Shown one piece after another: positions 1-45,856 of a DNA stretch of 45,856 nt. The stretch covers positions 1-45,856 of the forward strand of contig JAITTG010000054.1 in the NCBI GenBank assembly GCA_031287095.1. Reading direction: 5' to 3'. Within the stretch, counting starts at the first letter, position 1, and each line of letters begins with the position of its first letter. Source of the stretch: Candidatus Parendomicrobium reticulitermitis. GTDB taxonomy: Bacteria > Elusimicrobiota > Endomicrobiia > Endomicrobiales > Endomicrobiaceae. Made by a program: the position numbers and the translations under genes. Below the pieces are notes generated by a model. That model searched no databases, was not told the origin of the DNA, and saw only the letters and a list, made by a program, of their open reading frames with translations.

Positions 1-186
1 ATCAAACAAACAAAATATCATAGCGGCAAAAACATATATACTTATTATGAAAACGGCGTTAAGAAATATATGGAAGTGGACGACGGCATATCAAGCGGAT
101 TGACAAAATTACCGCAACCGAACAAAAACAAATTTTTTATTCAAACAAATCAATCGCAAATAAAACACATTGATTTTTCAATATAA
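1..186 (+). CDS. C-terminal end of an unidentified protein (5' cut by window edge)
   Basis: Frame 1 is open from the first base to a TAA at 184-186 and gives 61 residues rich in Lys, Asn, Gln and Tyr. The composition and the clean stop fit the tail of a real gene, but I recognise no family. It converges on the tRNA-Leu gene and the MATE gene, which lie on the other strand. No clear hairpin terminator is visible between its stop and the tRNA. Confidence 0.4.
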   Translation: MKQTKYHSGKNIYTYYENGVKKYMEVDDGISSGLTKLPQPNKNKFFIQTNQSQIKHIDFSI

Positions 187-197
187 AATAAGTTTTT

Positions 198-281
198 TGC
201 TGAGGGCGGGATTTGAACCCGCACCGCCCTTTCGAGGACAGGCTTCTGAGACCTGCGTGTCTGCCGTTCCACCACCTCAGC
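198..281 (-). tRNA. tRNA-Leu (anticodon CAG)
   Basis: On the minus strand the 84-nt sequence folds as a class II tRNA. The acceptor arms are GCTGAGG and CCTCAGC with discriminator A. The D-loop region is GGTGGAACGGCAGACACG. The anticodon stem CAGGT/GCCTG carries loop CTCAGAA, so the anticodon is CAG and reads CUG. A long variable arm (TCCTCGAAAGGG region) and a T-loop GGTTCAAATC are present. CCA is not encoded: the bases after the discriminator are A. It lies 28 bases beyond the MATE stop on the same strand and may be co-transcribed with it. Confidence 0.95.
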
Positions 282-309
282 ATGCGGAGAGCAGGTTTCA
301 AACCCGCCC

Positions 310-1713
310 CTACTCGTCTTCTGCAATTTCCATATCAATTACGCGCATTTTTTTCCATAGGTTTGTTTTGTATCTAAAATAGAAACTGCCCGCAAGGGCT
401 ATCACATATAATAACATAAACCACCACGCCGCGTATAAGCCCAATTTGAATACCACCACAATCAAATAAGTCGGGATTATAACCATAAAAATAGATAAAA
501 CTATAAGCCTCTTCATAACAAAAGCCGTGTCGCCTGCGCCTTTGATTGCGGCGGCAAAAATTATATTGGTGGAATCAAAAATTATATATATAGCCAAAAT
601 CCTCAAAAGATTTACCGCCATAGGTCTTATATTTTCTATCATAGACGCTTGAGCGCCGCCTGAAAAAGGATATAGAAGTTGATTGGGAAATATAAACAAA
701 ATGAAAATCACTATAAAAGCATAAGCATAGACTATTTGGGAAGCTGAGCGGACGCTCGCTTGCGCTATGGACGGTTTATTTCTTCCGAGATAATTGCCGA
801 CCATTATTGAAGTCGTTATACCGCAGCCGACAAGAGGCATTATGACAAGATGATTTATATTGAGCGCTATATTGCTGGACGCAAGTTCCTCTATGCCGAG
901 CGTTCCGATTATCAGCATAAAAATTCCAAATCCCGCCATATCGGCAAAGAACTGCACGCCGTTTGGAAAACCATATCTCAATAATCTTTTCATAAAAGCA
1001 AAATTGGGTTTTAAATATCTTGTATTGTAAATTTGCGCATTCTTTTTTGAAGTGATTAAAATAATGTATAAAGCAAACATAACAGTCGAAGAGATATTGC
1101 TCGCCCAAGCGGAGCCGACAATGCCCATTTCGGCAAAACCAAAATTTCCAAAAATCAAACAATAATCTAAAATTACATTGCATAAAACAGTTATGACGCC
1201 GATAAACAAAATAATTTTAGTCTGCCCTCTGCCCGCATAAAAGCCCGACAAGCCCGCCGAACCTAAAGATACGAAAGCGCCGTAACACAGCGTTTGAAAG
1301 AACGCTCCTTCTTGTTGAGCGACAATAACTGGATGCCCTATGCTCATAAAAAAAGTTTGAGCAAAAAATGATATGAATAAAATAATCAATGCCGCCGCAA
1401 AAGCCAAATAAACGCTTTGCCAAACAGCTGGACCTATAGAGCGATATTCCTCTTTACCATAATATTGAGCGACAAAAACATCCACATAAGCGAGAGTCCC
1501 CAAAAAAAGGCTAATCAAAGCAAAATTTGAAATGCCCGCAGGAACAGACGCCGCAAAAGCCTCTTGAGAATACCAAGATAAAAAAGTTCTATTGACAAAA
1601 AGTTGTATAGCCCCTATGCTCGTTGAGATTATAAGAGGAACGGCAATTTTGAAAAATTCCAAATATCCGCCGTTCGTTCTGTATTGCCTGTTTATGTAAT
1701 TGAAAACACTCAT
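310..1713 (-). CDS. MATE family multidrug/Na+ efflux transporter
   Basis: The product has 467 residues, the usual MATE length, and is predicted to export drugs or metabolites across the inner membrane using a Na+ or H+ gradient. About twelve hydrophobic segments fall into two similar halves. Typical MATE features are the N-terminal segment FFKIAVPLIISTSIGAIQLF, the repeated small-residue turns (for example GLSGFYAGRGQTK) and the second-half start RYGFPNGVQFFADMAG. The start is the ATG at 1713, preceded by AGGAG at good spacing. It stands alone: the tRNA-Leu is downstream and a 302-bp repeat-filled gap lies upstream. The substrate cannot be told from the sequence. Confidence 0.9.
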   Translation of the reverse strand: MSVFNYINRQYRTNGGYLEFFKIAVPLIISTSIGAIQLFVNRTFLSWYSQEAFAASVPAGISNFALISLFLGTLAYVDVFVAQYYGKEEYRSIGPAVWQSVYLAFAAALIILFISFFAQTFFMSIGHPVIVAQQEGAFFQTLCYGAFVSLGSAGLSGFYAGRGQTKIILFIGVITVLCNVILDYCLIFGNFGFAEMGIVGSAWASNISSTVMFALYIILITSKKNAQIYNTRYLKPNFAFMKRLLRYGFPNGVQFFADMAGFGIFMLIIGTLGIEELASSNIALNINHLVIMPLVGCGITTSIMVGNYLGRNKPSIAQASVRSASQIVYAYAFIVIFILFIFPNQLLYPFSGGAQASMIENIRPMAVNLLRILAIYIIFDSTNIIFAAAIKGAGDTAFVMKRLIVLSIFMVIIPTYLIVVVFKLGLYAAWWFMLLYVIALAGSFYFRYKTNLWKKMRVIDMEIAEDE

Positions 1714-2015
1714 TTTTGCTCCTATATTGACGACAAAATCGGACGCGTAAAAGTTAAGAGAGAAGGTAAAGATAGTTTAAAATAAAAGGACAACCAAATC
1801 CAAATCAATATAAATACAATCCAATTTTCGTAGGGGCAGACCCATGTGTCTGTCCGACACAAATACAGCGCCGCAACACAGAGAAATTGGCATTAGGAGA
1901 GATTGCGCAATGACGGCACAAAAACCTGTTTTATAAAAAAGAAAGGGCAGACGCATGGTCCTGCCCCTACATTTTTTTGTAGAGACGCGCTACGCGCGCG
2001 TCTCTACATCATCAT
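1714..2015. repeat. Intergenic repeat cluster (families I and H)
   Basis: I see no gene in this gap. It holds two inverted copies of family I, a hairpin around GGGGCAGAC..CATG..GTCTGCCC, at about 1830-1860 and 1945-1972. It also holds a family H palindrome at 1980-2008, TAGAGACGCGC followed by GCGCGTCTCTA. The palindrome lies only a few bases past the etfA stop and could end its transcript, though no clear U-run follows. Related copies are at 17531-17560 (I), 21709-21738 (H) and 27076-27099 (H). Confidence 0.7.
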
Positions 2016-3233
2016 TTATTTATTTTTGATTGCTTTGATTATATTTGGGATGATTTCAAATAAATCGCCCTCTAATGCATAGGTTGCAGTTTGCATCATC
2101 GGACAAGTTGCGTCTTTGTTTATGGCAATGATAATATCAGAAGAACTCATTCCAACAAGATGTTGTATTTGTCCTGAAATGCCGCAGGCTATATAAATTT
2201 TCGGAGCGACAGTTCTGCCTGTCTGTCCTACTTGATGAGAATATGCAAGCCACTCGGAATCCACAGCCGCTCTCGAAGCGCCTACCGCGCCGCCAAGCAA
2301 ATCCGCCAATTCTTTTAAAAGTTTAAACCCTTCCGCTCCGCCTAGCCCGCGCCCGCCTGAAACTATAATGTCGGCGTCGGATATGTTTATTTGAGCGCTG
2401 TCATCTTTTATAAATTGCAAAAATTTTGTTCTGTTTAACAAAGTTGAAATATCGAGTTGACTCTCAATTACTTCTCCTTTGGCATTCTCGTCTATTGTAG
2501 CCTCTTTAAAAACTTTGTGGCGGACTGTCGCCATCTGAGGTCTATGCCTTGGAGTGAGAATTGTAGCCATAATATTTCCGCCGAAAGCCGGGCGGGTTTG
2601 TTGGAGATTTTTTGTTTCTGGGTCTATAGCAAGGGCTGTGCAATCCGCCGTAAGCCCTGTTCCTATTCTTGCCGCCACTCTTGACGCAAAAGAGCGTCCT
2701 ATATTAGTCGCGCCCATCAAAACTATTTCGGGTTTTTCTTTTTCTATGAGTTGAGTTAAAACTGAAGAATAGGGGTCGTCTTGAAATTCGGCTAAAATAG
2801 GGTCTTCGCAAAGATACACTTTGTCTGCGCCGCGCTTTATTAAATCCTGCGCTTTAGACTTTATATTTGAGCCTATTAAAACGGCGCTTAAAGGCGCTCC
2901 AAGTTGCTTTGCAAGATTTTTACCTTCGCCCAAAAGTTCAAAAACCACTTTTGAGATTTCTCCATGCCTTTGCTCAGCGTAAACCCAAACGCCTTTGTAT
3001 TGACTTTTATCAAGAGCAGTTTTTGGCGCGTCTTTTACTAAAGATATGGCTTTAAATTTGCAAATATCCGCGCAAGTTCCGCAATATGCGCATTTGTTTA
3101 AATCAATTATTGCAAGTTTCAAATTTTTAGGATGTTGAGGTCTTTCCTGCATAGCGATAGCCCCAAAAGGGCAAGCCTGCGCGCACTGTCCGCAACCTAC
3201 GCATTTATCATTCAAAATAGCGATATTTGGCAT
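2016..3233 (-). CDS. etfA: Electron transfer flavoprotein alpha subunit with N-terminal 2[4Fe-4S] ferredoxin domain
   Basis: This 405-residue protein joins a bacterial-type ferredoxin to an EtfA/FixB subunit. The ferredoxin has CxxCxxCxxxC sets at Cys11/14/17/21 and Cys48/51/54/58, enough for two [4Fe-4S] clusters. The C-terminal half carries the FAD-binding signature: GGRGLGG, ASRAAVDSEW, the QVGQTGRTVAPKIYIACG stretch and GISGQIQHLVGM. In anaerobes such fused subunits (for example CarE of caffeyl-CoA reductase) pass electrons between NADH, ferredoxin and acyl-CoA enzymes. The start ATG at 3233 follows AAGGAG. No etfB lies on either side, which is unusual because etfB normally adjoins etfA. 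A diverged family A repeat lies about 100 bp upstream. The neighbour on the other strand is a radical-type dehydratase activator. Confidence 0.9.
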   Translation of the reverse strand: MPNIAILNDKCVGCGQCAQACPFGAIAMQERPQHPKNLKLAIIDLNKCAYCGTCADICKFKAISLVKDAPKTALDKSQYKGVWVYAEQRHGEISKVVFELLGEGKNLAKQLGAPLSAVLIGSNIKSKAQDLIKRGADKVYLCEDPILAEFQDDPYSSVLTQLIEKEKPEIVLMGATNIGRSFASRVAARIGTGLTADCTALAIDPETKNLQQTRPAFGGNIMATILTPRHRPQMATVRHKVFKEATIDENAKGEVIESQLDISTLLNRTKFLQFIKDDSAQINISDADIIVSGGRGLGGAEGFKLLKELADLLGGAVGASRAAVDSEWLAYSHQVGQTGRTVAPKIYIACGISGQIQHLVGMSSSDIIIAINKDATCPMMQTATYALEGDLFEIIPNIIKAIKNK

Positions 3234-3759
3234 TTTTTAATTCTCCTTTTTTCATATTTCCTATCTTCCGCTTTTGTGTTCCTCGCCATATTTTCTCTTC
3301 GCTCAAAGTCTCTCTCATGAGAATAGCGATAGGCAATATGGGGGTATTAACGACATTAAACGCTATCAGGGTTTAGGCATAGCGATTGATTTTAGTTTTT
3401 ACAAGAAAAAAGACGCTCAAAAGGTCAGACCCTTTTAATCGTCGGAAAAGATTATACTCATTTTGCTCTTTTTAGGCAATTTTTTTCGGGAAACAGCAAC
3501 GGCAACTTGCGAAATGTCTTTGTTCGTTGTCATTGCCGTTGCCTTTGTCGTTTTGCGTCGCTTGCGCGGTCGTCGCTGTTATTGTTGTTTAAGGAAATGG
3601 CGTTCGCATCTCGCGCCCGCCGCCAGACTTGCGCTCTTTATTCATCGCGCGGCGGCTGCAACTTGTGAGAAAAGCCGTTGCCGTTGTTTAAACCCATTCC
3701 AATTTTATAAATTAGTATAATGCCATCATTAAAATATAAAAAAATGAAGGAGAAATTCA
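3234..3759. repeat. 526-bp intergenic region: diverged family A element and a long family B repeat
   Basis: This gap separates the divergent etfA and dehydratase-activator genes. At about 3290-3385 is a diverged family A element (GGTATTAACGACATTAAACG core). At about 3481-3690 is a long family B repeat; its 3540-3690 part is the inverted counterpart of 11480-11640, with roughly 90% identity over the best 100 bp by eye. The repeat carries an open frame on one strand, but the same frame is a by-product of the repeat at 11.5 kb. The right edge carries a likely promoter (3716-3721). Confidence 0.65.
3716..3721 (+). promoter_or_regulatory. Candidate -10 box for the dehydratase activator gene
   Basis: A consensus TATAAT lies 39 bases before the ATG at 3760, with the Shine-Dalgarno AAGGAG in between. 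I see no good -35 hexamer at 16-18 bases, so this is only a candidate. Confidence 0.4.
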
Positions 3760-6700
3760 ATGAATACAAAAGAAATGCCGCCTTATAAGGCTGGGTTGGA
3801 TATAGGATCAACTACTGTTAAACTTTCGGTCTTAGATCAAAATAATAAGCCTTTATATTGCAATTATAAAAGACATCAATTAGACCTTTTAAATACTATC
3901 ATCAATCTTATAGACTCTGCCCCTGCCGAACTTTTAAATAAACAAATGTCTATTTGCGCTACGGGGTCCGGCGCTATTGCGCTTTCCCAAAGAACAAATA
4001 TCCCTTTTGAACAAGAAGTAATCGCCTGCACTAAGGCTATTAGAACTTTTTTGCCGAAAGTTGACGCCGCCATAGAACTCGGAGGAGAAGACGCTAAAAT
4101 CACTTTCTTTGATAATGGCTCTATTGACCAAAGAATGAATGAAACTTGCGCCGGCGGCACAGGCGCTTTTATAGACCAAATGGCGCAAACGCTTAAAACC
4201 GACGCCGCAGGAATAAATGAACTCGCTAAAAATTATAAAACAGTTTATCCCATTGCAGCTCGTTGCGGCGTTTTTGCTAAAACTGATATTATGCCTTTAT
4301 TAAATGAAGGCGCGGCAAAAGAAGATATCGCCGCAAGCATTTTGCAAGCCGTTGTAAATCAGACTATCGGCGGTCTTGCCCGAGGGCGTTCTATTAAAGG
4401 CAATGTCGCTTTCCTTGGAGGACCTTTATTTTTCTTGTCTGAACTCAGAGCGGCTTTTATCAAAACTTTAAAACTTGGAAGCGAAAATATATTCTTTCCA
4501 GAAAACGCCCATTTCTTCGTATCTTTCGGCGCCGCTTTGTTATCGGGCGAACAAGAAAATCCAAGCAGCGGCAATGCCAAAACTTCCAGAATTTTAACTC
4601 TCGCCCAATTAAAAGAAAGATTTAAAAATCTAAATGAACAAAACATATCTCAAAGCCAAAATTCTCTTGAACCGCTTTTTAAAGACGAGGCTGATTTAAA
4701 CGATTTCTTGCAAAGGCATAATCAAAATGCGGCAAAAAGAATTGAACTTGCAGATTGTAAAGGCGGATTATTTCTGGGCATTGACGCCGGCTCCACTACG
4801 ACAAAAGCAGTTCTCATCACAGCAAACAAAAAAATCGCATATACTCATTACGGTTCCAATAATGGAAATCCGCTGCAAAGCGTTATAGAAGTTTTAAAAG
4901 ACATTTATTCAAAACTGCCTTATGAGGCAAATATCGCTGGCTCTTGCGTCACGGGTTATGGCGAGGCTTTAATCAAAGCGGCTTTAAATTTTGATTATGG
5001 AGAAGTTGAGACTATAGCGCATTATAAAGCGGCTCATTATTTTAATCCCGAAGCGTCTTTTATTTTAGATATCGGCGGGCAAGATATGAAATGTATCTAT
5101 ATCAAAAACGGACTGATAGATAAAATAGTTTTAAATGAAGCCTGCTCGTCCGGCTGCGGCTCTTTTATACAGAATTTTGCTCAATCGCTAAATTATACAG
5201 TATCAGATTTTGCCGCTCTTGCCGTCGCTGCAAAAAAGCCTGTGGATTTGGGTTCGCGCTGCACAGTTTTTATGAATTCTAAAATCAAACAAGCGCAAAA
5301 AGAAGGAGCAAGCGCTGGCGATATTAGCGCGGGTCTTGATTATTCAGTAATCAAGAACGCTTTATATAAAGTAATCAAAATCTCAAATCCTGAAGAATTA
5401 GGAAAAAACATAGTAGTTCAAGGCGGAACATTTTTTAATAATGGAGTTTTGCGCGCGGCGGAAATTCTTCTCGGCGTCAATGTTTCTCGTCCTGATATTG
5501 CCGGTCTTATGGGCGCGTTTGGAGCCGCTATTATCGCTTTACAAAACAAGCCTTCTATGAGCGTACTCATATCAAAAGAAAAACTTGATGAATTCTCATA
5601 CAAAATGAGAAATACCCGCTGCAAAGGCTGCGAAAATAAATGTCTTTTAAATATCGCGGTTTTTCCAGACGGTAAAACTTTTATCTCGGGCAATCGCTGC
5701 GAAAACGCTCTCAAAGATAAAAAAATCTCTTCTTTTGCTTTCAATATGTTTGATTATAAATACAAAAGGCTTTTTGATTTTTATAAACCGCTTCCGCTTG
5801 ACCAAGCAAAAAGAGGCGTAATCGGCATTCCCCGAGCTTTAAATATGTATGAAAATTATCCTTTTTGGTTTGAGTTTTTCACTTCTTTGGGGTTTAGAGT
5901 GGTTTTGTCAGACCCGTCTTCCAATGCTCTTTTTAACGAAGGACTTGAAAGTATTCCGTCGCAAACCGTGTGTTTTCCCGCAAAAATGGTTCACGGACAT
6001 ATAGAAAATCTCGTCAAAAAAGGCATTAAGACAATTTTTTATCCCTGCATACCTTTTGAAGTAAAAGAATTTAAAGACGCTGACAATCATTATAATTGTC
6101 CCGTCGTAGGAAGTTATCCCGAAGTGATTCGTTTAAATATGAATGTTTTAGAAGAAAAAGGCGTCGGATTTTTGCAGCCTTTCTTGCCTTTTGATAATGC
6201 CAAGAGGCTGATTTCTAGATTAAATCAAGAACTCAAAGGTTATAAAATCACAAGAAAAGAATTGATTTGGGCAGTCTTAAAAGCCCGTGCATCGCTAAAT
6301 CTATTTAAAAAAGATATAAGAAAACTCGGCGCAAAACATATAAAAGAAATCAAAAAAAGCGCGGCGCCGGCAATCATTCTTGCGGGCAGACCTTATCATA
6401 TAGATCCAGCCATAAATCACGGCATTGCAGATTTAATCGCCTCGCAAGGCATGATTGTTTTAAGCGAAGATTCAGTCGCTCATCTGTCCGGCGCATTGCC
6501 AAGAATCAATTTTGTCGACCAATGGATGTATCATTCGCGCTTATACAGAGCGGCAAGTTTAGCCGCAAGTTTAGACAGCGTGGAACTTGTCCAATTAAAT
6601 TCTTTCGGCTGCGGTCTTGATGCAATTACAACTGAGCAGACCGAAGAAATTCTATCTAAGTCGGGCAAAATCTACACAGTTTTAAAAATAGACGAGGGCG

Positions 6701-8076
6701 CAAATCTTGGCGCGGTAAAAATCAGAATCCGCTCCTTGCTTGCGGCTATCAAAGAGAGAAAAGGTTTAAGGACGGCTGTCTCTCATTTTGCAGGGACTAA
6801 GTTTATGCCTTTTACGAGAGAGATGCAGAATTCTCATACTATCCTTTGTCCGCAGATGTCGCCTATACATTTTAAACTTGCAGGCGCAATAGCGCGCAGA
6901 CACGGAATAAATCTTGAAGTGTTGCCGAAAGTGAGCAAAGCCGATATTGAAGAAGGGCTGCGATATGTCAATAACGACGCTTGCTATCCTACAATTGTCG
7001 TTGTCGGACAATTGATCAACGCTTTAAAAAGCGGCAAATATGATTTGAATAAAACCGCTATGATTATCTCTCAAACAGGCGGAGGATGCCGCGCTACAAA
7101 TTATGCGGGATTTTTAAGAAAAGCCGCTCAAAAAGCGGGCTTTGACAATATCCCTGTAATAGTTTTGGGAGTGACAAATTCTACGGCAAGCAGGGCTATT
7201 GATTTTACTTTTGGGCTGATAAAAGATTGCGCTCTTGTTTTACTTTTTGGCGATTTGCTTATGAGAGTTTCAAACCGCACCCGCCCTTATGAAATAAATA
7301 CCGGACAAACCGACGCTTTGCTTGAAAAATGGATTATTTATTTGTCTGAGAGAATTAGAAAAGTTTATTTTTTTGAATTTAAACATATAGCGCAAAAAAT
7401 CATACAAGAGTTCGACGAAATCCCTATGAAAGAAATCCAAAAACCGCGCGTGGGCGTTGTAGGCGAGATTTTGGTTAAATTCCACCCCGACGCAAACAAT
7501 AATCTCGTAGGTCTTTTAGAAAAAGAAGGCGCGGAGGCTATAGTGCCTGATATGACGGATTTTTTAATTTACTGCTTATTAGACGATGTGTTTAAACATA
7601 AATATCTTTCTGGAAGTTATAAAGCAAAGGTTATCTCTCGGCTTGCTGTGCGCTTTATTGAGGGAAGGCGTTCGGTGATTAGAAACGCTTTAAAGAAAAG
7701 CAAACATTTCTCTTCATATCAAAGGACTAAAGAGTTGGCTAACAAAGTTTCTGAAATCGTTTCTGTATGCAATCAAACGGGCGAAGGCTGGCTTTTAACT
7801 GCGGAAATGTTGGAATTGATAGAAGATGGAGTAAATAATATAGTTTGCGTTCAACCTTTCGGCTGTCTCCCCAATCACATAACAGGCAAAGGCGTGATGA
7901 AAGAATTAAAACGCCGCTATCCCGCCGTAAATATAGCAGCCGTTGACTATGACCCCGGCGCAAGCGAAACCAATCAAATCAACCGCATAAAACTAATGAT
8001 GTCGGTAGCCCGCTCAGACAAAAAAGCAAAAAGGCTCCGCAAAAAAACGCTCCAAATAAAACCGATGGGCGTATAA
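3760..8076 (+). CDS. Giant acyl-CoA dehydratase/reductase activator (two ASKHA ATPase modules plus DUF2229 and HgdB-like region)
   Basis: The 1438-residue protein belongs to the long HgdC/BadF-type family. Module 1 starts with the phosphate loop GLDIGSTTVK (about residue 12) and has ELGGEDAK and NETCAGGTG; Cys130 and Cys169 match the two ligands of the intersubunit [4Fe-4S] cluster in HgdC. Module 2 repeats the pattern with LGIDAGSTTTK, DIGGQDMK, NEACSSGCG (Cys462) and SRCTVF (Cys501). A CKGCENKC motif follows near residue 625, then a DUF2229 region (IGIPRALNMYENYPF) and a COG3580/3581-type dehydratase-like tail with QTVCFPAKM, FGCGLDAITTEQ, NNDACYP and GGGCRATNY. Family knowledge says such ATPases drive low-potential electron transfer to a partner [4Fe-4S] enzyme; the partner of this long form is unknown. 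The start follows AAGGAG. The gene ends at a strong terminator. Confidence 0.9.
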   Translation: MNTKEMPPYKAGLDIGSTTVKLSVLDQNNKPLYCNYKRHQLDLLNTIINLIDSAPAELLNKQMSICATGSGAIALSQRTNIPFEQEVIACTKAIRTFLPKVDAAIELGGEDAKITFFDNGSIDQRMNETCAGGTGAFIDQMAQTLKTDAAGINELAKNYKTVYPIAARCGVFAKTDIMPLLNEGAAKEDIAASILQAVVNQTIGGLARGRSIKGNVAFLGGPLFFLSELRAAFIKTLKLGSENIFFPENAHFFVSFGAALLSGEQENPSSGNAKTSRILTLAQLKERFKNLNEQNISQSQNSLEPLFKDEADLNDFLQRHNQNAAKRIELADCKGGLFLGIDAGSTTTKAVLITANKKIAYTHYGSNNGNPLQSVIEVLKDIYSKLPYEANIAGSCVTGYGEALIKAALNFDYGEVETIAHYKAAHYFNPEASFILDIGGQDMKCIYIKNGLIDKIVLNEACSSGCGSFIQNFAQSLNYTVSDFAALAVAAKKPVDLGSRCTVFMNSKIKQAQKEGASAGDISAGLDYSVIKNALYKVIKISNPEELGKNIVVQGGTFFNNGVLRAAEILLGVNVSRPDIAGLMGAFGAAIIALQNKPSMSVLISKEKLDEFSYKMRNTRCKGCENKCLLNIAVFPDGKTFISGNRCENALKDKKISSFAFNMFDYKYKRLFDFYKPLPLDQAKRGVIGIPRALNMYENYPFWFEFFTSLGFRVVLSDPSSNALFNEGLESIPSQTVCFPAKMVHGHIENLVKKGIKTIFYPCIPFEVKEFKDADNHYNCPVVGSYPEVIRLNMNVLEEKGVGFLQPFLPFDNAKRLISRLNQELKGYKITRKELIWAVLKARASLNLFKKDIRKLGAKHIKEIKKSAAPAIILAGRPYHIDPAINHGIADLIASQGMIVLSEDSVAHLSGALPRINFVDQWMYHSRLYRAASLAASLDSVELVQLNSFGCGLDAITTEQTEEILSKSGKIYTVLKIDEGANLGAVKIRIRSLLAAIKERKGLRTAVSHFAGTKFMPFTREMQNSHTILCPQMSPIHFKLAGAIARRHGINLEVLPKVSKADIEEGLRYVNNDACYPTIVVVGQLINALKSGKYDLNKTAMIISQTGGGCRATNYAGFLRKAAQKAGFDNIPVIVLGVTNSTASRAIDFTFGLIKDCALVLLFGDLLMRVSNRTRPYEINTGQTDALLEKWIIYLSERIRKVYFFEFKHIAQKIIQEFDEIPMKEIQKPRVGVVGEILVKFHPDANNNLVGLLEKEGAEAIVPDMTDFLIYCLLDDVFKHKYLSGSYKAKVISRLAVRFIEGRRSVIRNALKKSKHFSSYQRTKELANKVSEIVSVCNQTGEGWLLTAEMLELIEDGVNNIVCVQPFGCLPNHITGKGVMKELKRRYPAVNIAAVDYDPGASETNQINRIKLMMSVARSDKKAKRLRKKTLQIKPMGV

Positions 8077-8095
8077 AAAACACATTGGAAATAAA

Positions 8096-8137
8096 AAGAG
8101 GTTTTACCTAAATAAGTATAGGCAAAACCTCTTTTTT
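8096..8137. terminator. Bidirectional intrinsic terminator between convergent genes
   Basis: A long hairpin (arms AGAGGTTTTaCCTA and TAGGcAAAACCTCT, loop about 8 bases) has an A-run before and a T-run after it. It can therefore end transcripts from both the activator gene (+) and uxuB (-). Confidence 0.9.
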
Positions 8138-8248
8138 ATTTTTGTCATTGCAAGCTTTTGAATGAGATTGCAGGTCAAGCCCGCAACATATCAAAGATAT
8201 TCAACGAGCCAATCAGCGCTATCGCTTTATTAAAATTACATTGTCAAA
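8138..8248. repeat. Family D half-copy between the terminator and uxuB stop
   Basis: Bases 8165-8190 contain GAGATTGCAGGTCAAGCCCGCAA without the flanking second arm. A short AT-rich stretch ending in AATCAGCGC follows; it resembles sequence near 11395-11410 and 21850-21862. No gene is seen. Confidence 0.6.
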
Positions 8249-9868
8249 TCACGCAAGATATTTTTTCAATGTTTTGCGGACGGCGCCTGCGCCTGCCAAC
8301 ATTTCTTTAAAATACCCTTCTATTCTTTCGCCTAATCCTGCTTTGTATAAATCGCTGCCGAAGATTTTTGTATTGGAGAGTATCGGCTGTAATTTGCCGT
8401 TTGATGTTTCCGGCTTTCCCAATTCCACGCCTTTTAACAAGGCTTTCAAATCTTCAAGCAAAGGGTCGGGACTTTGCGTAAAAGGTTTTCCTTCATCGTC
8501 AAGACCGATTAAATATCTGCACCAGCCTGCTATGGTTAATGGAATAAAAATCAATTTGTCTATATCCAAACCCTTTTGTCCGTATAATTTTATTGTCTCG
8601 CCGAAACGAATGCCCAATTTTTGAGAAGTGTCCGTCGCAATTCTTTGCGGAGTGTCGGGTATATTTGGATTTGGAAAACGCACTGTGAGAACTTCTTTTA
8701 TAAAGTCTGCAGGTTTTATTATGCCCGGGTCAACAACAACAGGCATACCCTCGTCATAGCCTACTTTATTGATGATTTTAAATAAGTCCTCGTCTTTGAC
8801 TTCTGACGAAATGGAAGTAAAACCAAAAATTGAACCGAAAATCGCAAGAACTGTATGCAAAGGATTTAAGCAAGTGCATACTTTCATCTTTTCCACTTTG
8901 TCCACAGTCTCTCTATCGGTAAAATAAACGCCCGCTTTTTCAAGAGGGGGTCTGCCGTTTGGAAAATCGTCTTCTATAACCAAATATTGAGCCTCTTCTG
9001 TATTTACAAAAACTGCGGATTTGCCGCCTCTGCCTATGTCTATAAGTTCCGTATTTGCAAAACCTACAGCCTTTAATTGCTCTTGAACTTTCGGCGCGGG
9101 ATACGGCGTAATTTTATCTATCATACTCCAAGGAAAAGAAATTTTAGATTTGTCCGCAAGATAATCAACAAAACCTTGCTCAACAAATCCTCTTTTTTGC
9201 CATTCTTTGGCTATATCAAACAACGCGGCTTTTAGCCTATCGCCGTTATGAGAGAAATTGTCCGTGCTTACAAGAGCAAGAGGCGAGGCTCCTTTTTTAT
9301 ATCTTTCGAACATCAAAGCGCAAAGTTTTGTCATAGCATGTATAGGAGAGGCGGCGCCCGCTTCAAATTCTTTGACAATATCGGGCTTAAAAGAGCCGTC
9401 TATGCTTTTTAAGTCATAACCTTTTTCCGTGATAGAAAGGGAAATCATTTGCAAAGACGGATTTGCAAAAATCTCTTTTAATCTGCTCCAAGAAGCGCTA
9501 TCGGCGCTGTCTGCCGCTATAGCCTCCGTAATGCTTGACACTACTTGAGACTTTATATTTCCGTCTGCTTTCATCACCACTTGTAATACAAGATTGTCAA
9601 AAGGTTTATAAACTTTGTCTATCATCTCATAAGCGAAAGGTTCGACAACTATAATACCTTTATCCGCCGCGCCCTTTTCAATCATCTCTTGAGCAAGGAC
9701 TGAATGAAAAGCCTTAAAAAGATTTCCCGATCCGAAATGCGCCCATACAGGCGACGCAAAAGTTTTTTTATAAAGCGTATCGGGAGCAAAATCCGCTACA
9801 TGAATACCCGCCTTTTGAAAATCCGCCTTATGCTCTATTACATATTTCTTGCTTTTTAGTTCTAACAT
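8249..9868 (-). CDS. uxuB: Mannitol dehydrogenase-family oxidoreductase, probable fructuronate reductase
   Basis: The 539-residue protein belongs to the polyol-specific long-chain dehydrogenase family. It has the N-terminal nucleotide-binding stretch VWAHFGSGNLFKAFH, the central VSTDNFSHNGDRLK and FPWSMIDKITPYP motifs, and the C-terminal KVCTCLNPLHTVLA segment with the family Lys, Asn and His. The predicted reaction is NADH-dependent reduction of D-fructuronate to D-mannonate in the cytoplasm. The assignment to UxuB rather than mannitol dehydrogenase rests on uxuA, which lies upstream on the same strand. The ATG at 9868 follows GGAG. The 348-bp gap between uxuA and uxuB is filled with repeats, so if they form one operon its internal leader is repeat-derived. 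Confidence 0.85.
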   Translation of the reverse strand: MLELKSKKYVIEHKADFQKAGIHVADFAPDTLYKKTFASPVWAHFGSGNLFKAFHSVLAQEMIEKGAADKGIIVVEPFAYEMIDKVYKPFDNLVLQVVMKADGNIKSQVVSSITEAIAADSADSASWSRLKEIFANPSLQMISLSITEKGYDLKSIDGSFKPDIVKEFEAGAASPIHAMTKLCALMFERYKKGASPLALVSTDNFSHNGDRLKAALFDIAKEWQKRGFVEQGFVDYLADKSKISFPWSMIDKITPYPAPKVQEQLKAVGFANTELIDIGRGGKSAVFVNTEEAQYLVIEDDFPNGRPPLEKAGVYFTDRETVDKVEKMKVCTCLNPLHTVLAIFGSIFGFTSISSEVKDEDLFKIINKVGYDEGMPVVVDPGIIKPADFIKEVLTVRFPNPNIPDTPQRIATDTSQKLGIRFGETIKLYGQKGLDIDKLIFIPLTIAGWCRYLIGLDDEGKPFTQSPDPLLEDLKALLKGVELGKPETSNGKLQPILSNTKIFGSDLYKAGLGERIEGYFKEMLAGAGAVRKTLKKYLA

Positions 9869-10216
9869 TTTAGTCTCCTTTTGTCCCCGCGCGCTCTTGC
9901 GTCCCTCTCCCTCTTTTCACTTCGCTTGAAGTCTCTATCCCGTAGGAGAGGGGAACAGAGACGAATTGATTTGCGGACAATACGGGGTTATTAACAGCAT
10001 TAAATCTCTTTGGGATTTTATAGGAAGCAATGACTTTAGATTATCCGTCTTGTTTATCAGAAAGCATCATTGCAGAGCGTTTCCTCAATTCCGCCATTCC
10101 CGAGCGTCTCTATTGGGAATCCGCTTTCTTTTTGTTTTTTTATTTGTTTTTGCCGCCTTTCCTCTTTGCCGTTTTTGTTTTGTCGTCTTTTATCTTTCTC
10201 CTTTTCTCTTTTCTTT
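9869..10216. repeat. uxuA-uxuB intergenic region with family A and family C elements
   Basis: Family A lies at about 9973-10022 (GGGGTTATTAACAGCATTAA core and an imperfect ATCTCTTTGGGAT hairpin), in leader orientation relative to uxuB. A stretch at 9905-9960 (CACTTCGCTTGAAGTCTCT) resembles sequence beside the family A copy at 3.3 kb. Family C (TTCCCGAGCGTCTCTATTGGGAA) is at 10098-10120. The rest is T-rich low-complexity sequence. I see no gene; plus-strand frames here are rich in Phe and Ser and look accidental. Confidence 0.7.
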
Positions 10217-11299
10217 CTATCCCTTTTTCACCTTTTCCAAGGCGTCCCATACTCCCCACAAATACATTATGCCCAAAGCCCTGTCGTAAAGACCATATCC
10301 CGGGTGAAGTCCCGCTTGTTTTTCTTCGTCCCAAATATGTCTTCCGTGGTCTGGACGGCAATATCCTTTAAAGCCTGCGTCATTATAGGCTTTGACAATC
10401 TCAACAATATCAAGAGAGCCGTCGCAAGCGCGGTGAGAACTTTCTGTAAAATCTCCATTAGGAAATCGCAAAACATTTCTTATATGCGCAAAATAGATTT
10501 TATCAACAAAAGTTCTGATAATGTCGGGTAAATCATTTGTGTCGGAAGAACCCAAAGATCCCGTGCAAAGAGTTAGCCCATTTGACGGGCTGTCAACCAA
10601 TTTCAAAAATTTTGCTATAGCCTCTTTGGAAGTGATAAGGCGGGGCAAACCAAAAATGTCCCAAGCAGGATCATCTGGATGTATAGCCATTTTTATTCCG
10701 CTTTCTTGCGCTACCGGTATAATTTCGCTTAAAAAGTATTTCAAATTATCCCAAAGATTATCTTTTGTGAAACCTTTATAAGCCTCAAAAAGTTGAGAGA
10801 GTTTTGCAAGCCTTTCAGGCTCCCAGCCCGGCATGCCTTCCAAACCTTTTTGCTTTTTCATATTTTCCAAAAACTCAAAAGGGTCTATGGACTCAATTTT
10901 GGATTTCTCGTAAAAAAGCGCGTTTGAGCCATCCGGCAAAGTATGATAAAGGTCAGTCCTTGTCCAGTCAAAAACAGGCATAAAGTTATAACAAATAACT
11001 TTCACGCCAGCCTTGCCTAACTTTTTAATAGTATTTTTATAATTTTCTATATACTTCTTTTTTGTAGGCAGTCCTAATTTAATGTCTTCATGGACATTCA
11101 CGCTTTCTACAACATCGCCGTTAAAACCCGCTTTTTTAATAGTTGCCATTTCTTTTTCAATTCTCTCAGCCGCCCAATCATCCCCGGCTTGAGCGTCATG
11201 AAGAGACCAAACTAAACCTGTAACTCCAGGAATTTGTTTGACAAATCTCAAAGGAATACTATCCAACTTTTCCCCATACCACCTAAAAGTCATTTGCAT
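10217..11299 (-). CDS. uxuA: Mannonate dehydratase
   Basis: The 360-residue protein starts with the family hallmark MTFRWYG followed by QIPGVTGLVWSLHD, and has VESVNVHEDIKLG, VICYNFMPVFDWTRTDL, MAIHPDDPAW, FAHIRNV, GYCRPDHGRH and the closing GYGLYDRALGIMYLWGVWDAL. UxuA is a TIM-barrel metal enzyme that dehydrates D-mannonate to 2-keto-3-deoxy-D-gluconate. The length matches the shorter 360-residue class. The ATG at 11299 follows GAGGAGG at 7 bases. With the following uxuB it gives the two middle steps of glucuronate breakdown. The isomerase (UxaC), KDG kinase and aldolase are not in the window. Confidence 0.93.
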   Translation of the reverse strand: MQMTFRWYGEKLDSIPLRFVKQIPGVTGLVWSLHDAQAGDDWAAERIEKEMATIKKAGFNGDVVESVNVHEDIKLGLPTKKKYIENYKNTIKKLGKAGVKVICYNFMPVFDWTRTDLYHTLPDGSNALFYEKSKIESIDPFEFLENMKKQKGLEGMPGWEPERLAKLSQLFEAYKGFTKDNLWDNLKYFLSEIIPVAQESGIKMAIHPDDPAWDIFGLPRLITSKEAIAKFLKLVDSPSNGLTLCTGSLGSSDTNDLPDIIRTFVDKIYFAHIRNVLRFPNGDFTESSHRACDGSLDIVEIVKAYNDAGFKGYCRPDHGRHIWDEEKQAGLHPGYGLYDRALGIMYLWGVWDALEKVKKG

Positions 11300-12265
11300 A
11301 AAATTGCCTCCTCTATTGAGAAAACACTGATTAACTAAACTTCTTTGACTCCGTCTGCGGGCTTGACCTGCAATGACAGATTAAAGATATTTGATGAATT
11401 AATCAGCCTCTCCTCATATATTCTACTGCTTGCAAAGTATATCAAATTCAAACAAACAGAGAAAATAAACAACAACAAACAACAGCAACGGCAACGGCTT
11501 CTCACAAGTTGCAGCCGCCGCGCGATGAATAAAGAGCGCAAGTCTGGCGGCGGGCGCGCGATGTGAGCGCCCTTTCCTTAAACAACAATAAAGGCAACGA
11601 CAACGCAATGAGCGCAAAACGGTAAAGACAATGGCAATAGTAACAGCATCAGTCTTGTCGTTTTGCGCTCCTTGTGTTTCTGAAACTTGCGAGAAGCCGT
11701 TGCCGTTGATGTTATTTTGTTTTCGGTGTGATTTGACAGGCAACGCAAATGGAAATTCCTAACAGGGATATATGAGAATGACGACAAAAGGAAACAGAGA
11801 AGATTGCAGGGCGCGCTCGCAATGGCGATGGTTTAAAAAAATATTTGATAAATTAATCAGCGTTTCATTAATAGACCTCTCGTATAATTGATATACAAAA
11901 AATGTAAGAATATAAGGTTGTTATTGTGGACTTGCTATTTATTGCGGGTTTGACCTGCGCGGTATAGAAAATATAAGCCATATTCAAATTAAGCGTCAAT
12001 CTCACAACCATGGTAAAGCCGCGCCTATTGCGTCATTCCCGAATGTTGCGCCCAGCGCGTCATTCCCGAATGTCTCTGTCGGGAATCCACTTTTGCCATT
12101 GCCTTTTTTAAATTGGATTCCCGATAACGAATTTCGGGAATGACGAATAAAAGGCTTGCCCTATTTTCAAGCGAGTTGATGACGACGGTAACTCGCTGTG
12201 CGCCCCGCGATTTCGCGCAAAATGACAATGTCCTTCTATTTTTATATGTTGGTTGCGCAAGAGGT
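11300..12265. repeat. 966-bp intergenic mosaic of families D, B, F, C and E
   Basis: No gene is supported. From left to right it holds a D half-copy (11353-11376), a long family B copy (about 11481-11735, inverted relative to 3.5 kb), an F segment (11858-11925) that resembles 41180-41240, another D-like stretch (11938-11960), a C pair (12031-12145) whose two arms can form a long hairpin, and an E segment (12233-12270) that matches 41253-41290 and runs into the purH stop codon. Adjacent F and E at 41 kb suggest the F-E unit here was split by later insertions. Confidence 0.65.
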
Positions 12266-13828
12266 CTAATGTTTGAAGTGGCGCATTGAGGTTGAAAGCA
12301 TTGTAATGTTTGATGAGTCTGCGGCTTTTATGGATTCTTCGTCTTTTATAGAGCCGCCGGGCTGGATTATTGCAGTTATGCCTGCTTTAGCGGCGGCTTC
12401 TACTACATCGGGAAACGGGAAAAAGGCGTCTGATGCTAATACTAATGGTTGTTTGGATATTGGCAAAGCGGCAAGTTCTTGTATTTCACTCATTTTCTTT
12501 AAAGCTATTTGGAGAGAATCTATTCTGCTCATTTGTCCCGCACCTACTCCTACGGTTTGTTTTCCTTTTACCAAAATTATGGCGTTTGATTTGACATTTT
12601 TACACACTTTCCATGCAAAATCTAATGATTCTTTTTCTTGGGTAGTAGGTTGTCTTTTAGTCATACATTTGATTTCTGACAAAAGACTATTGTCCCTGTC
12701 TTGAACAAGCATGCCGTCTGACATCATTCTATATTCAATCTCGTTTTCGTCAAATTTAAAAGGGATTTCTTGTATTAACAATCTGATATTTTTCTTTTTG
12801 GTTAAAATGTCTAAAGCTTCTTTTGAATAGGCAGGCGCTATTACGCATTCAACAAATAATTTTGCAATCTCAGTTGAAACCGCTTCATCAACAGGTCTAT
12901 TGAAAGCGACTATGCCGCCGAAAGCGCTGACGCTGTCGCATAGATAGGCTTTAAGATATGCGTCTTTGACGCTTTCCCCTTGCGCGCAGCCGCAGGGATT
13001 ATTGTGTTTTATTATGGCGCAGGCAGGATTGGAAAATTCATTTACTAAACGCCATGCGGCTTCTAAATCTAAATAATTATTGTATGAGAGTTCTTTGCCG
13101 TGCAATTGTTTTGCATTTACCGCCGCTGGTTTATTGCCGTGCATCCCATTGGAGTATAGAGCGGCTTGTTGATGAGGATTTTCCCCGTATCTTAAAGACG
13201 ATAATTTTTTTAATGGAATAGAGCCTTGCGTTGGAAATTTTTCATAAGTCAAATAATTTGAAATAAGGCTGTCATAATATGCCGTATGGCGGAAGGCTTT
13301 TGCGGCTAAATCCAATTTGAAATTATCGTTAATAGCATTGGCGCTCAATTTCTCAAGGATAGTTTGATAATCGCCGCTGTCGCAGATTACTAACACATCT
13401 TTGAAATTTTTTGCCGCAGCCCTTAAAAGAGCGACGCCGCCTATGTCTATATTTTCTATCACAGTCTGTTCTATTTTTTTGTCTTGCGGTTTTGGAATTT
13501 TGTTTATTGTATCTTCAAAAGGGTAGAGATTTACAACTACCATATCTATGGGAGATATATTGTGTTTTTTTAACTCTTCAATGTGGGCGCTATTTTTGCG
13601 TATGGCAAGAATGCCGCCGTGGATTTTTGGGTTTAGAGTTTTTACTCTGCCGTCAAGGATTTCTGGAAAGTCTGTGATTGTAGAGATTTCCGAGCAATCT
13701 ATACCATTATCTTTTAAGGTTTTTGAAGTTCCTCCGCTGGATATGATATTCCAGCCAAGTTTTTTTAAACCTTTGGCGAAATCTATGATTCCGCTTTTGT
13801 CTGATACGCTGATTAGGGCTGTGGGCAT
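12266..13828 (-). CDS. purH: Bifunctional AICAR formyltransferase / IMP cyclohydrolase
   Basis: PurH does the last two steps of purine synthesis, from AICAR to FAICAR to IMP. The N-terminal MGS-like cyclohydrolase domain shows SVSDKSGIIDFAKGL, SSGGTSKTL and TDFPEILDGRVKTLNPKIHG. The transformylase domain shows RYGENPHQQAALY, the ELSYNNYLDLEAAW region, KHNNPCGC, DAFFPFPDVVEAA and IIQPGGSIKD, and ends MRHFKH. I place the start at the ATG at 13828, giving 520 residues, because AAGGAG lies just before it and MPTALISVSDKSG is the family start. The frame stays open for 36 more codons upstream, but those read a family A repeat. The TAG stop lies inside a family E repeat. No other pur gene is adjacent. 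Confidence 0.95.
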   Translation of the reverse strand: MPTALISVSDKSGIIDFAKGLKKLGWNIISSGGTSKTLKDNGIDCSEISTITDFPEILDGRVKTLNPKIHGGILAIRKNSAHIEELKKHNISPIDMVVVNLYPFEDTINKIPKPQDKKIEQTVIENIDIGGVALLRAAAKNFKDVLVICDSGDYQTILEKLSANAINDNFKLDLAAKAFRHTAYYDSLISNYLTYEKFPTQGSIPLKKLSSLRYGENPHQQAALYSNGMHGNKPAAVNAKQLHGKELSYNNYLDLEAAWRLVNEFSNPACAIIKHNNPCGCAQGESVKDAYLKAYLCDSVSAFGGIVAFNRPVDEAVSTEIAKLFVECVIAPAYSKEALDILTKKKNIRLLIQEIPFKFDENEIEYRMMSDGMLVQDRDNSLLSEIKCMTKRQPTTQEKESLDFAWKVCKNVKSNAIILVKGKQTVGVGAGQMSRIDSLQIALKKMSEIQELAALPISKQPLVLASDAFFPFPDVVEAAAKAGITAIIQPGGSIKDEESIKAADSSNITMLSTSMRHFKH

Positions 13829-14250
13829 TTTATTCTCCTTGTTCCCGTATTGCCTTTCATACAATATAGGGTTATTGACGGCATTAAACCCCTTCGGGGT
13901 TTTAAATGAAGCGGGGGAGGGCTTCTCTCTCCGCATAGCCCTGCGGGCAATACGGGGTTATTAACAGCGTGAAACTTGAGAAACTTCTATTACTATCATA
14001 GTTAAGAGAAAGAAAAGAGGAAGAAGAAAAGACGGCAACGACCGTTTTGCGATTAAACACTCTCCTTGTCCCCTGCTACTGGGTATTGACGGTGTTAAAT
14101 CCCTTCGGGGTTAAATAAAACAAGGGAACTTCTATCCCCGCATAGCCCTACGGGCAATACGGGGTTATTAACTACATTAAATCCCTTCGGGATTTAGTGA
14201 TTTTGTAATCTTTTCTCTCTCCTCTTTCCTCGTTTCTTTTTATCTGCCGT
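13829..14250. repeat. Cluster of four family A elements upstream of purH
   Basis: Four family A units lie in the same orientation at about 13843-13904, 13931-13972, 14066-14118 and 14135-14197. Read on the minus strand, a full unit is a first hairpin AAATCCCGAAGGGATTT, a linker with GTTAATAACCCCGTATTG, and a second hairpin CCCGTAGGGCTATGCGGG. Individual units lack one or the other hairpin. No gene is seen between the RND gene stop and the purH start. The unit nearest purH ends a few bases before its Shine-Dalgarno. Confidence 0.8.
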
Positions 14251-17200
14251 TTATAGTCCTTTTTCTTCTAATTCTCGTTCGGTATAGTCAACCATTCTAT
14301 TGTCCGGTCTGCCCATCAATTTTCTTAGGAAACGGCGGAACCTGTCCATGTATTCAAAAACGGCGGGAACGAATACCAGCGTTAAAATTGTTGAACTGAT
14401 TATTCCGCCGATTACCACTATTCCCATACCTTTTCTAAACGCGCCTACCTCTGTAAGACCTAATGCAGTCGGTAGCATGCCGGCTATTAAGGCTATTGAA
14501 GTCATAAGGATTGGACGAAACCTTACTCTGCCCGCTCTTATTAGAGCTTCGCTGATTTCCATGCCGCCTCGGATTTTTTGTTGGGCATAGTCTATCAATA
14601 AAATAGAGTTCTTCGCCACTATGCCTAAAAGCATTACCATACCTATAGCGGTGAACATATCAAGAGGCTGATCTGTTACAAGCAAGGCTATGATGCCGCC
14701 TACGATAGCAAAAGGCAGCGCCGTCATAATGACGAAAGGCGTGATAATAGATTCGTATAAACTAGCCAAAACTAAGAAAATGAAAAGTAAAGCCATGCCT
14801 ACCGCAATCAATACGCTTACCATCATTTCAGCCATGCTCTCGGAATCGCCTGAAAGATTGAGATAAATATCTTTCCATTTTTCAGCATTTTCCGGTTTGG
14901 CTTTTTCTTCATTAAAAATTCTGACCGCTTCTTTTTGAGCAGGTCCTGTCAAACCGCCTTCTTTGAGATTAGCTTCAACGCTGATATAACGCGATTTGTC
15001 CTTTCTATATATAGCCGTAGGTCCGCCTGCCTCCACAAGTCTTGCAACATTGTTAAGACTGACAAGCCTATTGTTGACATTGTATATATAGGCATTATCC
15101 AAATCTTTTATTATGTCTTTTTGAGATTCGGGCAACTGAACTTTTATATCGTATTCATTTCCGTTTTGTCTGAACTTTCCAGCAGTCGCGCCGTCTATCA
15201 TAGCTCTGATTTCTTTGCCCGCGTCAACTGTATTTATGCCCATTCTCTCCATTTTCACTTTATCTATGCGCACTTGCGTTTCGGGTTTGCCAAGTTGAAA
15301 ATTGGAATGAATATCGGCGATATACGGAATTTCTTTATATCTTTCCATAAGAACTCTCGAAACTTCGTATAAGAGGTCTAAGTCTGAACTTCCGGTCAAC
15401 TCAACTTGCAAAGCGCTGTCGGCGCCCATACCTTGAGAAGCCTTGATGGCAAAATCAATTTTATCTCCGTATATTTCGTTTAATTGTTCTCTGATTTTAT
15501 CTCTCATTTGAGCCGTCGTGACATTTCTTTTCTTTGAATCAACCATAGTCACGCTATAACTTGCCAAATTTGACCCATCGGACAGAAAACCCGAACTTCC
15601 TACCGAAGAAGATATTTTTTCAATAGACTCGTCTTTCATAAGCATATCTTCAATTTGTTTGGAATAAATGTTCATTTGTTCAAGAGAAGTGCCGGGTTTG
15701 CCTGTGGCTTCTATTGTAAATCTACCCCAATCCGAACTAGGCATAAAAGACATTTTTAAGTTTTTTACTCCGATAAAATATGTAAATACAAGTATGCCGA
15801 CTGCGGTCAATATAGTAAGAAGTCTAAAACGATTTCTTCTTGCTATTCTTGTGATGATAGAATTATAGAAAGCCAAAACCAGAGCAAAAATCTTTTCAAA
15901 CCAATCCACAGTCAAGAATCTAAAAACTCTCACAATAGCGCGGGAAAAATTTCTAATAGGTCCGCTCATTCTTTTTACTTGCTCTACTCTTTCATGAGTT
16001 GGAATTATATACGCGGAAAGCATAGGCGCTATAGTCAAAGCGTCCAAAATTGATATTGTCATTGCAAAAACAACAGTCAAACCGAACTCTCTAAAAAACT
16101 TGCCCATCATACCGCCCAAAAAACCTACGGGAGTAAACACCGCTATAACGGCGGCTGTGGTCGCGACTACGGCAAGAGTCACTTCGTGAACTCCGTCGAC
16201 TGAAGCCTGCACAGGGTCCTTGCCTTTTTGATAATGTCGAAATATGTTTTCCCGCACGACAATAGCGTCGTCTATCAGCAGTCCGACGGCAAGAGACAGA
16301 GACATCAAAGACAAGATATTTATGCTAAAGCCCGCCAAATACATAAATACGCAAGCGCCGATTAAACTATTAGGCAAGGCGAGAGCGGTGATAAAAGTTG
16401 AACGCCAACTGCCCAAAAAGAAATAGACGACTATAATAGCAAGAATAATTCCCTCTACAATAGTTCCCAATGTATCGGATATATTTTTTCTAATGCCGTC
16501 TGCGCCGTCATAAAGCAAAGTCAGTTGAGGACTTCCTTTTGCATTTTTATATTTTTCATTTAGGTCGTCTAATTTCTTTAAAAGCCCATCTGAAATTTTT
16601 ACATCATTGGATTTGGCTTGTTTAAAAATTATGAGCATAAGAGAAGGCTCGGTTAAGACGCCGCCGTCTTCCTGCCTTACGCTAAGCCGTCCGATAGAAG
16701 TTGTTTTTTGTCTTGTATCTTCAACAGAGGCAATATCCCTAATTTTTATTGGAATATCATTGCCTATAAAACTTACGATGACATCGTTTATATCTACTGG
16801 AGCGCCAAATTCCCCCATAGTTCTATACGCCATTTCAACGGGACCTCTGTCAACCGAGCCGGCTGGAACATTTAAACTGTTCAACATAATTTTGCCGGCT
16901 ATGGCGCTTAAACTGATTTGATAATCTTTGATTTTCTTTTTATCGGCATTGACATGGATTTCTCTTTTTGTTCCGCCGATTATATTTACGCTTGAAACTC
17001 CGTCAACTTGAGCGAGTTCATTTACAAGGATATTGTTGGCAAAATCATATATATCCACAGGCGACATATCGGCTTTTAAACTCATACCCATAACAGGCAT
17101 GGCGTTCATATCCATTTTCATAACAATCGGAGTCTCTATGTCGTCCGGCAGCGCTCTGACCGCTAGTCCTATAGCGTCTCTGACTTCTTGAGCGGCTACT

Positions 17201-17505
17201 TCCGCATTTTTTGACAAATTAAATTCTCCCATTACTATAGAGATATTATCATTACTTGTAGACCTGACATGCTTTATACCCGATATTCCGCTTATAGCGT
17301 CTTCTATAGGTCTTGAAACTTGCTGCTCAACTTCCGCCGCTCCCGCGCCTTCATAAGTGGTCATAACCAAAACATAAGGAAATTCCACATCGGGCATCAT
17401 ACGGACTGTCATTTGCTTATACGACACTATGCCAAGCGTTAAAACCGCAAGCAAAATAGCGACTATAAATGTTGGTCTTCTAATTGATACTGTTCCTAAA
17501 CTCAT
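14251..17505 (-). CDS. RND-type efflux pump inner-membrane transporter (AcrB/MdtB-like)
   Basis: The 1084-residue protein is the proton-driven transporter of a tripartite efflux pump. It begins MSLGTVSIRRPTFIVAILLAVL, the usual first RND helix. It has RPIEDAISGISG, a TM4 block GLLIDDAIVVRENIFRH with the paired Asp, GGMMGKFFREFGLTV, and a TM10 block GIVAKNSILLIDYAQQK with the conserved Lys. Two large periplasmic loops follow TM1 and TM7 as expected. The ATG at 17505 follows AAGGAG. It is the last gene of a TetR, small protein, TolC, RND series. The periplasmic membrane fusion partner is missing from the whole window. An HAE-1 (drug) rather than metal type is likely from the Asp-Asp and Lys pattern, but the substrate is unknown. 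Confidence 0.92.
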   Translation of the reverse strand: MSLGTVSIRRPTFIVAILLAVLTLGIVSYKQMTVRMMPDVEFPYVLVMTTYEGAGAAEVEQQVSRPIEDAISGISGIKHVRSTSNDNISIVMGEFNLSKNAEVAAQEVRDAIGLAVRALPDDIETPIVMKMDMNAMPVMGMSLKADMSPVDIYDFANNILVNELAQVDGVSSVNIIGGTKREIHVNADKKKIKDYQISLSAIAGKIMLNSLNVPAGSVDRGPVEMAYRTMGEFGAPVDINDVIVSFIGNDIPIKIRDIASVEDTRQKTTSIGRLSVRQEDGGVLTEPSLMLIIFKQAKSNDVKISDGLLKKLDDLNEKYKNAKGSPQLTLLYDGADGIRKNISDTLGTIVEGIILAIIVVYFFLGSWRSTFITALALPNSLIGACVFMYLAGFSINILSLMSLSLAVGLLIDDAIVVRENIFRHYQKGKDPVQASVDGVHEVTLAVVATTAAVIAVFTPVGFLGGMMGKFFREFGLTVVFAMTISILDALTIAPMLSAYIIPTHERVEQVKRMSGPIRNFSRAIVRVFRFLTVDWFEKIFALVLAFYNSIITRIARRNRFRLLTILTAVGILVFTYFIGVKNLKMSFMPSSDWGRFTIEATGKPGTSLEQMNIYSKQIEDMLMKDESIEKISSSVGSSGFLSDGSNLASYSVTMVDSKKRNVTTAQMRDKIREQLNEIYGDKIDFAIKASQGMGADSALQVELTGSSDLDLLYEVSRVLMERYKEIPYIADIHSNFQLGKPETQVRIDKVKMERMGINTVDAGKEIRAMIDGATAGKFRQNGNEYDIKVQLPESQKDIIKDLDNAYIYNVNNRLVSLNNVARLVEAGGPTAIYRKDKSRYISVEANLKEGGLTGPAQKEAVRIFNEEKAKPENAEKWKDIYLNLSGDSESMAEMMVSVLIAVGMALLFIFLVLASLYESIITPFVIMTALPFAIVGGIIALLVTDQPLDMFTAIGMVMLLGIVAKNSILLIDYAQQKIRGGMEISEALIRAGRVRFRPILMTSIALIAGMLPTALGLTEVGAFRKGMGIVVIGGIISSTILTLVFVPAVFEYMDRFRRFLRKLMGRPDNRMVDYTERELEEKGL

Positions 17506-17845
17506 ATTGATTCTCCTTTTTTTATTCTACACGGGCAGATACTTGGGTCTGCCCCTACGATGTTCCCGTATATCCCTGCGGGCAATACGGCGATTGATTT
17601 TATCTTTGTTGAGATTCTCTAAAAATCTGCTTTTGCCTATCGCCGTCATTGCGGGCTTGACCCGCAATCTCCGCTGTTTGTCTCAAAACGCTTCACGATG
17701 AGATTGCAGGTCAAGCCCGCAATGATGAACATTAGGTCCGCAATGACGAATAACAAGCCGGCAATTGACGGTTTCGCTTGTAACGACGACTTTCACTGCA
17801 ATTATGACTTTTATTCCAATAACAAACTATTGCCGACGGCTTTCA
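17506..17845. repeat. 340-bp repeat region between RND and TolC genes (families I, A, D)
   Basis: Family I is at 17531-17560. A short family A piece is at 17562-17593 (CCCGTATATCCCTGCGGGCAAT). A long family D hairpin is at 17646-17727, with arms GCGGGCTTGACCCGCAATCTC and GAGATTGCAGGTCAAGCCCGC facing each other around a 30-base loop. The remainder is simple GACGACTTTC-like sequence. No remnant of a membrane fusion protein gene is recognisable. Confidence 0.7.
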
Positions 17846-19258
17846 CTATTCATTGATGATTTTGTTTGTATAGTCGGCGACGGCGTTTTCATAGACTGTC
17901 ATCAATTCAATCACAGTCGTATATATGCCTACTTGCGCATCGTCTAAACTTTGCTCGCCTTGTATTACATTATTGGTTGTAGTTCTGCCGCGGCGCAAAA
18001 GTTTGTGATTTTCCTCGTCATATTGCACGAGAAGGTCTCTAACTTCGCGAGATAATTTGAACCTTAATAAAGCGTTTTCCCAATTGTAAAGAGCTTGCTG
18101 CCAATCGGTTTTTTCTTGCAAAATCGCGGCTTCCAGCGCTCTTTGTTTTGATATAGCGGCGGCTTCATATCCTTCATCCATCGTTTTTCTTAAAGAAAAA
18201 TCCAAAGGAAGACTGTATTTTAAACCAATTGAATAAGAAGGTTTTTCCGCGCTTGTAACTTGTCTTAAAGAATTTGAAAAAGTTGTATCCAAACCGCCAA
18301 GCCCGTATTGACCAATCAAAGATAGATCCGCGCCTGCATTTGCTTTTGAATATTGTCTGTTAAAATTTGCGGCTTTTACCGCTTCGCTCGCGGCGAGAAC
18401 ATCCAATCTGATTCCTGTTTTGCTGAGTTTTCTATCTTTTACATATTGATCAGTGATTTCTATAAAATCCGCAATCTCATGATTGACGCTTTCATCTTCA
18501 TTTATAAGTTGATTAAAAACCGCTCTTTTTTGAACTTCATTTCCTTGCGCGCTTTGGAGATTTAATTCTCCGTTCTTTACAGCCGCTTGAGATTGTAAAT
18601 AATCGGCTTTTTCCGCTAAATCCAATCTATATCTATTTTGCATCCATTCATAAACCCTATTTGAACGACCCAAAGAAGTTTTGCGGTATTCCACAAGAGT
18701 TTTGGCATAAGACAAATTAAAATAAGCGAGTTTTGCGCTTGTTAAAATCTGTCTTCTGCTTTGTTCAAGTTGATAAAGGGTTTGTCTTATGGTAGCGCGG
18801 GCTTGCTCAATATTTGCTTTTGTCGCTGCGCCGTTAAAATTTTTCAAAAGGGATTGCTGGACTTGTATATAAGGAGAGATTATATTTCTCTCATCCACAG
18901 CTGGATTGTCAATAGAAACTATTGAATTGTTAAAACCCAAAGCCAAAGTAGTTCCAGTGACAAACAATTTACTTATGCTTGCGTCATAAGCCGTAGTATT
19001 GATGTCAACTGGCAATTGCATATTGCTTTTGCTGCCATCGTGAGAATAAGCGGCGTTCGCATTGAGAACCGCGGAATAAGCCCTATCAACAGCCGCAATC
19101 TGCCCATTTAATGAAATAATGTTTGCATTGATAGACTTTAGAGTGAGATTATTTTTTGCGACAAGTTTTAGATAATCGTTCAGACTTAAAGCCTGAGCAT
19201 ATCCCCCTGCAACAAAAAAGAATAAAGACAAAACTGCTATTGCCGACAACTTCTTCAT
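17846..19258 (-). CDS. TolC-family outer-membrane efflux protein
   Basis: The 470-residue protein has a Sec signal peptide (MKKLSAIAVLSLFFFVAGGYAQA) and an OEP-type repeated coiled-coil architecture: ALSLNDYLKLVAKNNLTLKSIN at the start of the mature form, then long Ala/Gln/Arg-rich helices with two similar halves. It would form the outer-membrane channel of the efflux system. The ATG at 19258 follows GGAGG. It is immediately downstream of the small membrane protein gene (14-base gap) and upstream of the RND gene, separated from that gene by a repeat-filled gap. Specific pump partners cannot be read from sequence, but the context ties it to this RND transporter. Confidence 0.88.
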   Translation of the reverse strand: MKKLSAIAVLSLFFFVAGGYAQALSLNDYLKLVAKNNLTLKSINANIISLNGQIAAVDRAYSAVLNANAAYSHDGSKSNMQLPVDINTTAYDASISKLFVTGTTLALGFNNSIVSIDNPAVDERNIISPYIQVQQSLLKNFNGAATKANIEQARATIRQTLYQLEQSRRQILTSAKLAYFNLSYAKTLVEYRKTSLGRSNRVYEWMQNRYRLDLAEKADYLQSQAAVKNGELNLQSAQGNEVQKRAVFNQLINEDESVNHEIADFIEITDQYVKDRKLSKTGIRLDVLAASEAVKAANFNRQYSKANAGADLSLIGQYGLGGLDTTFSNSLRQVTSAEKPSYSIGLKYSLPLDFSLRKTMDEGYEAAAISKQRALEAAILQEKTDWQQALYNWENALLRFKLSREVRDLLVQYDEENHKLLRRGRTTTNNVIQGEQSLDDAQVGIYTTVIELMTVYENAVADYTNKIINE

Positions 19259-19272
19259 AACGCTACCTCCGT

Positions 19273-19380
19273 TTATTTTTTTATTTTATTTTCCAATAAT
19301 TTCGTCATTGCGTTCATTTTTTTATAGAACTGCACGGCTATCAAGGACAAAACAACAACTGCTAAATACTTTTTTACCAT
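19273..19380 (-). CDS. 35-residue predicted single-pass membrane protein in the efflux operon
   Basis: This small gene lies between tetR (11 bases) and tolC (14 bases) on the same strand. Its ATG at 19380 is preceded by GGAGG, and its TAA at 19273-19275 is directly followed by the GGAGG of tolC. The product starts MVKKYLAVVVLSLIAVQFYK, a positively charged N-terminus and one hydrophobic segment of about 16 residues. It ends in a basic amphipathic tail (KKMNAMTKLLENKIKK). It may be a small pump accessory, as AcrZ is for AcrB, but no sequence relation is claimed. It could also be a chance frame; the two flanking ribosome binding sites argue against that. Confidence 0.6.
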   Translation of the reverse strand: MVKKYLAVVVLSLIAVQFYKKMNAMTKLLENKIKK

Positions 19381-19391
19381 ACCGCCTCCGT

Positions 19392-19985
19392 TCACATTTT
19401 TTTTATTTTTGACTCTAATATATCGGACATTTTATTGATTTTCTCATAATACTCTTCATCGCTGTATTGGAAAAATTCATCTATAAACTTTGAATAAGTA
19501 TGAATCCCCCCGAGATAAATTGAAAGAGCCTGCTCTGTGTCAAGTTCATCAGATATATAGCCCCCTTGTCTGCACCCATCGGCAATAGTTTTGAAAAAAG
19601 CGCGCCATTTATCAATCATTGTTTTACGCAGTTTAATAAGAGACCTATCTTTAAAATCCAATCCTCTGATAATAGATTCAAAATTCTCATGTTTTTCTCT
19701 ATGAAGTTTTATAGTAAAAAGAGCCACCCTTCTCATTTTCTCAATAGGAGAAGAAATATTTGCCAATTCATCGCTTACTTGTTTTGTTGTGTCTTCAACA
19801 AAACTTATAAAAATTTCTCTAATAAAATTCTTTTTTGATCTAAAATAATAAAAAAACATTCCGAGATTAATCCTATGTTTGACGCATATAGCGCGAACAT
19901 TAATCCCGCGAATGCCTTTTTTAAACAAGCAAGCCTTGCCTGCTTCAATCAATTTTTTATCAATATGCTTTGATGGTCTTGTCAT
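19392..19985 (-). CDS. TetR-family transcriptional regulator of the efflux operon
   Basis: The 197-residue protein has an N-terminal TetR helix-turn-helix (about residues 7-55; KKLIEAGKACLFKKGIRGIN, VRAICVKHRINLGMFFYYFRSKKNF) and a variable helical ligand-binding C-terminus. It is the first gene of the series with the small protein, TolC and RND genes, so it probably represses its own operon. The ATG at 19985 has no Shine-Dalgarno; the promoter -10 ends only 11 bases upstream, so the transcript would be almost leaderless. An inverted repeat over the promoter is a likely operator. Confidence 0.88.
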   Translation of the reverse strand: MTRPSKHIDKKLIEAGKACLFKKGIRGINVRAICVKHRINLGMFFYYFRSKKNFIREIFISFVEDTTKQVSDELANISSPIEKMRRVALFTIKLHREKHENFESIIRGLDFKDRSLIKLRKTMIDKWRAFFKTIADGCRQGGYISDELDTEQALSIYLGGIHTYSKFIDEFFQYSDEEYYEKINKMSDILESKIKKM

Positions 19986-19995
19986 AGCGGTCGTA

Positions 19996-20042
19996 ATTAT
20001 ACAGATTTATAAAAATTTGTCAAGTTATTTATAAATGTGTAT
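19996..20042 (-). promoter_or_regulatory. tetR promoter with overlapping operator-like inverted repeat
   Basis: On the minus strand a consensus TTGACA (20018-20023) and TATAAT (19996-20001) are separated by 16 bases. An inverted repeat with arms at 19999-20013 (ATACAGATTTATAAA) and 20028-20042 (TTTATAAATGTGTAT) matches at 14 of 15 positions with a 14-base spacer. One arm overlaps the -10 and the two arms enclose the -35, the layout of a TetR autorepression site. The transcription start would be near 19989, about four bases before the start codon. Confidence 0.75.
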
Positions 20043-20544
20043 AAAAACTAATGATAATTGTTTTTTTGTATTAAAAAAGCGCGGTATCATTGCAGGTTTT
20101 GTGTATGTTGCGGGACTAACCCGAAACTCCGTCACGCTCACATATCTCGCCGCTCCGTCATTGCCAAGCGTCTCGCCACTCCGTCATTCCCGAGTGTATC
20201 TGTCGGGAATCCATTTTAACTATTATCATCATCATTGTTTCCTATTTCCTTTAACGACCGCTTCGCATTATAACTTGGATTCCCGATAAAAACACTCGGG
20301 AATGACGGCAAAAGACAATAACCGCCTCGCGACAAACTTGAATTCACATTCCTGAATGCCGCGCCAATTGCGTCATTGCCGAACGCCTCACTGCTCCGCC
20401 ATTGCCAAATGTCTCGCCACTCCGTCATTGCCGAGCGTATCTGTCGGGAATCCACTTTGCCTTTATTCTTTTAACTTGGATTGCCGATAAGCGCTTTCGT
20501 CAATAACGGACAAGATGCTCTTTAAGCGGGGCGACGACAAAACA
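20043..20544. repeat. Intergenic region with nested family C hairpins
   Basis: No gene is seen. Bases 20181-20308 form a long inverted repeat: GTCATTCCCGAGTGT...TCGGGAATCC on one side and GGATTCCCGAT...ACTCGGGAATGAC on the other. A second, more diverged copy runs 20422-20510. Short tandem pieces of the form CGTCTCGCCACTCCGTCATT occur at about 20130-20185 and 20375-20430, which suggests local duplication of the whole unit. Confidence 0.7.
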
Positions 20545-21627
20545 TTAAGACTGCGGCGGCGGGTTGGCGGAAATTAGCATGTCAGATATTATCTCTTGCG
20601 GAAAATTACTTATATTATTTTCTTTTTGCAGGTTGGCAAATTCTTTAAGGCTTATTATAGTATCGGTTAATTTCTGCGCGGTAAGGGTTCCTTCTTCTAA
20701 TACTTTTATATAGTCAGATTCAGATTCTTTGGCATTATAGTATTGATGATTGTCTGTTGCTGTTGGAAGAGGGATTAGTATTGCGGGCTTATTTAAAGTT
20801 TTAATCTCAAATACTGAGCCTGCGCCCGCTCTTGATATTATAATATCCGCGGCGGCATAAGCATTGTAAATATCGCGCATATACTCAATTACTCTGTAAT
20901 AAGGAAGGGTTTGCGCTTTTTGAGATAAATTCTTATAGTCTTTTTCGCCTGATATATGAATTACTTGTATTTTTTCTTGGAGAGACAAAATCCGCATAGC
21001 GTCAAAAGATATTTCATTTAGCCGCTTAGCGCCGAGACTGCCGCCAAAAATAAAAATCGTAAATACATTATCGTCAATTTGTAATGTTTGCCTTGCCGTC
21101 TTTTTGTCCGCTTTAAAAATAACTTTTCTTATTGGATATCCCGTCAAAATAGTTTTCTTATGGTTAAAATATTTTGCGCTGCCTTCAAAACTGATTAAAA
21201 CTTTGTCTGCGATAAGACTCAAATATCTATTTGCTTTACCCGCTATGGTATTTTGCTCGTGAAGATATGTTTTTTTTCCTAAAATTCTTGCCGCAAAAAT
21301 AGTTGGAACGCCTATATATCCGCCTGTTGAAAGGGCGCAAAATGGTTTTAAGACAATAATGTTTTTGAAAGCCTTGATAGTTGAAAAAATAAGTTTAAAA
21401 CAAAAAATAAGAAATGCCAAAGATATTTTTCTAGGCATACCGGAAAGATTGAAAGCAATATATTCAAAACCGCTGTTTTCAATAATCATACGGGACGCGC
21501 TATTATTGCTGATAAAAAAAACGGGGTTAAAACCGCGATTTTTTAACTCTGCCGCAATGGTAAGACCCGGATAAATATGTCCGCCAGTTCCGCTTGCCGC
21601 AATGATTATGTTTTTGTTTATTGCCAT
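20545..21627 (-). CDS. murG: UDP-N-acetylglucosamine--undecaprenyl-PP-MurNAc-pentapeptide GlcNAc transferase
   Basis: MurG makes lipid II from lipid I at the inner face of the cytoplasmic membrane. The 360-residue protein shows the N-terminal loop ASGTGGHIYPGL, STGGYIGVPTIFAA, YLHEQNTIAGKANRYL, FGGSLGAKRLNE and the C-domain UDP-sugar site ISRAGAGSVFEI with PLPTATDNHQYYNA. The ATG at 21627 follows AGAGG. It sits alone, outside any dcw cluster. A terminator lies between it and the upstream RNA ligase gene, so it needs its own promoter. Confidence 0.95.
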   Translation of the reverse strand: MAINKNIIIAASGTGGHIYPGLTIAAELKNRGFNPVFFISNNSASRMIIENSGFEYIAFNLSGMPRKISLAFLIFCFKLIFSTIKAFKNIIVLKPFCALSTGGYIGVPTIFAARILGKKTYLHEQNTIAGKANRYLSLIADKVLISFEGSAKYFNHKKTILTGYPIRKVIFKADKKTARQTLQIDDNVFTIFIFGGSLGAKRLNEISFDAMRILSLQEKIQVIHISGEKDYKNLSQKAQTLPYYRVIEYMRDIYNAYAAADIIISRAGAGSVFEIKTLNKPAILIPLPTATDNHQYYNAKESESDYIKVLEEGTLTAQKLTDTIISLKEFANLQKENNISNFPQEIISDMLISANPPPQS

Positions 21628-21658
21628 AAATATAACCTCTTATTTATATGATAACAAG

Positions 21659-21698
21659 AAAAAAGCATGGCGCAAATTTTTGCGGACTGCTTTTTTTT
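21659..21698. terminator. Intrinsic terminator downstream of the RNA ligase gene
   Basis: Arms AAAAAAGCA (21659-21667) and TGCTTTTTTTT (21688-21698) enclose an inner GCAAA/TTTGC-type hairpin. Both strands end in a T-run, so it can act in either direction; the nearest incoming transcript is from the RNA ligase gene on the minus strand. Confidence 0.75.
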
Positions 21699-21704
21699 GT
21701 ATGT

Positions 21705-21865
21705 TTTAGGGGGACGCGCATATAGCGCGTCTCTACATTTATTTATTATTCATCTATATTTATATTGCGGACTTTATGTCTTCATTGCGGGTCAAGCCTG
21801 TAATTGACGACGCTATAAGCCCGAAATGGCGGAAAGACATTTAATAATCTAATCAGCATCTCTTT
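21705..21865. repeat. Family H palindrome and family D copy
   Basis: GGACGCGCATATAGCGCGTCTC (split here as a palindrome centred on ATAT) lies at 21712-21733, and a family D half-copy (ATTGCGGGTCAAGCCTGTAAT) at 21785-21805. No gene is seen. Confidence 0.6.
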
Positions 21866-21875
21866 AAATAACTTA

Positions 21876-23081
21876 TTATTCGCTGCGCATTGTTTGTCTC
21901 TCATTTGCATCTTGATATTTCATTAGGTATATGGGATTTAGGATTTTAAATGACTCTACTACTTCTGGGACAGTCGTGATATTTCTTTGTCCTTCTACGC
22001 GGCAGACAAAACCCTCTATGGGGGTTTTATTATTATAGATTGACATTCTTGCGGCGACATCTTTTAGCATTTTATCGCTAAAATCTTCTGTGATTTTGAC
22101 TTTTTGTAATAGCGGGACGCAGTCTAAACCTATTATTTGGCATAATTTTGCCATGTCTCCATAACTAAGCGTCGCTCTCACTTGCGGCTCCTTAAAGATG
22201 GGCTTTAAATTGAAAACATTGTAGCGGACATTTTCTACTCTATACGGATTTGCTTGAACGCCCAACCCGAAAATTTCGCCTTGAATAGCCACGCCTATAA
22301 AATGATATGGTTCGTTTTTCATTTTTTGACGGACAAGTTTTAAAAGTTTTTTCAATTTTGCTTTTATGTTTTTAGTCTTATAAATATGATAAATTTCCGT
22401 TTTATCAAGCGGGTCATCGAACTTGTTTCTGTATCCGCTAAAATAGACATATCGGCTTTGAAACGGAAAGCGCTTTTCTCTTTTCATCATCAAATAAGTA
22501 GCGGAAAAACCGTCTATCTTTTCTGTGCAAACCGCTTCTTGCCCAATCAATAATTTTAATTTTTCCGGCATAGTTTGAAAGCGGTCTTCGTCCGTTTTGG
22601 AAATATACTGCGTTGGAAATTTACCCTCCATATTTTGCTTAAAATAGTCGCGTAAAGCGCCTATTAAGGGGGCTTTTCTTAAAGCCCTGATTCTATCCGC
22701 ATATTTGCTGACATCGCGGGGAAGAGATTTGGGAAGATATTTGACAATACCCAAAAGTTCTGTGCAATCCGCCCCTTCGGGCATTGTTTTTAGGATTTCG
22801 CTTTGAGGCAATTGCTCCGGACGCATAATTAACCCTTCAGAAAACACGCCGCAGATTTTTGCCATACGGATTCTATAGCCGCTGGTCAGTCTAAGAAATT
22901 CATATTCAGGATTCTTGGGTAGGACGCTGTCCACTTCAAAATACACGCATATATCGCCGACTTTAAAATCGCCTTTTTTAATTACGCTTTTATAGCCGAG
23001 AACTGTCGCCAATTCCACTCTGTCATAACCCTTAATAGGCGATATTTCCTTAATTTTTTGAATGCTCGCCAATTTTCTCAT
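21876..23081 (-). CDS. ATP-dependent RNA ligase, DRB0094/Rnl5-like
   Basis: The 401-residue protein has an N-terminal OB-like domain (ASIQKIKEISPIKGYDRVELATV, KKGDFKVGDICVYFEVDSVLP), as in Deinococcus DraRnl, followed by a nucleotidyltransferase core. Motif I is CTEKIDG with the predicted adenylated Lys188. A motif III-like stretch (YVYFSGYRNKF), motif IV EGFVCRV and a motif V-like ESFKILNPIYL are visible. Family members seal 3'-OH/5'-phosphate RNA nicks, often templated. The ATG at 23081 follows AGGAGG. It stands between terminator- and repeat-bearing gaps, so the context does not tell its substrate; repair of tRNA cut by toxins is an inference only. Confidence 0.85.
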   Translation of the reverse strand: MRKLASIQKIKEISPIKGYDRVELATVLGYKSVIKKGDFKVGDICVYFEVDSVLPKNPEYEFLRLTSGYRIRMAKICGVFSEGLIMRPEQLPQSEILKTMPEGADCTELLGIVKYLPKSLPRDVSKYADRIRALRKAPLIGALRDYFKQNMEGKFPTQYISKTDEDRFQTMPEKLKLLIGQEAVCTEKIDGFSATYLMMKREKRFPFQSRYVYFSGYRNKFDDPLDKTEIYHIYKTKNIKAKLKKLLKLVRQKMKNEPYHFIGVAIQGEIFGLGVQANPYRVENVRYNVFNLKPIFKEPQVRATLSYGDMAKLCQIIGLDCVPLLQKVKITEDFSDKMLKDVAARMSIYNNKTPIEGFVCRVEGQRNITTVPEVVESFKILNPIYLMKYQDANERQTMRSE

Positions 23082-23266
23082 ATTGACCTCCTAAGTTTTT
23101 ATAAAAACCAATTATTGTAGCCGCCTGATAGCTTGCCGTCTTTTGCCTCAAAACGCTTTGTGGGAAGATTATGGGTAGCGGCAATAAGAAAAGAACGGCA
23201 GACCGACGACTTAAGGGAATATTGCGGGTCAAATCCGCAGGCAATGGTAATAGAGAAAAACGATTA
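23082..23266. repeat. Family D remnant between the RNA ligase and metallo-hydrolase genes
   Basis: A TTTTGCCTCAAAACGCTTT loop segment (23140-23160) and ATTGCGGGTCAAATCCGCAG (23220-23240) are a decayed family D element. No gene is seen. Confidence 0.55.
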
Positions 23267-24139
23267 TTATTTGTCAGCCTCAAAAACAAACGCTCTATTT
23301 GGCGCTTTTGCTTTATTGATTTTGCCTACTCCGCTAAAAGGAATGTGCATACCGGCGATTCTGATATTATTATCTGAGGCATATTTCAAAATTTCCGCTC
23401 TTGTTTTTGCGGCTTGCTCTGGGTCTATATCGTAAGCGACTGAAAGGGACGGATCTGCCGTTTGAACTTCTATAAGATGAACTATATCTCCGACCACTAA
23501 AATCTTTTCGCCGTTAGAACTGATTTCAAAAACAGTATGTCCGGGCGTGTGTCCTATGGCTTTGATAGCCTTAATACCGCTAACAGTTTCTTTTCCCCAT
23601 TGCAAAAATTTGATTTTACCGCCATAAGTTTTAACAACTTGTTTTGCCAAATCCGCATTAGCAGCCCGAGCGGAAGGATTTTTTAACCAAAAATCTGTTT
23701 CTGTTTGAGAAACATAAATATCTGCATTGGCAAAAATTTTAGCGCCCTTTTCGTCCAATAAACCGCCGATATGGTCGCCGTGCATGTGAGTGAGCAAAAC
23801 AGCTGAAACTTGAGAGGGTGAAATGCCCGCCGCTTTCATATTCTTAACAGCATCGCCCCTATTTCCTCCATTACCCGTATCAATCAAAATGATTTTGTTT
23901 TTGTCTTTGACAATATAGACATTGGTAGAAGAGGGGGGATTGGGATTTTTAGACAAAATTTCTTTAGCAATCGGCGAATTTTTATTTAAAAGAATGTCCG
24001 CGCCTCTATTGCTACTTGCATCCAAAACCGCGACAAAATCCAACTGACCGATTTTAAACATTTGAGCCTCCCCCGCCGCAAAAGATTGAACTCCAAACAA
24101 AGCAATGACTCCGACTAAACTATAAATTACTTTTTTCAT
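23267..24139 (-). CDS. Secreted metallo-beta-lactamase-fold hydrolase
   Basis: The 290-residue protein has a Sec signal peptide (MKKVIYSLVGVIALFGVQSFAAG) and the MBL zinc motif LTHMHGDHIGG, with IGHTPGHTVF, VVGDIVH and AGMHIPF downstream. It resembles lactonase/AttM-like and other periplasmic MBL hydrolases; the substrate is unknown. I start it at the ATG at 24139, after AGGAGG. The frame stays open 28 codons further upstream, but that stretch reads a family A repeat (KGFNAVNN), the same peptide seen in front of purH. The CcdA-like gene lies 70 bases upstream on the same strand, with the repeat between them. Confidence 0.85.
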   Translation of the reverse strand: MKKVIYSLVGVIALFGVQSFAAGEAQMFKIGQLDFVAVLDASSNRGADILLNKNSPIAKEILSKNPNPPSSTNVYIVKDKNKIILIDTGNGGNRGDAVKNMKAAGISPSQVSAVLLTHMHGDHIGGLLDEKGAKIFANADIYVSQTETDFWLKNPSARAANADLAKQVVKTYGGKIKFLQWGKETVSGIKAIKAIGHTPGHTVFEISSNGEKILVVGDIVHLIEVQTADPSLSVAYDIDPEQAAKTRAEILKYASDNNIRIAGMHIPFSGVGKINKAKAPNRAFVFEADK

Positions 24140-24159
24140 AAAACTTCCTCCTATTTGTT

Positions 24160-24214
24160 CCCCGCATAGCCCTGCGAGCAATACGAGGTTATTAACTGCA
24201 TTAAACCCTTTAAA
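24160..24214 (-). repeat. Family A element between the CcdA and MBL genes
   Basis: Read on the minus strand it has AAAGGGTTTAATGCAGTTAA, then AACCTCGTATTG and a hairpin CTCGCAGGGCTATGCGGG. It overlaps the last bases of the CcdA-like gene and ends 20 bases before the start codon of the MBL gene. Confidence 0.8.
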
Positions 24215-24938
24215 ACAATTCAAGAAAATACCATAGCGCCCTATTAAAATAACTGTTTAGAACTGAAAGTTTTCCAAATAGGATTGCAAGTCCAAGCAAA
24301 ATAATCAAAACGGCGCTGGCTTTATTTATGTATGGCAAGATTTTATTAATTTTCGTTTTCGTCTTTAAAAATAGTCCAAAGAATATAGAGACTATAATAA
24401 AAGGCAATCCCAAACCCATAGCGTAAGCAAAAAGATAAGAAACTGCTTTGAAAGAATCTTCTTGTTGAGCGGCAAAAAGCAGGACGCTGGTCAAAATTGG
24501 GCTGATACAAGGCAGCCAGCCCGCGCCAAAAGCAAGACCAAAAACAAAAACTTGCGCTAAATCTTGCGGAGCTTGGGAATGAATGCGTTTTTCATAATTT
24601 AAAAAAGGAATGAAATTAAACAACATATTTGACCCAAAAATTATAATTATAATCCCCGAAATAACATTGATGACAGACCTAAAATCCCCCAGCAAAAGAA
24701 AAGACGCCGAAAATATAAAACTAAATATCGCAAAAACAATGCTGAAACCAGCCGCAAACAAAACAGCCGATAAAACAAGATGAATTCTATCTTTTGCCGT
24801 CTGATTTTCTAAAGCATAAATCGGCGAGCGGCTCAGCAAACCTATATATACGGGAATTAGCGTCCAAACGCAAGGCGATAAAAAAGAAAGAATTCCCGCG
24901 CCAAAAACAAAAACATAATAAAAGAGATTGTTTGTCAT
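24210..24938 (-). CDS. CcdA/DsbD-type transmembrane thiol-disulfide electron carrier
   Basis: The 242-residue protein has six hydrophobic segments and the two membrane Cys motifs of the family: FLSPCVWTLIPVYIG (Cys23) and GWLPCISPILTSVL (Cys144). It would carry electrons from cytoplasmic thioredoxin to the periplasm. Its start lies 4 bases after the stop of the TlpA-like gene, so the two are translated together and TlpA is the likely electron acceptor. The role could be cytochrome c maturation or, more likely in this cytochrome-poor window, keeping periplasmic thiols reduced. Confidence 0.88.
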   Translation of the reverse strand: MTNNLFYYVFVFGAGILSFLSPCVWTLIPVYIGLLSRSPIYALENQTAKDRIHLVLSAVLFAAGFSIVFAIFSFIFSASFLLLGDFRSVINVISGIIIIIFGSNMLFNFIPFLNYEKRIHSQAPQDLAQVFVFGLAFGAGWLPCISPILTSVLLFAAQQEDSFKAVSYLFAYAMGLGLPFIIVSIFFGLFLKTKTKINKILPYINKASAVLIILLGLAILFGKLSVLNSYFNRALWYFLELF

Positions 24939-24942
24939 AATT

Positions 24943-25494
24943 TCACCTGTCAGATAGTAATTTCTTAAACGCTTCTATCATCTGAGGACTGTCCCATTTT
25001 ATACCGCCGACGGCGCGGGCGATGATATTACCGTCTCTATCTATGATAAAAGTCGTAGGTATTGCAGATATGCCGTATTTAGCGCCGACTTGTCCAGAAA
25101 TATCTAAAAGCAGCGGAAAAGTTATGCCGAATTGTTGTTTTATTTTTGCAACTATCTTATTATTTTCTTGGATATTTACGGCGGCAAATTCTAACCCTTC
25201 ATTTTTAAAACGCTCAAACAAAACTTGCATTGAGGGGATTTCGGCGCGGCACGGCGGACACCATGAAGTCCAAAAATTGAGCAAAACAATTTTACCTTTT
25301 AAAGAACTCAATACAATTGTTTTCCCTTCAAGCGAAGGCAAAGAAAAGTCTATTGCGGCAACTTTGTCTTTTGTCGTCATAAGTCCAGCTTGCAAAAGAT
25401 CAGCCATTGTTTTTTCGCTTACAGCCTGCGCTGTGTGAAAATTATAAATTACAAAAAATGCGGCAAAAAATGCCGCTATTAAACTTTTTTTCAT
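24943..25494 (-). CDS. TlpA/ResA-like periplasmic thioredoxin-fold protein
   Basis: The 183-residue protein has a signal peptide or anchor (MKKSLIAAFFAAFFVIYNFHTAQA) and a thioredoxin fold with active site NFWTSWCPPCRAE (Cys79 and Cys82), then GISAIPTTFIIDRDG with the cis-proline. I use the ATG at 25494 because AAGGAG is 9 bases before it; the in-frame ATG three codons earlier directly abuts that sequence and cannot use it. It lies 24 bases after the flavin reductase gene and 4 bases before the CcdA-like gene. Confidence 0.9.
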   Translation of the reverse strand: MKKSLIAAFFAAFFVIYNFHTAQAVSEKTMADLLQAGLMTTKDKVAAIDFSLPSLEGKTIVLSSLKGKIVLLNFWTSWCPPCRAEIPSMQVLFERFKNEGLEFAAVNIQENNKIVAKIKQQFGITFPLLLDISGQVGAKYGISAIPTTFIIDRDGNIIARAVGGIKWDSPQMIEAFKKLLSDR

Positions 25495-25518
25495 TTTAAA
25501 CATCTCCTTATCATTGTT

Positions 25519-26064
25519 TTAAACGCCCGTTGGGAGTTTGTCTTTCATTATACTTCTTAAATTTTTGATTTTGCGTCCATCAACGACAAATGTTCCGTCG
25601 CCTATTGCATGAAAAGAGTTTCTGTCTTTGTTTTTCTCATCTATCCAAGCGCATATCCCGTCTAATATAAAGATATTGTGTTTTTTGATATGGTCTGTGA
25701 TTTTGCATTCTATATTTGCGAAACATTCTTTAATTAAAGGCGCTTTTACAAAACGAGCCTTTAAAGGAGTGAGTTTAAAGTTTGCAAATTTATCAATATC
25801 TGCGCCTGAACAAGAGCCGATTTGCGCCGCTTTTTTAGCAAGAGACGCGTTTGGTATAGATATCGCGCATTCTTTAGTTTTGATTAAAGCCTCATAAGAA
25901 TAATTCCAATCCCCCGTCGTCAAAGCAAATCGGGGAGTAAAATCGCAAACCATAGTCCAAGAAATAGTCATAATATTGTTTTTCCCTTTATGATTTGTGC
26001 TAATCAAAACCACAGGACCCGGCTCTATAAGCGTAAAAACTTTAGACAAAGGCATTTGTTTCAT
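25519..26064 (-). CDS. Flavin reductase-like FMN-binding split-barrel protein
   Basis: The 181-residue protein has the flavin-reductase-like pattern: an N-terminal PGPVVLISTNHKGKNNIMTISWTM, a FALTTGDWNYSYEALIKTKECAISIP core and GICAWIDEKN. Such proteins bind FMN and reduce flavin or small substrates with NAD(P)H. The start is the ATG at 26064, 8 bases after AAGGAG; the ATG seven codons upstream overlaps that ribosome binding site and is unlikely. It is the first gene of the series flavin reductase, TlpA, CcdA, MBL hydrolase. Confidence 0.8.
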   Translation of the reverse strand: MKQMPLSKVFTLIEPGPVVLISTNHKGKNNIMTISWTMVCDFTPRFALTTGDWNYSYEALIKTKECAISIPNASLAKKAAQIGSCSGADIDKFANFKLTPLKARFVKAPLIKECFANIECKITDHIKKHNIFILDGICAWIDEKNKDRNSFHAIGDGTFVVDGRKIKNLRSIMKDKLPTGV

Positions 26065-26084
26065 TTTTAAACTCCTTGCGCTCA

Positions 26085-26090
26085 ATTATA
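26085..26090 (-). promoter_or_regulatory. Candidate -10 box of the flavin reductase-TlpA-CcdA operon
   Basis: TATAAT on the minus strand lies about 8 bases before the Shine-Dalgarno (26072-26077). I see no convincing -35. The leader would be very short. Confidence 0.4.
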
Positions 26091-26153
26091 GTAAATTTGA
26101 GAAATGGGTAGGATAAATAACAGCGTTTGCGAGGCTTCAATTTCTCTTTGTTT

Positions 26154-26182
26154 GTCTTTTAACAGCCTTTTTGCTAATATCC
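26154..26182 (+). repeat. 29-bp direct repeat, left copy
   Basis: The 29 bases beginning GTCTTTTAACAGCC and ending GCTAATATCC are identical and in the same orientation at 30082-30110. The match continues weakly to the left (TTCAATTT). The two copies bracket the VapBC, prophage-remnant and glycosylase-like genes. Confidence 0.75.
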
Positions 26183-26275
26183 AATCAATCTAATGCAAAT
26201 AAGAGAGAAGACGGCAATGGCATTGTCAGAAATGACAGCCAAGTTTTTTTGCGATTACAATTAAAAGGAGAATAT

Positions 26276-26485
26276 ATGCCTCAATTAAATAACATTAGCA
26301 ATGACAATTTTCAAAAAGATATTTTTGCCGTATTTAACAAATATGGTATGGGAGTCAATGAAGCGATTGAATTAATATCAAGCGCCAAAAAACATGAACC
26401 TATTGATAGAAAAAACTTGAAAGAATTGAAAGGAAAAATCCAATTTAGCGATGGCTATGATTACAAAGAGATGAGGCGAGCGTAG
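26276..26485 (+). CDS. VapB-like antitoxin
   Basis: The 69-residue protein lies directly before a PIN toxin gene. Its C-terminal KGKIQFSDGYDYKEMR resembles the toxin-wrapping tail of VapB-type antitoxins (KGKIxFxxDYDYKxMR). The N-terminal part (MPQLNNISNDNF) has no clear DNA-binding signature. I start it at the ATG at 26276, five bases after AAGGAG. The frame runs 35 codons further upstream, into and through part of the 29-bp repeat, but without a ribosome binding site. Its TAG overlaps the GTG of the toxin gene by one base, so translation is coupled. Confidence 0.8.
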   Translation: MPQLNNISNDNFQKDIFAVFNKYGMGVNEAIELISSAKKHEPIDRKNLKELKGKIQFSDGYDYKEMRRA

Positions 26486-26883
26486 TGATACTTGTTGATT
26501 CGTCAATCTTGATAAGTTATTTAAAAGGCGATAATAATCCGCCATATAACAAATTGGACGAGATTATTAACAATGGTTTTTCTTATGGTATTAGCAAACA
26601 TATTTACTTGGAATTATTGCAAGGAGCAAAAAATAATAAAGAATATGAGATTTTAAAATATTATTTAGACGACTTGCCATTTTATGAATTGAAATACGGC
26701 AGACAATCTTATGAAAACGCCGCAAAAATATATATCAAATGCAGGCAAGCAGGCATAACAATAAAAAGCACAATAGATTTAATAATTACTCAAACAGCAA
26801 TAGAAAACAAAGTTTCTCTTTTCCACAATGATAAAGATTTTACAAACATAGCCGAGGTGATTACAGATTTAAAGATATTTTGA
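26485..26883 (+). CDS. VapC-like PIN-domain ribonuclease toxin
   Basis: The 132-residue PIN protein has the metal-binding acids of the family: Asp5 in ILVDSSILISYLKG, Glu43 in YLELLQGAK, Asp98 in STIDLIITQTA and Asp116/118 in FHNDKDF. VapC toxins cut tRNA or rRNA in the cytoplasm. It begins with GTG that shares its G with the antitoxin stop. A terminator (27016-27050) lies downstream. Confidence 0.9.
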   Translation: MILVDSSILISYLKGDNNPPYNKLDEIINNGFSYGISKHIYLELLQGAKNNKEYEILKYYLDDLPFYELKYGRQSYENAAKIYIKCRQAGITIKSTIDLIITQTAIENKVSLFHNDKDFTNIAEVITDLKIF

Positions 26884-27015
26884 AGCGTATAAATAGTAAA
26901 ACAATTTAATATAGGTTATTTGTTGGAAGCGCACGGAGAGTCTGCGCAAAGCTGGATAGACAAAAGCCTATAAAGCGCTTTTCACTCCACAAATAATTGT
27001 TCGTTTTATTTATAG
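26884..27015 (+). other. Unassigned stretch with a possible C-terminal gene scrap
   Basis: After an in-frame stop, bases about 26895-26973 read ...FNIGYLLEAHGESAQSWIDK and stop. This looks like the end of a protein (a distant resemblance to the tail of AbiEi-type antitoxins) but has no start. It may be a remnant; confidence is low. Confidence 0.2.
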
Positions 27016-27050
27016 CGGCAATACCAGCAAAAGGGTATTGCCGTTTTTTT
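27016..27050 (+). terminator. Intrinsic terminator after vapBC
   Basis: A perfect 10-bp stem (CGGCAATACC / GGTATTGCCG) with an 8-base loop is followed by seven T. It probably ends the vapBC transcript. Confidence 0.9.
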
Positions 27051-27121
27051 ATTGCATTTAAAATTCAATTGCATAAACGCGCTATATGCGCGTCCCTTAA
27101 AAACGCAAAAAGAGGAAATAA

Positions 27122-28486
27122 GTCTATCTCAAATCCGTAGGACTTACTTTTGAAGTATTAGACGAGTTTAAGGTTGATATATACGGCATTCAAGGCTACA
27201 ACAATGCATTAGCAACAGCGGAAGGAACGGAGAAGATACGCAAACGCATTGAATTAAGTAATGTTTTAAAGAATTACCAACACGCATTAGTCAAAGACAC
27301 TATGGACACATTTGAAAGCAAGCATTTAACTTTCTCCGGCATAGGCGACATAATGCAACAGATAAGAATGCAAATAGCGGCAGATTTAAGAATGCCTTTA
27401 ACCAAGCTCTTTGGCATATCTTCATCAGGATTTAATTCTGGCGAAGACGATATTGAAAACTACAATGCGATGGTTGAAAGCGAGATACGCTCTAAGGTCA
27501 AATATGATGTTTTACGGGCGCTTGAAATATGTTGCAAAAACCTTTTTGGGATAGTTCCAGATGATTTACAGGTAGAGTTCAAGCCGCTCCGCATATTGTC
27601 GGCAGAGCAGGAAGAGCAGGTTAAAAATCAAAGATTCCAGCGCGTATCTCTTGCAATGCAAAGCGGCTTGATAAGCGCAAAAGAGGCTAAACAGGCGATA
27701 AATCGTGAAAACCTACTGTCCATAAAGATTGACGAAAGTAACGAGTTATTAGACATAGCCAAAAACAATGGCGGTGGTATAGGCGGCGGAGAAACGCCAG
27801 CGATACATCTAAGCACAGGTAAATACAATTCAAAGGGCTGGTTTTCAAAGATAAAGCAACTTCTTAATAATACTTTTAAAGAAAGTGAACACCCGAGAGA
27901 AGATAAAACCAAGAGATTTGTTAATAAATTTAAAGGTGCAAAAACTGTATCTATTCAAGAAGCCCGCATATTTGCATTGAAGGGAAAACCCGTAGCAAGT
28001 ATTAGTGGAGAAGAGTTTCAAAAGGACGAAATTAAATTAACGGAAAAAGTTCCAAAATTTTATAAAGATAAATACGACGGAGAAGTGGATAGTATTATAG
28101 GCAAAGTAAAACTTGATGAAGAGGGGGTTAAAAGCGACATTGCACACGGAATGAGCTCAAAAAAAGCAGCGGCATTTATGTCCGCCCCAGAAGTAATAAA
28201 TAAAGGTAAGTTATTTGATAAACAAAAGAATTGGAAAAATAGGGGATACGATAGTTATGTTTTTATTGCCCCAGTAGAAATTGCAGAAAAACGATACATT
28301 GAAGAAGTTGTTGTTATTGATAGAGAGAGCGGCAATAGGCAAGGATTATATTTACACGATGTGGAACTAAAAAAAGAGGCTGAGAGTGCATTCAAGACCC
28401 CCACCAAAGGGGGATACACCTCAACCTCAAGACTCATATTAACAAAAAAAGTTGATGAGCGCAAGACAAAGGGCAAAGTGTGGTGA
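27122..28486 (+). pseudogene. 5'-truncated phage portal (DUF1073-type) with a C-terminal PBECR-like nuclease domain
   Basis: The frame is open from 27122, but the first ATG (27302) lies inside conserved portal sequence, so the true 5' end is lost. Portal signs are DIYGIQGYNNALATAEGTEK, KHLTFSGIGDIMQQ and MPLTKLFGISSSGFNSGEDD. After a linker with IGGGETPA, the last 170 residues (DIAHGMSSKKAAAFMSAP, NWKNRGYDSYVFIAP, GLYLHDVELKKEAESAFKT) resemble the phage Barnase-EndoU-ColicinE5-RelE-like domain found at the ends of phage structural proteins. It is a dead gene unless an internal start works. The next gene follows after 4 bases. A family H palindrome at 27076-27099 lies just before the break. 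Confidence 0.7.
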
Positions 28487-28490
28487 TGTT

Positions 28491-29036
28491 ATGAGATACC
28501 TGACTCCAATAATCAACAAGCCGCAGTATTGGCAGCCTCTTGAAACAGAGTTGATGTCAGTGTTCTCTGAAATCATATATAAGCCGCTCGCTCAAATTTT
28601 ACGAGCGGATTTAGGCAAAAGCTGGTTGGAAATGCAAAATGCAAAAAGCGCTATTTTGCGCAGACAACATATAGCAGACGCTCTAAGAAATGGCTGGATA
28701 CAATACACGGACGACGATTATATTGAGGGCAAGTTTAACGCTGTTTTAACAAAAGAATTAAAAGCCATAGGCGCAAGGTGGGACAAAAGGAGAAAATCCT
28801 TTTATTTGCCAAGAAGCAAAATTACTATCGCGATGTCTCAAGCGATAGGCGAAGCGAAAAGTAAGTTTCAACGCGCGCATAAAGATGTCAACAAATACTT
28901 AGACGAACTTAGCAAAATAGTTAAAACGAGCGATTTAGAAATGTCTTTTGAGAATATAAAGGAATTTGCCGAGATTAAGAAAACTAAAACGCTTAAAATG
29001 AAATTAAAATTTGTAATCGGACTTTGCCCGAAATAA
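28491..29036 (+). CDS. Phage head morphogenesis (MuF-like) N-terminal fragment
   Basis: The 181-residue reading begins MRYLTPIINKPQYWQPLETE and contains KSWLEMQNAKSAILRRQHIADALRNGWIQY, FNAVLTKELKAIGARWDKRRKSFYLP, features of the N-terminal part of phage minor head proteins that follow the portal gene. The conserved MuF core that should come next is absent; the protein ends in a Lys-rich tail, so it is likely truncated. The start is 4 bases after the portal stop with only a weak ribosome binding site. No terminase, capsid, protease or integrase gene is near. Confidence 0.5.
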   Translation: MRYLTPIINKPQYWQPLETELMSVFSEIIYKPLAQILRADLGKSWLEMQNAKSAILRRQHIADALRNGWIQYTDDDYIEGKFNAVLTKELKAIGARWDKRRKSFYLPRSKITIAMSQAIGEAKSKFQRAHKDVNKYLDELSKIVKTSDLEMSFENIKEFAEIKKTKTLKMKLKFVIGLCPK

Positions 29037-29072
29037 GTAGTCGGCAAATTAAAAACACATAGGAGAATTAAA

Positions 29073-29717
29073 ATGGTAAAAACTACGCATCAGTTTTTAG
29101 ACAAATATCCTATCAATAATGACAGCAAAAAATTAATTCTTGGGACTATTCATCCTCATAATGTAGAGAGTTTCGAGATTCCTTTTTTCTATGGAAATGT
29201 TTCAAGTCTTTGGAAAATATTTAGCGAAGCGTTTCCTGCCGAATTAAACAAGCCGTTAACATTGAGAAAGATTCTACAATTCCTCACCGATAGAGAAATC
29301 TCTGTCAGCGATACAATTAGAAGTTGTTACAGAAAAACTCCAAACAGCGCAGCAGATAAAGATTTGGAACCGATTGAGTTTAACAAACAACTCATAAATG
29401 CCATAAGAGATTCAAAAATTACTAAAATTTTTTTTACGAGCGGCTTTGGCAAAAATAATGCTTTTAAACTGTTTTACAAAGATATTTTGAAACAGAAAAT
29501 AACAATAGATATTAGAAATAATCGTGAAGTTATTCTTGATGAAATGTTTTTCGGGAGACCTATAAAGTTAATAGTCTTATATTCCCCGTCTAAAGCCGCG
29601 ACGCGCGGAATCGTGAAATCTAAAGCATATAAGAAAAGCGGGTTCAATTCAGTTCATAATTTTTTAGTAGATTACTATCGTAAAAAATTTAATGATAATA
29701 AAGAGATAAAATTATGA
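29073..29717 (+). CDS. Uracil-DNA glycosylase superfamily-like protein
   Basis: The 214-residue protein shows the pattern of Mug/DNA-deoxyinosine-glycosylase-like members: LILGTIHPHNVESFEIPFFYGNVSS for the GTxPS..FYYGxxxNxFW block, ISVSDTIRSCYRK with SAADKDLEPIEFN for the following block, KIFFTSGFGKNNAFKLF, and IVLYSPSKAATRG for the usual LPSTSPAN loop. The catalytic Asp/Asn positions differ from classic UDG, so activity is uncertain. The ATG follows AGGAG. Its TGA overlaps the ATG of a broken reading frame (29714). It lies in the block bounded by the 29-bp direct repeat. Confidence 0.55.
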   Translation: MVKTTHQFLDKYPINNDSKKLILGTIHPHNVESFEIPFFYGNVSSLWKIFSEAFPAELNKPLTLRKILQFLTDREISVSDTIRSCYRKTPNSAADKDLEPIEFNKQLINAIRDSKITKIFFTSGFGKNNAFKLFYKDILKQKITIDIRNNREVILDEMFFGRPIKLIVLYSPSKAATRGIVKSKAYKKSGFNSVHNFLVDYYRKKFNDNKEIKL

Positions 29718-29758
29718 GAAAATTTTTATTGTTTTTAATTGTACCCGCAACTTTCTGA
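29714..29758 (+). pseudogene. Broken start of a signal-peptide gene coupled to the glycosylase-like gene
   Basis: An ATG overlapping the previous stop (ATGA) opens MRKFLLFLIVPATF and then meets TGA. The basic start and hydrophobic run look like the first half of a signal peptide. I see no continuation in other frames, so a deletion or a repeat insertion probably removed the rest. Confidence 0.35.
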
Positions 29759-30081
29759 ATTTACTATTGACTAACTTTTACTAATGTACGGACGCAAACA
29801 TCTGTTTTGCCTCTTCTGATAAGAATGCGAAGCGGTTGTTTGTGACCGAAGACAATGTCTATCTTTATGTGTTGGTTGTGTAAAAAGTCTATTTTGTGCG
29901 GATAAGCGAGTTTAAAACCCGCCCCTACCAATTTTTGTGTTTTTGGCTTTTGGTTTTGCCGCCTTTTCTTTTTTCTAATTGCCATTCGTCCATCTATGAG
30001 GCTTGTGAAACGGCGGGCTTGCATCAATTTTATTGTTGAAAACAAAATAACAATATTCGCAGATATTCAATTTTTTTGTTC
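29759..30081. other. Intergenic stretch with family E-like and GGGCGGGTTT-type repeats
   Basis: Bases 29867-29905 resemble family E (TCTTTATGTGTTGGTTGTG). Bases 29908-29933 contain GAGTTTAAAACCCGCCCCTACC, akin to 291-312. A minus-strand frame of 93 codons spans the region but crosses both repeats and has no recognisable family. I see no supported gene. Confidence 0.4.
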
Positions 30082-30110
30082 GTCTTTTAACAGCCTTTTT
30101 GCTAATATCC
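30082..30110 (+). repeat. 29-bp direct repeat, right copy
   Basis: It is identical to 26154-26182. It lies next to the terminator of the brnTA module. Confidence 0.75.
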
Positions 30111-30116
30111 CAAGAA

Positions 30117-30160
30117 ACAAAAAACCCCTCATCACAATCAAGCGATAAGAGGCTTTTTTC
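30117..30160 (-). terminator. Probable terminator of brnTA
   Basis: AAAACCCCTCATC and GATAAGAGGCTTTTTT can pair with small bulges, and on the minus strand the hairpin is followed by a T-run (from the A-run at 30117-30124). It lies 20 bases past the antitoxin stop. Confidence 0.55.
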
Positions 30161-30181
30161 TTGCTTTTTATATTTTATTTC

Positions 30182-30562
30182 TTACAACACCCCGCTATTA
30201 ACCCATTTTGTAATTTGCTCGCTCAACCGCGCCTGCCACCCCGCCCCGCCTGAGCGAAGTTTGGATAGAGTAACGGGGTCAAAATCAATAGTCTCTTTTA
30301 CCGCCGCTTTTTGTTTTCTTTCATCTCTGCGGAGAAGTTCATTTTTAACTACTGGGTCCCATTGAGGTTTTTCTTTTTGCAATTTTTTAAGTTCTTCTTC
30401 TGTCATAAGACCGGGACGAATAGCATTTTTCATCTCTTCGACAGTGATTTCTGGAATATCGGAAAAATCTATGTCTTCGTCTTTCATATTGAGAACTCTA
30501 TCCCAATCTGTTAAAGACTTCATTTCTTTTAATTGTTCTGTTGTATAACTAACTATTGCCAT
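30182..30562 (-). CDS. brnA: BrnA-like antitoxin
   Basis: The 126-residue protein follows the BrnT toxin gene with a 14-base overlap, the usual toxin-first order. The N-terminal acidic part (DWDRVLNMKDEDIDFSDIPE) is a BrnT-binding type segment. The C-terminal VTLSKLRSGGAGWQARLSEQITKWV matches the BrnA DNA-binding pattern (FKxxGxGWQxRIN..L). The ATG at 30562 follows AAAGGAGG. BrnA normally represses its own operon with BrnT bound. Confidence 0.85.
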   Translation of the reverse strand: MAIVSYTTEQLKEMKSLTDWDRVLNMKDEDIDFSDIPEITVEEMKNAIRPGLMTEEELKKLQKEKPQWDPVVKNELLRRDERKQKAAVKETIDFDPVTLSKLRSGGAGWQARLSEQITKWVNSGVL

Positions 30563-30824
30563 AATAAAGCCTCCTTTCTAACTTGGTTGCAAGTCGAAAC
30601 GAAATAATTCTTGTTTTTTTATTTCTATCGGTATGTATAACCGCTGTCAAAAGTTCTTTTTTGTTTTTACCGATAGTTCTAAATCTTTCTTCCCCATAAT
30701 CTTGTCTATCGTCAAAGATAAGTATAGAGTTAATATCCTCAAAAACCATGCGAGCATCAGCAAAATCTAAACCGTGTTTTTTAAGGTTGCTCATCCTTTT
30801 GTTTTCATCCCATTCATAATCCAT
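30549..30824 (-). CDS. brnT: BrnT-like ribonuclease toxin
   Basis: The 91-residue protein has the BrnT start YEWDENKRMSNLKKHGLDFADARMVFED, the ERFRTIGKNKKELLTAVIHT strand pair and IISFRLATKLERRLYY at the end, a RelE-like fold. It is predicted to cut RNA and stop translation. It starts at 30824 with a weak ribosome binding site, while the antitoxin has a strong one, which fits antitoxin excess. Confidence 0.9.
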   Translation of the reverse strand: MDYEWDENKRMSNLKKHGLDFADARMVFEDINSILIFDDRQDYGEERFRTIGKNKKELLTAVIHTDRNKKTRIISFRLATKLERRLYYGNS

Positions 30825-31049
30825 AGTCTGATTTTATATGCAAAAGCGGCATAAGTCAAGACAGCAGGATAACGGCAACAGCAACGACGAACGGTTTCTC
30901 GCAAGTTTCGCAAAAGGGGGATAACGACAAAGACAACGACAAGGAATTAACTGCCTTTGATTTGTTTCACTTCAGCCAAGCATTTTGAGCGACCTTCAAA
31001 CCCTGCGCTTAATTTAGAGCCAGTCGCGCGTATCGCGGCTTGCCGCGCT
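30825..31049. repeat. Family B fragment and family G copy
   Basis: Bases 30855-30945 are a family B piece (GGCAACAGCAACGACGAACG, CTCGCAAGTTTCGCAAAAG). Bases 30951-31048 are family G, the inverted counterpart of 45056-45240 but without the 80-base palindromic segment seen there. No gene is seen. Confidence 0.6.
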
Positions 31050-33059
31050 TTATTCCTCCATTTGCATCTCTAATATGTATAGGTTTTTGCGCATTTCTTT
31101 GGCTGATGGTTTGGAGAGTTTGCCGTTTTCAAAAGCCGCTTGTATGGCGTCTCTTTCAAATTGAAAGGCTATTGGCATAATATCTTTTATTTGAACTAAT
31201 CCTGCCGCCGCTTTGACTGCGGTCTTGCTTTTGGCGGCTTTGCGGCTTCTGCGTTTGTCGGCATAAGACAGTAATAGCAATTCATAATCGGATATGTTTT
31301 TTTCTATTAAGGCGGCAGGATATTCTGTAGTTTTGCTTGCCAGCATTTTATTTAAGCGCTCTATAATATAATGGATATTTACTCTAACTAAACGCGCTAT
31401 TTTTATCCTGCTCTTCATAGAATTGTTTTGTTTTTTAAAACTTGTCATCAATTTGAGTAGCCTTATATAAGTCTTAAAAGGATTATGAAAATTTTTTGCC
31501 GCTATATCCTGCCTATGCTTTAAAGTTTCCATATAAAATTGGACGGTAAAAGCGTCGATTTTATTTTGATTTAATAAATTTTGCGTATTTGTTTTATCCA
31601 TTTCAAAAATTTCTTTTCTTAAAGCGGTTTTGCTTTTTTCATCAAAGAAAAGAGAGTTTTGAAACGATAATTGCCTTACGCGCGCATAGTAATTCCTCAT
31701 AATAGCCTCAACGGCGTTTTGATTGCGCGGCTCTATAATTTTCTTTAACCGTTCTATCACGGTTTGGAGAATTTCAAAACGGACGGAAATTTCATCCTTT
31801 TTGCTTTCTTCTTTTTGGCGGCGCATGAGCAAGGGGAGAATAAAATTCGCTATAAGCAAAGATAAAATAATTATGCCTGCCGTAATAAGAATGATTAAAT
31901 CTCTTTGCGGAAATTGTTCTCCATTGGCAAGCAAAAGAGGTATGGACATAACGCTTGCCAAAGTAACCGCTCCTCTTGCGCCCGACAAACTGATAATTAA
32001 ACTTGCTTTTACTTTGCCGATTGGCTCTTCTTCTGAAGTTAGATTGTCTTTTGATATAGTGAAAAATGACCACAAAAAACGGCTTAACATAAAACTCGCC
32101 GTGATTGCCAAAACGATAAAAATGATTTGCCGATTATTGATAATATAGGAATTGTTGAGCATAGTCTCTATAATTTGCGGAAGTTGCGCGCCCAAAATTA
32201 AAAACACCAACCCTTCTAAAACAAAAGAAATTACGGACCACACGCTTTCAGAAGACATTTCCAAACTTGTAGCCTCCGGGATTAGCCGATTATTTGTAAA
32301 GGATTGCAAAACTCCCGCTGTAAAAACAGCAATTACATCGCTGACGCCAAAATATCGGGCTATGATATAAACCAAAAAAGGCGTAAGAATTTCTATCAAA
32401 ATATGCAAAACGGTATTAACAATTCCCAAATTTCTAATCCAATGAACAAAAATATGCCTGACCAGCATAAAAAGAGCGCCGAATAGAACTCCACCCGCCC
32501 CTATAATGACAAAACGGCTTCCCGCTTGCCAAATAGAAAAAGTCCCGCCGACAACAGCCGCCAAAGCAAATTGAAAACTCACTATGCCGCTGACATCATT
32601 TAGCATAGATTCGCCTTGCAAGATATTAAATATTTTTTTGGGTATTTTTGAGATTTTAGCCGCATAGGCGACAGCCATATCGTCAGTAGGTCCAAGCGAG
32701 GCAATCATGGCAAAAGCCGCCGCAATGGAAATGACGGGAAGCAAATAATGCACAAAAGCGCCGATGCCTAAAACAGTGGCAAAAACCAAAAAGACAGAGA
32801 GATTAAGAATAGGCTTTTTTTGCGCCCAAAAAGTTTTTTTGTCTAACAAAACTCCGCTGCGGTATATAAAAGGGGCTATAAATAAGATAAAAAACAGTTC
32901 TGGATTAAAACTCAAATGAAAATTTAAAGGCAGCCAAACAACAATAGCCCCCAAAGATACTTGCACCAAAGGCGTAGATATAAAAGGAATAAACCTATTT
33001 ATAAGCGTAGAAATCAAAATACAAAGCAATAAAATCAAAATACTTTCAAACAATAACAT
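31050..33059 (-). CDS. CPA1 (NhaP-like) Na+/H+ antiporter with long cytoplasmic tail
   Basis: The 669-residue protein has twelve or more hydrophobic segments in the first 420 residues, with CPA1 motifs: SLGPTDDMAV, the ion-site GESMLNDVSG and SLSGARGAVTLASVMSIP. A charged, helical tail of about 250 residues (RRQKEESKKDEISVRFEILQ onwards) probably lies in the cytoplasm and regulates transport. It exchanges Na+ (or K+) for H+ across the inner membrane. I use the second in-frame ATG (33059), 9 bases after AAGGA; the first (33065) is only two bases from it. It is a single gene inside the accessory stretch. Confidence 0.88.
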   Translation of the reverse strand: MLLFESILILLLCILISTLINRFIPFISTPLVQVSLGAIVVWLPLNFHLSFNPELFFILFIAPFIYRSGVLLDKKTFWAQKKPILNLSVFLVFATVLGIGAFVHYLLPVISIAAAFAMIASLGPTDDMAVAYAAKISKIPKKIFNILQGESMLNDVSGIVSFQFALAAVVGGTFSIWQAGSRFVIIGAGGVLFGALFMLVRHIFVHWIRNLGIVNTVLHILIEILTPFLVYIIARYFGVSDVIAVFTAGVLQSFTNNRLIPEATSLEMSSESVWSVISFVLEGLVFLILGAQLPQIIETMLNNSYIINNRQIIFIVLAITASFMLSRFLWSFFTISKDNLTSEEEPIGKVKASLIISLSGARGAVTLASVMSIPLLLANGEQFPQRDLIILITAGIIILSLLIANFILPLLMRRQKEESKKDEISVRFEILQTVIERLKKIIEPRNQNAVEAIMRNYYARVRQLSFQNSLFFDEKSKTALRKEIFEMDKTNTQNLLNQNKIDAFTVQFYMETLKHRQDIAAKNFHNPFKTYIRLLKLMTSFKKQNNSMKSRIKIARLVRVNIHYIIERLNKMLASKTTEYPAALIEKNISDYELLLLSYADKRRSRKAAKSKTAVKAAAGLVQIKDIMPIAFQFERDAIQAAFENGKLSKPSAKEMRKNLYILEMQMEE

Positions 33060-33065
33060 AAACAT

Positions 33066-33322
33066 ATCCTTTTTTCATATTGTTGCCGCTATCTCGCTTT
33101 TGCGTCTCTCATCTTTTTTTAGGGTATGACTTTAATCCGTCGCTTGCGGGCTTGACCCGCAAACTCTCTGCAAAATGTTTTTGAGGCAAAAGATGGAGAT
33201 TGCGGGTCAAGCCCGCAAGCGACAGCGGAAAGTGTTTTTCTTAACGAGAGGGAACGCAAGCGATGAACGCAAAATGCTTTAGGAGCGATTATAGTAAATT
33301 TTAGAAGGATTAAAGATTATCC
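33066..33322. repeat. Long family D hairpin upstream of the antiporter gene
   Basis: Bases 33138-33225 carry two face-to-face D arms (GTCGCTTGCGGGCTTGAC... and ...TCAAGCCCGCAAGCGAC) around a loop with TTTTTGAGGCAAAAGATGG. A minus-strand TATAAT at about 33287-33292 could start the antiporter transcript, whose leader would then contain the whole hairpin. Confidence 0.6.
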
Positions 33323-33522
33323 ATGAGTAAGAATTGTTGACGATTTGCCGCGCTCTGAAGAATTGATTAAAAAACAAACAAATCCAAAAACCAAAATCAC
33401 AATCGCGCTTGATAGCCGCATATTATAGGATGAAAAAGATTGCTCTACAAAACAATGCCAAATATCAAACAATGATTAACTATTTACCCCTTTCTTATGT
33501 GGAACACAAAAAAATAGCGTAA
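33323..33522 (+). pseudogene. Frameshifted CopG/BrnA-type antitoxin remnant
   Basis: Three frames together read an antitoxin of about 65 residues: MSKN, then VRIVDDLPRSEELIKKQ with KTKITIALDSRIL and a TAG, then after a shift MKKIALQNNAKYQTMINYL and SYVEHKKIA with TAA at 33520-33522. The joined sequence has the usual order of these antitoxins: a DLPxxEELI linker, a TKITIxLD beta-strand and a KYQTMIN helix. At least two frameshifts break it. No toxin gene remains next to it. It lies just upstream of the Phd-PIN module. Confidence 0.6.
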
Positions 33523-33618
33523 GATGTTTCCCTATAAAAAGAGGAAATTATTATTGCAAAAACAGTTCCAATTTATTATCATAATCAGGTCAAAAAATTT
33601 TTTTAAAAGGAGCGATAT

Positions 33619-33849
33619 ATGCAAGTAACTTTGACCGAATTAAAAACAAATACTGGTAAATATGTTGCTTTGGCTGATAGTGAAGACATTTTTATTACAA
33701 AAAATGGCAAGAAAATCGCCAAAATCACAAGCGCAAAAATGGATAAAATAACGTCTGCCAAAGCGCTTTTTGGTATTATTCCTAATGATATTGATTTAGA
33801 CTCATCTAGAATGGAGCGTTTAAATGAGCATAGTTCTATTAGATACTAA
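33619..33849 (+). CDS. Phd/YefM-family antitoxin
   Basis: The 76-residue protein begins MQVTLTELKTNTGKYVALADSEDIFITKNGKKIAKI, the typical Phd/YefM fold that binds DNA as a dimer, followed by a short C-terminal toxin-binding segment (KALFGIIPNDIDLDSSRMERL). The ATG follows AAGGAG at about 7 bases. It overlaps the PIN toxin gene by 26 bases, so expression is coupled. Confidence 0.88.
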   Translation: MQVTLTELKTNTGKYVALADSEDIFITKNGKKIAKITSAKMDKITSAKALFGIIPNDIDLDSSRMERLNEHSSIRY

Positions 33850-34261
33850 TATTCTTCTCGATGCTATTGCCAATCGCCCGCCTTTTTGCGTAAGCGCTCA
33901 AAAAATTTTTATACAAGCGGCGCAAGAGACAATAGATGCTCATATTACGGCAAATAGTCTTACAGATATTTATTATATAGCGAGAAAAGTTTTGTCGTCT
34001 GCGGCGGCGCATAGCGCTATTGAAGATATTTTGAATGTTTTTTCTATTGTCAGTATAGATGAAGATGATTGTAAAGAAGCAATTGACAGCGGTATTGATG
34101 ATTTTGAAGATGCTCTTATAATGGTTTGCGCCGAGAAAATAAAAGCAGACTATATTATAAGCAGAGACAAATCTTTTCAAAGCAGTACAAATACAATAAA
34201 AATCCTTTCAGCAGACGATTTTATCGCGCAGAACATATCCTACTTTCTCAATGAAAAATAA
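33824..34261 (+). CDS. PIN-domain toxin (VapC-like)
   Basis: The 145-residue PIN protein shows Asp7 in VLLDTNILLDA, a TANSLTDIYYIARK block, Asp96 in DDFEDALIMVCAEK and Asp115 in ISRDKSF. It belongs to the PIN group that pairs with Phd-type antitoxins. A GAGCG ribosome-site-like stretch inside the antitoxin gene precedes the ATG. Confidence 0.88.
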   Translation: MSIVLLDTNILLDAIANRPPFCVSAQKIFIQAAQETIDAHITANSLTDIYYIARKVLSSAAAHSAIEDILNVFSIVSIDEDDCKEAIDSGIDDFEDALIMVCAEKIKADYIISRDKSFQSSTNTIKILSADDFIAQNISYFLNEK

Positions 34262-34401
34262 ACTCTTTGATTTTATTGCGCTTGCGCAAAAGTATTTTGA
34301 GCGTATCTTGGCGTAATTTATATGCGGCGTTATATCGGCGGGTTTGAAATCCGTTCTTATAATGCTGAAAAGCGAAGCAACTATCCCATCGCGCTTAACT
34401 G

Positions 34402-35907
34402 TTAAGCCATCTGCGCACATTGCGGTTTTTGCCCTTTTACCAATTTTATACCCTTGTTTAAGCCTTCAACAGGGCATTTATTTTGGCAGATGCCGCAGCC
34501 TATACATAAGTCTCGGCTGACTTCGGGAGCGTCAACCGTATTGTCATTGACTGTTTGTTTGACAAATTTTATTGCTTTGCTTGGGATAGGACACATCTCT
34601 TCGCATACTAAACAAGTCACGCCCGTAGCCCAAGGTATGCAAATGTCTTTTTGAATTATCGCTTGCCCCATTTTAAATTGTTGTTTCTCTTCTATGGATA
34701 AAGGTTTAATTGCCTCTGTGGGGCACGCTTGCCCGCAGGCATTGCAATTGTATTCGCAATAACCTATTTTGGCATCCATTTTTGGAGTCCAAATTCCGTC
34801 AAATCCGCTTTCAATTCCCGACGGCTGCAGCCCGTTTGTTATACAGATTTTCATACAATTTCCGCAACGGACGCAGGCTTGTTTAAATTGCGGTTCAGGC
34901 AAGGCTCCGGGCGGACGGATGATATTATTTTTTGTATTTTCTAATTGTCCAAAAATGTTTTTCTTTCCAATCATCACAATGGCTGACGCTATGCCCGCCC
35001 CCCAATATAAAAATTGTTTTCTTGTAATTCCTTTTTTCTCATCAGTTTCTTTGTTTGAAATCGGCATTGTAGGCACAGGCCTTTTGCATTTGAGAGGAAC
35101 GCAATTCATACACATTATGCACTCGCTCTTTATGATAGTTGCGTCTTGTCTTATAGCGTTTGTAGGGCAATTGTTTTTACATTTGCCGCAAGCGTTCATA
35201 CAGGCTCTTGATTTGACGCCGAAAGGCGCTTTGACCGACAAAATTCCAAGCGATGCTCCCAATGGGCAAATATATCTGCACCAAAACCGTTTCTTAAACA
35301 AAACAAAAATTATAGGAACGACGAACAAAACGAGAAATATAGTTGAATGATTAAATGATATTAGCCTTGCGTCAAAAATAAAATTTTGAGTGAAAGAATA
35401 TAAATTTGAGCCTATGTTAAAATTCATTATCAAATACTCAAACACAATATCATTTGCAAAATTTAAAGCGGGGAAAAGTTTCATATATAAGAATCTTGAA
35501 AATATTGTGATAGGTTCGGCATACCATACAAATTGAAAACCCAAAACCGCCGCTATAAAAAAGAGCGTTAGCAAAATATATTTTGAAAACAGCGCTTTTG
35601 AAGGCTCTTTTTCTGTCCATTTTCTAAAAGGCTTGAATATAAAAGCGGCAAAATCCATCACAGCTCCGAAAGGGCAAAGCCATCCGCAAAACGCTCTCCC
35701 AAAAAGCAAAGCGCCGATGATAAAAACCGCGCATAAAATCAGCCCTTTAAAAAGATGAACGGAAGACAAAGCCGCTAAAAACGACATAGACGGCGAAGCC
35801 AAAAAGAAATTCAAAGACGGCAATTTGGGCGGATAACTCAAAAGGAACATAGTTGCCGCAGTAAATAGGAAAACCAATATCTGAATTGAAATTCTTAATT
35901 TTTTCAT
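34402..35907 (-). CDS. NapH/NapG-like membrane polyferredoxin with an internal Tat-like motif
   Basis: The 501-residue protein joins a NapH-type membrane part and a ferredoxin-rich tail. The membrane part (about residues 5-225) has the CGWLCPFGA (74) and CRYICPLGA (210) motifs. Two [4Fe-4S] sets follow: CMNACGKCKNNCP and CIMCMNC. Next comes ITRKQFLYWGAGIASAIVMIG (about 294-314), a Tat-signal-like hydrophobic segment with Arg-Lys in place of Arg-Arg. The tail has CVRCGNCMKIC, CNACGQACP, CLVCEEMCP and CIGCGICQNKCP. It would take electrons from quinol or a partner and carry them across the membrane. It is the last gene after tatA, tatC and DUF362. The ATG at 35907 has only a weak AGAGGA before it. 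Confidence 0.85.
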   Translation of the reverse strand: MKKLRISIQILVFLFTAATMFLLSYPPKLPSLNFFLASPSMSFLAALSSVHLFKGLILCAVFIIGALLFGRAFCGWLCPFGAVMDFAAFIFKPFRKWTEKEPSKALFSKYILLTLFFIAAVLGFQFVWYAEPITIFSRFLYMKLFPALNFANDIVFEYLIMNFNIGSNLYSFTQNFIFDARLISFNHSTIFLVLFVVPIIFVLFKKRFWCRYICPLGASLGILSVKAPFGVKSRACMNACGKCKNNCPTNAIRQDATIIKSECIMCMNCVPLKCKRPVPTMPISNKETDEKKGITRKQFLYWGAGIASAIVMIGKKNIFGQLENTKNNIIRPPGALPEPQFKQACVRCGNCMKICITNGLQPSGIESGFDGIWTPKMDAKIGYCEYNCNACGQACPTEAIKPLSIEEKQQFKMGQAIIQKDICIPWATGVTCLVCEEMCPIPSKAIKFVKQTVNDNTVDAPEVSRDLCIGCGICQNKCPVEGLNKGIKLVKGQKPQCAQMA

Positions 35908-36107
35908 TTTATCCTCTTGTTGTTATCATTGTGTTATTGCCGCTATTGCGTTGTTGTCGTCATTGCGGGGAGACTGCGGGTCAGCCCGCAATTGACGGAT
36001 GATTTTGAACTTCAAAAGAAACATAGTTGTTGTAAATAGAAAAGCCAATATCTAAATTGAAATTCTTTCCTTTCATCATTGCCGAGCGTTATTATCGGAA
36101 ATCTATT
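35908..36107. repeat. Gap with a decayed copy of the polyferredoxin 5' end, a family D element and a family C piece
   Basis: Bases 36009-36077 resemble the gene's own first 70 bases (35838-35907) at most positions. Between them is a family D element at about 35958-35996 (ATTGCGGGGAG...TCAGCCCGCAAT). A family C piece (CATTGCCGAGCGTTATTATCGGAAATC) follows at 36077-36104. Confidence 0.7.
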
Positions 36108-37109
36108 TTATTTTTCAATTTTCACTTTTGAATTTGGCGAGAATAGTTTTCCAAGTCCTTTTTGCGCGCTGATATTTATATAACCTATGGATTTAGGCTC
36201 TTTGTTAAAAAATGTTTTTGCGCTGTAACTATCCGCCAAAACTCCGTCGGCTGAGGCTACTACTGTATTTTTCTTAACAACATCAGCCAAATTACCGCCG
36301 CGCGGACCATTTCTTGTGATGACTGCATTTGCGTCAATAATATAGAGGTCTGGTTTAAAAAACTCATTTAATTCATAAATGCTTTCGTCCAAATTCCAAT
36401 GGCATTGTCCTCTCCCGCCGCCCATGTAGCCTATGAGATTTTTTAATCCCATAGAAAGTTGAGCCTGCCCATGATGTTTTGCCACAGGAACGCTTATTAA
36501 CACATCGCAGTCAACGCCGTCTTTAATTAGCATAAAATCTTCTAATACTGCGTTTGGTCTATTAAATTTCGCGGGTAGAAATCTAAAATTATCAGTATAA
36601 AAAACTTCAGCGCCTGCGGCTTTTGCGGCGGCGGCTATTCCGGAATTTTCATAACTAGACTTTCTATCATTTAGCGTATTATCAAAAACTCTCACCGCTT
36701 TTGCCCCGCTTTCAAAACACATTTTCACTACTTCGCTTACCACTGCGGGATTTGTATTTGCCGCGTATTGAGGCGTTAAATTCCAAGACATATTCGGCTT
36801 TAATGCCACAATATCTCCTTTCTTTACAAATTTGCCCATACCCCCCAGCAATTCAACCGCTCTTCTTGTGATTGCGGACGGATTTGAGCCTGTCGCTGCC
36901 GTCAAATCAAAATCCGTTGTAATACCAGCCCTTTTATTTCTTGGATACAAGGCTTTTGTGTTTTGGGCAAAAACATTTTTTGCAGATTTTGACGATAATC
37001 CCAAAACGGCTGCCGCCGCGGCGGCTGTTTTTAAGAAAGTTTTCCTTGTCATATCCTTGCCCAAGATTTCTTTTGTTTTTTCTGCGATTTTTTCAACATT
37101 GTTCTTCAT
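36108..37109 (-). CDS. DUF362 family ferredoxin-associated protein with Tat-like signal
   Basis: The 333-residue protein has a DUF362 core: ALKPNMSWN, KAVRVFDNTLN, DVLISVPVAKHHGQAQLSMGLKNLIGYMG and NAVITRNGPRGGNLADV. Its N-terminus has a 20-residue charged lead, then MTRKTFLKTAAAAAAVLGLSS, a Tat-type signal with Arg22-Lys23 in place of the twin arginines. It is therefore probably exported folded. The gene overlaps tatC by 17 bases, follows AAAGGAG, and lies upstream of the polyferredoxin gene. DUF362 proteins often occur with ferredoxin-like partners; the reaction is unknown. Confidence 0.85.
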   Translation of the reverse strand: MKNNVEKIAEKTKEILGKDMTRKTFLKTAAAAAAVLGLSSKSAKNVFAQNTKALYPRNKRAGITTDFDLTAATGSNPSAITRRAVELLGGMGKFVKKGDIVALKPNMSWNLTPQYAANTNPAVVSEVVKMCFESGAKAVRVFDNTLNDRKSSYENSGIAAAAKAAGAEVFYTDNFRFLPAKFNRPNAVLEDFMLIKDGVDCDVLISVPVAKHHGQAQLSMGLKNLIGYMGGGRGQCHWNLDESIYELNEFFKPDLYIIDANAVITRNGPRGGNLADVVKKNTVVASADGVLADSYSAKTFFNKEPKSIGYINISAQKGLGKLFSPNSKVKIEK

Positions 37110-37836
37110 AGGCTTTTTCTCCTTTAAACATATTTTTTTTGTGGACAGTTTTAGAAAATATAACTCCGACTTCGTATAAAATTATCATAGGGACTACAAA
37201 AAGCGCCAAACTAAAAACATCTGTGGTAGGCGTAATCACTGCCGCGGCTATTATCAAAGCAAAATACGCTTCTTTTCTTTTTGAAATCAACATTTTTGGC
37301 GTAATCAACCCGATTTTTGTAAGTATAAAAGCCGCAAGCGGTATTTGAAAAATTCCCGCCCCGCATAGTAAAAGAGCCATTGTAAAAGATATATAAGACG
37401 ACAAAGTTATTTGAATTGCCGAATCCGTAAGCCCCTTAGACAAAAATGTCAAAAAAGCAATCGCTTTTGATAAAACCGTCCAATACACAAAAGCCCCGCC
37501 GCATACAAAAAGTAAAAATGCTATTGCCGCCCATTTCAATATACTTATATCTTTTGCGCCTACCGCGGGTTTTATAAAACTAAAAATTTCCCAAAAAATT
37601 AAAGGGCTTGCAAAGATAAGCCCTGAAAACAAAGCGGTTTTAAGATAAATTGTTATAGATTCGGCGGGTTTTAAAATCAAAAAGTTTTCTATCAAACCTT
37701 TTGATGGGAGTTTTAATATATATAGTATTTCGTCAGAAAAGTAAAAAGCCAAGATTGCGGACATTAAAACAAAAATTATGCAACGGATAAGCCGCGTTCT
37801 AAACTCTTCAAGATGCTGGCTGACAGTCATTTTCAT
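37093..37836 (-). CDS. tatC: Sec-independent protein translocase TatC
   Basis: The 247-residue protein has six hydrophobic segments and the TatC start MTVSQHLEEFRTRLIRC (consensus HLxELRxRL), which with the first loop binds the twin-arginine motif. FASPLIFWEIFSFIKPAV and AAVITPTTDVFSLALFVVPMIILYE are typical. I use the ATG at 37836; a TTG one codon earlier is possible, since GGAAG lies at the end of tatA. It follows tatA with a short gap and its end overlaps the DUF362 gene. Confidence 0.93.
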   Translation of the reverse strand: MKMTVSQHLEEFRTRLIRCIIFVLMSAILAFYFSDEILYILKLPSKGLIENFLILKPAESITIYLKTALFSGLIFASPLIFWEIFSFIKPAVGAKDISILKWAAIAFLLFVCGGAFVYWTVLSKAIAFLTFLSKGLTDSAIQITLSSYISFTMALLLCGAGIFQIPLAAFILTKIGLITPKMLISKRKEAYFALIIAAAVITPTTDVFSLALFVVPMIILYEVGVIFSKTVHKKNMFKGEKAYEEQC

Positions 37837-37842
37837 CAAAAA

Positions 37843-38052
37843 TTAATCTTCCTTATCTTTTTTCAAAGGAATATCCGAATTTTCAATCTCTTTTGGTTTA
37901 TCGTCATAGTCAGACTTATCGCCCATCCCTTTTTTAAACTCATTTATGGATTTGCCAAGCGACTTAGCAATTCCCGGCAATCTCTTAGCGCCAAAAAATA
38001 ACAAAGCCAAAAGCAAAATAACAATCAATTCCTGAAATCCCAAACCAAACAT
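37843..38052 (-). CDS. tatA: Sec-independent protein translocase TatA
   Basis: The 69-residue protein has the TatA form: FGLGFQELIVILLLALLFFGAKRLPGIAKSLGKSINEFKKG, then an acidic and basic tail. It forms the variable-size export pore with TatC. No tatB is present, as in minimal TatAC systems. The ATG at 38052 follows GGAGGG. A minus-strand TATAAT (38082-38087) is a candidate -10 for the whole tat operon. Confidence 0.93.
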   Translation of the reverse strand: MFGLGFQELIVILLLALLFFGAKRLPGIAKSLGKSINEFKKGMGDKSDYDDKPKEIENSDIPLKKDKED

Positions 38053-38108
38053 AAACCCTCCAATTATTTTAAAAGCGCGGCATTATAGTATATTTATTAC
38101 TTCTATTA
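38053..38108 (-). promoter_or_regulatory. tatA leader with candidate -10 box
   Basis: TATAAT on the minus strand at 38082-38087 lies 30 bases before the start codon, with GGAGGG in between. No good -35 is seen. Confidence 0.4.
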
Positions 38109-38460
38109 TATGGGCGCGGGGCAGACCAATCGTCATTGGATAGGATAGATATTTTAGGCGCGCCCTATGCGGGCAGCGATTATTATCAATTAGATTTAGC
38201 AGATGGCTATAAGTCTTTGATTTTGAAAGTATTAGCAAGCCAAATCTCAATACCGTCAACGCCAAGCATAGACGAAATCGCCGGCAATAAATTTTTTACT
38301 AATGCGCTGTCATTAGCCGCAAGGTATAACGGACTTGACGGCGTCTATAATAGAATGGAGCAAAACGCAGCAAAACAAAAAGGCAATGTTTGGGCGGGTT
38401 TATACGGCGGCGGCAAAACGGCAGATGAGTTTAGCGTCAATAGAAACAGCAACAATCTCA
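38109..38460 (+). pseudogene. Fragment of an autotransporter-like surface protein
   Basis: A frame without a start codon or ribosome site reads DRIDILGAPYAGSDYYQLDLADGYKSL, then LAARYNGLDGVYNRMEQNAAKQKGNVWAGLYGGGKTADEFSVN. The last part resembles the start of an autotransporter beta-barrel (NVWAxxYGGxxxxDxF). Both ends are missing, and the frame runs at its 3' end into a family B repeat (38441 onwards). I regard it as a remnant. Confidence 0.4.
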
Positions 38461-38580
38461 GTCTTGTCGTTTTGCGTTTTTTGCGTTTATAATCTTTGCG
38501 CGGCTTGCGAGAAAGTTGTTTTTTATAAAATACCGCTTGATTTTTGATACAATCTATCCACTTTCAAAAAAAGAGGGCAA
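38461..38580. repeat. Family B piece before xseA
   Basis: GTCTTGTCGTTTTGCG and GCGGCTTGCGAGAAAG match family B. The last 40 bases hold a possible xseA -10 (TACAAT near 38549). Confidence 0.45.
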
Positions 38581-39813
38581 ATGGAGCAAGAACAGGAACT
38601 ATATTTTGACAGCGGCGGACGGCTTGTTTATACCGTAAGTCAAATAAATAATGAGATAAAGGAAGTTTTAGAAGGCTCTTATCCCGCTGTTTGGATTGAG
38701 GGAGAAATTTCCAACTTCAAATCTTACAATTCAGGACATTTCTATTTTTATCTTAAAGATGAAAAATCCCAAATAAAAGCAGTGATGTTTTCTTTTGCAA
38801 ATAATTCTTTGTCTTTTGAGCCGCAAGACGGCATGAAAGTTTTAGTTTTTGGGCGAATAAGCGCGTATCCCGCGCGCGGCGAGTATCAAATTATTGTCAG
38901 CCGAATTGAACAAATAGGCATTGGGGATTTGGCAAAAAAGTTTGAACAATTAAAAAAACAATTAGAACATGAAGGACTTTTTGACGATGCCCATAAAAAA
39001 CCCATCCCCAGCCTTATAAATAGAATAGGCATCGTTACTTCCCAAGACGGCGCGGCTTTACGCGATATTTTGACAGTTTTAGATAGTTTGGGGGCAGAGG
39101 TTGAAGTTTTGATTTATCCATCTCGAGTGCAGGGCGGCGAGGCGCAAAAAGAAATCCCGCAGGCAATAAGATATTTGAATGCGCATCATAAAGAATTAGA
39201 TATTTTGCTTGTAGGCAGAGGCGGCGGCTCTATTGAGGATTTGTGGGCTTTTAACACAGAGCCTGTGGCAAGAGCGATTTTTGATTCTCAAATCCCAATA
39301 ATTTCCTGCATAGGTCATGAAACTGATTTTACCATAGCGGATTTTGCGGCGGATTTAAGAGCGCCAACCCCGTCAGCCGCCGCAGAAATGGCAGTGCGCA
39401 ATAAATTGGAAATAGTAAAAAATCTACAATACGCAAAAGAAAATCTTATAGATTCAATAAACGATATCTACGATGACAATTTCCAGCAAGTTAAAAATTT
39501 TGCTCTATCAAGAGCTTTTGTCAGTCCGCATCTTATATATGAAGATAAAATTTCTTATGTAGTTCAACTTGATGATGATTTAAAATTGATTATGGACAAA
39601 TTTTTATCAGCAAAACAAGAAAAACTTTCTGTAATGTCTCATCAATTAGACCTTGTCTCTCCGCTTTCTGTTTTAAAAAGAGGATATGCCGTATGCAGTG
39701 CGGACGACGGCTCAATCTTAAAAGACACAAGCGCAATTTCCGTAGGCGACAATATAACCGTGAGGCTAGCAAAAGGAAACTTTAAAGCATCCGTATCGTC
39801 ATTGCAGTCTTGA
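38581..39813 (+). CDS. xseA: Exodeoxyribonuclease VII large subunit
   Basis: The 410-residue protein has the N-terminal OB fold (YTVSQINNEIKEVLEG, VWIEGEISNFKSYNSGHFYFYLKD) and the catalytic block: GIVTSQDGAALRDIL, YPSRVQGGEAQKEI, LLVGRGGGSIEDLWAFN, ISCIGHETDFTIADFAADLRAPTPSAAAEM. With XseB it degrades single-stranded DNA. AGAGGG precedes the ATG. The last residues (VSSLQS) and the TGA are read from a family D repeat, so the native C-terminus was changed by repeat insertion. The gene opens the xseA-xseB-ispA-dxs series, a common bacterial order. Confidence 0.95.
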   Translation: MEQEQELYFDSGGRLVYTVSQINNEIKEVLEGSYPAVWIEGEISNFKSYNSGHFYFYLKDEKSQIKAVMFSFANNSLSFEPQDGMKVLVFGRISAYPARGEYQIIVSRIEQIGIGDLAKKFEQLKKQLEHEGLFDDAHKKPIPSLINRIGIVTSQDGAALRDILTVLDSLGAEVEVLIYPSRVQGGEAQKEIPQAIRYLNAHHKELDILLVGRGGGSIEDLWAFNTEPVARAIFDSQIPIISCIGHETDFTIADFAADLRAPTPSAAAEMAVRNKLEIVKNLQYAKENLIDSINDIYDDNFQQVKNFALSRAFVSPHLIYEDKISYVVQLDDDLKLIMDKFLSAKQEKLSVMSHQLDLVSPLSVLKRGYAVCSADDGSILKDTSAISVGDNITVRLAKGNFKASVSSLQS

Positions 39814-39875
39814 CTTGCAATCCCCGCGCCTCGCCGCCTGCGGGCAAGACCAGCAATCTCAAATAGGAGGGAAAA

Positions 39876-40106
39876 ATGACAACAAATAAAAAACAATTAA
39901 ATTTTGAAAAGTCTCTTGAAAGGCTTGAAACTATCACAACTGAAATGGAAAACGCCGATCCAGACTTGGACAAGGCTTTCGCTCTTTTTAGCGAGGGCAT
40001 AGAATTAGTAAAATTCTGCTCGGAAAAATTAAACGAAACAAGAAAGAAAATAGAAATCCTAACAAAAGACGCGGACAAAATCATAAAGAAAAAATTTGAG
40101 GAGTAA
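39876..40106 (+). CDS. xseB: Exodeoxyribonuclease VII small subunit
   Basis: The 76-residue protein fits XseB in length and pattern (LNFEKSLERLETITTEMENADPDLDKAFALFSEGIELVKFC). Its helical hairpins coat the large subunit. GGAGGG precedes the ATG. The 62-base gap after xseA is mostly family D repeat. Confidence 0.93.
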   Translation: MTTNKKQLNFEKSLERLETITTEMENADPDLDKAFALFSEGIELVKFCSEKLNETRKKIEILTKDADKIIKKKFEE

Positions 40107-40175
40107 AATCAGTCTCGTGTTGTCATTACGGAACATGCCGGCAGGCGGCGTATAAAAGAATTATAGGGGTAAAAA

Positions 40176-41069
40176 ATGGACAATAAAACTTTAACAAAAG
40201 AACTTAAAAAAAATGCCGTTATCATCAATGCCGCTTTAAAAAAATTCTTGCCAAAAGACAATTCGCTAATATCTCAAACTATGAGATATGCCGTTTTAAA
40301 CGGCGGTAAAAGACTTCGCCCTTTTCTCGTTATCACTGCGGCAGAACTTGTCGGCGGCAATATAAAATTTGTTCTGCCTGCGGCTTGCGCTTTGGAATAT
40401 GTTCACAGTTATTCTTTGGTTCACGACGATTTGCCCGCTATGGATAATGACGATTTGCGCCGCGGAAAACCTACGACTCATAAAAAATTCGGCGAGGCGG
40501 CTGCGATTTTGTGCGGCGACGCTTTGCTTACCGAAAGTTTTAAACTCATAATAAAATCTCAAGCAAAAGCAGAATATAAAAATATCGCCGTCGGCGTTCT
40601 TGCGGATTTTGCGGGCTATCAGGGTATGGTTGGCGGTCAAGTTGAGGATACTCTTGAAACAGACGGTTGGAAAAAGAAACGGATAACTTATCTATCGGAA
40701 AAACTTTTAAGCATTGAGGCTAAAAAAACTTCCGCTTTGCTTACTGCAAGTTTATATACAGGCGCGGTTTTGTCCGGCGCAAATGAAAAACAAAAAGAGG
40801 CTTTTTTAAACTATGGTTTTCATATAGGCTGCGCTTTTCAAATCGCAGACGATATTTTAGATGTTTATGCAGACAAAAAACTTCTCGGCAAAAAAGGCAG
40901 CGACAAAGACAATAACAAACTCACCGCTCTTTCTCTTTTTGGCAAAGAAGGGGCTCAAGAGAAAGCGTCGTCTCATATCAAAGCCGCAAAAGCCGTTTTA
41001 AAAACCTTCGGCAAAAAAGCCGATATATTACGCGCTCTGGCTGATTATATAGTAGATAGGACATATTAA
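40176..41069 (+). CDS. ispA: Polyprenyl (farnesyl/geranylgeranyl) diphosphate synthase
   Basis: The 297-residue protein has the first Asp-rich motif LVHDDLPAMDNDDLRRGKPT (about residues 82-101) with short-chain features, GGKRLRPFL before it and the second Asp-rich motif FQIADDILDVY near residue 222. It condenses IPP with DMAPP into C15 or C20 diphosphates. AGGGG precedes the ATG. The place before dxs, which makes the precursor of IPP, supports the role. Product length cannot be settled from sequence alone. Confidence 0.92.
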   Translation: MDNKTLTKELKKNAVIINAALKKFLPKDNSLISQTMRYAVLNGGKRLRPFLVITAAELVGGNIKFVLPAACALEYVHSYSLVHDDLPAMDNDDLRRGKPTTHKKFGEAAAILCGDALLTESFKLIIKSQAKAEYKNIAVGVLADFAGYQGMVGGQVEDTLETDGWKKKRITYLSEKLLSIEAKKTSALLTASLYTGAVLSGANEKQKEAFLNYGFHIGCAFQIADDILDVYADKKLLGKKGSDKDNNKLTALSLFGKEGAQEKASSHIKAAKAVLKTFGKKADILRALADYIVDRTY

Positions 41070-41347
41070 ATAGACATTTCTATCGTCGTTGTCGTCAATT
41101 GCAGGCTTTGAGTTTATCATTGCGGTTTGTAAGTTTGCGGGCTTGACCCGCAATCTCCGTCAATTGACGAGATGTAGTTAATAGATATTTCGCATAACTG
41201 ATATATAAAAAGTGTGATAGTATAGATATTGTCGTTGCGCGTTAACGGAGATCGTCTATTTTTATGCGTTGGCTGCGCAAGAGGTCTAATCCCGTAATGA
41301 CGGCGGGAATAGTTTTTTAAAGATAGATATTAGAGAGGATGCATTAA
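41070..41347. repeat. Gap with families D, F and E before dxs
   Basis: Family D is at about 41133-41172 (GCGGGCTTGACCCGCAATCTC and a following TCAATTGACG). Family F (41180-41240) and family E (41253-41290) are contiguous here, unlike at 11.9-12.3 kb. The last 50 bases hold the dxs ribosome site. Confidence 0.6.
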
Positions 41348-43189
41348 ATGTATTTGGAAAAAATCAATAATCCGCAGGACTTAAAAAAAATCGCAAAAGA
41401 AAATCTCCCAAAACTTGCAAAAGAAATCAGAGAGAAAATCATAAACGACATTTCTAAAAGCGGCGGGCATTTGGCGTCAAGCCTCGGCATTGTGGATTTA
41501 ACCATAGCCTTGCATTTTGTTTTAGACGCTCCCAAAGACAAAATAATTTGGGATGTCGGGCATCAGGCTTATGCCCACAAAATCCTCACGGAAAGAAAAG
41601 ACAAATTCCACACCATAAGACAATATAAAGGTTTAAGCGGTTTTCCAAAACGAAGCGAGAGCGAATACGACGCTTTCGGCGCGGGACATTCTTCAACTGC
41701 AATATCGGCGGCTTTAGGTTTTGCCGCGGCGAGAGATTTAAAAAATGAAAAATTTAAAATAGCCGCCGTTGTCGGCGACGGCTCTATGACGGGCGGTCTT
41801 GCTTTTGAAGGTTTGCAAAATGCGGGACATCTCAAAAAAGATATGCTTGTTATTTTAAACGATAATGAAATGTTCATCTCTCAAAAAGTCGGAGCCGTCG
41901 CGGGCTATTTTGCAAAATTGCTTACGGCTGGTCTTGTAAAAAAAGCGCAAGATAAAGTGATGAAAACCGTCAGCCGCTTTCATGGTTTCGGCGCGCCTTT
42001 TAACAAATTGATAAAACGGGTAAAAGTTATGTTATTTCCGGGTATGCTATTTGAGGAAATGGGTTTTACTTATATAGGACCAATTCAAGGGCATGATGTC
42101 AATAATTTAATTACAGTTTTTTCCAATATCAAAGATATGAAAGGACCCATTCTTTTGCATATCATCACAAAAAAAGGGAAAGGTTACGAGCCGGCTGAAG
42201 ATAATCCGACAAAATTCCACGGCATAGGCAAATTCAATTCTCAAACGGGGGAAGTTCTCGACGAAAAGAAAAAAACTTATACGGATATTTTTGCCGACAC
42301 TCTCGTTCGTCTTGCAAGAACTAATGACAAAATTGCGGCAATCACAGCCGCAATGCCGGAGGGAACGGGGCTTGATAAATTTGCAAGGGAATTTCCCGAC
42401 AGATATTTTGACGCGGGTATAGCCGAAGGGCATGCCGTAACTTTTGCCGCAGGTATGGCGGCATGCGGTATGCAGCCTATATGCGCTATATATTCAACCT
42501 TTATGCAAAGGGCTTTGGACAATATAATACATGATGTCGCTTTACAAAATTTACCCGTAATTTTTGCATTAGACAGAGCGGGCATAGTGGGCGAAGACGG
42601 CGCCACACATCACGGAGTTTTTGATTTGTCTTATCTCAAATACATTCCCAATTTAATAATAATGTCTCCTGCCGACGGCAATGAATTACAGCACATGTTA
42701 AAAACCGCTTTCAATTCCAATAAGCCTTGCGTAATAAGATACCCTCGCGGCGCAGTTTGCGGCGCGCAATTAGACGGCGTTGCGTCAGTTTTGCAAATAG
42801 GCAAAGCGAAAGTCTTAAAAGAGGGCGGTGATATTTGCCTGCTTGCCATAGGCGTTCAAGCAGAACTCTGCCTACAAGCCGCAGAAATTTTAAAAAACAA
42901 AAACATAAACGCTTCAGTAATAAATATGAGATTTTTAAAACCTCTTGATGAGGAAATGATTTTGAATACTTTGTCAAAAACAAAAAATTTCATAACAGTG
43001 GAAGAAAACGCCCTCTCGGGCGGTTTCGGCGAAAGCATAAAATCTTTCCTATCAAACGCCTCTGCCAAAATAGAATCCATAGGCATTCCCGACAAATTCA
43101 TAGAGCATGGCAATGCCGGCTGCATAAGAGATAAATACGGCATAAGCGCCCAAAACATAGCGGACGCCGCAATAAAAATGTTGAAATAG
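41348..43189 (+). CDS. dxs: 1-deoxy-D-xylulose-5-phosphate synthase
   Basis: DXS condenses pyruvate and glyceraldehyde 3-phosphate using thiamine diphosphate, the first step of the MEP pathway. The 613-residue protein shows SGGHLASSLGIVDLTIALH, DVGHQAYAHKIL, the TPP-binding VVGDGSMTGGLAFEGLQNAG...LNDNEM block, the transketolase-type AGIVGEDGATHHGVFDLSYL and the C-terminal VEENALSGGFGE. GAGAGGA precedes the ATG. It completes the xseA-xseB-ispA-dxs series, with a 278-base repeat gap before it. Confidence 0.96.
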   Translation: MYLEKINNPQDLKKIAKENLPKLAKEIREKIINDISKSGGHLASSLGIVDLTIALHFVLDAPKDKIIWDVGHQAYAHKILTERKDKFHTIRQYKGLSGFPKRSESEYDAFGAGHSSTAISAALGFAAARDLKNEKFKIAAVVGDGSMTGGLAFEGLQNAGHLKKDMLVILNDNEMFISQKVGAVAGYFAKLLTAGLVKKAQDKVMKTVSRFHGFGAPFNKLIKRVKVMLFPGMLFEEMGFTYIGPIQGHDVNNLITVFSNIKDMKGPILLHIITKKGKGYEPAEDNPTKFHGIGKFNSQTGEVLDEKKKTYTDIFADTLVRLARTNDKIAAITAAMPEGTGLDKFAREFPDRYFDAGIAEGHAVTFAAGMAACGMQPICAIYSTFMQRALDNIIHDVALQNLPVIFALDRAGIVGEDGATHHGVFDLSYLKYIPNLIIMSPADGNELQHMLKTAFNSNKPCVIRYPRGAVCGAQLDGVASVLQIGKAKVLKEGGDICLLAIGVQAELCLQAAEILKNKNINASVINMRFLKPLDEEMILNTLSKTKNFITVEENALSGGFGESIKSFLSNASAKIESIGIPDKFIEHGNAGCIRDKYGISAQNIADAAIKMLK

Positions 43190-43399
43190 CCGCAGTTAAA
43201 ACCGCGATGCGCGCGGCTGGCTGGACATTGTCAATTGTGAGTCCTGCGGCTTCGCGTAAAATGACTGGCAACTAATCCGTTAATTGCGGGTTTGACCCGC
43301 AATCTCCCAGCAAAGCATTTTGAAGCAAACGCATGCGCAAAGAAGTATAGCGTTGTTTTTGCGCATTGTTATAATTATTAAACAAGGATATAAAAGTTT
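43190..43399. repeat. Gap with a family D element
   Basis: TTGCGGGTTTGACCCGCAATC lies at about 43284-43305 and is followed by the AAAGCATTTTGAAGCAAACG loop segment typical of longer D copies. No gene is seen. Confidence 0.6.
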
Positions 43400-43984
43400 A
43401 TGAACGCGGAGATGTTAAAGATAAATCTCAATCAATCAGAAAACCCTTTGCTAAATTTCACAGCGATAGATTTTGAGACAGGCAGCATTTACAGCAATTC
43501 AGTTTGTCAAGTGGGTTTGGTCAAAGTTGTAAATGGGATTATTGCAGATACTTTTGTGGAACTTATAAGACCGCCCAATAATTTTATTAGATATGATTGG
43601 ACTGAGAATTGTCATGGTATAAAGCGTTCAGATACGCAAAATGCGCCGACCTTTGCTCAAAGTTATCCAAAATGGAAGCATTTTGTAGAAAATCAAATTC
43701 TGGTTGCCCATAATATGAGATTTGATTATGACTGCCTAACAACTTGCCTAAGAGATTTTTGCAATATAAATATGTCGTTTAAAACATATTGCACAATGAA
43801 TATATGGCGCGGAGCCTTTAAGAGCGCCTCGCTTGCAACTTGTTGCCGAGAAAACAATATAGAATTAAAAAATCATCACAATGCTTTAGCCGACGCTGCG
43901 GCTTGCGCAGAATTATTTATATTGGCAGTCAAAAGCGGCAGAATTTTGAAATCCTCTCCCCGCAAGACTTATCGGACTCCATAA
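43400..43984 (+). CDS. DnaQ-like DEDDh 3'-5' exonuclease
   Basis: The 194-residue protein has Exo I FTAIDFETGS (Asp24, Glu26), a CHGIKRSD block, Exo II LVAHNMRFDYDCL and Exo III HHNALADAAACAELF, the DEDDh set of the DNA polymerase III epsilon family. It probably trims 3' ends of DNA or RNA. The start has AAGGA about 12 bases upstream. The reading ends SGRILKSSPRKTYRTP, but the +1 frame from about 43950 continues as LSPQDLSDSIKQIIAKYLKK to a TAA at 44020-44022, which looks like the natural tail. A one-base indel may have changed the end. Confidence 0.85.
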   Translation: MNAEMLKINLNQSENPLLNFTAIDFETGSIYSNSVCQVGLVKVVNGIIADTFVELIRPPNNFIRYDWTENCHGIKRSDTQNAPTFAQSYPKWKHFVENQILVAHNMRFDYDCLTTCLRDFCNINMSFKTYCTMNIWRGAFKSASLATCCRENNIELKNHHNALADAAACAELFILAVKSGRILKSSPRKTYRTP

Positions 43985-44084
43985 AGCAAATCATTGCGAA
44001 GTATTTGAAAAAAGTTAAATAAATAAAAAAGCAATGCGTAATTTTCGCGCAAAATTGCAGAATCCAAAACGACAAGAGAAAATC

Positions 44085-45035
44085 ATGAAAAACAAAACGG
44101 GAATTGTCTTTTACAAAAACAGAGTTGAAGTTAGATTGGAAGAAAATACTTTGTGGCTGACGCAAAGCGAGATAGCGAAATTATTTGATGTTGATAGGTC
44201 GGGTATTACAAAGCATATCAATAATATCTTTGCCGCCAAAGAATTGAGTCAAAAAAGCAATGTGCAATTTTTGCACATTGCAAATTCAGATAAACCAATT
44301 AAATTTTTTAATTTAGATGTGATTATTTCAGTCGGATATAGAATTAATTCTCAAAAAGCAACGCAATTTCGCATTTGGGCTACCAATGTATTAAAAAAAC
44401 ATTTAATTGACGGCTATACTATAAATGAAAAGCGGCTGCAAGAGGCGCAGAATAAATATAAAGAATTGCAAAATACTCTTGCATTGTTTTCAAAAAACAT
44501 AAGTAAATCCGAAAATGTCTCTGATGAGGCAAAAGGCATATTGCAAGTTATAAGCGGTTATTCAAGGGCTTTGGATATCTTGGATAAATACGACCATCAG
44601 CAATTAAAAATACCAAAAGGCGGTAAAGAAGACTTTAAAATCACCTATGAGAAAGCATCAGAAATTATAAATGTAATAAGAGCGGATTTTAAGTCTGATT
44701 TATTTGGGCAAGAAAGGGGCGATAGTTTTAAGTCAAGTATAAAGGACATTTATCAAACTTTTGACGGAGAAGAAGTTTATAAGTCTGTCCAAGAAAAAGC
44801 CGCTAATTTATTATATTTCATAGTCAAAAATCATTGCTTTAACGATGGCAATAAGAGAATAGCCGCAACAATATTTATAGTCTATTTACAGAAAAACAAG
44901 ATTTTAATTGATAAAAACGGCGTAAGAATAATAGACGACAATGCTTTAGCCGCTCTAACGCTAATGATAGCCGAAAGCGATGCGAGGGAAAAAGATATGA
45001 TAATCAAAATCGTTGTGAATTTATTGAATGTGTAA
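44085..45035 (+). CDS. RhuM-Fic/Doc fusion protein
   Basis: The 316-residue protein has an N-terminal RhuM-type winged-helix part (EENTLWLTQSEIAKLFDVDRSGITKHINNIF, FFNLDVIISVGYRINSQKATQFRIWATNVL) and a C-terminal Fic/Doc part. The Fic core is NHCFNDGNKRIAA with His250, matching HxFxDGNKR of Doc-like kinases and Fic AMPylases. It probably modifies a protein target by moving a nucleotide or phosphate group. I start it at the ATG at 44085; an upstream in-frame ATG (44034) has no ribosome site. No separate antitoxin gene is next to it. Confidence 0.88.
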   Translation: MKNKTGIVFYKNRVEVRLEENTLWLTQSEIAKLFDVDRSGITKHINNIFAAKELSQKSNVQFLHIANSDKPIKFFNLDVIISVGYRINSQKATQFRIWATNVLKKHLIDGYTINEKRLQEAQNKYKELQNTLALFSKNISKSENVSDEAKGILQVISGYSRALDILDKYDHQQLKIPKGGKEDFKITYEKASEIINVIRADFKSDLFGQERGDSFKSSIKDIYQTFDGEEVYKSVQEKAANLLYFIVKNHCFNDGNKRIAATIFIVYLQKNKILIDKNGVRIIDDNALAALTLMIAESDAREKDMIIKIVVNLLNV

Positions 45036-45519
45036 AAATTTTAAACAAAAACTATGTGCGGCGAAGCCGCGATACACGCGACTGTCTCTAAGTTAAGCGC
45101 AGAACGGGAAGGTCGCTTTGCCTTTTGGCGTCTTTTGGCAGAATTTGTCTGCTTGGATAGCGCTGCTATAAGCGCAGACAAATTCTGCCAAAATACGCTC
45201 AAAATGCTTCGCGGAAGTAAAACAAATCAAGGGCAGTTATGCTGTTGTCTTTGCCGTCTTTTCTCTCTCCTCTTTTCTATCTGTCTTTATCAATGCGTCA
45301 AATCATTTAAAAATGACGCCGAAAACAAAACAACAGCAACGGCTTTCTCGCAAGTTTCGCAAGTTTCAGAAACGCAAGTAACGCAAAACGACAAGACTAA
45401 CTCTGTATTACCATTGTTTTTGCCGTTTTGCGTAACTTGCGTGGTCGTTGCCGTTGTCGCTATCCTCTTTTGCGAAACTTGCGAGAAGACTTTGTCGTTG
45501 TCGTCGTTGTTGTTCTTGC
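45036..45519. repeat. Non-coding region with family G (palindrome inside) and family B
   Basis: Family G spans about 45056-45240. Inside it, 45128-45198 is a near-perfect palindrome with a 20-bp perfect core arm (TTTTGGCAGAATTTGTCTGC and its complement). Family B spans about 45320-45500 (AACGGCTTTCTCGCAAGTTTC, GTCGTTGCCGTTGTCG). Open frames crossing the region are repeat artefacts. Confidence 0.65.
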
Positions 45520-45856
45520 CGTCATTCCCGAGCGTCTCTATCGGGAAACCAAGTTAAAATGTGAAGCAATCATTGTCTTTTGCCGTCATTCCCGAGCGTC
45601 TCTATCGGGAAACCAAGTTAAAATGCAAAGCAGTCATTGTCTTTCGCCGTCATTCCCGAGCGTCTCTGTCGGGAAACCAAGTTAAAATGCAAAGCAGTCA
45701 TTGTCTTTCGCCGTCATTTCCGAGCGTCTCTATCGGGAAACCAAGTTAAAATGTGAAGCAGTCATTGTCTTTCGCCGTCATTTCCGAGCGTCTCTATCGG
45801 GAAACCAAGTTAAAATGTGAAGCAGTCATTGTCTTTCGCCGTCATTCCCGAGCGTT
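45520..45856. repeat. Tandem array of a 64-bp unit carrying the family C hairpin
   Basis: Units begin at 45520, 45584, 45648, 45712, 45776 and 45840, the last cut by the window edge. Each has GTCATTCCCGAGCGTCTCTA, TCGGGAAACC and AAGTTAAAATG followed by an AGCAGTCATTGTCTTTCGC part. Units differ by one to five bases. The period is not a multiple of three and there are no unique spacers. Confidence 0.95.

Follow-up and report, generated by a model that had tools for sequence, protein, structure and literature searches.

The 45,856-nt stretch of Candidatus Parendomicrobium reticulitermitis DNA analysed here (contig JAITTG010000054.1, in the following called the window) raises the question of how a polytopic polyferredoxin with a Tat-like segment in its interior is inserted into the membrane, and what would recognize this segment if it carries no twin arginine. 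The first-pass annotation had located the segment at 34945-35040 and had proposed insertion by two routes, Sec and Tat, after the model of the actinobacterial Rieske protein. The segment itself is real, with NapH helices, Cys clusters, TRKQF, a weak helix and four cluster motifs following each other in the described order. We consider it probable that it represents the Tat-dependent fifth transmembrane segment (TMD5) of a Sec/Tat dual-inserted polyferredoxin, that the TatAC encoded in the same operon serves it, and that the lineage has shifted to single-arginine recognition, all parts of this statement taken jointly. Two things had been missed in the earlier reading: the absence of the twin arginine, and an operon-encoded TatAC with a matching change in its binding site.

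The flagged bases encode residues 290-321 of the 501-aa polyferredoxin on the minus strand, with KKGITRKQFLYWGAGIASAIVMIGKKN as the core of the segment (Table 1). N-terminal to TRKQF lie four strongly hydrophobic segments (residues 6-24, 56-74, 110-128 and 185-203) as well as NapH-type CxxxCP motifs and eight more cysteines in two clusters (236-274), and C-terminal to it 16 cysteines (345-478) make up four [4Fe-4S] motifs. NCBIfam profiles recognize a NapG-like and a NapH-like half, both far under the curated cut-offs for equivalog status (95 bits against a cut-off of 269, and 72 against 234), and the domain profile search gave no match to a Rieske domain in the polyferredoxin. The two halves have a domain content like that of the NapG and NapH quinol dehydrogenase, which are separate proteins in Nap systems and fused in the window. 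An AlphaFold2 model of the polyferredoxin was discarded as evidence because of its mean pLDDT of 50.7; we infer both the topology of the protein and its dependence on Tat.

Table 1. Features of the polyferredoxin gene and its operon in the window.
Feature	Position	Strand	Basis
Polytopic polyferredoxin (NapH-NapG fusion, 501 aa)	34402..35907	minus	Fer4_5 and several Fer4 matches; NapG-/NapH-type NCBIfam matches below cut-off; 15 orthologues aligned
NapH-like part, four Sec-type hydrophobic segments (residues 6-203)	35299..35892	minus	Hydrophobic segments
Cys motifs of the NapH part (residues 210-274), predicted cytoplasmic	35086..35280	minus	Alignment and sequence reading
Single-arginine Tat-type motif T295-R296-K297-Q298-F299	35011..35025	minus	16-row alignment
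Predicted TMD5, weakly hydrophobic (residues 299-314), then KK	34966..35013	minus	Hydrophobicity; low-confidence AlphaFold2 helix 296-321
NapG-like domain, four [4Fe-4S] motifs (residues 345-479), predicted extracytoplasmic	34471..34875	minus	Domain matches and Cys motifs
DUF362 protein (PF04015) with N-terminal Tat-type signal	36108..37109	minus	TIGR01409 Tat-signal match
Single-arginine motif T-R-K-T-F of the DUF362 signal	37035..37049	minus	Sequence reading
tatC, E103-less type, start codon uncertain, overlaps the DUF362 gene	37093..37839	minus	TIGR00945 152.1 bits (cut-off 132.7); predicted fold
TatC TM2-TM3 loop FIKPAVGAKD; Y100 and E103 (E. coli numbering) not conserved	37549..37578	minus	Alignment
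tatA (69 aa), only TatA/B-type gene found in the genome	37843..38052	minus	Sequence search

In the alignment of 16 rows R296 and F299 are invariant and residue 297 is K or A, whereas identity in the remaining columns of the linker around them is mostly 20-55%, with gaps in part of them. Two invariant residues inside an otherwise variable linker argue for a motif under selection and against chance. Motifs were read by eye in extracted segments, nearly all genomes being metagenome bins. In all Endomicrobiales orthologues that reach the motif it has the form [S/T]R(K/A)xF and is never RR, and the same holds for the DUF362 signals of the operon. Within the Endomicrobiaceae the polyferredoxin of the tatA-tatC-DUF362 operon and the DUF362 signal both read [S/T]RKxF, and in the other Endomicrobiales families the polyferredoxin motif is [S/T]RAxF. 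RR is almost always present in the polyferredoxins of Nitrospirota, Acidobacteriota, Chloroflexota, Hydrogenedentota, Aminicenantes and other phyla.

The segment following TRKQF is weakly hydrophobic, below the threshold passed by the four NapH helices, and ends with GKKN. Low hydrophobicity and C-terminal positive charge are the signatures of Sec hand-over described by Tooke et al. in 2017, who found that reporters fused after TMD5 of the MLMS-1 polyferredoxin were translocated in a Tat-dependent manner (PMC5449189), and both are present in the window polyferredoxin. With dual Sec/Tat insertion of such polyferredoxins shown in that study, the dual-route idea is already known biology. The window protein resembles the MLMS-1 family (Q1NSB0) in the NapH-NapG fusion, the four Sec TMDs, the weak and positively flanked TMD5, the four C-terminal 4Fe-4S motifs and the Tat-type motif directly N-terminal to TMD5. 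That family was, however, reported with a conserved twin arginine, whereas RK or RA stands directly before TMD5 in every Endomicrobiales orthologue reaching the motif, and, unlike in the MLMS-1 family, tatA, tatC and the gene of a DUF362 Tat protein belong to the same operon as the window gene. Judged by its sequence, the polyferredoxin is a variant and not a standard member of the family of Tooke et al., as its motif lacks the twin arginine. The actinobacterial Rieske protein QcrA (Keller 2012; Hopkins 2014), as far as it is described in PMC5449189, is alike in that Sec inserts the first helices and Tat the last helix with the folded Fe-S domain, but it has three TMDs, a Rieske domain and a twin-arginine motif and is not homologous to the polyferredoxin.

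tatA, tatC and the DUF362 gene are all located upstream of the polyferredoxin gene on the same strand, and the order tatA-tatC-DUF362-polyferredoxin, with the polyferredoxin last, was found in 16 genomes (the window and 15 relatives). Throughout the family TatC and the polyferredoxin occur together in 26 genomes and are both absent from 9, with TatC alone in a single, incomplete genome. In one relative (G041) the polyferredoxin gene is naturally split; its NapG half starts with MKKIRDLSKLTRAQFL, the segment here being an N-terminal signal. In the genome of the window the DUF362 protein, with its RK motif, gave the sole Tat-signal match of the TIGR01409 search. The operon appears to encode its own Tat channel together with two proteins that are most likely exported through it. 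Given the MLMS-1 precedent, the linkage to tatA and tatC, the co-occurrence and the fission in G041, we regard dual-route insertion of the window polyferredoxin as well supported by analogy and sequence features; its closest precedent is a polyferredoxin and not the Rieske protein of the first-pass comparison. In the collection of papers searched, nothing turned up on Tat in Endomicrobia, nor on DUF362 with Tat and ferredoxin. As to gene neighborhoods, the pair of DUF362 and polyferredoxin genes is conserved across many phyla (L152-L231) with Tat-type signals on both proteins. A gene for a CcdA-like membrane protein, so called by sequence resemblance only, is located directly upstream of tatA in three relatives (L112, L113 and L117, genomes G026, G013 and G030), and the window contains a DsbD_TM/CcdA-type gene at 24210-24938.

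Regarding the receptor, the window TatC exceeds its profile cut-off (Table 1), and its predicted structure (pLDDT 82.5) matches 4b4a, 4hts and 9e01, with TM-scores of 0.80-0.88 to 4b4a and 4hts and the best value of 0.88 to 4hts; according to the model it still folds as a TatC. In the cryo-EM structure from E. coli published in 2026, Arg1 of the signal contacts E15 (via water) and F94, Arg2 is salt-bridged to E103 and packed on Y100, and the signal Phe is held in a pocket of F94, L9, H12 and L13; the E103A variant is transport-inactive (PMC13323110). E103 has been called almost completely invariant in all domains (PMC5539426). With the TatC of E. coli and A. aeolicus (PDB 9dzz, 9e01, 4b4a) the window TatC has the fold and the equivalents of H12, E15 and F94 in common, whereas those of Y100 and E103 are not conserved. 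E103 is missing in 43 of 111 TatC rows, including all 20 Endomicrobiales TatC of the E103-less type. These 20 proteins keep the H12 equivalent, have E or D in place of E15 and keep F94 (Y in one), while none is aligned with E at position 103 and the Y100 position is variable. The loop of the window TatC, PAVGAKDISI, aligns to PALYSHEKRA with a one-residue deletion that makes the alignment ambiguous, so that either D or K may stand at the position of E103; with Q or A in this place in the sister genome G001, an acid is not maintained there. The previously unreported part, as far as it can be read from the sequences, is a motif that is not a twin arginine, with a matching change in TatC.

In order to compare motif and receptor in this and other phyla, TatC was paired with its substrates by operon or genome, giving 103 TatC/substrate sets. 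Where E103 is lost, 42 of 43 sets include one or more linked substrates lacking the second arginine; where it is kept, 4 of 60 do (Fisher 5e-23, uncorrected for descent). Among the 82 signals of the E103-lost set Arg1 is present in all 82, Phe in 81 and S/T in 79, and Arg2 in only 10. Both E103 states occur within the Omnitrophota; in four of these E103 is kept although one substrate or both carry RK. When the loop was left out of the TatC tree, loss of E103 amounted to about 5 changes, 3 of them forced by well-supported branches, and tree-independent pairs showed agreement in about 2 of 3 cases and the opposite almost never. Since independent losses of E103 are few, the association is not significant once corrected for descent. 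The operon, the motif, the TatC changes and their association are evident in these comparisons, and we infer that the change in the receptor and the change in the motif may be functionally coupled.

A strict rule by which loss of E103 forces loss of Arg2 was refuted by a TatC clade of the Anaerolineales (Chloroflexota), in which E15 is replaced by A and E103 often by S, T or A (L390-L433). In the 5 genomes checked, which lack E103 as well as E15, the DUF362 and polyferredoxin signals of this clade carry RR, and with these genomes included the counts become 42/47 for E103-lost and 4/61 for E103-kept; loss of E103 accordingly permits loss of the second arginine but does not force it. The symmetric rule connecting loss of E15 with loss of Arg1 was dropped, as TatC proteins with E15 replaced by A keep RR substrates. 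In its own right this clade departs from the standard receptor in a second, different way. In E. coli, suppressors act by compensation through more hydrophobic signals (PMC5539426). Such compensation, although predicted, was not seen here: the h-regions of polyferredoxins in the E103-lost set tend, if at all, towards lower hydrophobicity, and the signals of DUF362 type show no difference in this respect between the E103-lost and E103-kept sets.

A second tatAC, in which E103 is retained, is present in six Endomicrobiaceae genomes and adjoins a different polyferredoxin with RR. In all six the E103-less TatC adjoins RK substrates and the E103-bearing TatC adjoins RR substrates. Further RR Tat signals are present in several genomes that have only the E103-keeping type of TatC. 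Tentatively, and with somewhat more doubt than confidence, we suggest a dedicated single-arginine Tat translocon without a second-arginine site, which in the six genomes may run orthogonal to a twin-arginine system, the specificity being set by motif position 2 and TatC residue 103. In the E103-keeping second systems examined for their neighbors (L132, L136, L142, L146), the polyferredoxin is accompanied not by a DUF362 protein but by an aldo/keto reductase that has an RR signal and a ferredoxin domain at its C-terminus.

According to the proposed mechanism, Sec would insert the four NapH-like helices and release TMD5, the hydrophobicity of which would be too low and the far end too positively charged. 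The C-terminal NapG-like domain would fold and receive its four clusters in the cytoplasm, and the operon TatAC would bind [S/T]-R-x-x-F via Arg1/E15/F94 and the Phe pocket and carry the folded domain, and likewise the DUF362 protein, across the membrane. In the Endomicrobiales and in most module-carrying Omnitrophota recognition would have moved from twin-arginine to single-arginine [S/T]-R-x-x-F, with TatC keeping the Arg1/Phe pocket (H12, E15, F94) and losing the Arg2 site (Y100, E103), and with motif position 2 drifting to K, A, G, S, N or I. Electrons might flow between cytoplasmic clusters, quinone and outer domain, as suggested by NapGH only.

The same sequences could also belong to an ordinary dual-route polyferredoxin, with RK or RA tolerated at some cost in efficiency, and with TatC loop changes that have no link to the motif and stem from drift in a translocon that evolves fast or is a dedicated one. 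We consider this unlikely, but it deserves serious attention, as exchange of a single Arg for Lys still allows transport by E. coli Tat, only more slowly (PMC6708511), and neither RR nor its TatC site was strictly essential according to Huang and Palmer 2017 (PMC5539426); the small number of independent origins and the Anaerolineales, which lost E103 and kept RR, fit as well. Drift of this kind is, however, difficult to reconcile with both operon substrates being altered at one motif position while Arg1, Phe and S/T stay nearly invariant, with Ala and Gly also occurring at position 2, and with the segregation of motif states by operon in the two-system genomes. Moreover, RK is said to block thylakoid transport (PMC6708511).

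Any role of Tat would be missing if Sec inserted all five helices, or if TMD5 stayed uncrossed with both ferredoxin parts in the cytoplasm and the conserved R and F served otherwise. A topology that is only predicted, a poor structural model and the weak hydrophobicity of TMD5 leave some room for this, but the operon shared with tatA and tatC, present in 16 genomes, the co-occurrence of TatC and polyferredoxin, the G041 fission that turns the segment into an N-terminal signal, a homologue shown to be Tat-dependent and the related NapG, a Tat-dependent periplasmic protein (both PMC5449189), make it quite improbable. We give hardly any credence to a degenerate or non-functional E103-less system. 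The lost residue is indeed almost invariant in all domains (PMC5539426) and its replacement by Ala inactivates the E. coli protein (PMC13323110), yet every gene is an intact open frame across families and an order, the TatC fold is retained in the predicted structure, and Arg1 and Phe of the substrates are very strongly conserved.

Single-arginine recognition by the operon TatAC would have one natural parallel in TtrB, which has been called the only known native Tat cargo with a KR motif (PMC6708511). TtrB likewise has a natural single-arginine Tat signal but replaces the first arginine, whereas in the window lineage the second is replaced, and this in every operon substrate across an order. 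Both the second arginine and E103 of TatC are regarded as nearly universal, and a lineage lacking the two contact partners would provide a natural experiment on the purpose of the twin arginine; it would also inform on how Tat systems could become substrate-specific. The RK, RA and RG signals of these phyla would escape predictors based on RR.

Elsewhere in the window, a pair of Phd/YefM antitoxin and PIN-domain toxin genes is located at 33619-34261 on the plus strand, facing the 3' end of the polyferredoxin gene in convergent orientation, and a BrnT/BrnA toxin-antitoxin pair at 30182-30824 on the minus strand. A gene at 27302-28486 (plus strand) joins the C-terminal part of a phage portal protein (positions 241-355 only of Phage_portal_3) to an LPD3 domain and is apparently a prophage remnant.

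Follow-up and report, generated by a model that had tools for sequence, protein, structure and literature searches.

Loss of the TatC Glu103 contact alongside arginine-lysine signals in a putative dedicated Tat operon of the Elusimicrobiota

The 45,856-nucleotide stretch of Candidatus Parendomicrobium reticulitermitis DNA analyzed here (contig JAITTG010000054.1, hereafter the window) encodes two putative clients of the twin-arginine translocase (Tat) in which consecutive arginines are absent, both motifs reading Arg-Lys, beside genes for a Tat translocase. This raises the question of whether the translocase itself has an altered signal specificity. The genes form one operon on the minus strand, comprising tatA (37843..38052), tatC (37093..37839), a gene for a DUF362 protein with an N-terminal Tat-like signal (36108..37109) and a gene for a polyferredoxin in which a NapH-like membrane part is fused to a NapG-like Fe-S part (34402..35907). 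The tatA gene precedes tatC, which lies directly upstream of the DUF362 gene and overlaps its start with its final codons. The tatA product (MFGLGFQEL..., with Glu8) matches PF02416 (2.9e-16), and the tatC product matches both PF00902 (1.2e-48; 166 bits, cut-off 25.1) and TIGR00945 (152 bits, cut-off 132.7), with an all-helical AF2 model (pLDDT 84), placing it in the TatC family. In the 2.16 Mb source genome (125 contigs, ~90% complete) these were the only TatC and the only TatA/B/E protein over cut-off, and the profile search returned no TatB.

The DUF362 protein (MKNNVEKIAEKTKEILGKDMTRKTFLKTAAAAAAVLGL) belongs to its family by PF04015 (2.6e-42). Its closest named relative comes from an Endomicrobium metagenome bin (91% identity), and others also carry the name of this termite-gut genus. 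The AF2 model of the protein matched LarA weakly in Foldseek (E 1e-6, TM 0.44, rmsd above 10), and DUF362 and DUF2088 are placed in the same Pfam clan according to the accessible text of PMC11770544. The polyferredoxin (KGITRKQFLYWGAGIASAIVMIGKK) scored 3.1e-27 against the NapG model NF007012 (residues 289-481) and 7.3e-21 against the NapH model TIGR02163, both under the curated cut-offs, and several 4Fe-4S clusters are predicted in its NapG-like part from the profile matches. By analogy with NapGH, its probable role is to relay electrons out of the membrane, first to a periplasmic Fe-S domain and from there to DUF362. On the downstream side of the operon, the opposite strand carries a toxin-antitoxin pair, a PIN-domain toxin with a Phd/YefM-type antitoxin (33619-34261).

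Both clients present the [ST]-R-x-x-F-L core and a following h-region. The Tat-like signal segment of DUF362 used in profile A3 spans 36972..37058 (minus strand) and contains the motif MTRKTFLK, and the internal Tat-like signal segment of the polyferredoxin (34948..35034, minus strand) contains ITRKQFLY, with Arg296-Lys297 encoded at 35017..35022. The original prediction, that both proteins carry TRK instead of TRR and adjoin their own TatC, is hence confirmed by the operon, with a small correction to its placement of the DUF362 motif: the span of 37045-37058 is slightly off, falling on the codons immediately upstream of those for Arg22-Lys23, which lie at 37041..37046. Its further claim that these are two independent clients is not borne out, because both motifs were inherited along with the operon. 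TIGR01409 detected the DUF362 signal over cut-off, and searches of the genome with two public models and an RK-signal profile, which recovers the two window clients by construction, found no further credible Tat signal, although with limited sensitivity. The survey for other, RR-bearing substrates that had been proposed as a possible refutation therefore returned none, but this is a limited statement, because TIGR01409 is weakly sensitive here and missed the RR clients of a second Tat operon in 6/6 genomes with two TatCs. Codon patterns resembling RRxF[L/F] were uninformative (173, against 186 in the reversed control).

The receptor site for the motif has been described in the 2026 cryo-EM structure of E. 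coli TatBC-MdoD, in which, according to the accessible text, the first Arg contacts Glu15 through a water molecule and stacks under Phe94, and the second Arg forms a salt bridge with Glu103 and packs on Tyr100 (PMC13323110). Phe94 and Glu103 are reported as almost completely invariant in TatC, the latter in all three domains (PMC5539426), substitutions of E103 are listed among those damaging Tat (PMC3712464), and Gln215 is described as part of the polar cluster holding TatA/TatB (PMC5201420, PMC13323110). Alignment of these contacts, the check advised in the original prediction, revealed that the window TatC keeps the equivalents of His12, Glu15 and Phe94, the contacts for the motif's first Arg and its Phe, and has lost those of Glu103 and Gln215. 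Glu15 corresponds to Glu11 (37804..37806, minus strand; counted from the ATG at 37836) and Gln215 to Leu210 (37207..37209, minus strand). The E. coli 97-105 region corresponds to residues 90-98 of the first cytoplasmic loop (PAVGAKDIS; 37543..37569, minus strand), where the AF2 model places a loop at residues 93-98. The position of Glu103 itself is occupied by Lys95 in the gapped alignment or by Asp96 when counted without gaps from the Pro, and never by Glu. From this comparison we conclude that the putative second-Arg pocket of this TatC has decayed or been remodeled, and an altered specificity of the translocase is likely.

A search of 119 related genomes located relatives of the DUF362 protein in 70, and surroundings were fetched for the 24 with longer matches. 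A tatC gene adjoined DUF362 in 20 operons, window included, with the order tatA-tatC-DUF362-polyferredoxin common to the relatives. In these 20 operons the second motif position was Lys in 19/20 DUF362 proteins and Ala in the other, and among the 16 readable polyferredoxins 12 had Lys there and 4 had Ala, giving 31 Lys, 5 Ala and no Arg among 36 readable signals. All 36 retain the first Arg as well as the motif Phe, and since these remain fixed at positions flanking one that is never Arg, the RK motifs are more than a chance occurrence. Three more distant DUF362 operons (G017, G002 and G027) present Glu103, an RR DUF362 and a KR polyferredoxin.

This conservation bears on whether the two proteins are Tat clients at all. 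Their signals might act as Sec or YidC membrane signals, with the linked TatAC serving something else; for Sec, Lys is equal to Arg, according to the accessible text of a review (PMC7317946). We regard this as highly unlikely: the linkage is conserved in the 20 Elusimicrobiota operons and also in the Omnitrophota, the Arg-x-x-Phe core is invariant, the NapG-like part is predicted to bind several 4Fe-4S clusters, a class of cargo needing folded export, and the searches of the source genome found no other credible Tat client. We hence infer Tat export for both proteins.

The loss of Glu103 follows the operon. In an alignment of 51 TatC rows from relatives, window included, the position was readable in 49 and held Glu in 29; the remaining 20 are exactly the DUF362-operon TatCs of the window's clade. 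A wider comparison of 86 systems, extending to the Omnitrophota, comprised 46 TatCs lacking Glu103 and 40 bearing it. The 46 retain His12, Phe94 (with a single Tyr), Pro97 and an acidic residue at position 15 (Glu, or Asp in three of them), and are changed at Leu99, Tyr100 and Glu103. Gln215 is replaced by Met or Leu in all but three of them (43/46) and is kept in 38/40 of the others; in the main Glu103-less clade this replacement is found while the window TatA retains Glu8. The statement on Glu103 holds when the alignment method is changed, with the caveat that a count without gaps, anchored on Pro97, puts Asp at the position in the window TatC and Glu in that of a single relative (G030), so that 20/20 Elusimicrobiota operon TatCs lack Glu103 by alignment column and 19/20 by ungapped count; the same count gives Glu in 40/40 comparison TatCs.

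Those two residues, and a Glu at the 102 position in several Endomicrobia loops, could suggest that the contact is kept by an acidic residue displaced from the Glu103 position (in the window, Asp96; in several relatives, the Glu of KEQ, one residue earlier), in which case recognition would be canonical in essence, Lys standing in for Arg. Such a shift seems improbable to us. No acidic residue occupies the position under either anchoring in 42 of the 46 Glu103-lacking loops, and four of the systems (G075, G076, G072 and G073) have Pro, Val, Ile or Leu there, all four with Ala in the polyferredoxin signal.

A contrast within single genomes is provided by six relatives (G013, G019, G025, G026, G029 and G030) that carry a second Tat operon, encoding an RR aldo/keto reductase with an Fe-S domain, a homologous RR polyferredoxin and a TatC with Glu103, with tatA present in at least some of the six. 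In 6/6 genomes RK clients adjoin the TatC without Glu103 and RR clients the TatC with Glu103. The first TatC combines Glu15 with the absence of Glu103, and the second has Glu103 with Ala15 in five genomes (L095 of G025, L096 of G030, L099 of G029, L105 of G013 and L111 of G026) and Asp15 in one (L102 of G019), making it a mirror image of the first at positions 15 and 103. A corresponding mirror rule, by which loss of Glu15 would accompany loss of the first Arg, was discarded: the clients of the Ala15 TatCs keep both arginines, and K-R polyferredoxins go with Glu15. The aldo/keto reductase, polyferredoxin and tatC operon would form a second periplasmic redox module; in two loci (L099:1976-3220 and L107:1676-2920) the gene for the Tat-signal aldo/keto reductase, which has a 4Fe-4S domain, lies in one operon together with tatC and the gene for a NapGH-like polyferredoxin.

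Beyond the phylum, 80 named DUF362 loci were compared. Pairs of DUF362 and polyferredoxin without a nearby tatC, seen in Nitrospirota, deltaproteobacteria, Zixibacteria, Aminicenantes and KSB1, carry RR for the most part, with KR as an alternative in the polyferredoxin. Omnitrophota operons with their own tatC encode TatCs without Glu103, and their clients have K, G, N, I or S at the second position, and also R. Two Spirochaetes present Asp103, with clients RK/RG and RR/RQ.

Across the 86 systems, at least one client without the second Arg was found beside 45 of the 46 TatCs lacking Glu103 and 8 of the 40 bearing it, a contrast for which Fisher p-values ignore kinship. The corresponding figures are 20/20 and 0/16 in the Elusimicrobiota and 23/24 and 8/16 in the Omnitrophota, and each of the eight exceptions has an RK or RN client. 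Counted by signal, the second position reads K in 59, R in 11, G in 9, A in 5 and N, I, S and Q in one each without Glu103, against R in 62, K in 8 and N in one with it. Uncharged residues at this position occur in 14/46 systems without Glu103 and 1/40 with it; this contrast, which was noticed post hoc, is understandable, Lys being still able to form a pair with Glu103. The 86 leave out 12 Glu103-bearing TatCs of relatives for which no adjoining DUF362 or polyferredoxin signal was read (L090, L092, L093, L094, L098, L100, L101, L103, L104, L108, L112 and L114), the fragments L115-L117, the weak matches in L118 and L119, the second TatCs of G132 and G139, three genomes in which no TatC was found (L158, L180 and L212), an orphan KK DUF362 in G015, G498 (signal missing) and those of the 80 DUF362 loci whose genomes' TatC lay outside the search, which are mostly RR.

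Predictions for 17 Omnitrophota genomes were fixed from the client motifs before their TatCs were inspected. Retention of Glu103, predicted from RR clients, was right in 5/5, and its loss, predicted from clients without the second Arg, was right in 5/12 and wrong in 7/12 (G168, G349, G412, G405, G508, G182 and G388), for 10/17 overall. The rule hence holds in a single direction: a TatC lacking Glu103 almost always comes with a client that lacks the second Arg, and RK clients also occur with Glu103. The seven failures rule out that a client without the second Arg always means a Glu103-less TatC. That loss of Glu103 forbids RR was likewise rejected, given a Val103 TatC with two RR clients (G123, L163), RR polyferredoxins in L160, L176, L177, L189, L294 and L303, and RR DUF362 proteins in L159, L291 and L300. 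The original prediction that RK clients point to an altered TatC consequently stands in part. It agrees with the window's own TatC, which lost Glu103 and kept the contacts to the first Arg and Phe, and with the RR clients of the Glu103-bearing second operon in six relatives; as a general pointer it fails in the 8/40 Glu103-bearing systems with an RK or RN client, in the blind test for loss (5/12) and in G123, with its RR/RR clients.

The TatC tree places three changes at Glu103 but is also compatible with one origin (AU p 0.09), and one to three loss events suffice. The two to three independent contrasts all lie in the expected direction or are neutral, and with so few no phylogeny-aware test can reach significance. 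These few events, together with the RK or RN clients of Glu103-bearing TatCs in 8/16 Omnitrophota and the ability of hydrophobic signals in E. coli to do without the twin Arg and to circumvent the TatC site, as stated in the accessible text of PMC5539426, lend some credence to neutral inheritance: Lys would have been fixed once in the clients' ancestor, because a strong signal tolerates it, with separate drift in the loop of TatC, implying no change in specificity. We consider this explanation unlikely, if worth keeping in mind. Arg is missing from the second position in 36/36 Elusimicrobiota signals even though AAR is one base from AGR, RR and Glu103 are both retained in the second system wherever it is co-resident (6/6 genomes), and uncharged residues cluster with the loss of Glu103.

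The reading that we favor, and hold to be reasonably probable, is that of a dedicated TatAC with two clients, whose TatC lacks the second-Arg pocket and reads the first Arg, the Phe and the hydrophobic segment, leaving the second position free. The operon would then be a self-contained TatAC translocase serving an exported DUF362 and a membrane polyferredoxin that probably feeds it electrons. With the second-Arg pocket lost, through Glu103 and the changes at Tyr100 and Leu99, and the contacts of Glu15, Phe94 and His12 kept, clients would be recognized by what those contacts and the hydrophobic segment provide, and a second position that is no longer read could become Lys, Ala, Gly, Asn, Ile or Ser. 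Recognition would be effectively single-arginine, which, in cells that also have a canonical Tat, may keep the two systems separate. The likely order of events would start with a change of the second Arg to Lys, still able to pair with Glu103, followed by the loss of Glu103 and then by the appearance of uncharged residues. One system (L169 in G125, TatC L237) has Glu103, Met215, an SRK polyferredoxin and an SRR DUF362, and its TatC is placed on the tree, at moderate support, beside the main Glu103-less clade; it is plausibly an intermediate.

A broader interpretation, which we put forward only tentatively, sees here a natural single-arginine Tat subclass in which the Glu103 and Gln215 (TatA/B polar cluster) sites are both remodeled. 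Genomes with two systems would hold complementary half-sites (Glu15 without Glu103 in the first TatC; Ala15 or Asp15 with Glu103 in the second) that may insulate two electron-transfer modules, DUF362 with its polyferredoxin (RK) and the aldo/keto reductase with its polyferredoxin (RR).

A naturally single-substituted Tat signal was reportedly described by Hinsley et al. in 2001, in TtrB, where the first Arg is replaced by Lys (KR), and relaxed-specificity Tat translocases are said to have been obtained by Kreutzenbeck in 2007. The TtrB signal resembles those described here in that one of two arginines is replaced; however, it reportedly concerns one protein, a canonical TatC and the first Arg, whereas here the second Arg is replaced in all known clients of a dedicated Glu103-less TatC. 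Compared with canonical TatBC or TatAC (E. coli TatC; A. aeolicus TatC, 4b4a), the window TatC shares the fold and family and keeps the equivalents of Glu15, His12, Phe94, Pro97 and Asp211, and the clients likewise have S/T-R-x-x-F-L, but Glu103 and, in the main clade, Gln215 are lost, the second client position is not Arg and no TatB was found. The laboratory mutants E103K/G/A and the relaxed-specificity translocases, as far as PMC5539426 and PMC3712464 describe them in their accessible text, share the loss of the Glu103 site and the partial bypass by strong signals. The E103 mutants are inactive or weak in E. coli, whereas the loss described here has persisted in both the Elusimicrobiota and the Omnitrophota, accompanied by clients that match it. 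Like the NapGH/MauM-type ferredoxins and the actinobacterial Sec/Tat Rieske proteins, according to the accessible text of PMC7317946, the polyferredoxin is polytopic with a late Tat-type helix that would carry an Fe-S domain across, but here the NapH-like and NapG-like parts are fused, the signal is an internal R-K one and the scores fall under curated cut-offs. In the literature covered, which lacks most subscription journals and all preprints, no work was found on the pairing of DUF362 and polyferredoxin, and nothing relevant appeared, by title and start of abstract, on Endomicrobium twin-arginine systems or on TatC in Elusimicrobia or Omnitrophota. No literature on mitochondrial TatC/Rieske was found, and a published TatC survey, in its accessible text, names E103 among key residues and gives no such exception.

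Loss of Glu103 inactivates or cripples Tat in E. coli, yet this lineage lives without it. A lineage lacking Glu103, with clients lacking the matching Arg, constitutes a natural experiment on the pairing that the 2026 structure revealed, provides material for asking what twin arginines are needed for and offers ready-made parts for an orthogonal export system. The orphan DUF362 of G015 (L055:297-1229) has the K-K motif RIKKSFLK, a degraded h-region and no adjoining TatC, the sole TatC found in that genome having Glu103; could its signal have decayed after the loss of a cognate TatC? In G004, listed as 99% complete, two NRRQFLK Tat signals (L132 and L144) were identified in a genome in which no TatC was found.
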